The notes under the pieces: generated by a model | What the model was told of the DNA's origin: nothing | Database searches by the model: none | The model's input: the letters and a program-made list of their open reading frames with translations, nothing else | Assembly (NCBI RefSeq): GCF_000349845.1 | Contig: NC_020829.1 | Span: 5,632,308-5,696,307, forward strand | Origin: Pseudomonas sp. ATCC 13867 | Lineage (GTDB): Bacteria; Pseudomonadota; Gammaproteobacteria; Pseudomonadales; Pseudomonadaceae | Direction: 5' to 3' | DNA: 64,000 nt | Made by a program: the position numbers and the translations under genes | Shown: positions 1 to 64,000 of the stretch, one piece after another | How positions within the stretch are numbered: the stretch's first letter is position 1 | How the letters are laid out: each line of letters begins with the position of its first letter

Positions 1-3000
1 CATATTTAACAATATCAGCCTCTGCATGCCCCGTGCCTGCGATTACCTTTTCCCCAGACTGCAACGTCACACCTGGACGAAGATAACCACGTGGCTCACT
101 TGTACTGACCAAGACAGAGCGAGCACCGTTTGCATCTTCTACTACCGCCACTCCCATAGTTATTCGCCCTTTGGAGTTAGCGGGTATCTGGGCTTGTAAT
201 TCACTCACACGATTTTGGACAAGATCAGAAGGTTTCTCATAGGCAAGACCGCGCCCAACAGATTGACCTCCCCCTTTTGGGACTTGCGGAGCCGGCAGCT
301 TACCCAATCCCTCGACCAGATCAGCAGCCTCAGATACTTTACCTTCCTTGTAAAGAGCCTTCGCCTTGCCCAGGATCTTCCCGGCGGCATCCCCAATGCC
401 CGGGACCAAGCCTATGCCGGCCATCGTGTAATCGAAGGGGTCCTGTGCCTCAACAAAGCTTTTGGCATCGCCATAACCCGGAATGAAATCCGAGCCAAAA
501 CTGACCATCGCTTCGGCCAGACGCTTGGAGTCAGCTGCCGTTATCGGGTTATTAACCGCCAGGTTGCTCTGCAGCTCCGCAGTGATGGTGTACGCCATCA
601 ACTGGGGATTCTGCCTAGCCTGTTCGGCCTGCTCCCAACCTTCGGCACTCCAACTGGCCTTCTGCAGACTTCTCGCTGCTTCAAGCGCTTCCTTGCGTAG
701 CGCCGTGCAAGTCGCACCGTTGCCCCCTGGTGAGCACGCTGCGAGTAGCGCCAAGTCACGATTGCGGTCGAGCTGATTTAGCTCATCAACGCGGCCACAA
801 GCGGTTGAGTCCCCGCCGTTGCATGCCTTCTTGGCCTCGAAGCGCTCCTGGTTTTCTTCGTGGTTGAGGTAGTTGTACTGAACAGAGTTCTTCGCCGCCC
901 AAGCCCCTGTTTCGAGCTGACTGGAACTGGCATTGCTGTCCTGCGCCACGGCGCCGATCAGGCCCACCAGTTGCGAACTCATGGTCAGCAGCGCTTCACG
1001 GTTTTCCGGTGAATAGCCGCTGACCAACTTGTCCAGGTCTGCTACCAAGGCTTCGTTGAGGCCGGCACCTGCCGCACCTGCAGCGAAGCTATCACCACGC
1101 GCTTGTGCGGCGAGGCCACCCATCAAGGCGTGCATCACCACCATTTGCGCATCACCAGCCTGTAGGCCGTGCGTGCTGCCGAAGTCGCCGATGGCGTTGA
1201 AGCCCGCCGCCGCGAAGGTGTTGTAGACGCTGTCCTTGAGTGCATCACCAAAACTGCCACCCTGCCCCATGGTCTTGCTCAGGGCAGTGCTGGTGATGTT
1301 TTGCGCAGCCTGGTTGGCGGCGAAACGACTGACACCACTGACGTCGCTCAGGTCCACCGTGACCTTTTTGGTAATCGGGTCAGTCTTGGTGTTCAGCATG
1401 TCATCGAAGTAGGCGGAGGTCAGGCCGCCAACGAGGCTGGCAATCGCCATCTGCTTAAGGTTGTCGCTACTGAAGCTGTCGCTGAGGACTTTGCCCAGGT
1501 CTCCCTTGTTGTTGATCAGGCTGACGCCAGCCGTTCCTGCGAGACTGCCTGCCGCCCCCACACCAGCGCCCATGGCAAAGCTGCCTCCGGCAACGCCGGC
1601 ACTGCTGAGAGCCCCCGCCGCTGCCATACCGCCAATAGCCGCCGCCGCGATAGCAACAGCCAATTGCGTGGCCGGGCCCATGCCGGAGCTGCTGTAGCTG
1701 TAGGAATCGTGGAATTCCTGCACCGCGCGCCAATCAATATCCCCGCGCGCCTCGGCATCTTTCAGCCACGCCAGGTTCGGATCGGCCTGCACCATCGCAT
1801 CGATGGCCTGGCTCACGGACTGCTGGTCGAGGTGCTTGTAGTCGATCTTCAGCCCGTCCACGGCCTTGATCGTCAGGTTGCCCTGAGCGATCAACTCGCT
1901 CTGCCGCACGGTTTCGTCGGTCTTGCCCTTGCCCTTGGCGCTGCTCCAGGCAAGGTCGCTGTTGCTCTTCTCGTGGCTCTCCTGGTGCAGGTCCTTCACC
2001 GCTTCGAAGGTGACTTCGCCGCCGCTGAGAATGGCGATGTCATTGCCCGCCTCCAGTTTGGCGCCCTGGTACTTCTGGTCGCCACCGCTGAGCAGGGTGA
2101 TGTCGGCGCCGGCGCTGATTTCGCTGCCCACGGCTTTGACGTCGGTGACTTCGTCACGCTGGGTCTTCTTCTTGCCCCAACTGCCCTTTTCTTTCTTGTC
2201 GTAAAGGCTGTAGTCGCTGTCGTTGGCGGCGAGCAGTTCGATCTTGTCGCCGGCCACCAGGTAGGCTTCATTGCCGGCGCCGATCTTGCTGCTGACGAGG
2301 GTGAGGTTTTCGCCCGCGCTGATCAGGACGTCGCCACCGGCGTTGACCTCGGAGGCCTGCTGGCCGACGTGGTCTTCCTGGGTGGTGATCTTCTTGCCGC
2401 CGCCCTTGTACTTGGCGTCGCTGTGTTCTTCGTTGGCGGCGGAGGCGAGGACTACGTCGCGCCCGGCGCTCATGGCGATGTCGCGGGCGGCGTCGATGCG
2501 GCTGGCGACGGCGCTGAGGTCGCGGCCGGCGTTGAGTTCGAGGTTGCCGCCAACCTGCACCTCGCTGCCGTGCTGGGTGACGCTGGTGACGTTGCCGGTG
2601 ACGCGGCGGCTCTGGAAGTCGAAGCTGTCGACCTCCTGCGCGGCCTCCAGGCGCAGGTCGCGTCCGGCGGTAAGGTCGGCATTGCCGCCGGCCTGGATGA
2701 CACTGCCGGCGCTGATCAGGTCGCGGCCGGCGGTGATCTCCAGGTCGCCGCGGGCTTCGATGCGGGCGGCGTTGTTGGCGATTTCCTTGTGGATGCGGTG
2801 GGCCTCGTTGCTGGCGTCGACCGAGGTGATGCTGCGCTCGTTGATGACGTCGCCGGTCAGCGCGGTGAGGCTGACGTCGCGGCCGCTGATGATGCCGCCA
2901 GCCGCGTTGCGGATGCTGTCGACGGCCAGCAGGTCGAGGCGGTTGCCGGCTTCGATCAGGCCGCTGTTGTTGATGTTGGTGGCGCTGGCGGCGAGGTCGC

Positions 3001-6000
3001 CGCTGGCGCGCAGGGTGCCCTGGTTGGTCAGGTTGCCGCCGCTGATCAGCGACAGGTCGTTGCCCATGATCAGGGCACCGTTGGCGGCCAGGCGGCCTTC
3101 GGCCTGGGCGAGGTAGAGCACCGGCACCAGGACCTTTTCACCATTGATGGTGGCTTCTTCGAGCCAGACGATATCGTGGGTCAGCGCGGCGACCTGCTCG
3201 GCGGAAAGGCCGACGCCCAATTGCAGCTGGAGGCTGTCCTTGTAGGCGATGGCGTTGTCCATCAGGTACTTGAACAGGGCTTCGTCGCTGGCCATGCCGT
3301 CGATGTAGCGCTGGCCGGTGCGGGCGATCACCGCCTGCTGGATCAGGCGCTGTTCGTAGAGGCCGTCGCCGAGGCGCTTCTGTGCCTTGTCCGGGTCGTA
3401 GCCGAGCTGGCCGAGCAGGTAGTCGGAGCCGAGGAAGCTCTTCAGGTTGGTCAGCTCAGGGTTGGTCTCGACCAGGTATTTGTGGCTGTTGTCCGGTGTG
3501 GCGCTGCTGGGCAGGCCCTGTACGCGCGGGACGTTGAGGGCCGCGCCTGACTGGGCATCGGCGCTGGCGACGTTGCCAGCCGGGACGACACTGCCCGCGC
3601 CAGGCGCAGCGCCGTCGAGGCTCCGTTCGCGCTGCGCGGCGCTGATGCTCTGGCCGCTGAAACTGAGATCGCCCGCACCCTGCACTGTGCCGGTGCTGCC
3701 GCCGGTGCCGCCCTGGCCGCTGAGGCGGAAGAGGCCGTTTTCGCCCTGCGGCAGGCTGAAGCCCGGCAGGGTGACGGGGTTGACCTGCTTCTGCGCGAGG
3801 TCCGGCGGCAGTTGCGAGGTGATCGCCAGTTGGACGGTGGTGGCGCCGTTGGCAACACCGACGTCGCGCGGGCTGATGGTCTGCGCACCGGCGTCGCGCT
3901 TCACCACGCTGTTGTCGAAGCGTTCGCTGGCGTTGATCACCACATCGCCGGCGGCCTGGATCACCGCGGAGGCGGCGGGAGAGCCGGAGACCGCTACGTC
4001 GGAAGTAGTGATGTTGTAGAAGCCATCCGGGAAGCCACCGGAATCGAAGACTTGCTGGCGGGTCAGGCGGCCGGGATCGTAGTCCGGAGAGTTCGGGTCG
4101 TTGTAGCTGTTGTAGAGGTCCTTGTTGGTACGGAAGACCCAGTACTCATTGTCGTTGCGGGTGTAGAACTCGGCGTTGTAGTGGCGCTCGACGCCGCCAG
4201 CGGCGCCCTGGTTGCGGAAGGTGGCCGTCTGGATGTCGATGTTTCCGCCCGAGCCAATACTGCTGTAGAGGTTGTCGAAGGAGCCGCCACGGAAGCGGAA
4301 GTCGCCGCCGGCGGTGATCGACGCCTGCGGCGCGTCCTTGAGAATGACGTCCTCGGAGCGCTCCTGGGATAGGAAGTGGACTTCGCAGCCCTTGCCATCG
4401 CAGACGTCGTCGTACTTGAACTGGATGCTGCCGGAAACAATGCGCTCGCCGATCTGGAAGTCGTCGGCACGGCGGTTGTCGAAATCCTGCACCAGCAGGG
4501 TCATGGCGCCGGCGCTTTCGAAGCTGCCGGAGATGTTCTGCACGCTGCTCGCCCAGCCTTCCTGGTCGTTGGCGGCGATGTGCAATATGCCCAGGCTGTA
4601 GAGGTCGGCGTTGCGGTTGGTGAAATTCTGCATGCGCAACTGCATGTTGCCGCCACTGAAGATCAGGCCGTTCTCGTTGAGCAGGTTACCGGCGCCCAGA
4701 TACAGATTGCCGGCGCTGCCGAGGGTACCGCGGTTGTTGAGGCTGGCGGCGCTGACGCGCAGGTCCTGGGTGGCGGTCAGGCGACCGCCGTTGTCGAGGG
4801 TGCCGCTGCTGTTGATGACTGTCGTCGCGCCACCGCCTCCAATGCTGCCACTCTGGCCGATACCGATGTAGCCAGCGCCGAGGGACAGGCTGCCCAGGCT
4901 GCTCAGGCGGCCATCGGCGGTGTAGTTGCCGCTCAGATCGAGATCGAGCGTGCCATCGCTGGCGATCAGGCCGGCGTTGGCCCAGTTGCCGCCGCGGCCG
5001 ATGAGGCTCTGCGCGGCCAGCAGCTGGCCGTTGGCGCCCTGGTTGAGCTGGCCGATATCCAGGTTCAGGTTGCGTGCCTGGATGATGGCGTTGTTGGTCC
5101 AGCTGGCGGCCTGGTAGGTGAGGCTGCCGTTGGAGGTGAAGTTGCCGCCGGCAAGGCCGGCCTGGCCGAGGTCGACGCCGAAGGTGCCGGTGCCGACGTG
5201 CAGCACGTTGCCGCCGCCGTTCTGCAGGGCGCCGGTCTGCAGGATCAGGTCCTGGGTGGCGCCTTCGATGCGGCCGAGGTTGTTGTTGAGCAGGCCGCCG
5301 CTGACGATCTTCATCTGGCTGGGGCTGGCTGCGCGCATCAGGCTGGCGGGCGTCTGGCCCAGCGCGCGAATGGCGCCGACCACGTTGTTGATGCTGGCTG
5401 CGCCGAGGGTCAGGTTGCCGCTGCTTTCGATCAGTCCGAACTGGTTGTTCAGCGCGCCGTTCAGGCTGGCGTCGATACTACCGGCGCCGATCTTGCCGCC
5501 TTGGCCAAGTGCTGTGCCGTCGTTGAGCAGCTGGTTGCCGTGCAGGTAGAGCAGGTTGCCGGCGTAGAGGCCGCCGCCCTGGTTGTTCAGGTCGGTGGTG
5601 CTGATGCGGTTGTCGCCGCTGACCGCCGAGAGGTGGCCGGCGCGGTTGTCGATGCCGCCCGTGGCGGTGATATCGAGGCCCTTGGCCTGGGTGGTGCCGG
5701 CGTTGTTGCTGAAGGTGCCGGTGACCAGCTTGAGGTTGCCGTTGGCGGCATTGATGACACCGCCGTTGCTGTTGTCGAGGCTGGCGCTGCCCAGGTCGAG
5801 CTGGCCGGTCTGGCTGATGATGCGGCCGTTCTGGTTGCCGAGGGCGCCGGTTGTCTTGAGGGTGGTGTCGCCCTGGCCCTGCAGGGTGCCGCCGCCGTTG
5901 GCGATGCTGGCGGCGCTGAGGTTGAGCTGGCCGGCCTTGCTGAAGACCAGGCCGTCCTGGCCGTTGAGCAGTTCGGCGGTGAGTTGCAGGGTCAGGTCGT

Positions 6001-9000
6001 CCTGCGCGGCCACGGTGCCGCCGACGCTGTTGTCGAAGCGCCCGGCGAGGACCTTGAGCAAACCCTGGCTGGCGAGCTGGCCGCCACGGTTTTCCAGGCT
6101 GCCGACGCTCAGGTTGAGCGGGCCGCCGCTGGCGATCTTCGAGCCGGCGCCGTTGTTCAGCAGCGCGCCGAGCAAGCCCAGGCGCAGCGCGCCCTGGCTG
6201 ACCAGGCTGCCGCCGCTGTTGTTCAGGCTGGCGGCGTCGTAGTCGACGCTGGCCGCGCTGATCTGCCCGGTGCGGTTATCCACAGCCTTGGCGCTGCCAG
6301 TCAGGCCGCCCTGGGCACTGAGCAGGCCGCCGTTGCTATTGTCCACGTCGCCGCCCACGGTCAGGCCGAGCCCGCCCTGGGTGGAAACGATGCCGCCGGC
6401 GTTGTTCAGGCTGCCGGCGCCAAGGCCGAGGTTGCCCTTGCTGACCAGCGCGCCGGCGTCGTGGTTGTCCAGCGCACCGCTGACCGTCAGGGTCAGCGCG
6501 CCATCGCGGCTGGAGAGCGTGCCGCTGCTGCTGTTGTCCAGGCTGGCGGCGTTGACCAGCAGGCCTTGCCAGCCGGAGAGCAGGCCTTGGCTTACGTTGC
6601 GCAGGGCGCCGGCGTTCAGTTCGAGCTGGCCGGCGCTGATGATCCGGCCGCTGTCGCCGTTGTCGAGCTGGCCGCTGGCCGTGAGCGCAAAGCCCTGGCT
6701 GGCGGAAATTTCCCCGCCCCGGTTGTCGAGGTTGCCCAGGCCGTTGATCTGCAGGGCGCCGGTGGCGCTGAGCAGGCCGCCACGGTTGTCGAAGTCGCCG
6801 CGCTGGGCGCCGTTGCCCAGGTCGAGGGTGACCTTGCCTTCGCCGATCAGTGCGGCCTGGCGCTGGATCAGTTGGGCGACGATCAGGTGCAGGTCGCCCT
6901 TGGCGGAGATTTCCCCGCCGTCTGTGGATTCGAGCTTGCCGCCGCGCAGGGTCAGCGCGCCCTGGCTGGTGATCAGGCCACCGGGCTTGCCGGTGGCGCT
7001 GGCGCCGTTGAGGACGTTGCCGGCGCCGAGGTCGAGGCCCAGGGCACCGCTGATCACACCGTCGCGGTTGTCGAGGTCGGCGGTGCTGGCGTCGAGGCGG
7101 CCCTGGGCGAGCAGGCGGCCGTCGCGGTTGTCGGTGCTGCCGGTGGCCAGCAGCAGGTCGCCGGTGGCGGACAGCAGGCCACCCTGGTTGTTCAGGCTGG
7201 CGCTGCCGACATTGAGCTTGCCGCTGGCGACCAGTGCGCCGTCGCCGTGGTTGTCCAGCGCGCCCTGGCTGCGCACGAGCAGGTCGCCCCGGCTGGCGAG
7301 GGTGCCGCCCTGGCTGTTGTCCAGGCTGGCGGCGCTGACGCTGAGGCCGTTAGTTCCGGAAAGCACCCCGGCGTTGCTGTTGTTCAGCGCGCCGCTGGTG
7401 AGGGTCAGACGGTCGCCGGAGAGGATCTTTCCGTCCTGGTTGAGCAATGTCCCGGTAGTGAGGGCGAAGGCGCGGTCACTGGAGATTTCACCGCCCCGGT
7501 TGTCGAGACTGACGACGTTGCGCAACACCAGTTGGCCGGGGCTGCCGAGCAGGCCGCCGGCGTTGTTCAGGGCGCCGCCCTGGAGGTCGAGGTCGACGCC
7601 GCCCTGGCCGATCAGCTGGCCGCCGCCATGCTGGTCGAGGCCAGCGATGCGGCCGTCGATGACGCCGCGCGCGGAGAGGCTGCCGCCCTGGCTGTTGTCC
7701 AGCTGGACGGTGGCGAGGTGGATGGCGGCGTCGGTGACGATGCGACCCTGCTGGCTGTTGTCGAGCTTCGCGCCTTGCAGGCGAATGTCGCCGGCGGCGC
7801 TGAGGAGGCCGCCGGCGTTGTTCAGGTCGGCGCCGGCAAGGTCGATGCTGCCGTCGCTGAGCAGCTTGCCGCCGCGGTTGTCGAGCGCACCGGCGAGACG
7901 GGAGAACAGCAGGCCGGCACTGGAGACCGCGCCCCCACGGTTGTCGAGGCTGCCGGCGTTGAGGGTCAGGCTGCCCTGGCTGAGCAAGGCGCCGTTACCG
8001 CTGTTGTCGAGCGCGCCGGCCAGTTGCAGCCAGAGGCTGTTCTGGCTGTTCACCCGGCCGCCCTGGCTGTTGTCCAGGCTCTGCCCGGTGATGCTCAGGC
8101 CGTCGCGGCCGGCCAGGGTGCCGGCGCGGTTGGCGATGCGCTGCACCTGCAGGTCGAGGCCGGCGTCGCCGATGACCTTGCCGGCGCCGTTGTCCAGGCT
8201 GGCAGCCTGCACAGCGACCTTGGCGCGGCTGGAGATTTCGCCGCCCTGGTTGAGCAGGTCGGTGCCTTTGACGCTGACGCCATTGTTGGCGGCGATGAGG
8301 CCGCCGTTACGGTTGTCGAGCTGCCCGGCTTCGAGGTTCAGCGCGCCCTGGGCGAGCAGTTCGCCGCCCTGCTGGCTGAAGCTGTCGGCCTTGGCCTGCA
8401 GGTCACCCTTGGCATTCACGCTGCCCTGGGCGTTGTTCACCTGGCTGGCCGTCAGGCGCAGTGCCGCGCCGCTGTCGAGGGCGCCGCCCTGGCTGTTGTC
8501 CAGCTGCCCGACGTCGATCTTCAACTCGCCCAGGCTGCTGATCACGCCCAGCGCGCTGTTGTTCAGGCTGGCCCCGGACAGGGTCACGCCGGCGTCGCCG
8601 ACCACCAGCCCGCCCCGGTTGTCGAGGGTGCCGGCCTGCACGCCGAGCGCGCCCTTGGCCGAGAGCAGGCCATCGGCCTGGTTGTCGAGCTTCTGCTGGA
8701 CGCGGGCCTGCAGGGTGCCGTTGCTGACCAGGGTGCCCTTGCCACTGTTGTCGAGGCTGTCGAGGGTGAAGTCCAGCGACTGCTCGGCGGAGAACAGGCC
8801 CAGGCGGTTGTCCAGCGCGCCGCCGCTGACTTGCACGCGGTTAGCGACGGCCTGGCCGTTGCGGTTGTCCAGACGCGCGGCGCTGAGATTCAGCTGGTCG
8901 CTGGCGAGCAATCGGCCCTGGCGGTTGTCCAGGCTGGCGGAGCTGATGCGGGTGGTGGCGCCCTTGAGCGCGCCGCCCTGGTTGTCCAGGGTGCCGCTGG

Positions 9001-10171
9001 CGTTGATATCGAGGTTGCGACTGGCGACCACGCTGCCGCTGTTGCGCAGGTTTTGCGCGCTGATCGCCACATCGCCCTGGGCGTTGCGGCTGTTGTCCGG
9101 ATTCACGCCAGCTTCGAGGATGCTGGTATTGGCCAACTGCGCAGCGGAAAGCTGAATGCGCGAGCCGGCAGCCAGTTGCCCCTGATTGGTCAGCGTTCCA
9201 TTGGCATTCAGTTCGGCAGCACCGGCCGCATAGGCCGGGCCGGTGAGGGCGATGTCCTGGGCCCTGGCGCGCAGGTTGCCGGCGGCGCTGGTGCGGGCCA
9301 GGGTCAACTGGCCGTTGGCGTCGATCTGGATGTCACCGCCGCTGGCGGCCATGTTGCCGGCGAGTTTTACCCCGACGCCCTGCTCGGTGCCCACCAGGCG
9401 GATGGCGCCGGCGTACATGCCGCCCAGCGCGGAGCTGTCGATCGCCAGTTGCGGCTTGGCGCTGCCGTCGTCGGCCTTGGCGGTGGCGGCGAGGGTCTCG
9501 GCGTCCACCTGGTTGCGGCCGGTCACCACGGCGAGTTGCTGTGCGTAGAGGTCGGCGTTGAGCTTGGCACTGCGGGTAATCAGCTCGAACTGGTCGAGGT
9601 TGCTGGCGTTCAGGCCGGCGCCTTCGACGCTGATCTCGCCGCCGTCGACGTCGTAGCCACGCAGGCGCTCGCCATCCATCAGCGGCTTGCCGGTGGTCAG
9701 CGTGGCGCGCGGAGTATTGATGAAGCCGCAGCCGTTGCAGGTGATGCCGTGGGGGTTGGCGACGATGACGTGGGCTGCCTGCCCGGCCACTTCGGTGTAG
9801 CCGCGCAGCTGCGAGGGATTGGCCCCGGTGACTTCGTTGAGGATCTTGTTGGCCGCGCCACCCTTGAGGTTCGGGTTGCCGACGATGATCCCGCCCAGTT
9901 GGGTGGACTGGGTCTTGCCGGTGGCGTTGTTGAGGATCAGGCCGTTCTGCCCGACGTTGTAGTCGCTGAACCTGTTGTGGGAGAGGCCCGCGCCGTTGGG
10001 CGTGGCGATGTTCACCACGGGCACGCCGTTGCCCGCCGCGCCCAGGTGCGTATTGCCACCGGCTGCCGCATCCACCGCCAGCTCGGCCGCTGCCGCAACG
10101 ATGGGGTTGAGGATCAGGATGCCGGAAAGCACGCTGGCAATGGCCTGGTACAGCGGGTGGCGTACGTCCAT
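1..10171 (-). CDS. cdiA: CdiA-type two-partner secretion exoprotein (partial, runs off left edge)
   Basis: A single minus-strand frame runs from the ATG at 10169-10171 to the left edge without a stop, at least 3,390 codons. The start follows a GGGAG ribosome site. Residues 1-30 look like a signal peptide. Residues about 48-165 form the TPS/haemagglutination domain with NPHGITCNGCGF at 139-150. Then come more than two dozen FHA-type repeats with an LDNRGG-like core (about 9.2 to 5 kb). A DUF637-like hydrophobic Ala/Gly region lies near 1.7-1.3 kb. VQYNYL (residues 3097-3102) sits where CdiA proteins carry VENN. A pretoxin-like segment (FIPGYGDAKS, near residue 3230) follows. The last visible residues contain GTGHAEADIV with HAE at 3382-3384, the first zinc motif of deaminase toxins; the expected PCxxC and the immunity gene lie outside the window. 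Family knowledge: such proteins are exported by CdiB and deliver the C-terminal toxin into neighbouring cells. The role as CDI toxin is inferred. Confidence 0.93.
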   Translation of the reverse strand, partial: MDVRHPLYQAIASVLSGILILNPIVAAAAELAVDAAAGGNTHLGAAGNGVPVVNIATPNGAGLSHNRFSDYNVGQNGLILNNATGKTQSTQLGGIIVGNPNLKGGAANKILNEVTGANPSQLRGYTEVAGQAAHVIVANPHGITCNGCGFINTPRATLTTGKPLMDGERLRGYDVDGGEISVEGAGLNASNLDQFELITRSAKLNADLYAQQLAVVTGRNQVDAETLAATAKADDGSAKPQLAIDSSALGGMYAGAIRLVGTEQGVGVKLAGNMAASGGDIQIDANGQLTLARTSAAGNLRARAQDIALTGPAYAAGAAELNANGTLTNQGQLAAGSRIQLSAAQLANTSILEAGVNPDNSRNAQGDVAISAQNLRNSGSVVASRNLDINASGTLDNQGGALKGATTRISSASLDNRQGRLLASDQLNLSAARLDNRNGQAVANRVQVSGGALDNRLGLFSAEQSLDFTLDSLDNSGKGTLVSNGTLQARVQQKLDNQADGLLSAKGALGVQAGTLDNRGGLVVGDAGVTLSGASLNNSALGVISSLGELKIDVGQLDNSQGGALDSGAALRLTASQVNNAQGSVNAKGDLQAKADSFSQQGGELLAQGALNLEAGQLDNRNGGLIAANNGVSVKGTDLLNQGGEISSRAKVAVQAASLDNGAGKVIGDAGLDLQVQRIANRAGTLAGRDGLSITGQSLDNSQGGRVNSQNSLWLQLAGALDNSGNGALLSQGSLTLNAGSLDNRGGAVSSAGLLFSRLAGALDNRGGKLLSDGSIDLAGADLNNAGGLLSAAGDIRLQGAKLDNSQQGRIVTDAAIHLATVQLDNSQGGSLSARGVIDGRIAGLDQHGGGQLIGQGGVDLDLQGGALNNAGGLLGSPGQLVLRNVVSLDNRGGEISSDRAFALTTGTLLNQDGKILSGDRLTLTSGALNNSNAGVLSGTNGLSVSAASLDNSQGGTLASRGDLLVRSQGALDNHGDGALVASGKLNVGSASLNNQGGLLSATGDLLLATGSTDNRDGRLLAQGRLDASTADLDNRDGVISGALGLDLGAGNVLNGASATGKPGGLITSQGALTLRGGKLESTDGGEISAKGDLHLIVAQLIQRQAALIGEGKVTLDLGNGAQRGDFDNRGGLLSATGALQINGLGNLDNRGGEISASQGFALTASGQLDNGDSGRIISAGQLELNAGALRNVSQGLLSGWQGLLVNAASLDNSSSGTLSSRDGALTLTVSGALDNHDAGALVSKGNLGLGAGSLNNAGGIVSTQGGLGLTVGGDVDNSNGGLLSAQGGLTGSAKAVDNRTGQISAASVDYDAASLNNSGGSLVSQGALRLGLLGALLNNGAGSKIASGGPLNLSVGSLENRGGQLASQGLLKVLAGRFDNSVGGTVAAQDDLTLQLTAELLNGQDGLVFSKAGQLNLSAASIANGGGTLQGQGDTTLKTTGALGNQNGRIISQTGQLDLGSASLDNSNGGVINAANGNLKLVTGTFSNNAGTTQAKGLDITATGGIDNRAGHLSAVSGDNRISTTDLNNQGGGLYAGNLLYLHGNQLLNDGTALGQGGKIGAGSIDASLNGALNNQFGLIESSGNLTLGAASINNVVGAIRALGQTPASLMRAASPSQMKIVSGGLLNNNLGRIEGATQDLILQTGALQNGGGNVLHVGTGTFGVDLGQAGLAGGNFTSNGSLTYQAASWTNNAIIQARNLNLDIGQLNQGANGQLLAAQSLIGRGGNWANAGLIASDGTLDLDLSGNYTADGRLSSLGSLSLGAGYIGIGQSGSIGGGGATTVINSSGTLDNGGRLTATQDLRVSAASLNNRGTLGSAGNLYLGAGNLLNENGLIFSGGNMQLRMQNFTNRNADLYSLGILHIAANDQEGWASSVQNISGSFESAGAMTLLVQDFDNRRADDFQIGERIVSGSIQFKYDDVCDGKGCEVHFLSQERSEDVILKDAPQASITAGGDFRFRGGSFDNLYSSIGSGGNIDIQTATFRNQGAAGGVERHYNAEFYTRNDNEYWVFRTNKDLYNSYNDPNSPDYDPGRLTRQQVFDSGGFPDGFYNITTSDVAVSGSPAASAVIQAAGDVVINASERFDNSVVKRDAGAQTISPRDVGVANGATTVQLAITSQLPPDLAQKQVNPVTLPGFSLPQGENGLFRLSGQGGTGGSTGTVQGAGDLSFSGQSISAAQRERSLDGAAPGAGSVVPAGNVASADAQSGAALNVPRVQGLPSSATPDNSHKYLVETNPELTNLKSFLGSDYLLGQLGYDPDKAQKRLGDGLYEQRLIQQAVIARTGQRYIDGMASDEALFKYLMDNAIAYKDSLQLQLGVGLSAEQVAALTHDIVWLEEATINGEKVLVPVLYLAQAEGRLAANGALIMGNDLSLISGGNLTNQGTLRASGDLAASATNINNSGLIEAGNRLDLLAVDSIRNAAGGIISGRDVSLTALTGDVINERSITSVDASNEAHRIHKEIANNAARIEARGDLEITAGRDLISAGSVIQAGGNADLTAGRDLRLEAAQEVDSFDFQSRRVTGNVTSVTQHGSEVQVGGNLELNAGRDLSAVASRIDAARDIAMSAGRDVVLASAANEEHSDAKYKGGGKKITTQEDHVGQQASEVNAGGDVLISAGENLTLVSSKIGAGNEAYLVAGDKIELLAANDSDYSLYDKKEKGSWGKKKTQRDEVTDVKAVGSEISAGADITLLSGGDQKYQGAKLEAGNDIAILSGGEVTFEAVKDLHQESHEKSNSDLAWSSAKGKGKTDETVRQSELIAQGNLTIKAVDGLKIDYKHLDQQSVSQAIDAMVQADPNLAWLKDAEARGDIDWRAVQEFHDSYSYSSSGMGPATQLAVAIAAAAIGGMAAAGALSSAGVAGGSFAMGAGVGAAGSLAGTAGVSLINNKGDLGKVLSDSFSSDNLKQMAIASLVGGLTSAYFDDMLNTKTDPITKKVTVDLSDVSGVSRFAANQAAQNITSTALSKTMGQGGSFGDALKDSVYNTFAAAGFNAIGDFGSTHGLQAGDAQMVVMHALMGGLAAQARGDSFAAGAAGAGLNEALVADLDKLVSGYSPENREALLTMSSQLVGLIGAVAQDSNASSSQLETGAWAAKNSVQYNYLNHEENQERFEAKKACNGGDSTACGRVDELNQLDRNRDLALLAACSPGGNGATCTALRKEALEAARSLQKASWSAEGWEQAEQARQNPQLMAYTITAELQSNLAVNNPITAADSKRLAEAMVSFGSDFIPGYGDAKSFVEAQDPFDYTMAGIGLVPGIGDAAGKILGKAKALYKEGKVSEAADLVEGLGKLPAPQVPKGGGQSVGRGLAYEKPSDLVQNRVSELQAQIPANSKGRITMGVAVVEDANGARSVLVSTSEPRGYLRPGVTLQSGEKVIAGTGHAEADIVKY

Positions 10172-10227
10172 GTGGGAATCTCCCAAGTGCCGGCAGATGC
10201 CAGCTACTAGCTAAAGAGCGAATCGGT

Positions 10228-11836
10228 TCAGAAGAAGAGGTCGACGCGGAAATACACCGGGTGCTCGCGTCGCTCGATGATGTCGGGGCGCTCCAGGGAG
10301 CGCGCCAGGGTCACAGAGGCGGCGGCGTACTGCCCGCGTGCGCTGAACTCCAGGCCATGGCCGCTCATGCGCCCGGAGAGGCCCGGGTTGTATTGGCCGT
10401 GCTCGATGACGCCGAAGTCGTAGGCATAGGCCACGCCGTACTCCTGCACCCAGGGCAGCAGCGGCTCCCAGGTCACGGCGCGGCGCCAGCGCAGCTGATT
10501 GCGCCAGTAGTAACCGGAGTCGCCGGAGAGGGTCTGGTCCTTGAAGCCGCGGATCGAACTGAGGCCGCCCAGGCTGATGCGCTGCGGGCTGTAGAGCACG
10601 TCTTCACTGTGCTGGCCGGTGGCGAGGCTTTCGAAGCTGAAGGCTTGCTCCCACAGCGTGAACGGCTGCAGGTAGCTCAGGGTCAGGCTGTACTTGTTGT
10701 AGCGGGCAGTGGGGCTACCGTGCGGGGCGTCGTGGTCGTCGTCCTGCGCGCCGAAGGCGCCGACGCCGCGCTGCCAGCCGATGTCGGCGTTGACGAAGGC
10801 GCTGCCGACGCGCCGGCCGTGGTTGAAGCCCAGGCTGAATTCGCTGAGGTGGGTGCTGGAAACGTCGAGCAGGGTGTCGTCGATGTAGTTGCGCGTGCGC
10901 TGGTGGCTGAGGCCGAAATTCACCCCGGTCTTGCTCACGTCGTCGCGGAACAGTACGCGCTCGGCGCCCAGTTGATGGGTCTCGTTGTCGCCGTCGTACT
11001 TGAAGGCGAAGCCGGCGTCCTCGTTGCGGGTGCGGTAGTAGTTGCGGCTGTAGCTGTAGTTGAAGGTCCACCAGCCGTAGGGAACGCTGTACCACAGGCT
11101 CTGGTTGTCGGAGTGCTTCCAGTGGTCGCTGACCACATCCTCGCCGTAACGCAGGCCGAACTGGTCGGCCAGGCCCAGCGGGCTGTCCCAGTCCAGCCCG
11201 ACACCGGCCTGCTGTTCACCGGAGGTCGAGTCGCCGTTGTTGTCGCGGCTGGCGCGAGGGCAGGCGGTTGATCTGGTCGACCAGTTGTTCCAGGTCGCGC
11301 AGGTTGAGAATTTCGCCGGTGGCGCCGGGAAAGGTCATGGCCAGCTCGCGCTCGCTGGCCAGCTCCGATTGGTCGAAGCCTTCGAAGCGGCCCTCGACCA
11401 CGATGATCTTCAGCTCGCCGCTGGAGAGGTCCTGCTGCGGCAGGTAGGCGCGGGTAGTGACGAAGCCGCGCGAGAGGTAGTGGTCGGTGATGCCCTTGAG
11501 CAGCTCGTTGAGCTGGTTCACGCCCAGGCATTGACCCTGGTACGGCGCCAGCAGCGCTTCGCGCGAACGCGCGTCGAGGTGCTCGGCACCTTCGAGGCTG
11601 ATGCTGCGGATAGTGAAGCAACGGGTGTCCGGCGCGGTGGTCGGCGGCGCCTCGGCCGGTGCCTTGCCGGGGAGCTGCTGGAGCTCTTCCAGGCGCTGGC
11701 GCTGTTCGCGCAGCAGTTGTTCCTGGCGCTGGCGCTGGAGGTCGTTGTCACCCGGCGAGGGGAGTGGCGCGGCAAAGCTTGCCGAGGCACAGCAGAATGC
11801 CAGGAGAGGCATCCAGCCACGGTAGATAACGTGCAT
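10228..11836 (-). pseudogene. cdiB: CdiB/FhaC-type outer-membrane transporter, broken by internal deletion and frameshift
   Basis: Two adjoining minus frames together encode a TpsB transporter of the Omp85 superfamily, which would export CdiA. The 5' part (11836 down to 11216) starts MHVIYRGWMPLL, has a signal peptide ending near SFAA, a Gln/Arg-rich helix linker and a POTRA domain beginning CFTIRSISLEG. It reads into INRLPSRQPRQQ and stops at 11216. The 3' part (frame ending 10228) reads ASRDNNGDSTSGEQQ onward through the beta-barrel and ends in Phe (VYFRVDLFF), as expected for an outer-membrane barrel. The segment that normally links the two parts, roughly 25-40 residues at the end of POTRA2 and the first barrel strand, is absent and the frame changes near 11246-11256. 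Start 11836 was chosen over upstream Met codons because the signal peptide begins there. An assembly error remains possible. Confidence 0.85.
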
Positions 11837-12002
11837 CCTTTCGATCCCTATCATCTGCCCAACCGGACAGCCCACCCCAAAAGGTCGATAGGATCATAAA
11901 TGATACATGATACCCATAAGCCATCATCTTTTCAGGATGTAAGCATTTTCCCATTTTTATGGGAATTGACGCACAGGAGGGCTTCTCCTGCCCGCCCATC
12001 TG
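11837..12002. other. AT-rich upstream region of the cdi locus
   Basis: This gap between cdiB and the next minus-strand gene is visibly richer in A/T than its surroundings, with repeated ATGAT/ATCAT elements at about 11894-11935 and a small CCCAT-TTTT-ATGGG palindrome near 11950-11966. It probably holds the cdiBA promoter reading leftward, but no convincing -35/-10 pair with 16-18 bp spacing was found. Confidence 0.4.
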
Positions 12003-12251
12003 TCACGGCCTGGGCACCAACGCCGGCAGCAGTTGGCGGGAGATCGCCTCGCGCACCGCGGGCAGCAGCGTGGCGTTGCCGGCGAGCATTTCTTCCACCA
12101 GGCGGCGCAGGGCCATTGAGCGCTCCGGGGTCAGGGCGCGGACGGCGTATTCGCAGGCCTGCTCCGCAGTGACATCCGGCGGCACGGCGAAGCCCAGCGC
12201 TTGCAGGCGTTCGCGGAAATCGTCCTGGTCGATCAGGTCGGCATGCATCAT
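12003..12251 (-). CDS. Small conserved hypothetical protein (82 aa)
   Basis: An 82-residue protein, start MMHADLIDQDDFRERL. The start at 12251 is chosen because AGGAG lies about 8 bases upstream (CAGGAGAACCGCC then ATG ATG); the longer reading from 12341 has no ribosome site. The sequence is mainly helical with acidic N-terminal and Arg-rich middle parts (ERSMALRRLVEEML), and has no signal peptide, membrane segment or recognisable catalytic motif. It lies between the cdi locus and the carnitine cluster and is separated from both. I do not recognise a family and propose no function. Codon use and composition match the neighbouring housekeeping genes. Confidence 0.6.
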   Translation of the reverse strand: MMHADLIDQDDFRERLQALGFAVPPDVTAEQACEYAVRALTPERSMALRRLVEEMLAGNATLLPAVREAISRQLLPALVPRP

Positions 12252-12410
12252 GGCGGTTCTCCTGGGAGCGGCTCGGGTTTCCATCGATTCTGGTAAGCCC
12301 GGCGAAGGGCGGCAAGCGCCCGGCCGACGGAATGTCCGCAACGGGCACGCACAGGTCGTTTTCGGCTAATCGCACGGGCAATCCGCCAGGCAGACTGCGA
12401 TCCATACGGA

Positions 12411-12510
12411 ACCTGCAAGCCTCACCGGCCCAGGCTTCACGCACACCGAGAGCCCGACACCGGCTCGCTTTGTCCCCTGTCACGCGTCGGGCGTCCCAGG
12501 GGATTTTTTT
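12411..12510 (+). ncRNA. Candidate small RNA with three hairpins ending in a terminator
   Basis: Three inverted repeats follow one another on the plus strand: AAGCCT/AGGCTT (417-422 and 432-437), GAGCC/GGCTC (450-454 and 462-466) and TCCCCTG/CAGGGGA (473-479 and 497-503), the last followed by seven T. No plus-strand gene lies upstream to use this terminator, which argues for a separate short transcript. No open frame with a ribosome site is seen and no promoter was clear. It matches no named RNA that I recognise. The 5' end is unknown and may lie further left. Confidence 0.4.
12473..12510 (+). terminator. Rho-independent terminator (plus strand)
   Basis: A 7-bp stem TCCCCTG / CAGGGGA with a 17-base loop is followed directly by TTTTTTT. 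Read on the minus strand the T-run is on the wrong side, so it does not serve the esterase operon that ends at 12577. Confidence 0.6.
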
Positions 12511-12576
12511 CGCTCGGCGCTGAGGCGATGTGCCGTTGGAGGCGTTCGCCGGATTTATGTTCGGTCAAGCGCTGCC

Positions 12577-13509
12577 CTAGCGCCCGAGAAAGCCCCGCAA
12601 CGCCTGGAAAATCGCGCGGTACAGGGCTTCCACCTCTTCCACGCCGCGAGCGCGCAGGCAGGCGTGTACCAGTCCGGCGCCGGCGAAATAATCCACCGCC
12701 ACGCCGGCTTCACCCAGGCGGTCGCGGTACAGCGCGCCGTCGTCGCGCAGGGGATCGGATTCGGCGACGGCGATGAAGGCCGGCGGCAGCCCGCGCAGGT
12801 CCGGCGCCAGCAGTGGCAGCGCGAGCGGGTCCTGCCAGTCGGCGGGGCGGGAAAGGTAGGCCGCCAGGTAGCGGCCAACGTCGGCGCTGGACAGCAACGG
12901 CGCGTCAACGCAGCTTGTGCGCGACGGTGTGTCGGCATTGCCCAGGGCGGGATAGATCAGCGCCTGCCCCCGCGGCAGCGTCTCGCCCGCATCGCGCAGG
13001 GCGAGGCAGAGCGCGGCGCTGAGGTTGCCGCCGGCGCTGTCGCCAGCCACCAGCAGGCGGCGGTTATCCACAGGCTCGCCCAAACCGCCGGCGAGCAGTT
13101 GCCGCCACACCGCCAGGCAGTCGTGCAGGGCGGCGGGATACGGATGTTCCGGCGCCAGCCGGTAGCTGACGGCGACCACCAGGGCGCCCAGCTCGGCAGC
13201 CAATTCCGCGCAGATCATGTCGTGGGTGCGCGCATTGCCCAGTATCCAGCCGCCGCCGTGCAGGTAGAGCAGGGCCGGCCAGCCTGCCACCGGGGGCGAT
13301 CCGTCGGGCCGGTAGAGGCGCAGGGCGACCAGCCCCTCGGGTTGCACATCGCGGATCAGCACGCCCTCTGGAGGCGGCGGGGCGAAGGCAACGGCCATGC
13401 GTTCATAGCCGTCACGCTGGGCGGCGAGGGAAGGGTCGGCCACGGCAAAGGCTTCCGTCCGGGCGATGAAGGCCTGCATGGCGTCGGACAGCGGGTAGTG
13501 GTGCGTCAT
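12577..13509 (-). CDS. Alpha/beta-hydrolase esterase of the hormone-sensitive-lipase family
   Basis: A 310-residue carboxylester hydrolase. HGGGW at residues 84-88 is the oxyanion-hole motif of family IV (HSL-like) esterases, and GDSAG at 156-160 carries the nucleophile Ser158. A downstream AESDP segment and a His in AGLVHACL supply the likely acid and base. There is no signal peptide, so it is probably cytoplasmic. Its ATG overlaps the end of cdhB by 4 bases (13506-13509), so it is translated from the same carnitine transcript. By position it matches the lipolytic gene I recall next to cdhB in P. aeruginosa. A role in releasing carnitine from acylcarnitines is plausible but only inferred from context. 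Confidence 0.88.
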   Translation of the reverse strand: MTHHYPLSDAMQAFIARTEAFAVADPSLAAQRDGYERMAVAFAPPPPEGVLIRDVQPEGLVALRLYRPDGSPPVAGWPALLYLHGGGWILGNARTHDMICAELAAELGALVVAVSYRLAPEHPYPAALHDCLAVWRQLLAGGLGEPVDNRRLLVAGDSAGGNLSAALCLALRDAGETLPRGQALIYPALGNADTPSRTSCVDAPLLSSADVGRYLAAYLSRPADWQDPLALPLLAPDLRGLPPAFIAVAESDPLRDDGALYRDRLGEAGVAVDYFAGAGLVHACLRARGVEEVEALYRAIFQALRGFLGR

Positions 13510-13988
13510 CGACGTTCGACCGGCAGGCCGATGGTGCGCCCGACGTAGTCCGGGCGCGGCAACGAGCGATGGGCTTCGGCCAGCGCCAGCACGCGCTCCA
13601 GCACCAGGCCTTCGAAGGGCGCCGAGCGCGCGCCGCCTTCGAGGTTCACGTGCAGCAGCATCTGCTCGCTGGCGGCCAGGGCGAGGTCTTCGTTGGCGCG
13701 GTGCAGGCTGTGGAAAACCTGCAGGCGCTTGCGGTCGTGGGCGATCAGCTGGGTGCGCACTTCAACTTTCTCGCCTTCCTTCACCTCGTGCAGGTAGTTG
13801 AGGTGCACTTCGAGGGTGAACAGCGAGTCGTTGGTCGCCGCGCGGTGTTCGGCGTCGAGGCCGAGGTGGTCCATCAGCGCGTCGGTGGCATGGCTGAACA
13901 GCAGCAGGTAGAAGGCATCGCGCAGGTGGCCGTTGTAGTCGGTCCACTCGGCGAGGATGGGGGTTTCCCAGGTTTTCAGGGCGTGCAT
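13506..13988 (-). CDS. cdhB: Betainyl-CoA thioesterase (hot-dog fold)
   Basis: A 160-residue acyl-CoA thioesterase of the 4-hydroxybenzoyl-CoA thioesterase type. The N-terminal TDYNGHLRDAFY matches the family motif with catalytic Asp before an Asn-Gly-His turn, and the length fits a single hot-dog domain. In carnitine breakdown this enzyme hydrolyses betainyl-CoA to glycine betaine and CoA. The gene sits between cdhA and the esterase, overlapping the latter by 4 bases, and shares the minus-strand transcript with cdhA and cdhC. The specific substrate is assigned from the cluster, since hot-dog sequences alone do not fix it. Confidence 0.85.
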   Translation of the reverse strand: MHALKTWETPILAEWTDYNGHLRDAFYLLLFSHATDALMDHLGLDAEHRAATNDSLFTLEVHLNYLHEVKEGEKVEVRTQLIAHDRKRLQVFHSLHRANEDLALAASEQMLLHVNLEGGARSAPFEGLVLERVLALAEAHRSLPRPDYVGRTIGLPVERR

Positions 13989-14002
13989 GGCGCGGCTTCC
14001 GT

Positions 14003-14040
14003 GAGGCCCTCACCCCAGCCCTCTCCCGGAGGAAGAGGGG
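14003..14040. repeat. GAGGGAG/CTCCCTC-type hairpin repeat between cdhB and cdhA
   Basis: A CCAGCCCTCTCCC arm followed by GGAGGAAGAGGG forms a short imperfect hairpin. A closely similar sequence occurs at 18239-18277, and a related C-rich/G-rich hairpin at 53185-53207. It looks like a dispersed intergenic repeat of pseudomonads. Confidence 0.55.
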
Positions 14041-14070
14041 GCGGTTCGGAGCGGGTGATGAACCGTGAGG

Positions 14071-15036
14071 TTAGTCGGCGAAGGCGAAGCCGTGTTCCGA
14101 CTTGGTGTCCCTGATGGCGCCAAGCACCGCCAGCAGGCAGTCGTCGCGGTAGCGTTCCAGCTCGGCGATGCTGCGGCTGCCCTGCTGCTCGGCGGTGCCT
14201 TCCACCACGCGGTCGATCAGGGTGTCGGTCAGCTCGGGGGCCGGCAGGTAGGTCCAGGGCAATTGCAGCGCCGGGCCGAACTGCGCCATGAAGTGGCGCA
14301 TCCCGGCATTGCCGCCGGCCAGGGTGTAGGTGAGGAAGGTGCCCATGAAGGACCAGCGCAGGCCGGCGCCGAAGCGGATGGCGTCGTCGATCTCGCCGGT
14401 GCTGGCGACGCCGTCGTTGACCAGGTGCAGGGCTTCGCGCCAGAGGGCTTCGAGCAGGCGGTCGGCGATGAAGCCGGGCACTTCCTTGCGCACGTGCAGC
14501 GGGCGCATGCCGAGGGATTCGTAGACCTGGATGGCAGCCTGGATGGCTTCCGGCGCGGTCTTCGCGCCGCCCACCACTTCCACCAGCGGCAGCAGGTAGA
14601 CCGGGTTGAACGGGTGGCCGACCACGCAGCGCTCGGGGTGCGTGGCGTCGGCGTAGAACTCGCTGGGCAGCAGGCCCGAGGTGCTGGAGCCGATCAGGGC
14701 GTTGGGCTTGGCGGCGGCACTGATCCTGGCGTGCAGCTCGCATTTCAGGTCGAGGCGTTCGGGGGCGCTTTCCTGGATGAAGTCGGCGTCGCGCACGCAC
14801 TCCTCGACGGTGGCGACGAAGCGCAGGCGATCGGGCGACGCGCCGGGGACGAGGCCGGCCTTTTCCAGCGCCGGCCAGGCGTTGGCGATGCGCGCGCGCA
14901 GCGCGGCTTCGGCGCCGGGAGCCGGGTCCCAGGCGATGACGTCGAGGCCGTGGGCCAGGGCGCGGGCGACCCAGCCGCTGCCGATGACGCCGCTGCCGAG
15001 GGCGGCGAAGGTCTTGATGTGGGTGATGAAGGACAT
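14071..15036 (-). CDS. cdhA: L-carnitine dehydrogenase
   Basis: A 321-residue NAD-dependent dehydrogenase of the 3-hydroxyacyl-CoA dehydrogenase family. The start [14 protein letters not shown] at 15036 has GGAG about 10 bases upstream; the longer frame from 15063 lacks this. The Rossmann loop GSGVIGSG lies at residues 14-21, followed by an Asp (VIAWDP) suited to NAD. A family-typical HPFNP occurs near residue 143, and the C-terminal helical domain begins after [11 protein letters not shown]. It oxidises L-carnitine to 3-dehydrocarnitine, the first step of the pathway. Neighbours cdhC upstream and cdhB downstream make the assignment firm. A REPIN lies just upstream, between it and cdhC. Confidence 0.92.
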
Positions 15037-15070
15037 GGAAAGCGCTCCAACGAATAGGGGCATGGGCTTT

Positions 15071-15140
15071 TCGTAGGAGCGGGCTTGCTTGCGAACAGGG
15101 TCCGCAGCAGGGCTGGTTCGCGAGCAAGCTCGCTCCTACA
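15071..15140. repeat. REPIN: two inverted REP sequences
   Basis: Arm one (15071-15096) contains GTAGGAGCGGGCTTGC and arm two (15116-15140) the complement GCAAGCTCGCTCCTAC, 19 bases apart. This is the common Pseudomonas REP core. It lies between cdhC and cdhA. No RAYT transposase gene is present in the window. Confidence 0.85.
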
Positions 15141-15148
15141 GTTCAGGA

Positions 15149-16033
15149 TCAACGGGCCTTGAGGTTCATCTTCTTGCGCCCCTCGGCCGGGCTCAGGGCG
15201 CGGCCGCCCAGGCGCTCGATGATCTCGATGGCGCGCTCCACCAGTTGGCCGTTGCTGGCGTGCACGCCACGGTCGAGCCAGATGTTGTCCTCCAAGCCGA
15301 CCCGCACGTTGCCGCCCAGCAGCATGGCCTGGGCGACCATCGGCATCTGCGAGCGGCCGATGCCGAAGCCGGCCCAGGTGAGGCCTGGCGGCAGGTTGTC
15401 GGCCATCGCCTTCATGGTGGTGGTGTCCGCCGGGGCGCCCCACGGAATCCCCAGGCAGATCTGGATCAACGGGTCCTCCAGCAAGCCCTCCTTGAGCATC
15501 TGCTTGGCGAACCAGAGGTGTCCGGTGTCGAAGATTTCCAGCTCGGCCTTCACCCCCAGCTCGGTGATGCGCCTGGCGCCGGCACGCAGTTGGGCCGGGG
15601 TGGAGACGTAGATGAAGTCACCGTCGCCGAAGTTCAGGGTGCCGCAGTCCAGGGTGCAGATTTCCGGCAGCAACGCCTCGACGTGGGCCAGGCGCTCGAT
15701 CGGACCGACCAGGTCGGTGCCGGCGCCGAACTCCAACGGCCGCTCGCCCTTGCCGATCTCCAGGTCGCCACCCATGCCGGCGGTGAGGTTGATAATGACG
15801 TCGGTGTCGCTCTCGCGGATGCGCTCGACCACTTCGCGGTAGAGGTTCACGTCGCGGCTGGGCTTGCCGGTCTGCGGGTCGCGCACGTGGCAGTGGGCGA
15901 CGGTGGCGCCGGCTTTGGCAGCCTCGATGGCGGCGGCGGCGATTTCCTTGGGCGTGACGGGAATGGCCGGGTGCTTGCCGACGGTGTCGCCGGCGCCGGT
16001 CACTGCGCAGGTGACGATGACTTCGTAGTTCAC
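15149..16033 (-). CDS. cdhC: 3-dehydrocarnitine cleavage enzyme (BKACE family)
   Basis: A 294-residue beta-keto acid cleavage enzyme. The metal motif HCHVRD (near residues 47-52) and the TIM-barrel segments NLTAGMGGD and GLEDNIW are typical of the BKACE (formerly DUF849) family, at normal length. The family condenses a beta-keto acid with acetyl-CoA; here 3-dehydrocarnitine plus acetyl-CoA gives betainyl-CoA and acetoacetate. It is the second gene after caiX in the minus-strand operon, separated by 72 bases, and is followed by cdhA after a REPIN. Substrate is inferred from the cluster, which matches the order I recall for the P. aeruginosa carnitine genes. Confidence 0.92.
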
Positions 16034-16105
16034 GGTGGTACTCCTTCGTGTGGGCGAGCGGAACCCCTGCGCGGCGGGGCACAGGGCGTCCTGTAGGGGG
16101 AGGGG

Positions 16106-17044
16106 TTACTCGAGCGAGGCCCAGACGGCGGCGAGGCCATCCTTGCCATCGAAGGTGGTCACGCCGTCGAGCCACTTCCGCAGGGGCTCGGGATGCGCCT
16201 TGAGCCACGCCCTGGCGGCATCCACCGGCGGCGTGCGACTCAGGATCGGTTCCATCACCTGGCTGACCTGCTCGCTGCTGAAGCTCAGGTTGTGCAGCAG
16301 CCTGGCGACGTTGCCGCACTGCTGCTGGTAGCCGCCGGCAGTCATGATGGAGACGGTGGCGGCACCCTCGTTGGGGCCGAACACATCGTCGCTGCCGGTG
16401 AGGTATTTCATGTCGATCTGCAGGTTCATCGGGTGCGGTTTCCAACCGAAGAACACCACCCACTGCTTGCGCTTGATGGCGCGCTTGACCGCGGTGAGCA
16501 TGCCGGCCTCGCTGGATTCGACGACCTGGAAGCCCTTCAGGCCGAACTGGTCCTTGGCGATCATGGCGGCGGTGATGCGATTGGAGCCGCTGCCCGGCTC
16601 GATCAGGTAGATCTTGTTGCCCAACTGGTCCCTGAATTTCGCGATGTCGGCGAAGGTTTTCAGGCCGCCGTCGTAGACGTAGGCCGGCACGGCATAGGTG
16701 GACTGCGCATCGGCCAGGGTGGGCGGGGTGATGACGTCGATCTGCTGCTTGTCGAGGTAGGGCTTGGCGACCGGTTGCATGGTCGGCTGCCAGTAGCCGA
16801 GGAAGAGGTCCAGCTGCTTGTCGGCCATGCCGGCCAGGATGATCTGTTGCGAGGCGCTGGTCTGCTTGACCTGGTAGCCCAGGCCGTCGAGCACCGCTTC
16901 GGCGACGGCGCTGCTGGCCACCACATCCGTCCAGTTCACCGAACCCATGCGCACGTTCTGGCACTGCGCGGGCTCGGCGGCCCAGGTGGCGTTGGCGGCG
17001 ACTAACAGCGCTGCGCAGCCGACCGCTTTGATCGATAGCTTCAT
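16106..17044 (-). CDS. caiX: Periplasmic carnitine-binding protein
   Basis: A 312-residue substrate-binding protein of the OpuAC/ProX glycine betaine class. The start MKLSIKAVGCAALL at 17044 has GGGAG 7 bases upstream, and the signal peptide ends near ATWAAEP. The mature part has the two-lobed SBP pattern, with VNWTD near the start and FFGWKPHPMN, a Trp-rich stretch suited to quaternary-ammonium binding. No ABC permease or ATPase follows, so it presumably feeds a shared betaine/choline transporter encoded elsewhere, as known for CaiX in P. aeruginosa. It is first in the cdh operon and divergent from cdhR. Confidence 0.9.
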   Translation of the reverse strand: MKLSIKAVGCAALLVAANATWAAEPAQCQNVRMGSVNWTDVVASSAVAEAVLDGLGYQVKQTSASQQIILAGMADKQLDLFLGYWQPTMQPVAKPYLDKQQIDVITPPTLADAQSTYAVPAYVYDGGLKTFADIAKFRDQLGNKIYLIEPGSGSNRITAAMIAKDQFGLKGFQVVESSEAGMLTAVKRAIKRKQWVVFFGWKPHPMNLQIDMKYLTGSDDVFGPNEGAATVSIMTAGGYQQQCGNVARLLHNLSFSSEQVSQVMEPILSRTPPVDAARAWLKAHPEPLRKWLDGVTTFDGKDGLAAVWASLE

Positions 17045-17267
17045 GACATCTCCCACAAGGCCTTTGCGGCGTTGGTTATCGTTGTTTTTGTCATGCGGTC
17101 CCTCACGGGGGACTGGTCTTCACGTTACGCAGCGCCAGGCCGGGCGAATCGCACTGGTGCGACCTGCTCTTGCACGGTAGCGACCTCCCCGATTGCCAGT
17201 GCCGGCCAATTGCACTATGCCAATCGAACGCCACCCGACCGCCGCCCCGAATCGCACGGTATCCGCC

Positions 17268-18278
17268 ATGTCCCAAGACTTCTGGTTCCTGCTGTTGCCC
17301 GGCTTTTCCGTGATGGGTTTCGTCTCCGCCGTGGAGCCGCTGCGGGTGGCCAACCGCTTTCGCGGCGAGCTGTACCGCTGGCACCTGATGAGTCTGGACG
17401 GCGGTCCGGTATTGGCCAGCAATGGCATGTCGATGAACGCCGACAGCGGCCTGGAGGCACTCAAGCCGGGCGATACGCTGCTGCTGGTGGCCGGTTTCGA
17501 GCCGCTGCGCGCCAGCACCCCGGCGCTGCTGCACTGGCTGCGCCGGCTCGACCGCGCCGGCGTGATCCTGGGCGGCATCGACACCGGCAGCTTCGTGCTG
17601 GCCGAGGCCGGACTGCTGGCGCGCCAGCGCTGCACGGTGCACTGGGAGGCGCTGGAGGCCTTTCGGGAAACCTATCCACAGGTGCAGGCGACCCAGGAGC
17701 TGTTCGAGATCGACGGGCCGCGCATCACCTGCGCCGGCGGCACCGCGTCCATCGACCTGATGCTCGACCTGATCGCCCAGGACCACGGCCCGGCGCTGGC
17801 GGTGCAGGTATCCGAGCAGTTCGTGGTCAGCCGCATCCGCACCCGCCAGGACCACCAGCGCTTGCAGGTGGCCAGCCGCTATGGGGTGAGCAATCGCAAG
17901 CTGGCGCGGGTGATCGACGAGATGGAGCGCCACACCGAGCCGCCGCTCTCCACGCTGGAACTGGCGGAGCACATCCGGGTCAGCCGGCGCCAGTTGGAGC
18001 GCCTGTTCCGCCTGCACCTGCAGGACACCCCGTCGAACTTCTACCTCGGCCTGCGCCTGGACAAGGCGCGCCAACTGCTGCGGCAAACCGACATGAGCGT
18101 GCTGGAGATCGGCGTGGCCTGCGGCTTCGAGACGCCGTCGTACCTGTCGCGCAGCTACCGGGCGAAGTTCGGGGTATGTCCGAGCCAGGACCGGGCGGGA
18201 TTGCGCAAGGTGGCGGGCAGTCATGACGTTGCGGCCAAGAGCCCCTCTCCCCAGCCCTCCCCTGAAGGGAGAGGGTAA
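17268..18278 (+). CDS. cdhR: GATase1-like AraC-family regulator of carnitine catabolism
   Basis: A 336-residue activator with an N-terminal DJ-1/PfpI (GATase1-like) domain (residues 1-180, starting MSQDFWFLLLPG) and a C-terminal AraC/XylS double helix-turn-helix (LAEHIRVSRRQLERLF and IGVACGFETPSYLSRSYR). The start at 17268 is chosen by the domain edge; no strong ribosome site is visible and Met codons at 17193 and 17217 are alternatives. It is divergent from caiX across 223 bases, where its operator should lie. In P. aeruginosa CdhR activates the cdh genes in response to carnitine. The last residues (KSPSPQPSPEGRG) are encoded by a dispersed C-rich repeat, so the C-terminus may have been extended by repeat insertion. 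Confidence 0.88.
   Translation: MSQDFWFLLLPGFSVMGFVSAVEPLRVANRFRGELYRWHLMSLDGGPVLASNGMSMNADSGLEALKPGDTLLLVAGFEPLRASTPALLHWLRRLDRAGVILGGIDTGSFVLAEAGLLARQRCTVHWEALEAFRETYPQVQATQELFEIDGPRITCAGGTASIDLMLDLIAQDHGPALAVQVSEQFVVSRIRTRQDHQRLQVASRYGVSNRKLARVIDEMERHTEPPLSTLELAEHIRVSRRQLERLFRLHLQDTPSNFYLGLRLDKARQLLRQTDMSVLEIGVACGFETPSYLSRSYRAKFGVCPSQDRAGLRKVAGSHDVAAKSPSPQPSPEGRG
18239..18277. repeat. C-rich hairpin repeat inside the 3' end of cdhR
   Basis: CCCCTCTCCCCAGCCC followed by GAAGGGAGAGGG forms a hairpin; it resembles the element at 14003-14040. Its translation provides the final dozen residues of CdhR. Confidence 0.55.
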
Positions 18279-18347
18279 TCTCAGCCACGAACGCTCAGAG
18301 AAGGACAGTAGCTCCTATTAATGGGGCTCAATTGCCGAGGCCGATAC

Positions 18348-18428
18348 TGTAGGAGCGAGCTTGCTCGCGAACCGCCCAGCACCGGAGCTTTCTGCGAACC
18401 CCGTTCGCGAGCAAGCTCGCTCCTACAG
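18348..18428. repeat. REPIN: two inverted REP sequences
   Basis: Arms at 18348-18372 and 18403-18428 are near-perfect complements containing GTAGGAGCGAGCTTGCTCGC. The loop is 30 bases. Same REP family as 15071-15140. Confidence 0.88.
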
Positions 18429-18546
18429 AACAACAAGAACGTCGTTTCACTATTGGCAATATCTGTGGGATCGCCGTCATTTACCTCAACCGGGGCCGGG
18501 CGGAGTATGGAGACCAGCTTCCAGCCTCACTGTCTTGGAGACCACC

Positions 18547-19017
18547 ATGAACGAAGCCCGTCCCCCTCTCCCACCCTTCACCCGGGAAACCGCCATCCAG
18601 AAAGTCCGCCTCGCCGAGGACGGCTGGAACAGCCGCGATCCGCAGCGCGTTTCGCTGGCCTACAGCCCGGACAGCCGCTGGCGCAACCGTGCGACCTTCG
18701 TCCAGGGCCGCGCGCAGATCGTCGAATTTCTCACCGGCAAATGGGTCCGCGAGCAGCAGTACCGGCTGATCAAGGAACTCTGGGCCTTCACCGACAACCG
18801 CATCGCCGTGCGCTTCGCTTACGAATGGCACGACGACTCGGGCAACTGGTTCCGCTCCTACGGCAACGAGAACTGGGCGTTCGATGAGAACGGCCTGATG
18901 TTCGAGCGCCACGCCAGCATCAACGACCTGCCGATCCGCGAGGACCAGCGCCTGTTCCGCTGGCCACAGGGGCGCCGGCCCGACGGTCACCCGTCGCTGA
19001 GCGACCTGGGGCTGTAG
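18547..19017 (+). CDS. SnoaL/NTF2-like protein of the DUF1348 family
   Basis: A 156-residue protein starting [11 protein letters not shown], with GGAG 7 bases before the ATG. The pattern [13 protein letters not shown], then [17 protein letters not shown], then [24 protein letters not shown] is characteristic of the DUF1348 group of the NTF2-like fold, a small cone-shaped domain often binding or converting small molecules. No signal peptide is present. It stands alone on the plus strand between a REPIN and the following gene, 178 bases away. Its reaction is unknown. Confidence 0.85.
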
Positions 19018-19195
19018 TCCGGCGGGACGGCAGGGGACTCGTAAAGCGTCTAACTCGACGGTTGCCGTGCGTGATTTGTTAGCCTGCTCACGAAATTGAG
19101 TCAGCATGATGCGCCGCGGAGTCCGGCTCCCGCGCATACCCGACGGCGCTGCACTATCGTTGAACGGCGCAACGTCCCTGCAAAAGGTTTCCAGC

Positions 19196-21589
19196 ATGCT
19201 TCTACGCCCGCTCCTGTCGTCCCTCGCACTGGCCATCGGCCTGGCGCTCGGCCATCCCGTCGCGCTGGCGGCCGAGGCCCCGCCAGCCGCCGCCGAGCTG
19301 AAGTGGCCGCGCGACTTCCCCCTGGGCGAGCAGCACGTACAGATCTTCCAGCCCCAGGTGGAAGGCTGGGACGGCACCCGCATGAGCGGCCGCGCGGCGA
19401 TCGCCGTGGGCACCGCCGATGCCGCGCCGACCTATGGCGTGGCGCTGTTCTCCGCCGCCGCCGCCATCGAAAAGGACAGCGGCCTGGTGCAGCTCACCGA
19501 CATCCGTATCGACAAGGTGGAAGTCCCTACCGCGCCGGACAGCGCCGGCAAGGTGCGCGACGCCCTGCTCGCGCACCTGCCCAAGGACGGCCTGACCGTC
19601 TCCCTGGACGAGCTGCAGGCCAGCTACGCGGTGAACCAGCAGTTGGACAAGCTACGCCACGTCGAGGTGAAGAACGACGCGCCGCAGATCGTCTTCGCCA
19701 CCACCCCGACACTGCTGGTGATGATCGATGGCCAGCCGAACTGGCAATCGCTGCCGAGCAGCGACTTCGAGCGCGTGATCAACAGCCGCGTGCTGATCCT
19801 GCGTGACGCCCAGGGCAACCATTACCTGCAGGCGGCGGGCAGTTGGTACACGGCCCAGGCGCTGGACGGCAACTGGCTGGTGCTGAGCCGGCCGCCCCAG
19901 GCGCTGGTCAACGCCGAGCAGGTCGCCAGCAAGAACGGTCCGGTGGACGCGCTGCTGCCCAAGGACGGCAAGAAGCCGGCGAAGGCGCCGGCGATACGGG
20001 TCGCCACCCAGCCCACCGAACTGATCGTCAGCAATGGCACCGCGCAGATGGCACCGGTGGACGGCGTCAGCCTGCTGACGATGCAGAACGCCGACCACGC
20101 GGTGTTCGTCGATCCCACCCACAACACCTGGTACGTGCTGGTGTCCGGCCGCTGGTTCAGCGGCCCCGGCGAACAAGGTCCGTGGCAGTTCGTCGAAGGC
20201 AAGGACCTGCCTGCGGACTTCGCGAAGATTTCACCCAGGGATCCGAAGGCCAACGTGCTGGTTTCGGTGCCCGGTACGCCGCAGGCCAAGGAAGCCGCCA
20301 TTGCCGCGAGCATCCCGCAGACCGCCAGCGTGTCGCGCAGCAAGACGACGCTGCAGGTGCACTACGACGGCGCGCCGAACTTCCAGCCGATCTCCGGCAC
20401 CAGCCTGAGTTATGCGGTCAACACCCCGACGCCCGTGATCGAAGTGGCGCCCAACCAGTTCTACGCGGTGAGCAATGGCGTCTGGTTCGTCGCCCCCAGT
20501 GCCACCGGCGCCTGGCAGGTGGCGACCGAGGTGCCGACTGTGATCTACGGCATCCCGCCCAGCTCACCGGTGTACTACGTGACCTACGTGCACATCTACT
20601 CGGTGACCCCGCAGACCGTGGTGGTGGGCTACACGCCCGGTTACCTGGGCGTGGTGGTGAACAGCGACGGTACGGTGGTCTACGGCACCGGCTACACCTA
20701 CCCGGCGTACGTCAGCAGCACCGTGTACTACGGCTACCCGCCGACCTACGGCTACGGCGCCGGCTTTGCCGTGGGCGCGCTGACCGGGTTCGCCTTCGGC
20801 TTCGCCGCCGGCGCCTGGTGGGGGGCGCCCGAGCCCTACTGGGGACCGTACTGGGGCCCCTACCCGGCCGGCGGCTGGAGCTACACCAACATCAACCAGG
20901 CGAACTTCTACGGCCGCTGGGGCCAGGGCTCCGTCACCCACGCCTACGGCTATAACGGCTGGACCGGCACCCAGTGGCAGGGCAGCTCGGCCATCGGCTA
21001 CAACCCGCGCACCGGCACGCGCTTCCAGGGTGCCCAGGGCGCGGCCTTCAACCCCTACACCGACCGGGGCGCCGCCGGCCGCCGCGGCGCTTACGCCAAT
21101 GCTTCCACCGGCATATCCGGCGCGGGCCGCAGCGGTGTCGCCTATGACCGCGACTCGGGCGACTTCGAGGCGGGCCAGCAGGGCATCAAGCACAACGCCC
21201 AGACCGGCCGGACCACCATCGCCGAACGCGGCATCTCCGGGGACGTGGACGACGGTCGCGGCAGCTACGACCGCCAGAACCAGGGCATCACCTACAACCG
21301 CCGCACCGGCAACGCCGTGGCCTGGAAGAATGGCGACGTCTACGCCGGCCACGACGGCAACGTCTACCAGCACACCCAGGGCGGAGGCTGGCAGAAGCAC
21401 ACCGATACGGGCTGGCAACCCGTCCAACCGAGCCAGGGCACCGTGCGCAGCCAGCTCGACCAGCAATGGCAGTCCCGCCAACTGGGCCAGCAGCGTTTCG
21501 GCCAGACCCAGCGCCAATGGGGCAGTGGCGGGTTCGGTGGCGGACATTTCGGCGGTGGTCACTTCGGTGGAGGAGGATTCCGCCGCTGA
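19196..21589 (+). CDS. Large secreted Tyr/Gly-rich protein with three internal repeats
   Basis: A 797-residue protein. The start MLLRPLLSSLALAIG at 19196 has AAAGG upstream and gives a clear signal peptide ending near ALAAEA; earlier Met codons would hide it. After an N-terminal domain (about 25-160) come three related units of roughly 65-70 residues starting near 167, 271 and 381. Each has an opening strand (PTLLVMIDG, PTELIVSNG, TTLQVHYDG) and closes on G-W-(F/Y) plus a second Trp (GSWYTA, GRWFSG, GVWFVA). Then follow a Tyr/Pro/Gly stretch, a hydrophobic Gly/Ala segment (GALTGFAFGFAAGAWWG), Asn/Thr/Gly-rich repeats (GYNPRTGTRFQG, ITYNRRTGNAVAW) and a GGFGGGHFGG tail. It is likely periplasmic or surface-exposed. 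I know similar proteins only under vague names such as carbohydrate-binding or autotransporter; no function is proven. Confidence 0.82.
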   Translation: MLLRPLLSSLALAIGLALGHPVALAAEAPPAAAELKWPRDFPLGEQHVQIFQPQVEGWDGTRMSGRAAIAVGTADAAPTYGVALFSAAAAIEKDSGLVQLTDIRIDKVEVPTAPDSAGKVRDALLAHLPKDGLTVSLDELQASYAVNQQLDKLRHVEVKNDAPQIVFATTPTLLVMIDGQPNWQSLPSSDFERVINSRVLILRDAQGNHYLQAAGSWYTAQALDGNWLVLSRPPQALVNAEQVASKNGPVDALLPKDGKKPAKAPAIRVATQPTELIVSNGTAQMAPVDGVSLLTMQNADHAVFVDPTHNTWYVLVSGRWFSGPGEQGPWQFVEGKDLPADFAKISPRDPKANVLVSVPGTPQAKEAAIAASIPQTASVSRSKTTLQVHYDGAPNFQPISGTSLSYAVNTPTPVIEVAPNQFYAVSNGVWFVAPSATGAWQVATEVPTVIYGIPPSSPVYYVTYVHIYSVTPQTVVVGYTPGYLGVVVNSDGTVVYGTGYTYPAYVSSTVYYGYPPTYGYGAGFAVGALTGFAFGFAAGAWWGAPEPYWGPYWGPYPAGGWSYTNINQANFYGRWGQGSVTHAYGYNGWTGTQWQGSSAIGYNPRTGTRFQGAQGAAFNPYTDRGAAGRRGAYANASTGISGAGRSGVAYDRDSGDFEAGQQGIKHNAQTGRTTIAERGISGDVDDGRGSYDRQNQGITYNRRTGNAVAWKNGDVYAGHDGNVYQHTQGGGWQKHTDTGWQPVQPSQGTVRSQLDQQWQSRQLGQQRFGQTQRQWGSGGFGGGHFGGGHFGGGGFRR

Positions 21590-21592
21590 CGC

Positions 21593-21664
21593 TGTGGACA
21601 AGGTTTTCCACAGCGCGACGGGCTGTGGAAAATCCGCCGGGCAGGGCTGAAAAACTTATCCACA
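21593..21664. promoter_or_regulatory. Hairpin built from DnaA-box-like 9-mers
   Basis: TGTGGACAA (21593-21601), TTTTCCACA (21604-21612), TGTGGAAAA (21624-21632) and a perfect TTATCCACA (21656-21664) occur within 72 bases just after the preceding stop codon. The second and third form an 11-bp perfect inverted repeat, TTTTCCACAGC/GCTGTGGAAAA. It may act as a transcription-ending hairpin, a DnaA-binding site, or both. Confidence 0.45.
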
Positions 21665-21728
21665 CGCCTTGCCCTCTCCCTCGGCAGCTCGGCAAGATGC
21701 CCGCTTACAGCCATCTTGCGGGGTCGCC

Positions 21729-22643
21729 GTGACCGCTCTGTTCCAGGCCCTCTGGCCATTGTTCGCACTGATCGTCGGCGGCTACGTACTGCGTCGCAAG
21801 GGGTTCCCCGGCGAGGCGTTCTGGCCCGCCGCCGAGCGACTCAACTATTTCATCCTCTTCCCCGCGCTACTGGCCAGCAGCCTGGCCAATGCGCCGCTGA
21901 GCGATCCGGGCCTGGCCCGCCAGGCGCTGGCGGTGATGCTCGGCCTGGGCAGCGCCTGGGCCGTCCTGCTGATCGCCAAACGCCTGCGCGGCTGGCATGC
22001 GGCGCGCTTCGGCGCCATCGCCCAGGGCGTGCTGCGCTTCAACACCTACCTGGGGCTGGCTGCGGTGGGCAGCCTGTACGGCAAGCCGGGCCTGACCCTG
22101 GCCGCGCTGATGCTGGCGCTGATGGTGCCGACGGTGAACGTGATGTCGGTGTGGGCGCTGACCGCCGAGCGCGGCATCAGCCTGCGCGCGCTGCTGCTGC
22201 CGATCGCGAAGAATCCGTTGATCCTCGCCTGCGTGGCCGGCGCGCTGCTCAATGTGACGGGTATCGGGCTGCCCGGCGGCAGCGACCGGCTGTTCAACCT
22301 GCTGGCGGTGGCCAGCCTGCCGCTGGGCCTGCTCTGCGTGGGTGCGGCGTTGCAGCCGCAGGAGCTGCGCGCGGAGGTCCCGGCGCTGGGCTGGAACTGC
22401 GCGATCCGCCTGCTGGCCATGCCGCTGCTGGCTTTCGCCATCGCCCGCCTGCTCGCCCTGCCGACGCTGGAAAGCGCGCTGCTGGTGCTGTTCTTCGCCC
22501 TGCCTACCGCGCCGACGGCCTATGTGCTCACCCGCCAACTGGGCGGCGAGAGCCACCTGATGGCGGGGATCATCACCCTGCAGACGCTGCTGGCGGGCGC
22601 CAGCCTGCTGCTGGTGATGGGGGTGATCCAGGCGCTCGGCTGA
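21729..22643 (+). CDS. AEC-family (auxin efflux carrier) transporter
   Basis: A 304-residue integral membrane protein of the AEC/BASS-like superfamily with about ten hydrophobic segments. The start is taken as GTG at 21729 (VTALFQALWPLFALIVGG); translation from the upstream ATG at 21669 would add an unlikely hydrophilic leader lying in the intergenic hairpin region. Helix breaks with conserved Asn and Pro (LNYFILFPALL, NTYLGLAAVG, ALPTAPTAYVL) fit the family. These carriers export organic anions; the substrate here is unknown. Near-identical GAAAACTTATCCACA elements flank the gene on both sides. Confidence 0.82.
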   Translation: MTALFQALWPLFALIVGGYVLRRKGFPGEAFWPAAERLNYFILFPALLASSLANAPLSDPGLARQALAVMLGLGSAWAVLLIAKRLRGWHAARFGAIAQGVLRFNTYLGLAAVGSLYGKPGLTLAALMLALMVPTVNVMSVWALTAERGISLRALLLPIAKNPLILACVAGALLNVTGIGLPGGSDRLFNLLAVASLPLGLLCVGAALQPQELRAEVPALGWNCAIRLLAMPLLAFAIARLLALPTLESALLVLFFALPTAPTAYVLTRQLGGESHLMAGIITLQTLLAGASLLLVMGVIQALG

Positions 22644-22906
22644 CCCGCTCCCGCAAAGGCCGAAAACTTATCCACATGACGCACCGTTCCTACGAAAATC
22701 TGCTCCGATCAACGGCATCCTCCGGCGAAAGCCTGCTGAAAGCTTGACCCCCTAGCATCGCCTCCTCGGCCCCCCGGCCAGGTTTCGCACAAAAACAACA
22801 ATCGGTGATTGCCATGTTCCGTTCCCTGTCCTCCCCCGCTCCGCTCGCGCCGCGCCCATTCCTTCGCAGCCATCGCTGACATCCGCGCCGATACGGAGTT
22901 ATCCCC

Positions 22907-24211
22907 ATGCTGACTTTCCTCGCCTTCGCCATGGTGGCGACCTTCATGTTCCTGATCATGACCAAGCGGTTGTCGGCGCTGATCGCGCTGATCCTGGTCC
23001 CGATCTCCTTCGCCCTGCTCGGTGGCTTCGCCGCGGGCCTGGGGCCGATGATGCTGGACGGCATCCGCACCCTGGCGCCCACCGGCGTGATGCTGATGTT
23101 CGCCATCCTCTACTTCGCCATCATGATCGACTCGGGTCTGTTCGATCCGGCGGTACGCAAGATCCTCAAGCTGGTGAAGGGCGACCCGCTGAAGGTCTCG
23201 ATGGGCACCGCCGCGCTGGCGATGATCGTCTCGCTGGACGGCGACGGTTCGACCACCTACATGATCTGCGTGGCCGCCGTGCTGCCGCTGTACGGCCGGC
23301 TGGGCATGAGCCCGCTGCTGATGGCGTGCCTGATCATGCTTTCCAGCGGCGTGCTGAACATGACGCCCTGGGGCGGCCCCACGGCCCGCGCCGCCAGCGC
23401 CCTGCACGTGGACCCGGCGGACATCTTCGTGCCGATGATTCCGGCCATGCTCGCCGGCATCGTCGCGATCTTCGCCATCGCCTGGGTCTATGGCAAACGC
23501 GAGCGCGCACGCCTGGGCGAGCTGCACCTGCCGACCGACCATGAGTCGCTGGCCGACGTCAGCGTCTCGCAGTACCCCGAGGCGCGCCGGCCGAAGCTGC
23601 TGTGGTTCAACGGCGCCCTCACGCTGGTGCTGATGGCCACGCTGATCGCCGGCCTGCTGCCGATGCCGGTTCTGTTCATGATCGCCTTCGGTATCGCGAT
23701 GATCGTGAACTATCCCTGCATCATGGAGCAGAAAAAGCGCATCGGCGCCCACGCCGAAAACGTCCTGGCGGTGGTTTCGCTGATCTTCGCCGCCGGGGTG
23801 TTCACCGGCATCCTGCAGGGCACCGGCATGGTCGAAGCGATGTCCAAGGGCCTGCTGGCGGTGATTCCGCCGTCGCTGGGGCCGTATCTGGCGACCATCA
23901 CGGCACTGGTGAGCATGCCGTTCACCTTCTTCATGTCGAATGACGCTTTCTACTACGGCGTGCTCCCGGTACTCTCCCAGGCCGCCGCGCAGTACGGCAT
24001 CACCCCGGTGGAAATGGCCCGCGCCTCCATCGTCGGCCAGCCGGTACACTTGCTCAGCCCACTGGTGCCCTCGACCTACCTGCTGGTAGGCCTGGCCAAG
24101 GTGGACTTCGGCGACCATCAGCGCTTCACCCTCAAGTGGGCCGTGCTGGTCTGCCTGGCAATCCTGGCTGCCGCGCTGGTTCTGGGCCTGTTTCCCCTGT
24201 TCAACGACTGA
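22907..24211 (+). CDS. CitMHS-family citrate (metal-citrate):H+ symporter
   Basis: A 434-residue inner-membrane carrier with about 11-12 hydrophobic helices. DGDGSTTYMICVAA and NMTPWGGPTARAA are family-typical half-site motifs repeated in later form as FMSNDAFYYGVLP. CitMHS carriers import citrate alone or complexed to divalent metal, driven by protons. The gene starts ATG at 22907 after a GGAG-like site and is followed after 15 bases by terC, suggesting co-transcription. Regulation is not visible; no two-component pair lies nearby. Confidence 0.88.
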   Translation: MLTFLAFAMVATFMFLIMTKRLSALIALILVPISFALLGGFAAGLGPMMLDGIRTLAPTGVMLMFAILYFAIMIDSGLFDPAVRKILKLVKGDPLKVSMGTAALAMIVSLDGDGSTTYMICVAAVLPLYGRLGMSPLLMACLIMLSSGVLNMTPWGGPTARAASALHVDPADIFVPMIPAMLAGIVAIFAIAWVYGKRERARLGELHLPTDHESLADVSVSQYPEARRPKLLWFNGALTLVLMATLIAGLLPMPVLFMIAFGIAMIVNYPCIMEQKKRIGAHAENVLAVVSLIFAAGVFTGILQGTGMVEAMSKGLLAVIPPSLGPYLATITALVSMPFTFFMSNDAFYYGVLPVLSQAAAQYGITPVEMARASIVGQPVHLLSPLVPSTYLLVGLAKVDFGDHQRFTLKWAVLVCLAILAAALVLGLFPLFND

Positions 24212-24226
24212 TTCGAGTAACCCGTA

Positions 24227-24985
24227 ATGGAATGGCTGACGAGCCCTGAAATCTGGATTGCGTTCTTCACCCTGACCGCCCTGGAGATCGTCCTGGGCAT
24301 CGACAACATCATCATGATTTCCATCCTGGTCGGCCGCATGCCCAAGCACATGCAGCCGCGCACGCGCTTCTTCGGGCTGGCGCTGGCGATGGTCACGCGC
24401 ATCCTGCTGCTGCTGTCGATCACCTGGGTGATGCGCCTGACCGCCGACCTCTTCCAGGTGCTCGGCCAGGGCATTTCCGGGCGCGATCTGATCCTGTTCT
24501 TCGGCGGCCTGTTCCTCCTGTGGAAAAGCAGCAGCGAGATCTACCACGGCCTGGAAGGCGAAGACGAAACCGAGGGCGAACCCAAGAGCATGATGGGCGG
24601 CTTCATCGGCACCATCATCCAGATCGCCATCATCGACATCGTGTTCTCCCTGGACTCGGTGATCACCGCCGTGGGCATGGTCTCCAACGTGCCGGTGATG
24701 GTCGCCGCGATCGTCGTCGCCGTACTGGTGATGATGCTGGCGGCCGGCGCCATCAGCGATTTCATCGACAAGCACCCGTCGCTGAAGATGCTCGCGCTGT
24801 CGTTCCTCATCGTGGTCGGCACCGTGCTGATCGCCGAAGCCTTCGAAGTCCACGTGCCCAAGGGCTACGTCTACTTCGCGATGGCCTTCTCGCTGGCGGT
24901 GGAAGCGCTGAACATCCGCATGCGCACCGCGCGCGGCAAGAAGGAAGATCCGGTGAAACTGCGCAAGGACATTCCGGGGCAGTAA
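24227..24985 (+). CDS. TerC-family integral membrane protein
   Basis: A 252-residue protein with seven hydrophobic segments. GIDNIIMISILVGR near residue 25 and VFSLDSVITAVGMV near residue 140 are the two Asp-containing motifs of the TerC/Alx family, implicated in metal (Mn) export and tellurite phenotypes. It lies 15 bases after the CitMHS gene and is closed by a terminator, so the two form one unit. The loop EGEDETEGEPKSM is acidic and cytoplasmic. Metal specificity is not shown by sequence. Confidence 0.9.
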   Translation: MEWLTSPEIWIAFFTLTALEIVLGIDNIIMISILVGRMPKHMQPRTRFFGLALAMVTRILLLLSITWVMRLTADLFQVLGQGISGRDLILFFGGLFLLWKSSSEIYHGLEGEDETEGEPKSMMGGFIGTIIQIAIIDIVFSLDSVITAVGMVSNVPVMVAAIVVAVLVMMLAAGAISDFIDKHPSLKMLALSFLIVVGTVLIAEAFEVHVPKGYVYFAMAFSLAVEALNIRMRTARGKKEDPVKLRKDIPGQ

Positions 24986-25028
24986 TTCACAAGTGCTATC
25001 CACCGGCAGTGAATAACAGCCAGGCAAT

Positions 25029-25058
25029 AAAAACCGGGCTATCCACAGCCCGGTTTAT
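25029..25058. terminator. Bidirectional terminator between terC and the LEA14-like gene
   Basis: AAACCGGGCT (25031-25040) and AGCCCGGTTT (25047-25056) form a 10-bp stem with A-rich flank on one side and T-rich on the other, between two convergent genes. Confidence 0.8.
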
Positions 25059-25078
25059 CCACGACACGTAGGCCCGCC

Positions 25079-25570
25079 TCAAGGGCGTGCGACCGGCTCC
25101 GGCCAGTTCAGCACGCCCTTGTCGTTGAAGCGCACCGTACCGAACAGACCGCCGGCCAGCTTGCCGTTGATCTCGTAGGGCATGCCCTGGCGCGGCGGCC
25201 CGCCGGACAGGCCCCAGGCCTGGCGGAAGGCGGAGAAGGCCGAGATGCTCACCGGCACGCTGATCACTTTTTCGCCAAAGCGCGGCACCTGCCCGCTGGC
25301 ATCGCTCACCCCGCTGGCCAGCGGCTGGCCGTTGACCGCCAGGTCCAGGGCGATGCCGTTGTAGTCGATGGCATCGTCGTTGGGGTTCTGCACCCGCAGC
25401 TTCACGGCGAAACGCGCCTCCATGCCCTGTCCGGCGATGGGCTCCAGGCCGACTAGCTCGACCCGCAGCGGATCGCGCAGACCGAACAGGCTGCTGCACG
25501 CCCCCAGCGCCAGCAGCAGGGCGATCAGGCTGCCCCGCCGAACGATCTCTCGAATACCTCGCATGCCCAC
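25079..25570 (-). CDS. LEA type 2 (WHy domain) lipoprotein
   Basis: A 163-residue lipoprotein: the N-terminus MGMRGIREIVRRGSLIALLL runs into the lipobox LGAC (Cys near residue 25). The remainder is a single WHy/LEA14 domain, with the classic run LRVELVGLEPIAGQGMEARFAVKLRVQNPND and the beta-sandwich continuation. Such proteins are thought to protect against desiccation or act as periplasmic chaperone-like domains; the actual role is unknown. It is a single-gene unit convergent with terC. Confidence 0.85.
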   Translation of the reverse strand: MGMRGIREIVRRGSLIALLLALGACSSLFGLRDPLRVELVGLEPIAGQGMEARFAVKLRVQNPNDDAIDYNGIALDLAVNGQPLASGVSDASGQVPRFGEKVISVPVSISAFSAFRQAWGLSGGPPRQGMPYEINGKLAGGLFGTVRFNDKGVLNWPEPVARP

Positions 25571-25937
25571 TCCTCGCTGATGAATGCCCTACCCGCCGGG
25601 GCGGATGCCCGACAGCGCTTGCGCTCCCGGTCATCTTATCCACAGGGCGCGGCATTCCTTCTGTTCCAGGTCAGACCACGCGCTGTGGACAGTTCACCGC
25701 CTACCTCTCACATCATGCCGCACGATGGCGCCGGATCAGCTTTACTCAAGCACAGGAACCCCAGCGAATCAGGCATTTGGCGAACCCTCAGGGAAAAACG
25801 GGGGTCTACCCAGACAGTTGGATGACAACGCCTGAATGCTGCCGTGTCCTTATCGGCCTTCCGCACTATCGGGTTGCGGGCGAGGTCGTCAGGGGCTGTT
25901 GAGGTCAGCGGCCCCGGAATGTGCGAGGGGGCCCGAC
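25571..25937. other. Divergent intergenic region with a paired-end structured element
   Basis: No gene is supported. A perfect DnaA box lies at 25636-25644. TCAGGC (25769-25774) pairs with GCCTGA (25830-25835) and encloses CCCTCAGGG and GGGGTCTACCC mini-stems, so a folded leader upstream of the Na/Pi gene is possible. It does not match a riboswitch class that I recognise. Confidence 0.35.
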
Positions 25938-27650
25938 ATGCTCAAACTGCTCGATCTGCTCTCCGCCGTCGCCCTGTTGGTGTGGGGCACACATATCGTC
26001 CGCACCGGCATCCTCAGGGTCTACGGCACCCATCTGCGCCGCGTGCTGAGCCACAGCGTACAGAAACGGCCGCTGGCCTTCGCCGCCGGCATCGGCGTGA
26101 CGGCGCTGGTGCAGAGCAGCAACGCCACTGCGCTGTTGGCAACCTCGTTCGTCGCCACCGGCCTGATGGCACTGGCTCCGGCCCTGGCGATCATGCTCGG
26201 CGCGGACGTCGGTACGGCGCTGATGGCGCGGGTGCTGACGCTGGACCTGTCGTGGCTCTCGCCGCTGCTGATCTTCTTCGGGGTGATCCTTTTCCTCAGC
26301 CGCAAGCAGACCCGCGCCGGCCAGCTCGGTCGGGTGTTCATCGGCCTGGGGCTGATCATCCTGGCGCTGCAACTGATCGTCGCCGCCGCCGAGCCCATGA
26401 CCCAGGCCAAGGGCGTGAAGGTGCTGTTCTCCAGCCTGACCGGCGATGTGATGCTCGATGCGCTGACCGGCGCGCTGTTCGCCATGATTTCCTATTCCAG
26501 CCTGGCCGCCGTGCTGCTCGCCGCAACCCTCGCCACCTCCAAGGTGATCTCGCTGCAGGTCGCGCTGTGCCTGGTGGTCGGCGCCAACCTTGGCAGCGGC
26601 ATCCTCGCCCTGATCAGCTCGGCCTCGCAGAATGCCGCCGGCCGGCGCGTGGCCCTGGGCAGCCTGCTGTTCAAGTTCGCCGGCTGCCTGCTGGCGCTGC
26701 CGCTGGTGGGGCCGGTGGCCCACTGGATGGACGATTGGCCGTTCCGCACCCAGGAGCTGGTGATCGCCTTCCATGTGCTCTACAACGCTACCCGCTGCCT
26801 GGCCTGCCTGCCGCTCACCGAGCAGATGGCACAGTTGTGCACCCGGCTGATGCCCGACCGGCAGTCACCCGAAGACACCGTGCGCCCCCGCCACCTCGAC
26901 CCGGCGGCACTGGACACGCCGAGCCTGGCGCTGATCAACGCGGTGCGCGAGACCCTGCGCATGGGCGACATCGTCGAACAGATGCTGAACCACCTGATGC
27001 AGGTTATCCACAGCGGCGATCCGCTGCTGGCCAAGCAGATCCGCAAGCAGGATGACGACGTCGACGCGCTCTACACCGCGATCAAGCTGTACCTGGCGCG
27101 CATGCCCCGCGAAGACCTGAGCGAGCCGGACAGTCGCCGCTGGGCCGAGATCATCGAACTGGCGATCAATCTGGAGCAGGCCGGCGACATCATCGAGCAC
27201 ATGCTCGGCGCCGTGCAGGACAAGAAGACGTCGCGCAGTCGCTCGTTCTCCGACAACGGCCTGGAAGAGATCACCACGCTGCATGGACAACTGGTCAGCA
27301 ACCTGCGCCTTTCCCTGTCGGTGTTCCTCAACGGCGACCAGGAAGGCGCCCGGCGCCTGCGGCGCGCCAAGCAGCGCTTCCGCCTGCAGGAGCGCCACTA
27401 CGCCCACGCCCATGTCGACCGCCTGCGCCAGCAGGTGGTGCAGAGTATCGAGACCAGCTCGCTGCACCTGGACCTGATCAGCGACATGAAGCGCCTGAAC
27501 TCGCTGTTCTGCGCCATCGCCTACGCTGTGCTGGACAACCCGGACGCCAGCACCGGCAATGCCGGCGAAGACGAGGACCTCGCCCTGCGCGACGGCGCGC
27601 CGGCACAGGAGCAGCAGCCCTCGACACCGGGCTCCCGCGCGGCGAGTTGA
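25938..27650 (+). CDS. Na+/phosphate cotransporter with C-terminal PhoU-like domain
   Basis: A 570-residue protein. The start MLKLLDLLSAVALLVWG at 25938 follows GAGGGGG. Residues 1-310 hold about eight membrane segments with the inverted repeat signatures VQSSNATALLATSF and, later, ANLGSG, which bind Na+ and phosphate in the NptA/SLC34-like family. Residues about 350-540 form a PhoU-type helical bundle with paired ED/EQ motifs. Members import phosphate or modulate its signalling. It is monocistronic; the C-terminal tail is acidic and rich in Gln/Pro. Confidence 0.9.
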   Translation: MLKLLDLLSAVALLVWGTHIVRTGILRVYGTHLRRVLSHSVQKRPLAFAAGIGVTALVQSSNATALLATSFVATGLMALAPALAIMLGADVGTALMARVLTLDLSWLSPLLIFFGVILFLSRKQTRAGQLGRVFIGLGLIILALQLIVAAAEPMTQAKGVKVLFSSLTGDVMLDALTGALFAMISYSSLAAVLLAATLATSKVISLQVALCLVVGANLGSGILALISSASQNAAGRRVALGSLLFKFAGCLLALPLVGPVAHWMDDWPFRTQELVIAFHVLYNATRCLACLPLTEQMAQLCTRLMPDRQSPEDTVRPRHLDPAALDTPSLALINAVRETLRMGDIVEQMLNHLMQVIHSGDPLLAKQIRKQDDDVDALYTAIKLYLARMPREDLSEPDSRRWAEIIELAINLEQAGDIIEHMLGAVQDKKTSRSRSFSDNGLEEITTLHGQLVSNLRLSLSVFLNGDQEGARRLRRAKQRFRLQERHYAHAHVDRLRQQVVQSIETSSLHLDLISDMKRLNSLFCAIAYAVLDNPDASTGNAGEDEDLALRDGAPAQEQQPSTPGSRAAS

Positions 27651-27747
27651 AACCCGCCGACACCCGGATCGTTATGCGCGGCGCTCATCGGGCGCCGCGC
27701 ACAACAGGTTACCCCCCAAGCCCAGGGTTAGGGCAGAATCCGCCGTC

Positions 27748-28785
27748 ATGGACGCATGCTCTCAAACACAACGTACGCCCTCGGTCAGCGTCAGCCTGAC
27801 CCAGGCAGTGCTGCTCGCCGCGGTCCGTCTCGGACTCGACCGCGAATCCCTGCTCGCCGCCAGCGGCCTGCAGGAAGCCCAGCTCGGCGACCCCGACGCG
27901 CGCATCGACTTTCCCCGCCAGGAATCGCTCTGGGGAGCGATCCAGTCCCGCCTGCCCAGCCACGAACCAGGCCTGGCGCTGGGCCGCGCACTGTCGTCGG
28001 CCTCCTTCAGCGCGTTGGGCTATCTGCTGCAGAGCAGCACGACCCTGGGCGAAGCCCTCGAGTCGGGGCTGCGCTATCAGCGTCTGGTCGGCGAAGGCGG
28101 CCAGGTAACGATCGAGCCGCAAGCCGAAGTCATCTGGGTTGCCTATCGCCCGCTCAATCCCGAGCAACCGGCCACTCGCGCCCGGGCGCTGGCCCTGCTG
28201 AGTTTCTGGGCGCGCCAGCTCAAGGCGTTGCTGCCCGGCCTGCAGCTCGCCGGCTGCCGTTTCATGCACCGCCAGCCGGAGCACCTGGATGACTACGCAA
28301 CGGCCTTCGCCTGTCCGCTGCACTTCGATACCCAGGACTATGCCCTAGGCCTGCCCAAGGCGATGGCCGGCGTCGCCCTGCCGCAGGCCAATGCCTCACT
28401 GCGCGACCTGCTGCGCCAGCACGCCGAAGGGCTGCTGGCCCGCCTGCCCAGCGCCAGCGTCAGCGGCCGGGTGGTGGCGCTGCTCGGCGAACAACTCACC
28501 CGAGGCGAACCGGGCCGCGCGGCGGTGGCCAGCGAACTGGGCCTGAGCGAACGCACCCTGCAACGGCGCCTGGCCGAGGAAGGCAGCAGTTATCAACAAC
28601 TGCTCGCCGACACTCGCCGGCAACTGGCGGAGCGTTATCTCAGCGAAGGCAACCTGCCGGCCACCGATATCGCCGCGTTGCTCGGCTACTCCGAACCCAG
28701 CGTGTTCTTCCGCGCCTTCCGCAATTGGACGAGGCTGACCCCGGGCGAGTACCGCCAGCTCCGCCGCCGCTCGGACAACAGCTGA
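27748..28785 (+). CDS. AraC-family transcriptional regulator (OruR/ArgR-like, Arabinose_bd type)
   Basis: A 345-residue regulator. The start at 27748 (MDACSQTQRTPSVSVSL) gives the standard N-terminal domain of the arabinose-binding-like AraC subgroup (SSASFSALGYLLQSSTTLGEALE). The C-terminal HTH region carries VASELGLSERTLQRRLAEEGSSY and IAALLGYSEPSVFFRAFRNWTRLTPGEYR. The frame is open further upstream but without a start signal. The neighbours are not obvious target genes, so the effector is unknown. Confidence 0.88.
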   Translation: MDACSQTQRTPSVSVSLTQAVLLAAVRLGLDRESLLAASGLQEAQLGDPDARIDFPRQESLWGAIQSRLPSHEPGLALGRALSSASFSALGYLLQSSTTLGEALESGLRYQRLVGEGGQVTIEPQAEVIWVAYRPLNPEQPATRARALALLSFWARQLKALLPGLQLAGCRFMHRQPEHLDDYATAFACPLHFDTQDYALGLPKAMAGVALPQANASLRDLLRQHAEGLLARLPSASVSGRVVALLGEQLTRGEPGRAAVASELGLSERTLQRRLAEEGSSYQQLLADTRRQLAERYLSEGNLPATDIAALLGYSEPSVFFRAFRNWTRLTPGEYRQLRRRSDNS

Positions 28786-28823
28786 GACCTTCTCCAGGAC
28801 TGGCTTTCCACAGGCTTGTCTAC

Positions 28824-28853
28824 AGCCTATCCACAGGCTTTTCCGGATAGGCT
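28824..28853. terminator. Hairpin between the convergent AraC and SDR genes
   Basis: AGCCTATCC (28824-28832) pairs with GGATAGGCT (28845-28853). There is no long T-run, but the location between two convergent stop codons fits a shared terminator. Confidence 0.6.
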
Positions 28854-28858
28854 GGGGG

Positions 28859-29815
28859 TCAGCCTTTCATCCCACGGGCATCGAGGAAGGCCAGGAACGC
28901 CTCCCGGCTGGAATAGCGCGGCTGGTACCCGAACACCTCCTTTAGCCGCCGGTTGTCCAGCACCGGCCGGTAGCGCAGGAAGTCCACCTGTTCCGGGCCG
29001 TAGCTCGACAGTCCCAGCGGCTTGAGCAGCCCAAGCCCGGCGCGCAGCAGCGGTGCCGGCCAGGATCGGTAGGGCTTGCCGAGCAGTTCGGCGATCTCGC
29101 GCAGCGACAGCGCGCCATCGCCCGCCAGGTTGTAGATGCCCTCGCTGCCCTGCTCCAGGCCCTGGCGGATGACGTTCACCACATCCTGGTCCCAGATGAA
29201 TACGAAACGGCTGGAATGGCCGGTGACGCCCAGCAGCTTGCGCTGGTCGAACAGCTCGATGAGCGGGTTATGCACACGCCGGCCGAGAATGGTGCCCGGC
29301 CTCAGGATCAGTTGCTTGAGCTGTGGATAACGTTGCCGCATATCGGCCAGCAACTGCTCGATCTCCTGCTTGTGGCGGACATGGAGGAAGCGCGGATGGC
29401 CCCGCAGCGGCTGGCTCTCGTCAATCCATTCGGCGTTGTCGGGGTGATAGCCGTAAGCGGCGCCGGAACTGGTAACGATCAGTTGTTGTACGCCGGCCTC
29501 GCAGGCGGCTTCGATCAACGCCTTGGTGCCGCCAACCTCGACGGCATACCGCTGCGCCTCGGACATCTCCCGCGGCGGATTGATCACCGCGGCAAGATGC
29601 ACGATGGCCTCGGGACGCCATTTCTCCATGCAGTACCGCACTTTGGCGGGCACGCTGACGTCCAGTTGCAGCGGTTCGATGTTCGGGCGCAGGCCCTGCG
29701 AGCTCAGGCAACGGACATCGGCGGCGATCAGCGTCCAGTCGAGATGCTGCACGGCCAGCTCATTGAGCAGGCTCTGACCAAGGAAACCGGCCGCACCGGT
29801 AATCAGGACACGCAT
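28859..29815 (-). CDS. NAD-dependent epimerase/dehydratase family protein (extended SDR)
   Basis: A 318-residue extended short-chain dehydrogenase/reductase. The nucleotide-binding loop GAAGFLGQ (residues 7-14) and ADVRC acidic turn suggest NAD(P) binding, and VHLAAVINPP and VTSSGAAYG match the family active-site region with Ser. The catalytic YxxxK, however, reads HVRHK: the Tyr position is His (codon CAT), while Lys is kept. The enzyme may be inactive or altered. It resembles nucleotide-sugar epimerases but has no sugar-pathway neighbours; the gene is divergent from the M16 protease gene. Confidence 0.85.
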   Translation of the reverse strand: MRVLITGAAGFLGQSLLNELAVQHLDWTLIAADVRCLSSQGLRPNIEPLQLDVSVPAKVRYCMEKWRPEAIVHLAAVINPPREMSEAQRYAVEVGGTKALIEAACEAGVQQLIVTSSGAAYGYHPDNAEWIDESQPLRGHPRFLHVRHKQEIEQLLADMRQRYPQLKQLILRPGTILGRRVHNPLIELFDQRKLLGVTGHSSRFVFIWDQDVVNVIRQGLEQGSEGIYNLAGDGALSLREIAELLGKPYRSWPAPLLRAGLGLLKPLGLSSYGPEQVDFLRYRPVLDNRRLKEVFGYQPRYSSREAFLAFLDARGMKG

Positions 29816-30011
29816 GGAGCCTCCGAATCGCTGCTGCCACTACGAACGGCCTGTTCCGCCGTCGCCAGAGGGTAATTCCGCCTCGCGAACGCCCTCAGTG
29901 ACGATAGAAGCCGTGGGCGATGATGCAAGAGGCCAGCCGTAGGGCGGATTACGGGTGGGTTCGAGCCAGTCAATCCGCTATTCTCGTCGCTTTGCGTCCA
30001 GGCTCCCGCCC

Positions 30012-31385
30012 ATGCGTTGGTTGTTGTTCCCCCTGCTGTCCCTGCTGCTTGCTGGCTGGTCATCCGCCGACCAGCGCCAGACGGTCGAGGCCTATCAGCT
30101 GGAAAACGGCATGGGCGTGCTGTTCAAGCCCACCCGCGAGAAGGGTCACGTCTCCATCCGGCTGATCGTCGGCGTCGGTTTCAGCGATTTCTCCTGCCAT
30201 GACCGCCAGTTGCCGCACCTGATGGAACACCTGTTCTTTAGCGGCCTGGACGGCGGCGACGAGGCCGATCTGGAAGCCCGCATGCAGGCCCTGGGCGGAC
30301 AGTGGAATGCCTATACCAGTGAAGGCGATACCGCCTTTGTCGTCGAGTCGCCGGCCGCCACCCAGCGCCAGGTACTCGACCTGCTGCTGGAAGCCATCAC
30401 CCGCACTCGACTGGACGCCCGCAAGATCGCATCGGCCAAGCAAGTACTGGTGCGCGAGGACGGCGGCCACTATTCGCACCTGCAGCGCTGGCTCGATCAC
30501 CAGAACGTCAGCCGCGCCGGCCAGGAACAGCTTGCCGTGGAGCTGGGGCTGGCCTGCGCCGAACGCGCTCCGCTCGAGCACCTGAACCAGGCCCAGCTGG
30601 ATCGGGTGCGCAAGGACTGGTACGTGCCAAGCAACATGACGCTGATCATCGTCGGCGACCTCGACCCGCGCCTGCCGGTGTACCTGGGCCGCACCTACGG
30701 CGCCCTGGTCGATCACGACACCCCCGAGCGCCGCGAGCTGCCGGAGATGAAGGGGTCGGCCGAGCGCCAGCGTACGCTGACCACCCGCCTGTTCGGCGAG
30801 AGCATGGTGCTGCACTGGATATTCCCCGAACCCGGGGATGCCGATGGCGCATCCCTGGACCTCCTGCAGGCCTACCTGAACGACGCGCTATACACCGAGC
30901 TGCGGGTTCGTCGCGAGCTGTCGTACGGTCCGTGGAGCGAGCGCAGTGCATGGGCCAACCAGGGTTTCCTCAGCCTCAACGCGGACATCGAGCGTGACGA
31001 TCAGGACGCCACGCTCAAGGCGTTGCACGGGGTGGTGGACAGGATTCGCCACGACGGGCTGGACCCGGCGCGTTTCAGTCGCATCCAGCGCGTGGCGCGA
31101 GCCCAGTTGGCCTGGAGCACACCCGGCAACGCGACGCTGGCGGATTATTACTGGGGCGCGCTGGGCGACTTCGATGACGGCCGCTTCCCCGACGAGGACA
31201 AACGCCTGGCGAAAGTCAGCCTGCCGCAGGTGAACACCCTGGCGCAGCGGCTGTTCAAGGACGACGGCTACCTGCGCATCGAGAAACCGCTGCTGGACGA
31301 CGATGCGATCTATCCACTGGCAGCCGTGGCCGCGCTGCTGATCGCCGTATTGCTGGGCCTGGCATTGTGGCGCCGGCGAGGCTGA
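30012..31385 (+). CDS. M16-family zinc metallopeptidase (membrane-anchored)
   Basis: A 457-residue protease-like protein. Starting at 30012 gives a signal peptide (MRWLLFPLLSLLLAGWSSA). The inverted zinc motif HLMEH lies at 69-73, and a downstream Glu about 76 residues later (REDGG region) can be the third ligand, so the catalytic half appears intact. The C-terminal half follows the inactive M16 domain pattern with the R-RELSYGPWSE segment. A final hydrophobic helix (AAVAALLIAVLLGLALW) followed by RRRG anchors it in the inner membrane facing the periplasm. Most family members act on short peptides or assist processing; the substrate is unknown. Confidence 0.88.
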   Translation: MRWLLFPLLSLLLAGWSSADQRQTVEAYQLENGMGVLFKPTREKGHVSIRLIVGVGFSDFSCHDRQLPHLMEHLFFSGLDGGDEADLEARMQALGGQWNAYTSEGDTAFVVESPAATQRQVLDLLLEAITRTRLDARKIASAKQVLVREDGGHYSHLQRWLDHQNVSRAGQEQLAVELGLACAERAPLEHLNQAQLDRVRKDWYVPSNMTLIIVGDLDPRLPVYLGRTYGALVDHDTPERRELPEMKGSAERQRTLTTRLFGESMVLHWIFPEPGDADGASLDLLQAYLNDALYTELRVRRELSYGPWSERSAWANQGFLSLNADIERDDQDATLKALHGVVDRIRHDGLDPARFSRIQRVARAQLAWSTPGNATLADYYWGALGDFDDGRFPDEDKRLAKVSLPQVNTLAQRLFKDDGYLRIEKPLLDDDAIYPLAAVAALLIAVLLGLALWRRRG

Positions 31386-31406
31386 CGCCCCGCCGGAGCA
31401 GAGGAC

Positions 31407-31961
31407 TTACAGGGCCAGGCGGCGAATCACCTGGCAGGCATCGTCTGGATCGAGTTGGGCGTGGAAGCCCAATTCACGGGACATGTCACGGATATCACGA
31501 TCCATAGAGGAGTCGATCGAGTACATCTGGCGGAAGCCGTTGCGCTTGGCGACGTCGATCAGGTGGCGCATCAGCGCGACATCCAGGCCCATTTGCTTCC
31601 ACTCGTCGGCGATGGTCACCGCGCACTCGCACAACTGACCGTCCACCGCCGCATAACGACTGATGCCGACTTCCCGCAGTTCACCGTCCACATGCGTCAG
31701 CGCAATGAACGCCATAGTGCGCTGGTAATCCACATCCATCAGGCGATCGAGCAGCTTGTCGTCGATCTTCACTTCGCCGTGGAAGCGGAATTTGCGGGTC
31801 ATGGGCGACAGGCGCTCGAGGAACAGGCGCTCGCGCTCACGGTCCTCCGAGCGCAGCGGGCGGATCAGCACATGGCTGCCGTCATCGAGGGTCTCTATCC
31901 AGTGATCGGCGCCGACAGCCGCGAGGGCTGCAAGCTCCGCAGGGTTGCTGTGGGTAATCAT
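31407..31961 (-). CDS. GNAT-family N-acetyltransferase
   Basis: A 184-residue acetyltransferase. The core GNAT fold is seen in IRPLRSEDRERERLFLERLSP, the central strand MAFIALTHVDGELREVGISRYA, and the acetyl-CoA segment CAVTIADEWKQMGLDVALMRHLID, where the usual Q/R-x-x-G-x-G/A loop is loosely kept. It resembles the single GNAT domain found also at the end of large acyl-CoA synthetase/Pat enzymes. It stands alone, convergent with the M16 protease gene 21 bases away. The substrate is not indicated. Confidence 0.85.
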   Translation of the reverse strand: MITHSNPAELAALAAVGADHWIETLDDGSHVLIRPLRSEDRERERLFLERLSPMTRKFRFHGEVKIDDKLLDRLMDVDYQRTMAFIALTHVDGELREVGISRYAAVDGQLCECAVTIADEWKQMGLDVALMRHLIDVAKRNGFRQMYSIDSSMDRDIRDMSRELGFHAQLDPDDACQVIRRLAL

Positions 31962-32183
31962 GACGCGGTCTCCGCTGACGAAGAGGGATTGGGTTGACCC
32001 TATCCTTCTCCCTCTCCTCCCGAGCGGGCCTGACTTGAGTCAAGGTCATCCAGGTCAGCCGTGAGGCAGAACGCCGCAGTGGCGTCCGTTGCCGACGGCC
32101 GCCAGTGAGCCATCCCGCACGCGGGCACCCTTGAACAGAACCCGGGTGGCGAGCAGGCCGGCAAACACCACGGCCACCTCCGG

Positions 32184-32840
32184 TCAGTCGGTACCGTACT
32201 TGGGCGAGCGTGGACCGTACAGCAGTCCCCCGTTGTGTCCGGCGGACAACAGGCGGGCACCGGTGATACCGGCGATCGGGTAGCTGGCGTCTTCCTGGGC
32301 GCTGGAGATGATCTGCTTCACTGCAGCGCTGATTAGCATGCCGACCAGGCCGCCGCTGTTCTGGCTGCCCTCCTCGCTGGAAGCGGTGGCGGTACCGGTC
32401 CAGAGGGTGGTTCCGGAACGCAGGTCGACCAGGCGGGCGCTCGCGGTAACGATGCTTGCGCTGCTCAGCACCATGTAGCTGGTGCCGTACTCGGTGACGG
32501 TGACGTAGAGCCCGGCATCGGCGCCGAAGATTTCGCGCAGTTTGCCGGCGGGCAACTGGTGGATGTCAGCGGGAGTGCTCACGCCGTTCTGGCGGAAGGT
32601 TTCATCCACAAGGGCAACCGGCAGCACGTAGTAACCCGCCTCGGCCAGCGGGTAGGTGATCTGCGAAAGCATGCCGTAGGAAGCCTTCACGTCCGGCGAC
32701 TCGTTGAGCGGCGGCAGCACCAGGATCGACTTCGGGCGGCTCTGCTTGAAGGCGGAGTAGTCCACGGTCTTCTGCGGTGCACAACCCGCGAGCAGGGCCA
32801 GGGCGAACAGACCGGCGAGAACCTTGATCCTATGCATCAT
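32184..32840 (-). CDS. DUF799 (GNA1162-like) lipoprotein
   Basis: A 218-residue lipoprotein with lipobox LAGC after a short signal peptide (MMHRIKVLAGLFALALLAGC). The mature domain has SILVLPPLNESPDVKASYG and LREIFGADAGLYVTVTEYG, typical of the DUF799/GNA1162 family, whose fold resembles part of TolB/CsgG-type assembly proteins. It is the third gene of a three-gene minus operon with DUF4810 and a CsgG-like gene; the spacing to DUF4810 is 1 base. The trio probably forms an outer-membrane complex with an unknown task. Confidence 0.87.
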   Translation of the reverse strand: MMHRIKVLAGLFALALLAGCAPQKTVDYSAFKQSRPKSILVLPPLNESPDVKASYGMLSQITYPLAEAGYYVLPVALVDETFRQNGVSTPADIHQLPAGKLREIFGADAGLYVTVTEYGTSYMVLSSASIVTASARLVDLRSGTTLWTGTATASSEEGSQNSGGLVGMLISAAVKQIISSAQEDASYPIAGITGARLLSAGHNGGLLYGPRSPKYGTD

Positions 32841-32841
32841 C

Positions 32842-33207
32842 TCACTTGCCTCCCCGGGCGTTCTTCATCAGGAAATCCATGTAGGTCGCCGACTCGGGAA
32901 ACAGCGCTTTCTCCGTCTGGAACTGCTGCATCATCTGATCGTCCTTGCCCAGGCTGAGGTAGAGCAGGCCGAGCTGGGCGTGATAGCCCGGCGGAACGGC
33001 GCCGTTGTCAGCCTTGATCTTCTGCAGGTCGCGCTCCAGCGCCTCCAGCTGCGCCTCCTTCGACTCGCCGGTGAGGTATTCGTGGACCTGCGGCTGGTAG
33101 CTTTCCCACTGGTACAGCGGCTTCTGCGTCTGGCAACCGGCCAGCAGCAGCGCCGCGAACAGGCCCAGGCCACGCAGCACACGCGATGTGCTCATCACTT
33201 CCGTCAT
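32842..33207 (-). CDS. DUF4810 lipoprotein
   Basis: A 121-residue lipoprotein: signal segment VLRGLGLFAALLLAGC with Cys lipidation, then QTQKPLYQWESYQPQVHEYL and a helical TPR-like part (GYHAQLGLLYLSLGKDDQMMQQF). The family is regularly found between a CsgG-like gene and DUF799, as here. The start is at 33207, with an alternative Met at 33195; AAGGAAC precedes the first. It likely serves as an accessory subunit of the CsgG-like pore or trafficking complex. Confidence 0.85.
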   Translation of the reverse strand: MTEVMSTSRVLRGLGLFAALLLAGCQTQKPLYQWESYQPQVHEYLTGESKEAQLEALERDLQKIKADNGAVPPGYHAQLGLLYLSLGKDDQMMQQFQTEKALFPESATYMDFLMKNARGGK

Positions 33208-33235
33208 CTTTGCATTGTTCCTTGCAGTTCAGGAT

Positions 33236-33919
33236 TCAGTGTTTGCTGGGCATCCAGGCCCCGCTTTCCACCGCGCTGACCAGGCGGTTGACCGCCTCGC
33301 GCATGGCCAGGTCGAGTACCTTGCCGTTGAGGGTGGAGTCGTAACTCGCGGTGCCGCCGAAACCGATGATTTCGCGGTTGGAGAGCGCGTACTCGCCGGC
33401 ACCCTGGCTGGAATACACCACCTCGGAAGTCGAGATATCGACAATGTTCAGCGCGACCTTGGCGTAGGCCACCTGGGTCTTTCCGCGGCCGAGGATGCCG
33501 AACAGCTGGCGATCGCCGACTTCCTTGCGGCCGAACTCAGTGACGTCGCCCGTGACCACGTAATCGGCGCCCTTCAGGCGCTGGGCCTGGCCCTTGATGG
33601 CGGCTTCCTGCTGGATCTCGCTCATGTTGTCGCGGTCCAGCACATTGAAGCGGTTGGTCTGCTGCAGGTGGGTGATGAGGATGGTCTTGGCCTGGCCACC
33701 GAGGCGATCGACGCCATCGGAGAACACCCCGCGCATGTAGCTGGAGCGGTTGTCGAACTTGCCTACGGCGATCGGCGCGCGCGGACCGGAATAGGGCCGG
33801 CTGACGCTTTCCACCTGTTCCACCGGCATGGCGCGGGAGCTTTCCGTGGCACAGCCGCCGGACAGCAGGGCACCGGAGATCGCCAGGCCCAGCATGGATG
33901 CCTGCAGCAGTTTGTTCAT
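33236..33919 (-). CDS. CsgG/HfaB-family outer-membrane lipoprotein
   Basis: A 227-residue protein starting MNKLLQASMLGLAIS at 33919 with GGGGAA upstream. The lipobox is SGGC. The mature sequence IAVGKFDNRSSYMRGVFSD, then ILITHLQQTNRFNVLDRDNM and GADYVVTGDVTEFG follows the CsgG family, which in curli systems forms a nine-fold secretion channel. No curli-type subunit or CsgE/F is nearby, so the substrate is open. It leads the operon, with a good sigma-70 promoter about 250 bases upstream. Confidence 0.9.
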   Translation of the reverse strand: MNKLLQASMLGLAISGALLSGGCATESSRAMPVEQVESVSRPYSGPRAPIAVGKFDNRSSYMRGVFSDGVDRLGGQAKTILITHLQQTNRFNVLDRDNMSEIQQEAAIKGQAQRLKGADYVVTGDVTEFGRKEVGDRQLFGILGRGKTQVAYAKVALNIVDISTSEVVYSSQGAGEYALSNREIIGFGGTASYDSTLNGKVLDLAMREAVNRLVSAVESGAWMPSKH

Positions 33920-34242
33920 GAGGGATTCCCCTGTTCGGTCAATTGGACGAATTGAATCCGTGCCAGAACCGGCGGGCATGACCAGGGAATCGATCAGGAG
34001 TGGTCCCCGCCTGGCGTCTCCACGCAGCGGCGGGACGATTCGGGGAACGAACGATCACACAGGGGAAATGAAGACAGCCTGGCATCCTGTTGCCACGTGC
34101 ACCGCATCCCTTCGGTCTTCCAGCGGCCCTGGTCGAAAACGCTGTGATACCAGAGTCAGGCGGCGATGATACGGCAATGTGCCATCAATGACAAAAAGCA
34201 GGCGTCATATTTCCGGGGGCATGGCTGCGTCCGGAGGTCGCA
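33920..34242. other. Upstream region of the CsgG-like operon
   Basis: About 320 bases without a gene, between two minus-strand genes. It contains the promoter at 34166-34194, so the CsgG-like operon would have a long leader of over 200 bases. No hairpin with a T-run was seen for the gene ending at 34243; nothing else is evident. Confidence 0.5.
34166..34194 (-). promoter_or_regulatory. Sigma-70 promoter for the CsgG-like operon
   Basis: On the minus strand TTGTCA (34189-34194), a 17-base spacer and TATCAT (34166-34171) match the -35/-10 consensus at five and four of six positions. Confidence 0.6.
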
Positions 34243-35472
34243 TCAGGCGAAGAACCAGTAGCACACACCGATGGACGCCAGCACCCCGGCAAGGTCGGCC
34301 AGCAGCGCGCAGCCCACCGCATGGCGGGCCCGCTGGATACCCACTGCGCCGAAGTACACCGCCAGCACGTAGAAGGTGGTTTCCGTGCTGCCCTGCACCG
34401 TGGCTGCCACCAGCGCGGGGAAGCTGTCCACGCCGTGGGACTGCATGGTTTCCAGCAGCATGGCCCGCGCGGCGCTGCCGGAGAAGGGTTTCACCAGCGC
34501 GGTGGGCAGCGCATCGACGAAGCGGGTATCCCAGCCCACGCCTTCGACCACCCAGCGGATGCCGTCCAGCGCCATTTCCAGCGCGCCGGAGGCCCGCAGT
34601 ACGCCGACCGCGCAAAGCATCGCCACCAGGTAGGGCAGCAGGCTCTTGGCGACATCGAATCCTTCCTTCGCGCCTTCGACGAAGGTTTCGTAGACCGGCA
34701 CCTTCTTCAGCCAGCCGACGACCAGGAACAGCATGATGATGCCGAACAGCGTCAGGTTGCCCAGCAGCGAGGACAACTGCGCCAGGGCGGTGGCGGACAG
34801 CCCCGCCAGCAGGGCCATGAAGGCGCCCAGCGCCAGCGCGCCGGGAATCAGGTAGGCCAGCACCACCGGGTCCCACAGGCGCAGGCGCTGCATCACCGCG
34901 ACGCTGAGCAGGCCGACCAGGGTCGATGCGCTGGTGGCCAGCAGGACCGGCAGGAATACCAGGGTCGGGTCCACCGCGCCCTGCTGCGCGCGGTACATGA
35001 AGATGGTCACCGGCAGCAGGGTCAGGGACGAGGCGTTGAGCACCAGGAAAAGGATCTGCGCGTTGCTCGCGGTGGTACTGCTGGGGTTGAGCTCCTGCAA
35101 GGCCTTCATGGCCTTCAGGCCAATGGGCGTGGCGGCGTTGTCCAGGCCCAGGCCGTTGGCGGCGAAGTTCAGGGTAATCAGGCCGATGGCCGGATGGCCG
35201 GCGGGCACGTCCGGCATCAGGCGGCGGAACAGCGGACCGAGCACTACCGCCAGCTTTTCCACCAGGCCGGCTTTCTCGGCGATGCGCAGGAAGCCCAGCC
35301 AGAGGGTCAGGGTGCCGAACAGGAGCACCATCACGTCCACCGATAGCTTGGCCATCGCGAACAGGCTTTCCACCATAGCGGCGAAGACCGTCGCCTCGCC
35401 TCCGAGCAGCCAGCGGGAAAGCGCGGTGATCGCCGCGACGATGAAAAAGCCCAGCCACAGGCCGTTGAGCAT
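34243..35472 (-). CDS. SpmA/SpmB-type nucleoside-recognition (Gate domain) membrane protein
   Basis: A 409-residue protein with about ten membrane segments. The start MLNGLWLGFFIVAAITALS at 35472 follows GGGGGA; the ATG at 35550 has no such site. It contains two Gate domains: the first with FAANGLGLDNAATPIGLKAM and LFLVLNASSLTLLPVT, the second with GSAARAMLLETMQSHG and STETTFYVLAVYFG, corresponding to fused SpmA and SpmB. In spore formers these act in core dehydration; in Pseudomonas the function is unknown, probably transport. A terminator separates it from gltP. Confidence 0.88.
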   Translation of the reverse strand: MLNGLWLGFFIVAAITALSRWLLGGEATVFAAMVESLFAMAKLSVDVMVLLFGTLTLWLGFLRIAEKAGLVEKLAVVLGPLFRRLMPDVPAGHPAIGLITLNFAANGLGLDNAATPIGLKAMKALQELNPSSTTASNAQILFLVLNASSLTLLPVTIFMYRAQQGAVDPTLVFLPVLLATSASTLVGLLSVAVMQRLRLWDPVVLAYLIPGALALGAFMALLAGLSATALAQLSSLLGNLTLFGIIMLFLVVGWLKKVPVYETFVEGAKEGFDVAKSLLPYLVAMLCAVGVLRASGALEMALDGIRWVVEGVGWDTRFVDALPTALVKPFSGSAARAMLLETMQSHGVDSFPALVAATVQGSTETTFYVLAVYFGAVGIQRARHAVGCALLADLAGVLASIGVCYWFFA

Positions 35473-35534
35473 GGAAAGTCCCCCTTGGAATGGCCGGGAT
35501 GATAGCGGCACCGGCGCACCCGGCGCCAGAAACG

Positions 35535-35564
35535 ACAAGGCCCCGGACACTGCCGGGGCCTTGT
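35535..35564 (-). terminator. Terminator between gltP and the SpmAB-type gene
   Basis: ACAAGGCCCCGG (35535-35546) and CCGGGGCCTTGT (35553-35564) form a 12-bp perfect stem with a 6-base loop immediately after the gltP stop. Confidence 0.85.
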
Positions 35565-35580
35565 GGATAACCCTTGTGGG

Positions 35581-36930
35581 TCAGCGGGTGGCGGGGCTTT
35601 CCTTGCCGTCGAGCCCCTTCCCTTCGAGGAAGGCCTCGACACGGCCGTTCTGCATCGCATCCCAGTAGCGGGCGCCCTTCTGCGCGTCGTAGACGCCTTC
35701 CCACCTGGAGATCACCAGTACCGCGAGGGCGTTGCCGATCACGTTCAGCGCGGTGCGCGCCATGTCCATGATGCGGTCGACGCCGGCGATGAAGGCCAGG
35801 CCTTCCAGCGGGATGCCCACGCTGCCCAGGGTCGCCAGCAACACCACGAAGGAAACGCCCGGTACGCCGGCGATGCCCTTGGAGGTGACCATCAGGGTCA
35901 ACACCAGCATCAGTTGCTGGCCGATGGACAGGTCGATGCCGTAGAGCTGGGCGATGAAGATCGCCGCGATGCTCTGGTACAGGGTCGAGCCATCGAGGTT
36001 GAAGGAATAGCCGGTGGGCACCACGAAGCTGCTGACCGCCTTGGGTGCGCCGTAGGCTTCCATCTTCTCGATGATGCGCGGCAGCACGGTTTCCGAGCTG
36101 GCGGTGGAGTACGCCAGGATCAGCTCGTCCTTGAAGATGCGCATCAGCTTGACGACGGAGAAGCCGAACAGGCGCGCGACCAGGCCCAGCACCATGAAGG
36201 CGAAGAAGGCGATGGCGAAGTACACCAGCACCACCAGCTTGGCCAGCGGCAGCAGGGAGGCGAAGCCGAAGTTGGCGACCGTCACCGCGATCAGCGCGAA
36301 CACGCCGACAGGGGCGTAGCGCATGATCATGTGGGTGACGCGGAACATGGCCTCGGCCACGCCCTGGAACATCTTCACCAGCGGCTCGCGGGTCGGCGCC
36401 GGCAGGGAGGAAAGCCCCAGGCCGAACATCACCGAGAAGAAGATGATCGGCAGCATCTCGCCACGGGCCATCGCCGCGAAGATGTTCGACGGGATCAGGT
36501 TGAGGATCGTCTCGATGAATGCGTGGTGATGCTCGACTTCCTTGGCGGTCTGCGTGTACTGGGAGATATCCACAGTGCCCAGGGTACTCATGTCGATGCC
36601 GGAGCCCGGCTGGAACACGTTCGCCAGCAGCAGGCCGACCACGATGGCGACGGTGGTGATGATTTCGAAGTAGACGATGGTCTTCAGGCCGATCCGACCG
36701 AGTTTCTTCGCATCTCCCATGCCGGCAATGCCGACGATGAGCGAGGAAATCACGATCGGTACGACGATCATCTTGATCAGCCGGATGAAGATGTCACCGG
36801 CCGGCTGGAGGATGTTGCTGATCCACCAGGCCTTGTCCGCGCTGAAATGATTGAGCGCGGCGCCCAGTGCAATTCCGAGTACCAGGCCGATGAGGATCTG
36901 CCAGGCGAGGCTGAGCTTGGCTTTGCCCAT
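35581..36930 (-). CDS. gltP: Glutamate/aspartate:proton symporter
   Basis: A 449-residue DAACS-family transporter with about eight helices and two re-entrant loops. The first hairpin carries the Ser-rich SSETVLP motif, and VPTGYSFNLDGSTLYQS is the NMDGT-equivalent cation site (here NLDGS). The C-terminal PGVSFVVLLATLGSVGIP follows the second hairpin. It imports glutamate, aspartate and possibly C4-dicarboxylates with protons. It matches gltP by its position near algB/kinB as I recall from P. aeruginosa. It is a single-gene unit with its own terminator. Confidence 0.9.
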   Translation of the reverse strand: MGKAKLSLAWQILIGLVLGIALGAALNHFSADKAWWISNILQPAGDIFIRLIKMIVVPIVISSLIVGIAGMGDAKKLGRIGLKTIVYFEIITTVAIVVGLLLANVFQPGSGIDMSTLGTVDISQYTQTAKEVEHHHAFIETILNLIPSNIFAAMARGEMLPIIFFSVMFGLGLSSLPAPTREPLVKMFQGVAEAMFRVTHMIMRYAPVGVFALIAVTVANFGFASLLPLAKLVVLVYFAIAFFAFMVLGLVARLFGFSVVKLMRIFKDELILAYSTASSETVLPRIIEKMEAYGAPKAVSSFVVPTGYSFNLDGSTLYQSIAAIFIAQLYGIDLSIGQQLMLVLTLMVTSKGIAGVPGVSFVVLLATLGSVGIPLEGLAFIAGVDRIMDMARTALNVIGNALAVLVISRWEGVYDAQKGARYWDAMQNGRVEAFLEGKGLDGKESPATR

Positions 36931-37569
36931 AGTGAGTCACCCTTGATTCTTGTGGAAGTCGGGGTCGCCGAGCCATCGGGATGCCGACGGCCAGCGAAAA
37001 AAGGGGCGCATGATTCCGAGCCACCCCTCCTCCGTCTAATGCCGGAGATGCCTACCCCATGCACAATCGGCATAGGAAAATGCATCTGAAACCTTGGTTC
37101 CAGGTCTTTCGACCCTTGATTTATTGCATGAGGCAGGTTCCTCAACACCTGTCACGCAGCGGTCTGCAAAGCCGGCTAGGCTTGTTGCATTCATGCCATC
37201 AATGGCGCGGATTGAACGGATGAGCCATCCGGAAGCGAGACACCCGGTTTTTCCTGTTACCGGATGTACGGTCACGTCGAAGGACCGTCACGGAGGGCTA
37301 CGGCCGTGGAAGAAGGCCGATGGATTACGAGGCTGGCAGGATCGCGGGCGCTTGTGGATAAGTCGCCGGAATCCGCTCTTCATTGTTGCGGTAGATTCGC
37401 CGACGGGAATCGGCGGGGCATTGTAGGACGTTTCCCAACCACTTCGGATTGATCGATATCAGTGAAGTTCGAGCGGGTTCGAAACAGCGTACGGCTACCC
37501 TGCCGCCGCTGGGACCGCGCCAGCCGAACCAGTGAACGACGCGGTAAACCTTCAGATACAGGACCCTCT
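36931..37569. other. 639-bp gap between gltP and the DUF3313 lipoprotein
   Basis: Divergent genes flank this long gap, so it should hold both promoters. Seen: a perfect DnaA box at 37353-37361 and a small CGCCGA/TCGGCG hairpin at about 37396-37413. Short open frames on both strands have poor starts and ordinary translations. Nothing else is supported; a small RNA cannot be excluded. Confidence 0.4.
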
Positions 37570-38229
37570 ATGACACGACTCTCGGTAGTACCCACCCTGC
37601 TGTTGGCCGGCGCCCTGGCGCTGGGCGGTTGCTCCAGCCAGAAACCCGATGCCTCGCAGTACTCCGGCTTCCTGGACGACTACTCCCAGCTCAAACCCGC
37701 AACCTCGCCCAGCGGGCAACCGGTGCTGCGCTGGGTGGACCCGAATCTGAAACTGAACAACTACAGCTCGGTGCTGGTGGAACGGCCGGTGTATTACCCC
37801 CAACCCAAACCGAGCGAGACCATCGATCAGACGACCCTGAATGCGATTCCCGATTACCTGAAGCAGCAGATCGAGCAGCAACTGAGCAGCCGCTACCGGA
37901 TAGTCCAGCAGGCCGACCGCGACACCCTGGTGCTGAAGACGGCGATCACTGGCGTGAACGTTTCCACCGAGGGGCTGCACGCCTACGAGGTGATTCCGAT
38001 CGCCCTGGTGGTCGCAGCCACCACCACCGCCATCGGCACGCGGGACCAGGACACCGAGGTCTATGTGGAAATGGAAGCGTTGGACGGCGCCACCAGCAAG
38101 CCGGTGGCCAAGGTGGTGCGCAAGGGGGCTGGCGAGACGCTGGAGAATGCCAGCACGCACCTGACGCTCAACGACCTGAAACCGGTGCTCGACGGCTGGG
38201 CGCGCGACGCCGCCAACTTCAAGCCGTAA
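37570..38229 (+). CDS. DUF3313-family lipoprotein
   Basis: A 219-residue lipoprotein. The start at 37570 (MTRLSVVPTLLLAGALALGGC) gives a lipobox at LGGC. The mature sequence YSGFLDDYSQLKP then SVLVERPVYYPQP and AITGVNVSTEGLHAYEVIPIA follows the DUF3313 family, short lipoproteins widespread in proteobacteria that resemble the N-domain of lipoproteins in envelope stress. The frame is open to 37462, but the earlier Met lacks a signal peptide. It ends before a large inverted repeat and is convergent with the Ivy gene. Confidence 0.85.
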   Translation: MTRLSVVPTLLLAGALALGGCSSQKPDASQYSGFLDDYSQLKPATSPSGQPVLRWVDPNLKLNNYSSVLVERPVYYPQPKPSETIDQTTLNAIPDYLKQQIEQQLSSRYRIVQQADRDTLVLKTAITGVNVSTEGLHAYEVIPIALVVAATTTAIGTRDQDTEVYVEMEALDGATSKPVAKVVRKGAGETLENASTHLTLNDLKPVLDGWARDAANFKP

Positions 38230-38240
38230 CCGCTCCGGCT

Positions 38241-38294
38241 CTGCGGAACCGGTGTGAGGACGAGGCAGGCGCCTCACCCCCGGTTCCGCCGCAG
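38241..38294. terminator. Large inverted repeat between convergent genes
   Basis: CTGCGGAACCGG-TGTGAGG on the left and CCTCACC-CCCGGTTCCG-CCGCAG on the right form a long imperfect stem just after the DUF3313 stop. It probably ends transcription from one or both sides, although no T-run follows. Confidence 0.55.
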
Positions 38295-38421
38295 CCTTTC
38301 CACCCTGACCCGGTCCGCCGTTGCGGAGGTACCCCCTGTACCCCTGGGTCGCTCAAGGCCTGAATCGCCTCGAACATCCCGGCCCCCTGGTCATGCGCCG
38401 GCCAGCATCGGCCACGCACTA

Positions 38422-38895
38422 CTAGAACCAATTCGGATCGCTCTTGAGTTCCTCATCCAGAATGCCTTTCATCGTGTCGTTCGGTTCCCCCAGCCAGCGA
38501 AGGCTGGCGTGCCGGCTCGACGCCTGGTCCGGCGGCAGCCCTTCGGGCACCGTCACATAAAGGGCATAGGCTTTCTGCTTGTCCCAGGTAAACGCCACGT
38601 AGAGCCGGTGCTTGGAGCAGTCGTACGCTTCGCACAGCTCGCCCACCAGGTACTTGCCGCTCAGTTCGTCCACCGAGTGCATCGGCATCGACGTGCCAGT
38701 GAGATGCATCACCCAGTCGGGCAGCGGGGGGGCGTCCTTCACCAGCGAGTACCAGGCTTGCCGGTAGCGCTGATCGGCGGCCATCAACTGGTCGACCCGG
38801 TAGCGGGCGATCGTGTCCGGCCCCGCCGCCAGGACCTGGGTCCCGATACCGCCCAGCAACAGGACGCCGATCAGCAGGTTGCGGATGAAGTCCAT
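38422..38895 (-). CDS. Ivy-family lysozyme inhibitor
   Basis: A 157-residue periplasmic protein. The start MDFIRNLLIGVLLLGG at 38895 has AAGGAG 8 bases upstream; the signal peptide ends near QVLAAG. CEAYDC corresponds to the conserved CKPHDC loop of Ivy (inhibitor of vertebrate lysozyme), which plugs the lysozyme active site, and both Cys are kept. The following HRLYVAFTWDKQKAYALYV strand pattern also fits. It sits upstream of ampDh2/algB in the same neighbourhood that I recall for the P. aeruginosa Ivy homologue. The altered residues within the loop may change which lysozymes it binds. Confidence 0.82.
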   Translation of the reverse strand: MDFIRNLLIGVLLLGGIGTQVLAAGPDTIARYRVDQLMAADQRYRQAWYSLVKDAPPLPDWVMHLTGTSMPMHSVDELSGKYLVGELCEAYDCSKHRLYVAFTWDKQKAYALYVTVPEGLPPDQASSRHASLRWLGEPNDTMKGILDEELKSDPNWF

Positions 38896-38929
38896 CGCCA
38901 AGCTCCTTCTCCAACTGTGAGAAAAGGCG

Positions 38930-39470
<541 letters not shown>

Positions 39471-39678
39471 CCCGACTCTCCTGGCCGTCGCGGCCTCCCT
39501 GCCAGTACAGGCGGCATGGGCTGGTTTCCCAAGGAGCCTGCATGCCACATGCCAGGGCTTTTCTTATATTTTTATCCTTTAAAAACAAGCAGTTGGATTA
39601 TCAATAACGAACCCTTCCGCCCGCATCCTGCACGATGGCCGGGCCTTCACCGTGCATTCTGCAACCCTCGGCGAACGC

Positions 39679-40113
39679 TCACCCGAGCGAGTGCTTGAGC
39701 GCACTCATCTGGTCGTGGCAGGCCCGCACCTTGGGCAACTCCGCCCGCAGCAGGGCCTGGATTTCCGGCGCAGCGTCCTGCAAGGCGTCCTCGAACGCTT
39801 GCAGGATGCGGTCCTCGGCCTCCTCCAGCTGCGCCACGTACGTCGCGCCCGGATCGCTGGCAAGACGCGCCCGCGCATCGGCATACATCCGGATCAGCTT
39901 TCCCCGCAGGGTTCCACTGGCGGCTGGCTCGTCGTGGTTGGTCGCCACCTGGCGGGACAGATCGGCAATCAACTCGATCTTGGCCTGGAGCATGGACTCG
40001 AACAGTTGCTGCAGGCGAACGTCCCGCACCTCGCGGATCGCATGCCGGTAGAAGCGCTCGCCATCCCGGGTGATCTCGATGAGTTCATTGAGCTGGCGCG
40101 TCGTGTGGTTCAT
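39679..40113 (-). CDS. DUF2383/PA2169-family four-helix protein
   Basis: A 144-residue protein predicted as a helical bundle of the ferritin-like DUF2383 group: MNHTTRQLNELIEITRDGERFYRHAIREV followed by helices with spaced Glu/Asp (AKIELIADLSRQ, EEAEDRILQAFEDAL). Family members are stress-induced and of unknown activity. The ATG overlaps the BON-protein stop by 4 bases (40110-40113), so it is the second gene of a two-gene unit. Confidence 0.85.
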   Translation of the reverse strand: MNHTTRQLNELIEITRDGERFYRHAIREVRDVRLQQLFESMLQAKIELIADLSRQVATNHDEPAASGTLRGKLIRMYADARARLASDPGATYVAQLEEAEDRILQAFEDALQDAAPEIQALLRAELPKVRACHDQMSALKHSLG

Positions 40114-40949
40114 GCGCGGATCCCGTCAGGGGACGCTCGATACCGACTGGCGGCCTGTCCGGCCACTTTCAGCGCGCTGGCATCCACCTCCCGTACGCCA
40201 CGGGTCTTGCGCGCGCTTTCGATCAGTTGCTGGCGCTCGGCGTCGCTGGGCACCACGCCACTGAGGCTGACCACGCCATCGCGGGTGGACACACCGATGG
40301 ACAGCCCGCCCAACGCGTGGCGCGCCAGCACGTCGGCCTTGATCTGGCTGGTGATCCAGGCATCGCTGACCGCCGCCTGTGCATCGTTCACGGAGTCTTC
40401 CAGCTTCTTGGTCGACGAGCCTTCCGGCACCACCTTCAGGCGGTTATCCACAGAGGCGACCCCTTCGGTCTGCGCGGCGAGGTGAGACGCCCGCTGACTG
40501 GCCTCCTCGCTGGGCGCCGTACCTTCCAGGGTGACCGCATCCCCCTTGCTGGATACCTTGATATCCAGCCCTTCGGCAGGCTTGTCCAGCAGCAGCTTGG
40601 CCTTGACCCGAGCGGCCAGCGCCTCGCCGCTGGCCAGCGCCGGATCGACGGTAATCTGGTTATCCACAGCCGTGATGCCTTCAATGCTCATCGCGACCTG
40701 CGCGGCCAGTTCGCGCTGCTCCTCACTGGCGACCTTGCCGCCCAGCACGGCACGACCCTTTTCCACATCCACGCTGAGCTTGAAGGGCTTCAGGTCGCGG
40801 TTGAGGTTGATGGCGGTCCAGATCGATCCCTCCTGGCGCGCCTCGGCCAACTGTTCGGTAAGGCTGGATTCTTCAGCCTGGCCGACCAACGGTTGAGTGG
40901 CCAGCAACACGCTGCCGAGGGCCAGGACAAGCAGCTTCGGAATGGGCAT
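40110..40949 (-). CDS. BON-domain periplasmic protein
   Basis: A 279-residue protein with a signal peptide (MPIPKLLVLALGSVLLATQP, cleaved near GQAEE). It contains three BON domains in tandem: residues about 42-105 (LSVDVEKGRAVLGGKVASEE), 110-175 (LDIKVSSKGDAVTLEGTAPS) and 195-265 (LSIGVSTRDGVVSLSGVVPS). BON domains bind phospholipid in OsmY-like proteins that protect the envelope under osmotic stress. It heads the unit with the DUF2383 gene. Two perfect DnaA 9-mers lie inside this gene, both encoding Val-Asp-Asn. Confidence 0.9.
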   Translation of the reverse strand: MPIPKLLVLALGSVLLATQPLVGQAEESSLTEQLAEARQEGSIWTAINLNRDLKPFKLSVDVEKGRAVLGGKVASEEQRELAAQVAMSIEGITAVDNQITVDPALASGEALAARVKAKLLLDKPAEGLDIKVSSKGDAVTLEGTAPSEEASQRASHLAAQTEGVASVDNRLKVVPEGSSTKKLEDSVNDAQAAVSDAWITSQIKADVLARHALGGLSIGVSTRDGVVSLSGVVPSDAERQQLIESARKTRGVREVDASALKVAGQAASRYRASPDGIRA

Positions 40950-41169
40950 GGTGCGCTCCTTGGCGTTTTTCTGTACTGCCAGTAGAGACAGCAGAATATC
41001 CCCATCAGTGCCATCCTGTTGATAAACCCTTTTATTTCAATGCGTTACACGTTCTGTGGATAACACTGTCCATGCACCCTGCCCGATGTCCCGGGCAGAG
41101 CCTTTGCAACTTGCACGAAATTTCCGGGACTAAGAAATAACCTGAGACAGATTATGAGGAACACCCCGA

Positions 41170-42512
<1,343 letters not shown>

Positions 42513-42516
<4 letters not shown>

Positions 42517-44306
42517 AACTGCACCTGCCGCTGACATTGCGCACGCAGCTCTTCCTGAGCATCTCGGCGCTCATGACGGTGGCCCTGCTGGGGTTGCTGC
42601 TGGGGCTGTTCAGCGTGGTGCTCACCGGGCGCGAACAGGCGGAACTCATCCAACGCAATTTCGACACCATCGAAGTCAGCCAGGAATTGCGCCAGGCCCT
42701 GGGCGACCAGTTGGTCCAGATACTCAGCGCGGAACCGGACAACGAACGCCTGGAAGCCGCGCGCCGACACTTCCGCGACGCACTGGAGCGTGGCCAGGGA
42801 CGTGCCGCCAGCGATACGGAACAGCAGTTGCTGCGGCAGATCGCCGACGCCCACCGGCAATTCGTCAATGCCTCGGAGAGTCCGGGCCCCGGGCGCCCCG
42901 AGCTGCTCGACGACAACGACCTCAGCCGGAACCTGGACGAGCTTCGGCAGCAGTTGCTCGCCCTGCATGAATTTGCCATGCGCAACATCGACACGCAGGA
43001 AAGCGACGCCCGCACCCGGACGCTGCTGATCAGCGGGTTGCTCGGGCTGGTGGGCGTAGCGATTCTGCTGATCGGATTCATCACCGCCCACAGCATCGCC
43101 CGACGTTTCGGCGCACCCATCGAAGCGCTGACCAAGGCCGCGGACAAGATCGGACGCGGTGACTTCGACCTCACCCTGCCCATTTCTCCCGTAACCGAGA
43201 TGGCCTCCCTGAGCCGCCGCTTCGGCCTGATGGCGGAAGCCCTGCGCGTGTACAGGGAAACCAACACCGAGGCCATCGGCTACGGGCGCCGGCGCTTGCA
43301 GGCGGTGCTCGACAGCATCGATGACGGCCTGGTGATCCTCGACCGCGATGGCCGTGTCGAACACGCCAATCCCGTCGCCAGCCGCCAGCTGTTCTCCAGC
43401 AGCGATCCCCACGGCAAGGAACTGGGCACGTTGCTGGATAACCCGGAGCTGACCCAGGCCACCCGGAGGGTGCTGGCGGGAAACCTCCTGGAAGAAACGC
43501 CCCAGGACCTGGTGGTGGAGGTGGGCGGGGAGAGCCGGCTGCTGACCTGGGGCATGTCCCCGGTCACTCACGACGACGGACGCAACATCGGTGCAGTGAT
43601 GGTTGTCCGCGATGTCACCGAGCAGCGCGCCTTCGAACGGGTGCGCAACGATTTCGTCCTGCGCGCCTCCCATGAGCTGCGCACCCCGGTGACCGGCATG
43701 CACATGGCCTTCGGGCTGCTATCCGAGCGCCTGGCCTTCCCCGAAGGTTCCCGCGAGCACGACCTGATCACCACGGTCGACGAAGAGATGCGCCGCCTGG
43801 TGCTGCTGATCGGCGACCTGCTGAATTTCTCCCGCTACCAGAGCGGCACGCAGAAACTCGACCTGCAGCCCTGCGACATCGTCGAGATCCTGGCGCAGGC
43901 CAGGCAACGCTTCGAAGGGCAGGCGCGCAGCCAGAACATCGCCATCGAACTGGAAACCGCCGCCGACGTCCCCCCCATCAACCTCGATCGCCTGCAGATC
44001 GAGCGGGTCATCGACAACCTGATCAGCAACGCCTTGCGCCACACCCCCGATGGCGGGGTGATACGGCTGCAGGCGCGTTGCCATGAAGAACGGGTCGCCA
44101 TCGCCGTGGAAGACAACGGAGACGGGGTTCCCTTCAGCCAGCAAAGCCGCATCTTCGAGCCCTTCGTCCAGGTCGGGCACAAGAAGGGTGGCGCCGGCCT
44201 GGGCCTGGCCCTGTGCAAGGAGATCGTTCAGTTGCACGGCGGGCGCATCGTCCTGCACTCGCAGGCGGGCAAGGGGTCGCGCTTCTACCTGCTGCTGCCC
44301 CTTTAG
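42513..44306 (+). CDS. kinB: Sensor histidine kinase KinB
   Basis: A 597-residue membrane kinase starting GTG at 42513, overlapping the algB stop. Residues about 12-35 and 172-192 are membrane helices enclosing a periplasmic helical sensor domain. HAMP follows, then a PAS domain (VLDSIDDGLVILDRDGRVEHAN), HisKA with RASHELRTPVTG, and HATPase with NLISNALRHTP, DNGDGVP and GGAGLGLALC. KinB phosphorylates or dephosphorylates AlgB and restrains alginate production. Its 3' end overlaps the ampDh2 stop on the other strand. Confidence 0.95.
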
Positions 44307-45085
44307 CTGGTCGGTACGGCCAGCAGCAGCGCCGCGGTCTCCAGATCCGGCTCGCCATCGAAACGCTGCGGACGGAAGCGCATCTGGAAGGCCGCGATCA
44401 CATTGCGGGTTTCCTCGTCCATCACCCCGTTGAGCGGCACCGCGTAACCGTGGCGCGCCAGCTGCTGCTGGAACCAGCCCGGCGCCGGCAGTTGGCCGTT
44501 CAGCTCGCCCAGGCGGCGGGCCATCTCGCCCGGCTTGGGCCAGGGAATCAGGCCGGCATCGGCGAGTTTCTTCCAGGGGAACAGCGGGCCCGGATCGACC
44601 TTGCGCTGCGGGGCGATGTCGCTGTGGCCGAGGATGTGTTCGGGCGTGATGCCCTGGCGCTTGCCGATGTCCTTGAGCAGGGCGATCAGCGCGTCGATCT
44701 GCCCGTCCGGGTAGGGGTACCAGATCTTGCCGCTGGGAGTTTCGCGGTAACCGGGATTGACCAGTTCGATACCGATCGACGTGGAGTTCAGCCAGGTGCG
44801 GCCCTGCCATTCGCTCTGCCCGGCATGCCAGGCGCGGCGGTTTTCGTCCACCAACTGGTAGATGGTCGGTGGCTGGTCGCCGATCAGGTAATGGGCGCTG
44901 ACCTCGCCGCGGGTCAGTATCTCCAGCGAACGCGGCAGGTTCTCCGACGTGTAGTGGATGATGACGTACTGGATGCGGCTGTCCTGGTTGCGCGAGACAT
45001 GCTCATGGTCGATCTGCAGCCCTTTTTCGGCGCAGCCGGCGAGCAACAGGGCGGACAGGACAAGGCTGAGTGCGCGGAGGGTCAT
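44303..45085 (-). CDS. ampDh2: Outer-membrane-anchored N-acetylmuramyl-L-alanine amidase AmpDh2
   Basis: A 260-residue lipoprotein amidase. Starting at 45085 gives MTLRALSLVLSALLLAGC with a lipobox. The amidase_2 domain carries the zinc ligands in VIIHYTSEN, LGHSDIAPQRK and the Asp in KVDPG; the catalytic Glu fits SIGIELVNPG. The C-terminal peptidoglycan-binding domain begins near RHGYAVPLNGVMD. It cleaves the stem peptide from murein and affects beta-lactamase induction. The gene is convergent with kinB and is followed upstream on the same strand by marC. Confidence 0.93.
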   Translation of the reverse strand: MTLRALSLVLSALLLAGCAEKGLQIDHEHVSRNQDSRIQYVIIHYTSENLPRSLEILTRGEVSAHYLIGDQPPTIYQLVDENRRAWHAGQSEWQGRTWLNSTSIGIELVNPGYRETPSGKIWYPYPDGQIDALIALLKDIGKRQGITPEHILGHSDIAPQRKVDPGPLFPWKKLADAGLIPWPKPGEMARRLGELNGQLPAPGWFQQQLARHGYAVPLNGVMDEETRNVIAAFQMRFRPQRFDGEPDLETAALLLAVPTS

Positions 45086-45093
45086 GAGGTCAC

Positions 45094-45681
45094 TCACGCT
45101 GCGATGTGCAGCACGCTGCGTAGGTTCTGCAGGAGCATGTTCACGCTGAGCATGATCAGCAGCATACCGGCCAGGCGCTCCACCGCGGTCAGCCCGCGAG
45201 GGCCGAGGAAGCGCTGCAGGAACGAGGCCTGCAGCAGGATCAGTGCCGTCGCCGCCCAGGCCAGAATCACCGCCAGGTACAACTCCCACAACGGCCCCGT
45301 GTAGGTGGTGCGCAGGGTAATCAGCATGGCCAGCGCCGAAGGGCCGGCCACCGCCGGCGTCGCCAGCGGCACCAGCAGCGGCTCGCTGTCCGGCATGTCG
45401 CCCAGCACGCCCTGCGGAGTCGGGAAAATCAGGCGCATGGCGACCACGAAGAGAATGATACCGCCGGCGATCCCGGTGGCTTCCTTCGACAGGCCAAGGC
45501 CGGTGAGGATGTGCTCGCCGAGCGTGAGGAAGATTAGCAACAGGCCGAGCGCGAGCAGCAGCTCACGCAGGGCGACCTTGAGCCGGCGCTCGGCCGGAAC
45601 GGATTTCAGGGCGGCGAGAAACACCGCGATGTTGCCAAACGGGTCGGTGATCAGAAAGATCAGGACGGCGACGCCGAGCAT
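45094..45681 (-). CDS. MarC-family integral membrane protein
   Basis: A 195-residue six-helix membrane protein of the MarC/UPF0056 family, with the conserved VAVLIFLITDPFGNIAVF at the start and ATPAVAGPSALAMLIT in the middle. The function is unknown despite the name, which derives from the mar region and not from antibiotic efflux. The gene is 8 bases upstream of ampDh2 on the same strand, so the two may be one unit. In other pseudomonads, to my knowledge, other genes separate ampDh2 from glmU here. Confidence 0.88.
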   Translation of the reverse strand: MLGVAVLIFLITDPFGNIAVFLAALKSVPAERRLKVALRELLLALGLLLIFLTLGEHILTGLGLSKEATGIAGGIILFVVAMRLIFPTPQGVLGDMPDSEPLLVPLATPAVAGPSALAMLITLRTTYTGPLWELYLAVILAWAATALILLQASFLQRFLGPRGLTAVERLAGMLLIMLSVNMLLQNLRSVLHIAA

Positions 45682-45812
45682 GATCGAGAGACTCCGGCAG
45701 GAAGAACGCCCCTGGCTGGATGGCAGCGTGGGTCAGGAAGCGTCTGTGGATAACGACAAGCATAGCTCCCACCTGTGAATAACAACTTACCCACAGGCGG
45801 GAGAAAACAGCA

Positions 45813-47180
45813 TCAGGATTTCTTGATCTTTTCCGGGCGCTTCCAGCCTTCGATCACCCGCTGCTTGGCGCGACCGACCGCCAGGGTGCCGGACGGAACC
45901 TCGGTGGTGATGGTGGAGCCCGCGCCAGTCGTGGCACCCGCGCCGATATCCACAGGCGCCACCAGGGAGTTGTTGGAGCCGATGAAGACGTCTTCGCCAA
46001 TGCTGGTGCGCCACTTGTTGGCGCCATCGTAGTTGCAGGTGATGGTGCCGGCGCCGATGTTGGTGCGCGCACCGACTTCGCTGTCGCCCAGGTAGGTGAG
46101 GTGGCCAACCTTCACGCCATCCTGCAGATGGGCGTTCTTCAGTTCGACGAAGTTACCCACATGCACCTTGCGCTCCAGCACGCTGCCCGGACGCAGGCGG
46201 GCAAACGGGCCGACGTCGCTGTCCGGGCCGACGTGGGCGCCTTCCAGGTGCGAATTGGCCTTGATGATGGCGCCACGGCGCAGGGTACTGTCCTTGATGT
46301 AGCAGTTCGGGCCGATCTGCACATCGTCCTCGATCTCCACCTGGCCTTCGAGGATGACGTTGATGTCGATGGTCACGTCGCGGCCGACGCTGACCTCGCC
46401 GCGCACGTCGAAGCGTGCCGGATCGATCAGGGTCACACCCTGGGCCATCAGACGGCGCGCCACGCGCTGCTGGAAGAAGCGCTCCAGCTCGGAGAGCTGC
46501 AGGCGGTCGTTGGCCCCCTGAACTTCCATCGCCGCCTGCGGCTGTGCGGTGGCAACGCGCAGGCCATCGGCCACGGCCATGGCGATCACGTCGGTGAGGT
46601 AGTACTCGCCCTGGGCGTTGGAATTGGACAGGCGCGATAGCCAACCAGCCAGGCGTTCGCGCGGCACGGCGAGAATGCCGGTGTTGCCTTCACGGATGGC
46701 GCGCTGTTCGGAGGACGCATCCTTCTGCTCGACGATGGCCTGAACCTCGTCGGCCGCGTCACGGATGATACGGCCGTAACCGGTCGGATCATCCAGCTCG
46801 ACAGTGAGCAGCGCCAGTTGTTCGGCAGTGGCCTGGGCCATCAGGCGCTCCAGGGTCGGCTGTTCGATCAGCGGGACGTCGCCGTAGAGGATCAGCACCT
46901 TGTCCGCGCTCAGGAACGGCGCGGCCTGGGCCACGGCGTGGCCGGTACCCAGTTGCTGTTCCTGGATCACGAAATTCAGGTCATCCGCCTGCAACCGTTC
47001 ACGCACGAGTTCCGCGCCGTGCCCGATCACCACATGGATGCGGGAAGGGCTGAGCGTGCGAGCGGTATCGATTACGTGGGCAAGCATGGGCTTGCCAGCG
47101 ACCGGATGCAGGACCTTCGGCAGGGCCGAACGCATGCGCGTGCCCTGGCCAGCGGCGAGAATGACGATTTCGAGGGACAT
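45813..47180 (-). CDS. glmU: Bifunctional GlcN-1-P acetyltransferase / GlcNAc-1-P uridyltransferase
   Basis: A 455-residue enzyme, start [16 protein letters not shown] at 47180. The N-terminal uridyltransferase domain has [17 protein letters not shown] (pyrophosphorylase loop); the C-terminal part is a left-handed beta-helix with hexapeptide repeats ([28 protein letters not shown]). It makes UDP-GlcNAc for murein and LPS. The longer reading from 47261 runs into the upstream terminator, so 47180 is preferred. It lies directly downstream of the atp operon terminator. Confidence 0.95.
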
Positions 47181-47227
47181 GGATGACAGACCGTCCTGGT
47201 GAGCGGGGCAGGCCCCGAATGTAGAAA

Positions 47228-47260
47228 AAGAAAAAGGGTAGCCAAGGCTACCCTTTTCCA
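47228..47260 (-). terminator. Rho-independent terminator of the atp operon
   Basis: AAAAGGGTAGCC (47232-47243) and GGCTACCCTTTT (47246-47257) form a 12-bp stem; on the minus strand the stem is followed by TTTTTCTTTTTC. It ends the ATP synthase transcript before glmU. Confidence 0.92.
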
Positions 47261-47297
47261 TTTTATCGCTGAAGCCCCTAGGGGAGCTTCGCGCGGC

Positions 47298-47723
47298 TCA
47301 GCCGCCGAACTTCTTGCGAACCTGCTGGACCGTGCGCAGTTGCGCTGCGGCTTCGGCCAGGCGGGCTGCGGCGGAGCTGTAGTCGAACTCGGCACCTTTG
47401 CTGTGCAGAGCCTTCTCAGCTTCCTTCAGTGCGGTCTGGGCAGCCGCTTCGTCGAGGTCGCCGGCGCGAATCACGGTGTCGGCGAGAACCTTTACCATGC
47501 TCGGCTGCACTTCGAGGAAGCCGCCGGAGATGTAGTACACCTCCTGCTCGCCACCCTGCTTCACCAGGCGGATCGGACCCGGCTTGAGCTCGGTGATCAG
47601 CGGCGCGTGGCCCGGAGCGATACCCAGATCACCCAGGGAGCCGTGCGCAACGACCAGCTCGACCAGACCGGAGAAGATCTCCGCTTCGGCGCTGACGATG
47701 TCGCAGTGGACTGTAATAGCCAT
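47298..47723 (-). CDS. atpC: ATP synthase F1 epsilon subunit
   Basis: A 141-residue subunit: an N-terminal beta-sandwich ([33 protein letters not shown]) and a C-terminal pair of helices ([13 protein letters not shown] and [20 protein letters not shown]) that can inhibit rotation. It belongs to the central stalk with gamma. Last gene of the operon, it is separated from atpD by an unusually long 182-base gap containing an inverted repeat. A terminator follows. Confidence 0.97.
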
Positions 47724-47766
47724 ACCCTTGCCTCACGTAATAGGCTGCCGATGAACTGCTGCGCCA

Positions 47767-47899
47767 GACCAGGCGGCGTTGGAATCGATCTCAGAATGCT
47801 CGTTTACCAACGTAAACTACGCTTCTTCGATCGATTCCGCCTTGCCTGGCCGTCACTCGCGACGCTCCTCGACGGCCTTGGCGCGCCCGTTGCCGGGCG
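47767..47899. repeat. Inverted repeat in the atpD-atpC gap
   Basis: CCAGGCGGCGTTGGAATCGATC and its near-complement on the right (GATCGATTCCGCCTTGCCTGG) are joined by GTTTACCAACGTAAAC, giving arms of nearly 40 bases. A second small GCGCCCG-TTGC-CGGGCGC hairpin follows near the atpD stop. The element looks like a dispersed Pseudomonas repeat that became lodged inside the operon. Confidence 0.65.
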
Positions 47900-47905
47900 C
47901 ACGGA

Positions 47906-49312
<1,407 letters not shown>

Positions 49313-50173
49313 TTACACCGCGGCAGCGCCGCCGACGATTTCCGAGATTTCCTGGGTGATCGCCGCCTGACGCGCCTTGTTGTAGACCAGCTGGAGTTCG
49401 CTGATCAGATCACCGGCGTTGTCGGTAGCGTTCTTCATTGCAATCATCCGGGCCGCCTGCTCACAGGCGTTGTTCTCAACCACCGCCTGATACACCTGGG
49501 ATTCCACGTAGCGCACCAGCAGGCCATCGAGAAGGGCCTTGGCGTCGGGCTCGTAGAGGTAGTCCCAGTGGTGTTTCAGGTCTGCGTTGTCCTCGGCCAC
49601 CAGCGGAATCATCTGCTCCACGGTCGGCTTCTGGGTCATGGTGTTGACGAACTTGTTGGAAACCACGTACAGGCGATCGATACGCCCTTCCAGGTAGGCA
49701 TCCAGCATGACCTTGACGCTGCCGATCAGATCGTTGATCGACGGCTCTTCGCCCAGGTGACTGATGGCTGCAACCACGTTGCCGCCATAGTTCTTGAAGA
49801 AGGATGCGCCCTTGGCACCGATCACGCAGAGGTCGATCTCCGCGCCACGATCGCGCTGGGCTGCCATGTCCTTGACGAGCGCCTTGAACAGGTTGATGTT
49901 CAGGCCGCCGGCCAGACCACGGTCGGAGCTCACCACGATGTAGCCGACGCGCTTGACTTCACGCTCGACCATGAACGGATGACGGTACTCGGGGTTGGCG
50001 TTGGCCAGATGGCCGATCACCTGGCGAATGCGCTCCGCGTAGGGACGGCCGGCCGCCATGCGCAGTTGTGCCTTGCGCATTTTGCTCACCGCCACCTTTT
50101 CCATGGCATTGGTGATTTTTTGCGTGCTTTTGATGCTCGCAATCTTGCTGCGAATCTCTTTTGCGCCTGCCAT
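49313..50173 (-). CDS. atpG: ATP synthase F1 gamma subunit
   Basis: A 286-residue central shaft subunit. The N-terminal coiled-coil helix [34 protein letters not shown] and the C-terminal helix [28 protein letters not shown] pair to form the rotor axle, with the signature [11 protein letters not shown] at the end. Complete and normal in length; the fourth from last gene of the atp operon. Confidence 0.98.
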
Positions 50174-50225
50174 TTCACACCTATCGGGTTAGCAGGCGGG
50201 GGTCGTTACCGACCCCCGCTGCGGC

Positions 50226-51770
<1,545 letters not shown>

Positions 51771-51788
51771 GCCGCTGCCCCTTCAAAC

Positions 51789-52325
51789 TCAAGATTTCAA
51801 CGCTTCGGCCAGTTTCGCGAGCTTGCCGCGCACCGAGCCATCGATTACCAAGTCACCGGCGCGGATCACCACGCCGCCGATCAGGCTCGCGTCTTCCGAC
51901 GCATGAAGTCGCACTTCGCGACTGAGCCGGGCGCTGAGAGCCTTGGCGAGTTTGTCCTGCTGTTCCTGGTCCAGGACGAAGGCACTGGTGACCTCGACCT
52001 CGACCAGCTTTTCCTGCTCGGCCTTGAGTTGCTCGAACATCACGAAGATGGTCGGCAGCAGGTCGAGCCGCTTGTTTTCAGCCACAGTCCGGACGAAGTT
52101 CTGGGCCGGAGCATTGAGCTTGTCGCCACACACGTCGATCAGCGCGTCAGCCTTGGCTGCCGCGGTCAGCTGGGGCTCCTTGAGCAGCTGGCGCACGGTG
52201 TCGTCCCGCGACACTGCAGCCAGCACACCCAGAGCAGCGGACCAGTCGGCCAGTTGCTGATGAGCCTGGGCGTACTCGAAAGCCGCCTTCGCGTATGGAC
52301 GAGCCAATGTGGTCAGTTCTGCCAT
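51789..52325 (-). CDS. atpH: ATP synthase F1 delta subunit
   Basis: A 178-residue OSCP/delta subunit, with the helical N-terminal bundle ([20 protein letters not shown]) and the C-terminal part ([25 protein letters not shown] equivalent) typical of the family. It connects the peripheral stalk (b) to the top of alpha. It follows atpF after 12 bases. Confidence 0.97.
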
Positions 52326-52337
52326 ATCGCCCTCTGC

Positions 52338-52808
52338 TTAGATCTCGGCGGCCAGTTGATCAACCAGCTGCTTTTGCGCGTTGGCATCGATCGAAGCACC
52401 CAGGATCTTCTCGGCGCCGGAGACAGCCAGGGCACCCACTTGGGCACGCAGGGCGTCCTTGACGCTGTTGAGTTCCTGCTCGATCTGAGCCTTGGCCTGG
52501 GTAATCATGCGATCACCTTCGGCACGGGCCTGATCACGGGCTTCGTCAACGATCTGGTTAGCGCTCTTCTTCGCCTGCTCGATGATTTCGGCTGCCTGAG
52601 CCTTGGCTTCGCGCAGTTGCTGACCCGCTTTCTCGTGGGCCAGTTCCAGGTCACGAGCCGCGCGGTTGGCAGCGTCCAGGCCGTCGGCGATCTTCTTCTG
52701 ACGCTCGTGCAGAGCCGCGATGACCGGCGGCCATACGAACTTCATGCAGAAGATGACGAAGATGGCGAACGCGATGGCCTGGCCGATCAGAGTTGCATTA
52801 ATGTTCAC
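52338..52808 (-). CDS. atpF: ATP synthase F0 b subunit
   Basis: A 156-residue peripheral stalk subunit: a single N-terminal membrane helix ([20 protein letters not shown]) with FVWPPV after it, then a long charged coiled-coil ([20 protein letters not shown]). Length equals the normal bacterial b. It sits 52 bases downstream of atpE. Confidence 0.97.
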
Positions 52809-52860
52809 GCCAATACCTCGCTCGTTCGTTGTTCAGTCACAGATTTCCGCACTGCGGAAA

Positions 52861-53181
<321 letters not shown>

Positions 53182-53184
53182 TCA

Positions 53185-53207
53185 CCCCCTCCCACCAGGA
53201 GAGGGGG
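53185..53207. repeat. C-rich/G-rich hairpin between atpB and atpE
   Basis: CCCCCTC (53185-53191) and GAGGGGG (53201-53207) form a 7-bp stem in the 107-base atpB-atpE gap. It may help the high translation of atpE relative to atpB, or simply be a dispersed repeat like those near cdhA and cdhR. Confidence 0.5.
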
Positions 53208-53225
53208 CGTACAGAATCTTTTGGA

Positions 53226-54519
<1,294 letters not shown>

Positions 54520-54595
54520 CTGTCTCACAGTCCTCTGGCGTCGGCTTCGCAAATCAACAACTTGGCATACTTTGTGCCGACAAAATTGCGCGCAG

Positions 54596-54624
54596 AGTAT
54601 AGGGGGCGCGGCATACCCGTTCAA
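54596..54624 (-). promoter_or_regulatory. Sigma-70 promoter of the atp operon
   Basis: TTGAAC (54619-54624), a 17-base spacer and TATACT (54596-54601) read on the minus strand, placing the start about 70 bases before atpI. The position between parB and atpI fits. Confidence 0.7.
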
Positions 54625-54669
54625 CCGTCAGGTAGTGATTTCCGACGACCCCTACATGCTACGTTCGTA

Positions 54670-55542
54670 TCAGCGTATGTGGGCGAGAACACCCTGGAGT
54701 TCATCGAGGGAGTTGTAGCGGATCACCAACTGGCCCTTGCCCTTCTGTCCGTGGCGAATCTGCACCGGAGCGCCCAGGCGCTCGGCCAGGCGCTGTTCCA
54801 GACGGCTGATGTCCGGGTCGCTCTTGACCGGTTTGACAGGTTCCGTCGGGGCGTTGAGCCATTGGCGCACCAGGGCTTCGGTCTGGCGCACGGTGAGGCC
54901 GCGTGCGACAACATGTCGCGCACCCTCGACCTGCTGATTCTCGGGCAATCCGAGCAGGGCGCGGGCATGGCCCATTTCCAGGTCGCCGTGGGACAGCAGG
55001 GTCTTGATCTCGTCCGGCAGGGCGATCAGGCGCAGCAGGTTGGCCACGGTCACGCGGGATTTGCCCACGGCGTCGGCGACTTGCTGCTGGGTCAGCTGGA
55101 ACTCCTGCTGCAGCCGTTGCAGCGCGGCGGCTTCCTCGATGGGGTTGAGGTCCTCGCGCTGGATGTTCTCGATCAGCGCCATGGCGATGGCGGCTTCGTC
55201 CGGCACTTCGCGAACCATCGCCGGGATCTTGTCCAGGCCGGCCTGCTGGCTGGCACGCCAGCGGCGCTCGCCGGCGATGATCTCGTAGCGGCCCTTGTCG
55301 ATCGGGCGCACCACGATCGGTTGCATCACGCCCTGGGCCTTGATGGACTGGGCGAGTTCTTCCAGGGCCTGGGGATCCATGTCGCGGCGCGGCTGGTACT
55401 TGCCACGCTGGATCAGGTCCAGCGGCAGGTGCTGGAGTTCCTTGTCGTCGACCTGAACGGCTTCTTCCTGCAGGGTAGCGGCGCTGGAGCCACTGAGCAG
55501 GGCGTCCAGCCCGCGTCCGAGACCTCGTTTCTTGGCGGCCAT
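54670..55542 (-). CDS. parB: Chromosome-partitioning protein ParB (Spo0J)
   Basis: A 290-residue protein with the N-terminal ParA-interacting basic patch (MAAKKRGLGRGLDALL), the CTP-binding/ParB domain with YEIIAGERRWRA, and ENIQREDLNPIEEA, then a helix-turn-helix (TQQQVADAVGKSRVTVANLLRL) that binds parS, and a C-terminal dimer domain. It spreads from parS as a CTP-dependent clamp and recruits SMC. It is the last gene of the mnmG-rsmG-parA-parB run; no parS was found in the window. Confidence 0.97.
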   Translation of the reverse strand: MAAKKRGLGRGLDALLSGSSAATLQEEAVQVDDKELQHLPLDLIQRGKYQPRRDMDPQALEELAQSIKAQGVMQPIVVRPIDKGRYEIIAGERRWRASQQAGLDKIPAMVREVPDEAAIAMALIENIQREDLNPIEEAAALQRLQQEFQLTQQQVADAVGKSRVTVANLLRLIALPDEIKTLLSHGDLEMGHARALLGLPENQQVEGARHVVARGLTVRQTEALVRQWLNAPTEPVKPVKSDPDISRLEQRLAERLGAPVQIRHGQKGKGQLVIRYNSLDELQGVLAHIR

Positions 55543-55557
55543 GCGGGTTCCTTAATC

Positions 55558-56346
55558 TTAGGCGGGGGCGGTGGTGCGGGCGGCGCGCTGGCGACGCACC
55601 AGCTCGCCGGCCAGCGCCAGGTAGGCGAGGGCACCGCGGGATTGCTTGTCGTAGACCAGCGCCGGCATGCCGAAGCTGGGTGCCTCGGCCAGTCGCACGT
55701 TGCGCGGGATCACGGTGGTATAGAGCTTGTCGCCGAAGTGTTCCTGCAGTTGCGCGCTGACATCGTTGGTCAGGCTGATGCGCGGGTCGTACATGGTCCG
55801 CAGCAGGCCTTCGATCTTCAGCGCCGGGTTCAGCCGCTCGGCGATGCGCTGGATACTGTTCATCAGGTCGGTCAGACCTTCCAGCGCGTAGTACTCGCAC
55901 TGCATCGGAATGATCACGCCATCCGCGGCGGACAGGGCGTTGACGGTCAGCATCGACAGCGACGGCGGACAGTCGATGAGGATGTAATCGTAGTTCTCGC
56001 GGATCGGCGCCAGCGCCTGGCGCAGGCGATGCTCCTTCATGTCCATCTCCAGCAGTACCACTTCCGCAGCGGTGAGGTCGCGGTTGGCGGGCAGCAGCTG
56101 GTAGCCGCCGTGCTCGGAGAACTGCATGGCCTGGGCCAGATCGCATTCGCCGGTCAGCACGTCATAGATGGAATGCTCCAATGACAACTTATCCACACCG
56201 CTGCCGGTGGTGGCGTTGCCCTGTGGATCGAGGTCGAGCAGCAACACGCGGCGCTTGGTGGCTACCAGCGATGCGGCGAGGTTGATGCAGGTCGTGGTCT
56301 TGCCGACGCCGCCTTTCTGGTTGGCGATCGCGAATACCTTAGCCAT
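55558..56346 (-). CDS. parA: Chromosome-partitioning ATPase ParA (Soj)
   Basis: A 262-residue deviant Walker ATPase. Starting at 56346 (MAKVFAIANQKGGVGKTTT), which has GGGGA about 9 bases upstream, gives the expected KGGVGKTT P-loop near residue 10, with DLDPQGNAT and IDCPPSL downstream. It forms ATP-dependent dimers on the nucleoid and moves ParB-parS complexes. It is 15 bases upstream of parB. Confidence 0.97.
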   Translation of the reverse strand: MAKVFAIANQKGGVGKTTTCINLAASLVATKRRVLLLDLDPQGNATTGSGVDKLSLEHSIYDVLTGECDLAQAMQFSEHGGYQLLPANRDLTAAEVVLLEMDMKEHRLRQALAPIRENYDYILIDCPPSLSMLTVNALSAADGVIIPMQCEYYALEGLTDLMNSIQRIAERLNPALKIEGLLRTMYDPRISLTNDVSAQLQEHFGDKLYTTVIPRNVRLAEAPSFGMPALVYDKQSRGALAYLALAGELVRRQRAARTTAPA

Positions 56347-56364
56347 GGTTTTCCCCACTCCCCG

Positions 56365-57015
56365 TCATGCAATGCGGCGCAGTATCAGCAGATGGCGCTG
56401 GCCTTGGCAACCCGGCACCGCCAGAGCGTGTTCGGCTTCGACCCGGAAATCTTCCGGGAGTGCCGCGAGCTCGTCGCTGGGGTGTACGCCTTTCATGGCC
56501 AGCCAGTTGGTCTGGGTGTCGCCGAGGTGACGTGTCCAGTTGGTGAAGTCTTCGAGGCTGCTGAAAGCCCGGGAGACGATACCGTTGAACGGCTGCTCGG
56601 GCTGGAAGGCTTCCACCCGACTGTGGATAACCTGCAGGTTGTCGAGCTTGAGCTCCAGCTTCACCTGGGTGAGGAAGCGGGTCTTCTTGCCGTTGCTGTC
56701 CAGCAGGGTCAGGGATTTGCCGGGGAACAGGATGGCCAGCGGGATGCCGGGCATGCCGCCGCCGCTGCCTACGTCCAGCCAGCGCTCGCCGCCGGCCGCT
56801 TCGAACTGCGGAACGATGCTCAGGCTGTCGAGCAGGTGGCGGGAAACCATTTCATCCACATCGCGCACGGCAGTGAGGTTGTAGGCCTTGTTCCATTTGG
56901 CCAGCAGGGCCAGGTAATCCAGCAGGCGCTGCTGGGCGGCAGCGTCGATATCCAGGCCGAGCGTCTGGATGCCACGCGCGAGTTCGTCGGCATGGCGGGC
57001 AGTGACCAGGGACAT
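56365..57015 (-). CDS. rsmG: 16S rRNA (guanine-N7) methyltransferase RsmG (GidB)
   Basis: A 216-residue SAM-dependent methyltransferase. [16 protein letters not shown] is the SAM-binding loop and NLTAVRD the family start; RAFSSLEDF follows in the core. It methylates G527 of 16S rRNA; loss gives low-level streptomycin resistance. The ATG shares one base with the mnmG stop (TGATG), indicating translational coupling. Confidence 0.96.
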
Positions 57016-58910
57016 CAGGCGCTTTGCTCCAGTTGACGACCGGAGGAGCGCTTCTTCAGATGGATCAGCAGCAGGGAGATCGCCGCCGGCGTGACGCCGG
57101 GGATGCGCCCGGCCTGTCCCAGGGTTTGCGGACGGGCATTGCCCAGCTTCAGCTGGATCTCCTTGGAGAGACCGGAAATGGTCTGGTAATCGATATCCAC
57201 AGGCAACTGGGTGTCTTCGCTGGCACGCAGGCGAGCGATCTCTTCCTGCTGGCGGTCGATGTAGCCGGCGTACTTGGTGCGGATTTCCACTTGCTCGGCG
57301 ACCTGCGGATCTTCCGCGCCAGCACCGATCACTTCGGCCAGGCTGAGGTAGTCGATTTCCGGGCGGGCCAGCAGGTTCAGCAGGTTGTATTCATGGGCCA
57401 GCGGAGTACCGAAGCGCTCGGCGATGGCGTCGCCCTGGGGCGTGTTCGGGCGAACCCAGGTGCTCTTCAGGCGCTGTTCTTCACGCTCGATGCCTTCGCG
57501 TTTGGCTTCGAACACCGCCCAGCGGGCATCGTCGATCAGGCCCAGCTCGCGGCCCTTCTCGGTCAGGCGAAGGTCCGCGTTGTCTTCGCGCAGAATCAGC
57601 CGATATTCGGCGCGCGACGTGAACATGCGGTACGGCTCCTGGGTGCCGAGGGTAATCAGGTCGTCGACCAGCACGCCGATGTAGGCCTCGTCGCGGCGCG
57701 GGCACCAGTTGTCACGGCCTTGCGAGCGCAATGCGGCGTTGGTACCGGCGAGCAGGCCCTGGGCGCCGGCTTCTTCGTAGCCGGTGGTGCCGTTGATCTG
57801 GCCGGCGAAGAACAGGCCGCCGATGACCTTGGTCTCCAGGCTGTACTTCAGATCGCGCGGATCGAAGTAGTCGTACTCGATGGCGTAGCCGGGGCGAACG
57901 ATATGGGCGTTCTCCATGCCCCGAATGGAACGGACGATATCCAGCTGCACGTCGAAGGGCAGCGAAGTGGAGATGCCGTTCGGGTACAGCTCATGGGTGG
58001 TCAGGCCTTCCGGCTCGAGGAAGACCTGATGGCTGTCCTTGTCGGCGAAGCGATGGATCTTGTCTTCGATCGATGGGCAGTAGCGCGGGCCGACCCCTTC
58101 GATCACGCCGGAATACATCGGCGAGCGATCGAGGTTGGAGGCGATGATCTCGTGGGTCCGCGAGTTGGTATGGGTGATCCAGCAGCTGACCTGGCGCGGA
58201 TGCATTTCCTTGTTGCCCAGGAAGGACATCACCGGGATCGGCGTATCGCCGGGCTGCTCGGTCATCACGCTGAAATCGACACTGCGGCCGTCGATACGCG
58301 GCGGAGTACCGGTCTTCAGACGGCCGACACGCAGTGGCAGCTCGCGCAGGCGGCGCGCCAGGGCGATCGAGGGCGGATCACCGGCACGGCCACCGGAGTA
58401 GTTCTCCAGACCGATGTGGATAAGTCCGCCAAGGAAAGTGCCGGCGGTGAGGACGACGTTATCCGCATGGAATTTCAGACCCATCTGGGTCACGACGCCG
58501 CGCACCTGATCCTGTTCGACGATCAGGTCATCGCAGGCCTGCTGGAATATCCACAGGTTCGGCTGGTTCTCCAGGATCTCACGCACGGCGGCCTTGTAGA
58601 GAACGCGGTCAGCCTGGGCGCGAGTGGCACGGACTGCCGGGCCCTTGCGGCTGTTCAACACGCGGAACTGGATGCCGCCTTTATCGGTGGCCAGTGCCAT
58701 GGCACCGCCCAGCGCATCGATTTCCTTGACCAGATGGCTTTTGCCGATCCCACCGATGGCGGGGTTGCAGCTCATCTGGCCAAGGGTTTCCACATTGTGG
58801 GTGAGCAGCAGCGTCTTCACGCCCATGCGTGCGGCCGCGAGTGCGGCCTCAGTGCCGGCATGGCCGCCGCCGATCACGATCACGTCAAAACGGGAAGGGA
58901 AATCCACCAC
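57015..58910 (-). CDS. mnmG: tRNA uridine 5-carboxymethylaminomethyl enzyme MnmG (GidA)
   Basis: A 631-residue FAD enzyme. The N-terminal dinucleotide fold [17 protein letters not shown] and [24 protein letters not shown] and [12 protein letters not shown] are MnmG signatures; the C-terminal helical domain ends [12 protein letters not shown]. With MnmE it modifies wobble uridine in several tRNAs. It has a likely promoter at 58955-58983. Historically this gene adjoins the origin of replication in enterobacteria, and a DnaA-box-rich gap lies just upstream here. Confidence 0.97.
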
Positions 58911-58954
58911 GCACCTCGTGCCTGTCGATCAAGGAGAAATAGAGAGAGCCGGAC

Positions 58955-58983
58955 AGTATAGGGGTTAAGGGCTTTCGATTGAA
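58955..58983 (-). promoter_or_regulatory. Probable promoter of mnmG
   Basis: TTCAAT (58978-58983), 17 bases, TATACT (58955-58960) on the minus strand. The -10 is strong, the -35 weak. Confidence 0.5.
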
Positions 58984-59459
58984 GGCACCTGAACAAAAAA
59001 TAGCCAATCGGTACTGAAGGCTTCTATAGAAAATAAAAGAGAGGAACTTTTTTAAATCTTTTTAGAGCTTGTGTTTATGTATGGTGAAGCCGATTTCTGT
59101 GGATAACCATCTTGAGGCCATGTTCCATCAGTCTTTCACGGCATAACAACCCTGTGTCGATGCTGTCAGGCGACGGGGGATCTCCGGTTTCTAGCCTGTG
59201 GATTAAGCATCACGTTATCAACAGGTGGATTTATCCACGGCTTGAGAGGGGGGTTTTCAACGTAGCTGTACGTTAGTTTTCCACAGGGTTCGCGGATGCC
59301 TGTGAAATACATCTGGAATGCTTTGAAAGCTAGCAATGAAGGGGCTTGCCCGCATTTCATGGCTGTGGATAGCCGTTCTGGAAGAAAGTCATCGGGCAGG
59401 AGCAGTCGCGGCGACGGAATGAATCCGTCACCGGTGTCGAAAGTCTGTGCTGTGGATTA
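58984..59459. promoter_or_regulatory. DnaA-box cluster with AT-rich block between mnmG and mnmE (origin-like)
   Basis: An AT-rich stretch (about 58988-59085, runs of A, TTTTTTAAA, TTTTTAG) lies next to seven DnaA-box-like 9-mers: TGTGGATAA 59098 (perfect), TGTGGATTA 59198, TTATCAACA 59215, TTATCCACG 59231, TTTTCCACA 59277, TGTGGATAG 59364 and TGTGGATTA 59451. The last overlaps the mnmE stop. The layout resembles a bacterial unwinding element beside DnaA sites. It may be a second origin-like site, a DnaA-titration site or a DnaA-regulated promoter; sequence alone cannot tell. Confidence 0.6.
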
Positions 59460-60824
59460 CTTGCCGATGCAGAAACTGGAGAAGATGCGGCCCAGCAGAT
59501 CGTCAGGTGTGAAGGCTCCGGTGATTTCCCCCAGGGCCTGTTGAGCCTGGCGCAGGTCCTCAGCCAGCAGTTCGCCGGCGCCGCTCAGGGTGAGCTGGGC
59601 GCGACCGTGTTCGAGGCTGCTACCGGCCTGGCGCAGGGCTTCCAGATGGCGCCGACGGGCGCTGAAGCTGCTTTCCGCGGTCTGTTCGAAGCCCATGCAG
59701 GCTTTCAGGTGCTCGCGCAGCAGGTCCAGGCCATTGCCCGAGCGGGCGGACAGGGTGATGGTGACGTGGCCATCGGCGCTCTCCTCGAGGCCGATGCTCT
59801 CTGTGGATAAATCAGCCTTGTTACGGATCAGGGTCACGTGGGCGGGATCAGGCCGGCTGTCGAGGAACTCCGGCCAGAGTGCGAAGGGATCGCAGGCCTC
59901 GGGGGCGGTGGAGTCCACCACCAGTAGAACGCGATCTGCCTCGTTGATGGCCTTCAACGCGCGTTCCACACCGATTTTTTCCACATGGTCGTCGGTACTG
60001 CGCAGGCCGGCGGTATCGATGATGTGCAGCGGCATGCCGTCGATGTGGATATGTTCGCGCAATACATCGCGGGTGGTACCGGCGATATCGGTGACGATGG
60101 CCGCTTCACGGCCCGCCAGGGCGTTCAGCAGGCTCGATTTGCCGGCGTTGGGACGTCCGGCGATCACCACGCTCATGCCATCGCGCAGCAGCGCGCCCTG
60201 GCCGGCTTCGCGCAGCACGGTCGCCAGTTCGGCACGTACGCCATCCAGTTGCGAAAGAACGTGGCCGTCGGCGAGGAAGTCGATCTCTTCCTCGGGGAAG
60301 TCGATGGCTGCCTCGACGTACATGCGCAGCTGGATGAGTTGGTCGGTCAGGTGGTGTACGCGGCGCGAGAACTCGCCCTGCAGCGAACGCACGGCGTTGC
60401 GTGCAGCCTGGGCCGAACTGGCCTCGATCAGGTCGGCGATGGCCTCGGCCTGGGCCAGGTCGAGCTTGTCGTTGAGGAAGGCGCGTTCGCTGAACTCGCC
60501 AGGGCGGGCCTGGCGGGCGCCCAGTTCCAGGCAGCGCTGCAGGAGCATGTCCATTACCACCGGGCCGCCGTGGCCCTGCAGTTCCAGCACGTCTTCGCCG
60601 GTAAAAGAGTTCGGCCCAGGGAAGAACAGCAGCAGCCCTTCGTCGATGACATCGCCATCGTCTGCGTGGAACGGTCCGTAGTGGGCGTAGCGTGGCTGTG
60701 GTTCGCGGCCGCTCAGGGTGATGGCCATAGCACGGGCGCGGGGACCGGAGACGCGGACGATGCCGACCCCACCACGGCCCTGGGCGGTGGCGACGGCGGC
60801 GATGGTTTCACGGGCTGCATTCAT
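59457..60824 (-). CDS. mnmE: tRNA modification GTPase MnmE (TrmE)
   Basis: A 455-residue protein with the N-terminal formyl-THF-binding domain ([24 protein letters not shown]), a central G domain with [14 protein letters not shown] (P-loop), [14 protein letters not shown] and NKADL, and the C-terminal Cys motif FCIGK that ends the protein. It works with MnmG on wobble uridines. The 3' end meets the DnaA-box cluster. The gap to yidC upstream holds a terminator and a perfect DnaA box (60870-60878). Confidence 0.97.
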
Positions 60825-60883
60825 GTCGGCGGTCTCGCGGTTGTGTTCGTGGCTCGCGGGAAAGCAAAGTTATCCACATAGCA

Positions 60884-60906
60884 AAACGCCCCACGAGGGG
60901 GCGTCT
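60884..60906 (-). terminator. Terminator after yidC
   Basis: AACGCCCC (60885-60892) pairs with the GGGGCGTC complement (60897-60904); on the minus strand the stem is followed by TTTTGC. It ends the rpmH-rnpA-yidD-yidC transcript. Confidence 0.8.
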
Positions 60907-60930
60907 TGTCGATCGTCTACGGTCGCGGTA

Positions 60931-62679
60931 TCAGGCGGAAGCCTTCTTTGTCGCAGCTTCGATCCGGCGGGTAATGTACCACTGCTGTGCAATGGACAGG
61001 CAGTTGTTCACAACCCAGTACAGCACCAGACCGGCCGGGAACCACAGGAAGAAGAAGGTGAAGATGATCGGCATCAGCTTCATGACCTTCGCCTGCATGG
61101 GGTCCGGAGGCGTCGGGTTGAGCATCTGCTGGACCAGCATGGTGGCGCCCATGATGATCGGCAGGATGAAGAACGGATCCTTCACCGAGAGGTCGACGAT
61201 CCAGCCCAGCCACGGCGCCTGGCGCATCTCGACGCTTTCCAGCAGTACCCAGTAGAGGGACAGGAAGACCGGCATCTGCACCAGGATCGGCAGGCAGCCG
61301 CCCAGCGGATTGATCTTCTCCTTCTTGTACAGCTCCATCATCGCCTGGGACATCTTCTGGCGATCGTCGCCGTGCTGTTCCTTCAGTGCCTGCATCTTCG
61401 GCGACACGGCACGCATGCGGGCCATCGAGCGGTAGCTGGCGGCGGACAACGGGAAGAAGGCCAGCTTGATGACGACGGTCAGCAGGATGATCGACCAGCC
61501 CCAGTTACCGACCAGGTTGTGGATATGTTGCAGCAGCCAGAAGATCGGTTGGGCAATGAACCACAGCGGGCCGTAATCGACGGTCAGCTCCAGGCCCGGG
61601 GACAGCTCGCCCAGGTACTTCTGCAGCTTGGGACCGGCATACAGGGTCATGCTGGTTTCGCCCTTGGCACCGGGGGCAACGGTCAGGTTGGGACCGGTGT
61701 AGCCGACGATATAGTTGCCCTGGGCGTCCTTGCGGGTCATCACGTTGTGGGTGTCGCCCTTGGCGGGCACCCAGGCGGTCACGAAGTAGTGCTGCAGCCA
61801 AGCAACCCAGCCGCCCTGGACGGATTCCTTGAACTGCTCCTTGTCCATGTCCTTCATGGACACTTTCACGTAGGGCTTTTCAGGAGTCCAGACCGCGGCG
61901 CCAAGGTAGGTCGACACACCGGTGGCAGTGGTGGAGGACGGATCGACGCTGGCGTCACGCTTGAGCTGGGCGAACAGCGAAGCGTTCCACGGCTTGTCGC
62001 TCTGGTTGTCGATCAGGTAGCTCACGCCGACCTGATAGGCATCGGGGTTGATGCACTCGAGCTTCTTCTGGGCTTTTTCCTTCTCGGTGCAGTCGCCTTT
62101 CAGGCCGCGATGGAAGGTAAAGCGCTTGATGTAGCTGATGCCGTCCTGTGCATAAGTCAGGTCGACCACCATCTGCTCCTGGCCGTCGGCCAGTTCGTAG
62201 ACGGGCTTGGCAGAGGCGTAGAGCGGGCGGCCACCGGCGGCGGCATCCGGGCCATTGGCGCCGGTCAGCCCGCTCTGGGCCAGGTAGGTGCGTTGCTGAT
62301 CACGCTCGAACAGCGGGAACGGCACGTCCGGGCGGTCCTGGCGCAACGGGTACTGGGTCAGGCCCAGTTTCACCACATCACCGCCGCGCGGGTCGATGGC
62401 CAGGTCCAGCACGTCGGTCTTCACGCGGATCAGCTGGTCGCTGACGGCCGCCGGTTTCTGCTCGGTGGGCAGGGTCGCCTGGGCATTCTGGGCGGTCGGT
62501 ACGTCGGCATTGGTCGCGCCGCCGGCAGGTACTGACGTGTCCGGCAGGCCTTCGGTCTGGTTGAAGGTCGCGGTCTGCGCTGGCAGTTCAGGCTGGCCGT
62601 AGTCCTTGTTCCACTGGAGGACCAGCGCGTAGGACACGATTGCCAGGGCGACGAATAGGATTGAACGTTTGATGTCCAT
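60931..62679 (-). CDS. yidC: Membrane protein insertase YidC
   Basis: A 582-residue insertase. The N-terminal helix (MDIKRSILFVALAIVSYALVL) is followed by a large periplasmic domain with a beta-supersandwich (about 60-350), then five C-terminal helices with NWGWSIILLTVVIKLAFFPL, the conserved Arg of the hydrophilic groove (ASYRSMARMR), KINPLGGCLPILVQMPVF and FLWFPAGLVLYWVVNN. It inserts proteins including AtpE, either alone or with Sec. It follows yidD with a 2-base gap. Confidence 0.97.
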   Translation of the reverse strand: MDIKRSILFVALAIVSYALVLQWNKDYGQPELPAQTATFNQTEGLPDTSVPAGGATNADVPTAQNAQATLPTEQKPAAVSDQLIRVKTDVLDLAIDPRGGDVVKLGLTQYPLRQDRPDVPFPLFERDQQRTYLAQSGLTGANGPDAAAGGRPLYASAKPVYELADGQEQMVVDLTYAQDGISYIKRFTFHRGLKGDCTEKEKAQKKLECINPDAYQVGVSYLIDNQSDKPWNASLFAQLKRDASVDPSSTTATGVSTYLGAAVWTPEKPYVKVSMKDMDKEQFKESVQGGWVAWLQHYFVTAWVPAKGDTHNVMTRKDAQGNYIVGYTGPNLTVAPGAKGETSMTLYAGPKLQKYLGELSPGLELTVDYGPLWFIAQPIFWLLQHIHNLVGNWGWSIILLTVVIKLAFFPLSAASYRSMARMRAVSPKMQALKEQHGDDRQKMSQAMMELYKKEKINPLGGCLPILVQMPVFLSLYWVLLESVEMRQAPWLGWIVDLSVKDPFFILPIIMGATMLVQQMLNPTPPDPMQAKVMKLMPIIFTFFFLWFPAGLVLYWVVNNCLSIAQQWYITRRIEAATKKASA

Positions 62680-62681
62680 GG

Positions 62682-62930
62682 TTACTCGGCCGTCGAGGAA
62701 GGGGCGGGCTTGGATGGGTCTGGCGGTACCGGATCATAACCACCGGGGTGCCAGGGGTGGCAGCGGCCGAGGCGACGAGCGGCCAGCCAGCCACCACGCA
62801 GGAAGCCATGGGTTTCGATGGCTTCCTGCGCGTAGCAGGAACAGCTGGGGTAGAAACGACAGTGCCTGCCCATCATGGGACTGATGGCGTAGCGGTAAAA
62901 CTGGATCAGTAACAGCGCCAGTCTACGCAT
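62682..62930 (-). CDS. yidD: Membrane protein insertion efficiency factor YidD
   Basis: An 82-residue protein, [21 protein letters not shown], with the family motif [15 protein letters not shown] and the C-terminal [13 protein letters not shown]. It associates with the inner membrane through an amphipathic helix and assists YidC. It overlaps the end of rnpA by 8 bases. Confidence 0.95.
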
Positions 62931-63330
62931 GGGAACTGTCGGCCACTCCCGGAGATTCTGTCGTGGGTTCCGGGCTGGGCCGATTGCGTAACAGGCGCTT
63001 CCAGAGCTTACCGAACTGCTGGTGCAGTTCCGGATTCTCCAGATCGCCGAGGCCCTTGCGCGCGATGACCACGATATCCAGGCCGGCCAGCTTCTGCTGG
63101 TGATGGCGGAAGGATTCGCGGAGAAGGCGTTTGAGGCGGTTACGCTCGACGGCGAGCTTGACGTTCTTCTTGCCGATCACCAGGCCGAGGCGGGGATGAT
63201 CGAGACCGTTTTCGCGCGCCAGCAGCAGGATGTGCTTGCCGGGAACCTTGGAGGTGGGGGAGTCGAAGACTGCGGTGAATTGCCGGGCTGTCAGAAGACG
63301 CTTATCCCGGTCGAAGCCTTGACTCACCAC
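62923..63330 (-). CDS. rnpA: Ribonuclease P protein component
   Basis: A 135-residue protein with the RNR signature [16 protein letters not shown] that binds the RNase P RNA, and the conserved N-terminal [13 protein letters not shown]. With M1 RNA it trims tRNA 5' ends. It starts 14 bases after rpmH. The acidic C-terminal extension ([17 protein letters not shown]) is longer than in enterobacteria and overlaps yidD. Confidence 0.96.
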
Positions 63331-63344
63331 CTGTGTCGGACAAA

Positions 63345-63479
63345 TCAGACGGTCAGACGCTTGCGGCCCTTGGCGCGGCGACGCGACAGAACCTGACGAC
63401 CGTTCTTGGTGGCCATGCGAGCGCGGAAACCGTGGACGCGAGCGCGCTTGAGGGTGCTGGGTTGGAAAGTACGTTTCAT
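63345..63479 (-). CDS. rpmH: 50S ribosomal protein L34
   Basis: A 44-residue protein read directly from the reverse complement: [18 protein letters not shown] at the start and GRKRLTV at the end, with a TGA at 63345-63347. It is the standard basic L34, first gene of the rpmH-rnpA-yidD-yidC run, and has a good sigma-70 promoter about 60 bases upstream. Confidence 0.97.
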
Positions 63480-63539
63480 GATTCGGTACCTGGGTTTGAC
63501 GACATGAGGTCGCAGTGACCCCGTTTAAAGAGACCGGCG

Positions 63540-63568
63540 ATTCTAGTGAAATCAGGCGGTCAGGTCAA
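63540..63568 (-). promoter_or_regulatory. Sigma-70 promoter of rpmH
   Basis: On the minus strand TTGACC (63563-63568), a 17-base spacer and TAGAAT (63540-63545), both five-of-six matches to consensus. Confidence 0.75.
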
Positions 63569-63579
63569 TTTCCAACCAG

Positions 63580-64000
63580 CACCGGATACAAATTGAATAG
63601 AGAAAAGGCGAAATTCTCTTTTGAAAGATAGATGCTTTGATTATGACTGTTGAGCGCGTTGCCTGTGAATAACTTGCTGGAGGCCACGGGCTATCAGGTT
63701 CCTGGAGAATGAAAACCCTGTCTGGAACTGGTGGGTGGCTTGTGTCCCGACGGTTGGAAAGCTGGGGACAGGATGGTTGTTTTTCCACAGCCGATTTTTC
63801 CACAGGCTGATCACCAGGCTCATCCCCTGGGTCATCCAGCTGTTATCCACAAGGCTCGCGGCGCGCTTATCCGACAATCGGCACAGTCATTAACATCTTG
63901 ATTTTGCTTGTGTCCGTAGCCGCATCTCATGTGGATAAGTTGTTCAGGCGCGGCTACAATATCGGCCTATTTCGCTTTGCGCCTTCTTTGGGGGATATCC
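63580..64000. other. oriC: Chromosomal origin of replication region, rpmH-dnaA gap (partial)
   Basis: Between rpmH and the (off-window) dnaA lie an AT-rich block (about 63585-63655) and DnaA boxes: TGTGAATAA 63664, TTTTCCACA 63781, TTTTCCACA 63796, TTATCCACA 63843 (perfect) and TGTGGATAA 63930 (perfect). A possible -10 (TACAAT, 63955-63960) close to the last box may belong to the dnaA promoter, allowing autoregulation. The position is where Pseudomonas oriC is known to lie. The right part is cut by the window edge. Confidence 0.85.

What the first reader, a model, noticed from the sequence alone, without database searches (positions are those of the whole stretch)
1..885. CdiA C-terminal toxin module of the deaminase superfamily, cut by the window edge
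After the VENN-equivalent and a pretoxin-like segment the frame ends in GTGHAEADIV. An HAE motif in that context is the first half of the zinc site of polymorphic-toxin nucleic-acid deaminases; the second half (PCxxC) should follow within about 40 residues off the left edge. A deaminase toxin would mutate or damage DNA/RNA in target cells, and the immunity gene should be the next gene leftward.
Basis: partly seen in the sequence, partly recalled or inferred. Interest (0 to 1): 0.7.

Follow-up and report, generated by a model that had tools for sequence, protein, structure and literature searches.

The report
Deaminase-fold CDI toxin with partner immunity
The tip of a giant bacterial surface protein carries a small toxin that looks like a base-altering enzyme (deaminase), with its likely immunity gene right behind it; the pair recurs in several bacterial phyla but the standard protein-family libraries searched here do not recognise it.

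Summary
Confirmed and extended. The window cuts a CdiA gene; beyond its left edge the frame closes as GTGHAEADIV…ATRPVCASC…, so the predicted second half of the zinc site exists, 26 residues after the His, as PxCxxC rather than PCxxC. The next gene, overlapping by 4 bases, is a 148-aa immunity candidate. The toxin domain itself reaches no Pfam or NCBIfam cut-off. In 161 related proteins, 154 of the 156 rows covering all four positions keep H, E, C, C. AlphaFold2 (pLDDT 90.8) gives a deaminase-like fold: 49 of 50 listed VIA entries are deaminases, though the top one is not and Foldseek E-values are weak. Of 20 genome loci (six phyla), 19 have a homologous all-helical immunity gene next; the other reaches a contig end. 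Closest published description: sce3516-like deaminases (PMC3482391). The immunity model resembles DUF416 proteins, and two distant toxin relatives have a DUF416 gene next door, but sequence comparison does not support that link. Substrate unknown. The exporter gene cdiB reads interrupted here.

The parts
2..10186 (-). cdiA (TPS exoprotein), window part: 3395 of about 3439 residues counted from the TTG; the gene continues left to its stop at G000:C1:5632174-5632176
   Evidence: open frame; stop-to-stop frame of 3447 aa; Fil_haemagg repeats PF05594 E 1e-55
9302..10084 (-). TPS secretion domain of CdiA (PF05860)
   Evidence: E 7.4e-56
2..271 (-). first 90 of 134 residues of the C-terminal toxin domain (the remaining 44 lie left of the window)
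   Evidence: boundary from comparison with the second CdiA-CT copy of the genome, near-identical up to GKLPAPQ and unrelated after it; homologs
20..28 (-). HAE, first half of the predicted zinc site (partner PVCASC at G000:C1:5632246-5632263, outside the window)
   Evidence: H in 158 and E in 159 of 161 rows, gaps in 2
665..859 (-). pretoxin domain DUF6862 (PF21726)
   Evidence: hmmscan E 7.8e-19, 67.9 bits against cut-off 24.1; again
851..877 (-). VENN-equivalent YNYLNHEEN
   Evidence: sequence; PT-VENN below cut-off, 14.2 against 20.3 bits
11216..11875 (-). cdiB, POTRA part (own open frame)
   Evidence: PF08479 E 3.4e-30 and PF17287 E 1.2e-15
10228..11136 (-). cdiB, ShlB barrel part, in a different frame from the POTRA part: cdiB reads as interrupted in this assembly
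   Evidence: PF03865 E 3.2e-74; the overlapping frame 10935-11621 has no match

Best explanation
The 134-residue C-terminus of this CdiA is a zinc-dependent deaminase-fold toxin of contact-dependent growth inhibition. H (of HAE) and the two Cys of PxCxxC hold the zinc, E (of HAE) shuttles the proton, and water attacks the amino group of a base; released from CdiA after the NYLNHEE/DUF6862 pretoxin segment, it would deaminate a nucleic-acid (less likely a free nucleotide) base in the target cell. The next gene makes an all-helical immunity protein that binds the toxin and blocks it. Shown: gene order, motif conservation, predicted fold, toxin-immunity co-occurrence. Inferred: zinc, chemistry, substrate, delivery, inhibition.
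Confidence: 0.82

Rival explanations
1. The domain has the deaminase fold but acts on free nucleotides or a nucleotide cofactor (starving or poisoning the pool) and not on DNA or RNA.
Against: The three characterised deaminase toxins in the passages I read, DddA, SsdA and a Pput_2613-like one, act on DNA (PMC7901873).
Confidence: 0.2
2. A metal-binding toxin with a deaminase-like scaffold but another chemistry (nuclease or structural zinc).
For: Weak fold statistics and a non-deaminase top entry; no family match over cut-off.
Against: The HAE glutamate, which does not bind the zinc in known deaminases (recalled), is kept in all 159 rows that cover it.
Confidence: 0.08
3. A decaying locus: whatever the toxin does elsewhere, the system no longer works in this strain.
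For: cdiB interrupted; the third cassette is truncated and lies beside a DDE transposase gene.
Against: cdiA (about 3439 codons) and the immunity gene are open. A set annotated without breaks, with a 100 percent identical toxin domain, exists on P. aeruginosa plasmid pPA1609-475; its immunity protein differs at 7 positions.
Confidence: 0.3

Closest known systems
sce3516-like toxin deaminases (Zhang et al. 2012, PMC3482391; table passages and section 30 read)
   Same: HAE usual, CxxC, proteobacteria and actinobacteria, T5SS/FilH, RHS and HINT carriers; distant myxobacterial relatives found here have HAE with SRPxCxxC or SRRxCxxC on HINT or RHS-type proteins, and one viral-contig relative has DAE, as in 'H occasionally D'
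   Different: That table gives Imm-SUKH as immunity; here it is an all-helical family with no SUKH match. The sce3516 sequence itself could not be fetched, so identity of the clades is inferred.
DddA (SCP1.201-like, PF14428) and SsdA (DYW-like)
   Same: deaminase fold, interbacterial toxin, adjacent immunity gene; SsdA's immunity protein is also all-helical (PMC7901873 passage)
   Different: T6SS-delivered; their Pfam families were not matched by the window domain at E 1; substrate of this one unknown
OTT_1508-like deaminase (PF14441)
   Same: most frequent weak profile match, 34 of 53 members
   Different: window member 13.0 bits against a cut-off of 27
CdiA of P. aeruginosa LESB58 annotated Toxin-deaminase PF14424 (Mercy et al. 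2016, PMC4725963, passages)
   Same: CDI-delivered predicted deaminase in Pseudomonas
   Different: another deaminase family; PF14424 is not among the matches of the window domain
DUF416 (PF04222; E. coli has a member; the name YjaG is recalled)
   Different: no Pfam match in 24 immunity proteins; hhalign probability at most 0.8 percent

Membership tests
Cytidine-deaminase-like superfamily | [H/C]xE and CxxC zinc motifs | tested here: met
   H, E, C, C in 154 of 156 rows
Cytidine-deaminase-like superfamily | alpha-beta-beta-alpha-beta-alpha-beta core with the motifs at the starts of helices 2 and 3 | tested here: met
   [not shown]
Cytidine-deaminase-like superfamily | zinc-dependent hydrolytic deamination | not testable with these tools
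   -
sce3516-like deaminases | HAE plus CxxC; FilH, RHS or HINT carriers | tested here: met
   motifs; FilH repeats in the window CdiA; HINT in P0104 and P0107; RHS only below cut-off
sce3516-like deaminases | C-terminal hairpin division (no helix 4) | tested here: inconclusive
   model has no helix after residue 122, but DSSP shows only residues 125-126 and 130 as strand
sce3516-like deaminases | SUKH immunity (an association in the paper, not a definition of the domain) | tested here: not met
   immunity model all-helical, no SUKH match in 24 members
sce3516-like deaminases | sequence relationship to sce3516 | not tested
   sequence not reached
Pfam toxin deaminases (PF14424, PF14427, PF14428, PF14437, PF14440, PF14441 and the rest of Pfam-A) | score over the curated cut-off | tested here: not met
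   window domain: only PF14441 at E up to 1, 13.0 of 27 bits; among the 53 members the best deaminase E-values are 0.0012 (PF00383) and 0.0016 (PF14441), bits not listed
CDI system | cdiB-cdiA-cdiI order, TPS domain, pretoxin segment, exchangeable CT | tested here: met
   cdiB interrupted in this genome
CDI system | contact-dependent inhibition and specific protection | not testable with these tools
   -
DUF416 (for the immunity protein) | score over Pfam cut-off | tested here: not met
   PF04222 not matched by any of 24 members
DUF416 (for the immunity protein) | DUF416 fold | tested here: inconclusive
   [not shown]

The most novel reading that the evidence does not exclude
The P-x-C-x-x-C clade is a separate branch of base-deaminating toxins whose inhibitors often share the DUF416 fold; the chromosomal DUF416 protein of E. 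coli (YjaG, recalled to sit beside nfi, the deoxyinosine repair enzyme) would then be a domesticated deaminase inhibitor or deamination-damage factor, which would give a function to an uncharacterised family.
Probability: 0.15. Interest if true: 0.75.

Novelty: new variant of a known kind. Interest (0 to 1): 0.5.

Why it matters
The characterised deaminase toxins come from a few families and some have become base-editing tools (PMC7901873 passages; PMC10847098, first part of the text). This is a compact, broadly spread family with a shifted zinc motif and a strongly conserved TSEPxGYLRPGV segment that the Pfam and NCBIfam copies searched here do not recognise, paired with an immunity family that is also unmodelled in Pfam. 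It makes two things testable: what this branch deaminates, and whether DUF416-type proteins are deaminase inhibitors.

Tried and rejected
Named-family membership: Pfam and NCBIfam gave nothing above cut-off for the toxin domain; PDB sequence searches of the single domain and of the immunity protein and its profile gave only chance-level rows. PF14441 and PF14440, each searched in 200 genomes of the phylum, gave 2 and 0 genomes at E 0.001 and none over the cut-off; in both the 14 control genomes rang in 0, so these searches say nothing on membership. Phages: no match; viral contigs: one weak relative, 44 percent over 45 residues, none for the immunity protein. sce3516: attempted through 377 genomes of the phylum of L020 (only 9 candidates scored per genome), which gave 5 weak hits besides the starting genome, one of them (L040) an ordinary PCxxC deaminase.

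DUF416 link: two supporting observations and several against. hhalign of the broad immunity profile with DUF416 gave probability 0.66 percent (score 17.0; best of the column-shuffled controls 14.7, 30 shuffles run), 0.78 percent with all nine DUF416 sequences, and 0.1 percent for the three chromosomal DUF416 proteins. Of four myxobacterial deaminase relatives (L036-L039), two have DUF416 downstream and two (L038, L039) another gene without a Pfam match at a cut-off. Of four genomes with DUF416 among 377, one (G381, L048/L051) has the deaminase beside it; one search did not list G543, the genome of L036, so it misses some; the frames I tested beside the other three matched no toxin family. No DUF416 in 396 genomes of the phylum of L016. 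The myxobacterial DUF416 protein found one weak plasmid match without an annotated gene, and the L037 toxin end none.

Literature: 10 searches used. 'DUF416' with 'toxin' as whole words: 0 papers. 'sce3516': only PMC3482391. A CDI review holds neither 'deaminase' nor 'deaminat' in its main text (PMC9086364). Iyer et al. 2011 (PMC3239186), which describes other toxin deaminase families, is not held, so whether this family is already drawn there is not known.

Dropped rows: A1 holds the query and 52 of the 96 proteins, A2 81 of the 96, both picked by hand, mainly leaving out near-duplicates and short pieces; one search found 285 proteins but listed 120, and only those listed were used; A4 holds 24 of the 25 immunity proteins. 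The broad immunity alignment leaves out the three pieces of L010.

Full report
What is there. The window is the last 64,000 bases of a single 5.70-Mb contig. Its left edge cuts a CdiA gene on the minus strand that is open from window 10186 and carries a TPS secretion domain and filamentous-haemagglutinin repeats. The genome left of the edge could be taken as stretches. The gene continues for 44 residues and ends ...SGEKVIAGTGHAEADIVKYANANGLKVIDIGATRPVCASCQNILEPTGANVSTPLKPLPRNKQ, with its stop at G000:C1:5632174-5632176.

Immunity gene. The next gene (G000:C1:5631731-5632177, 148 aa) begins with a GTG that overlaps the CdiA stop, a 4-base overlap. It reaches no Pfam cut-off; one NCBIfam row far below its cut-off appeared (17.2 against 198 bits). 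On the P. aeruginosa plasmid pPA1609-475 the same set is annotated as exporter, TpsA2 and hypothetical protein, with a 100 percent identical toxin domain and an immunity protein that differs at 7 positions; a second, orphan copy of toxin plus immunity lies about 8 kb further on.

Family. A search with the 134-residue domain gave 96 proteins at E 0.001 or better, and a profile search 285 at E 0.01 or better, of which 120 were listed. All 161 toxin proteins held matched the core profile; 156 rows cover H86, E88, C112 and C115 (numbering of P0002) and 154 keep all four. The two exceptions are P0022 (H replaced) and P0045 (first C replaced). The residue between P and the first C is V (84) or I (72) in all 156 rows; the proline is kept in 148. 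The other hallmark is TSEPxGYLRPGV: E63 in 160 and R69 in 159 of 161 rows.

Toxin and immunity travel together. A pattern scan of the genome-contig collection gave 20 loci: Gamma-, Beta- and Alphaproteobacteria, Planctomycetota, Actinomycetota, Cyanobacteria, Myxococcota and Deinococcales; 9 of the 20 are MAGs by title. An iterated profile of the immunity protein found its homolog just downstream in 19 of 20 (five of the six phyla); in L010 it is in three pieces; L024, the only Deinococcales locus, ends 158 bases after the toxin match. Some toxin frames are themselves broken (L020, L022, L023). A possible start codon of the immunity frame overlaps the toxin stop by 4 bases in 8 of the 19 (L006, L007, L008, L011, L014-L017). 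Within the window's genus 2 of 25 genomes, the window's own included, have the toxin. This is tighter pairing than I recall to be usual for polymorphic toxins; I ran no control on that norm.

Mosaic locus. Left of the main cassette lies a second CdiA-CT, near-identical up to GKLPAPQ and unrelated after it, with a DUF6990 partner gene (E 1e-64), then a truncated third copy beside a DDE transposase gene. This is the expected picture of CT exchange; orphan modules in P. aeruginosa were reported by Mercy et al. 2016 (PMC4725963, passages).

Relation to known families. Zhang et al. 2012 (PMC3482391; passages and section 30) describe sce3516-like toxin deaminases with HAE, CxxC, C-terminal hairpin, and HINT, RHS and FilH carriers. 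Distant myxobacterial relatives found by profile carry HAE...SRPxCxxC (L036, L037) or SRRxCxxC (L038), L036 behind a HINT domain and L037 behind a weak RHS match, so the window family is most likely a branch of that clade. I could not obtain sce3516 itself, and the immunity differs from the SUKH listed there. I therefore call it a new variant of a known kind, not a new kind.

Function. The most likely mechanism is zinc-dependent deamination of a nucleic-acid base in the target cell, blocked at home by the immunity protein. Gene order, conservation and predicted fold are shown; chemistry, substrate, delivery and inhibition are inferred. In this strain cdiB reads interrupted: the POTRA and barrel parts lie in different frames, so delivery is doubtful unless the break is an assembly error or one of the two other ShlB-type loci in the genome (open frames 582 and 574 aa) can serve.

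Noticed in passing
window 10228-11875 (-): cdiB is interrupted: POTRA and ShlB barrel parts are in different frames.
   Followed up: partly
L003 10314-12929 and 9763-10317, left of the window: Second CdiA-CT with a different toxin end (no Pfam match there) and a DUF6990 (PF22499) gene as likely immunity.
   Followed up: no
L003 7103-13611, left of the window: AGGGGACAGATTTATTTT (up to 1 mismatch allowed) occurs 5 times in the whole genome, all exact, all on one strand within 6.5 kb of the CdiA cassettes (reversed control 0); by eye they sit at cassette edges, perhaps a scar or signal of exchange.
   Followed up: partly
[not shown]
   Followed up: no
L038 461-1345 (-), L039 1533-2255 (+): Two myxobacterial deaminase relatives have downstream frames that look alike by eye and reach no Pfam cut-off: a further immunity candidate.
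   Followed up: no
L037 249-1580 (-), L036 851-1663 (-): DUF416 genes directly downstream of deaminase-like toxins; in L037 two DUF416 stretches in one frame.
   Followed up: partly
L026 4683-5138 (+): A viral-contig relative with DAE in place of HAE, and TRPVCVWC.
   Followed up: no
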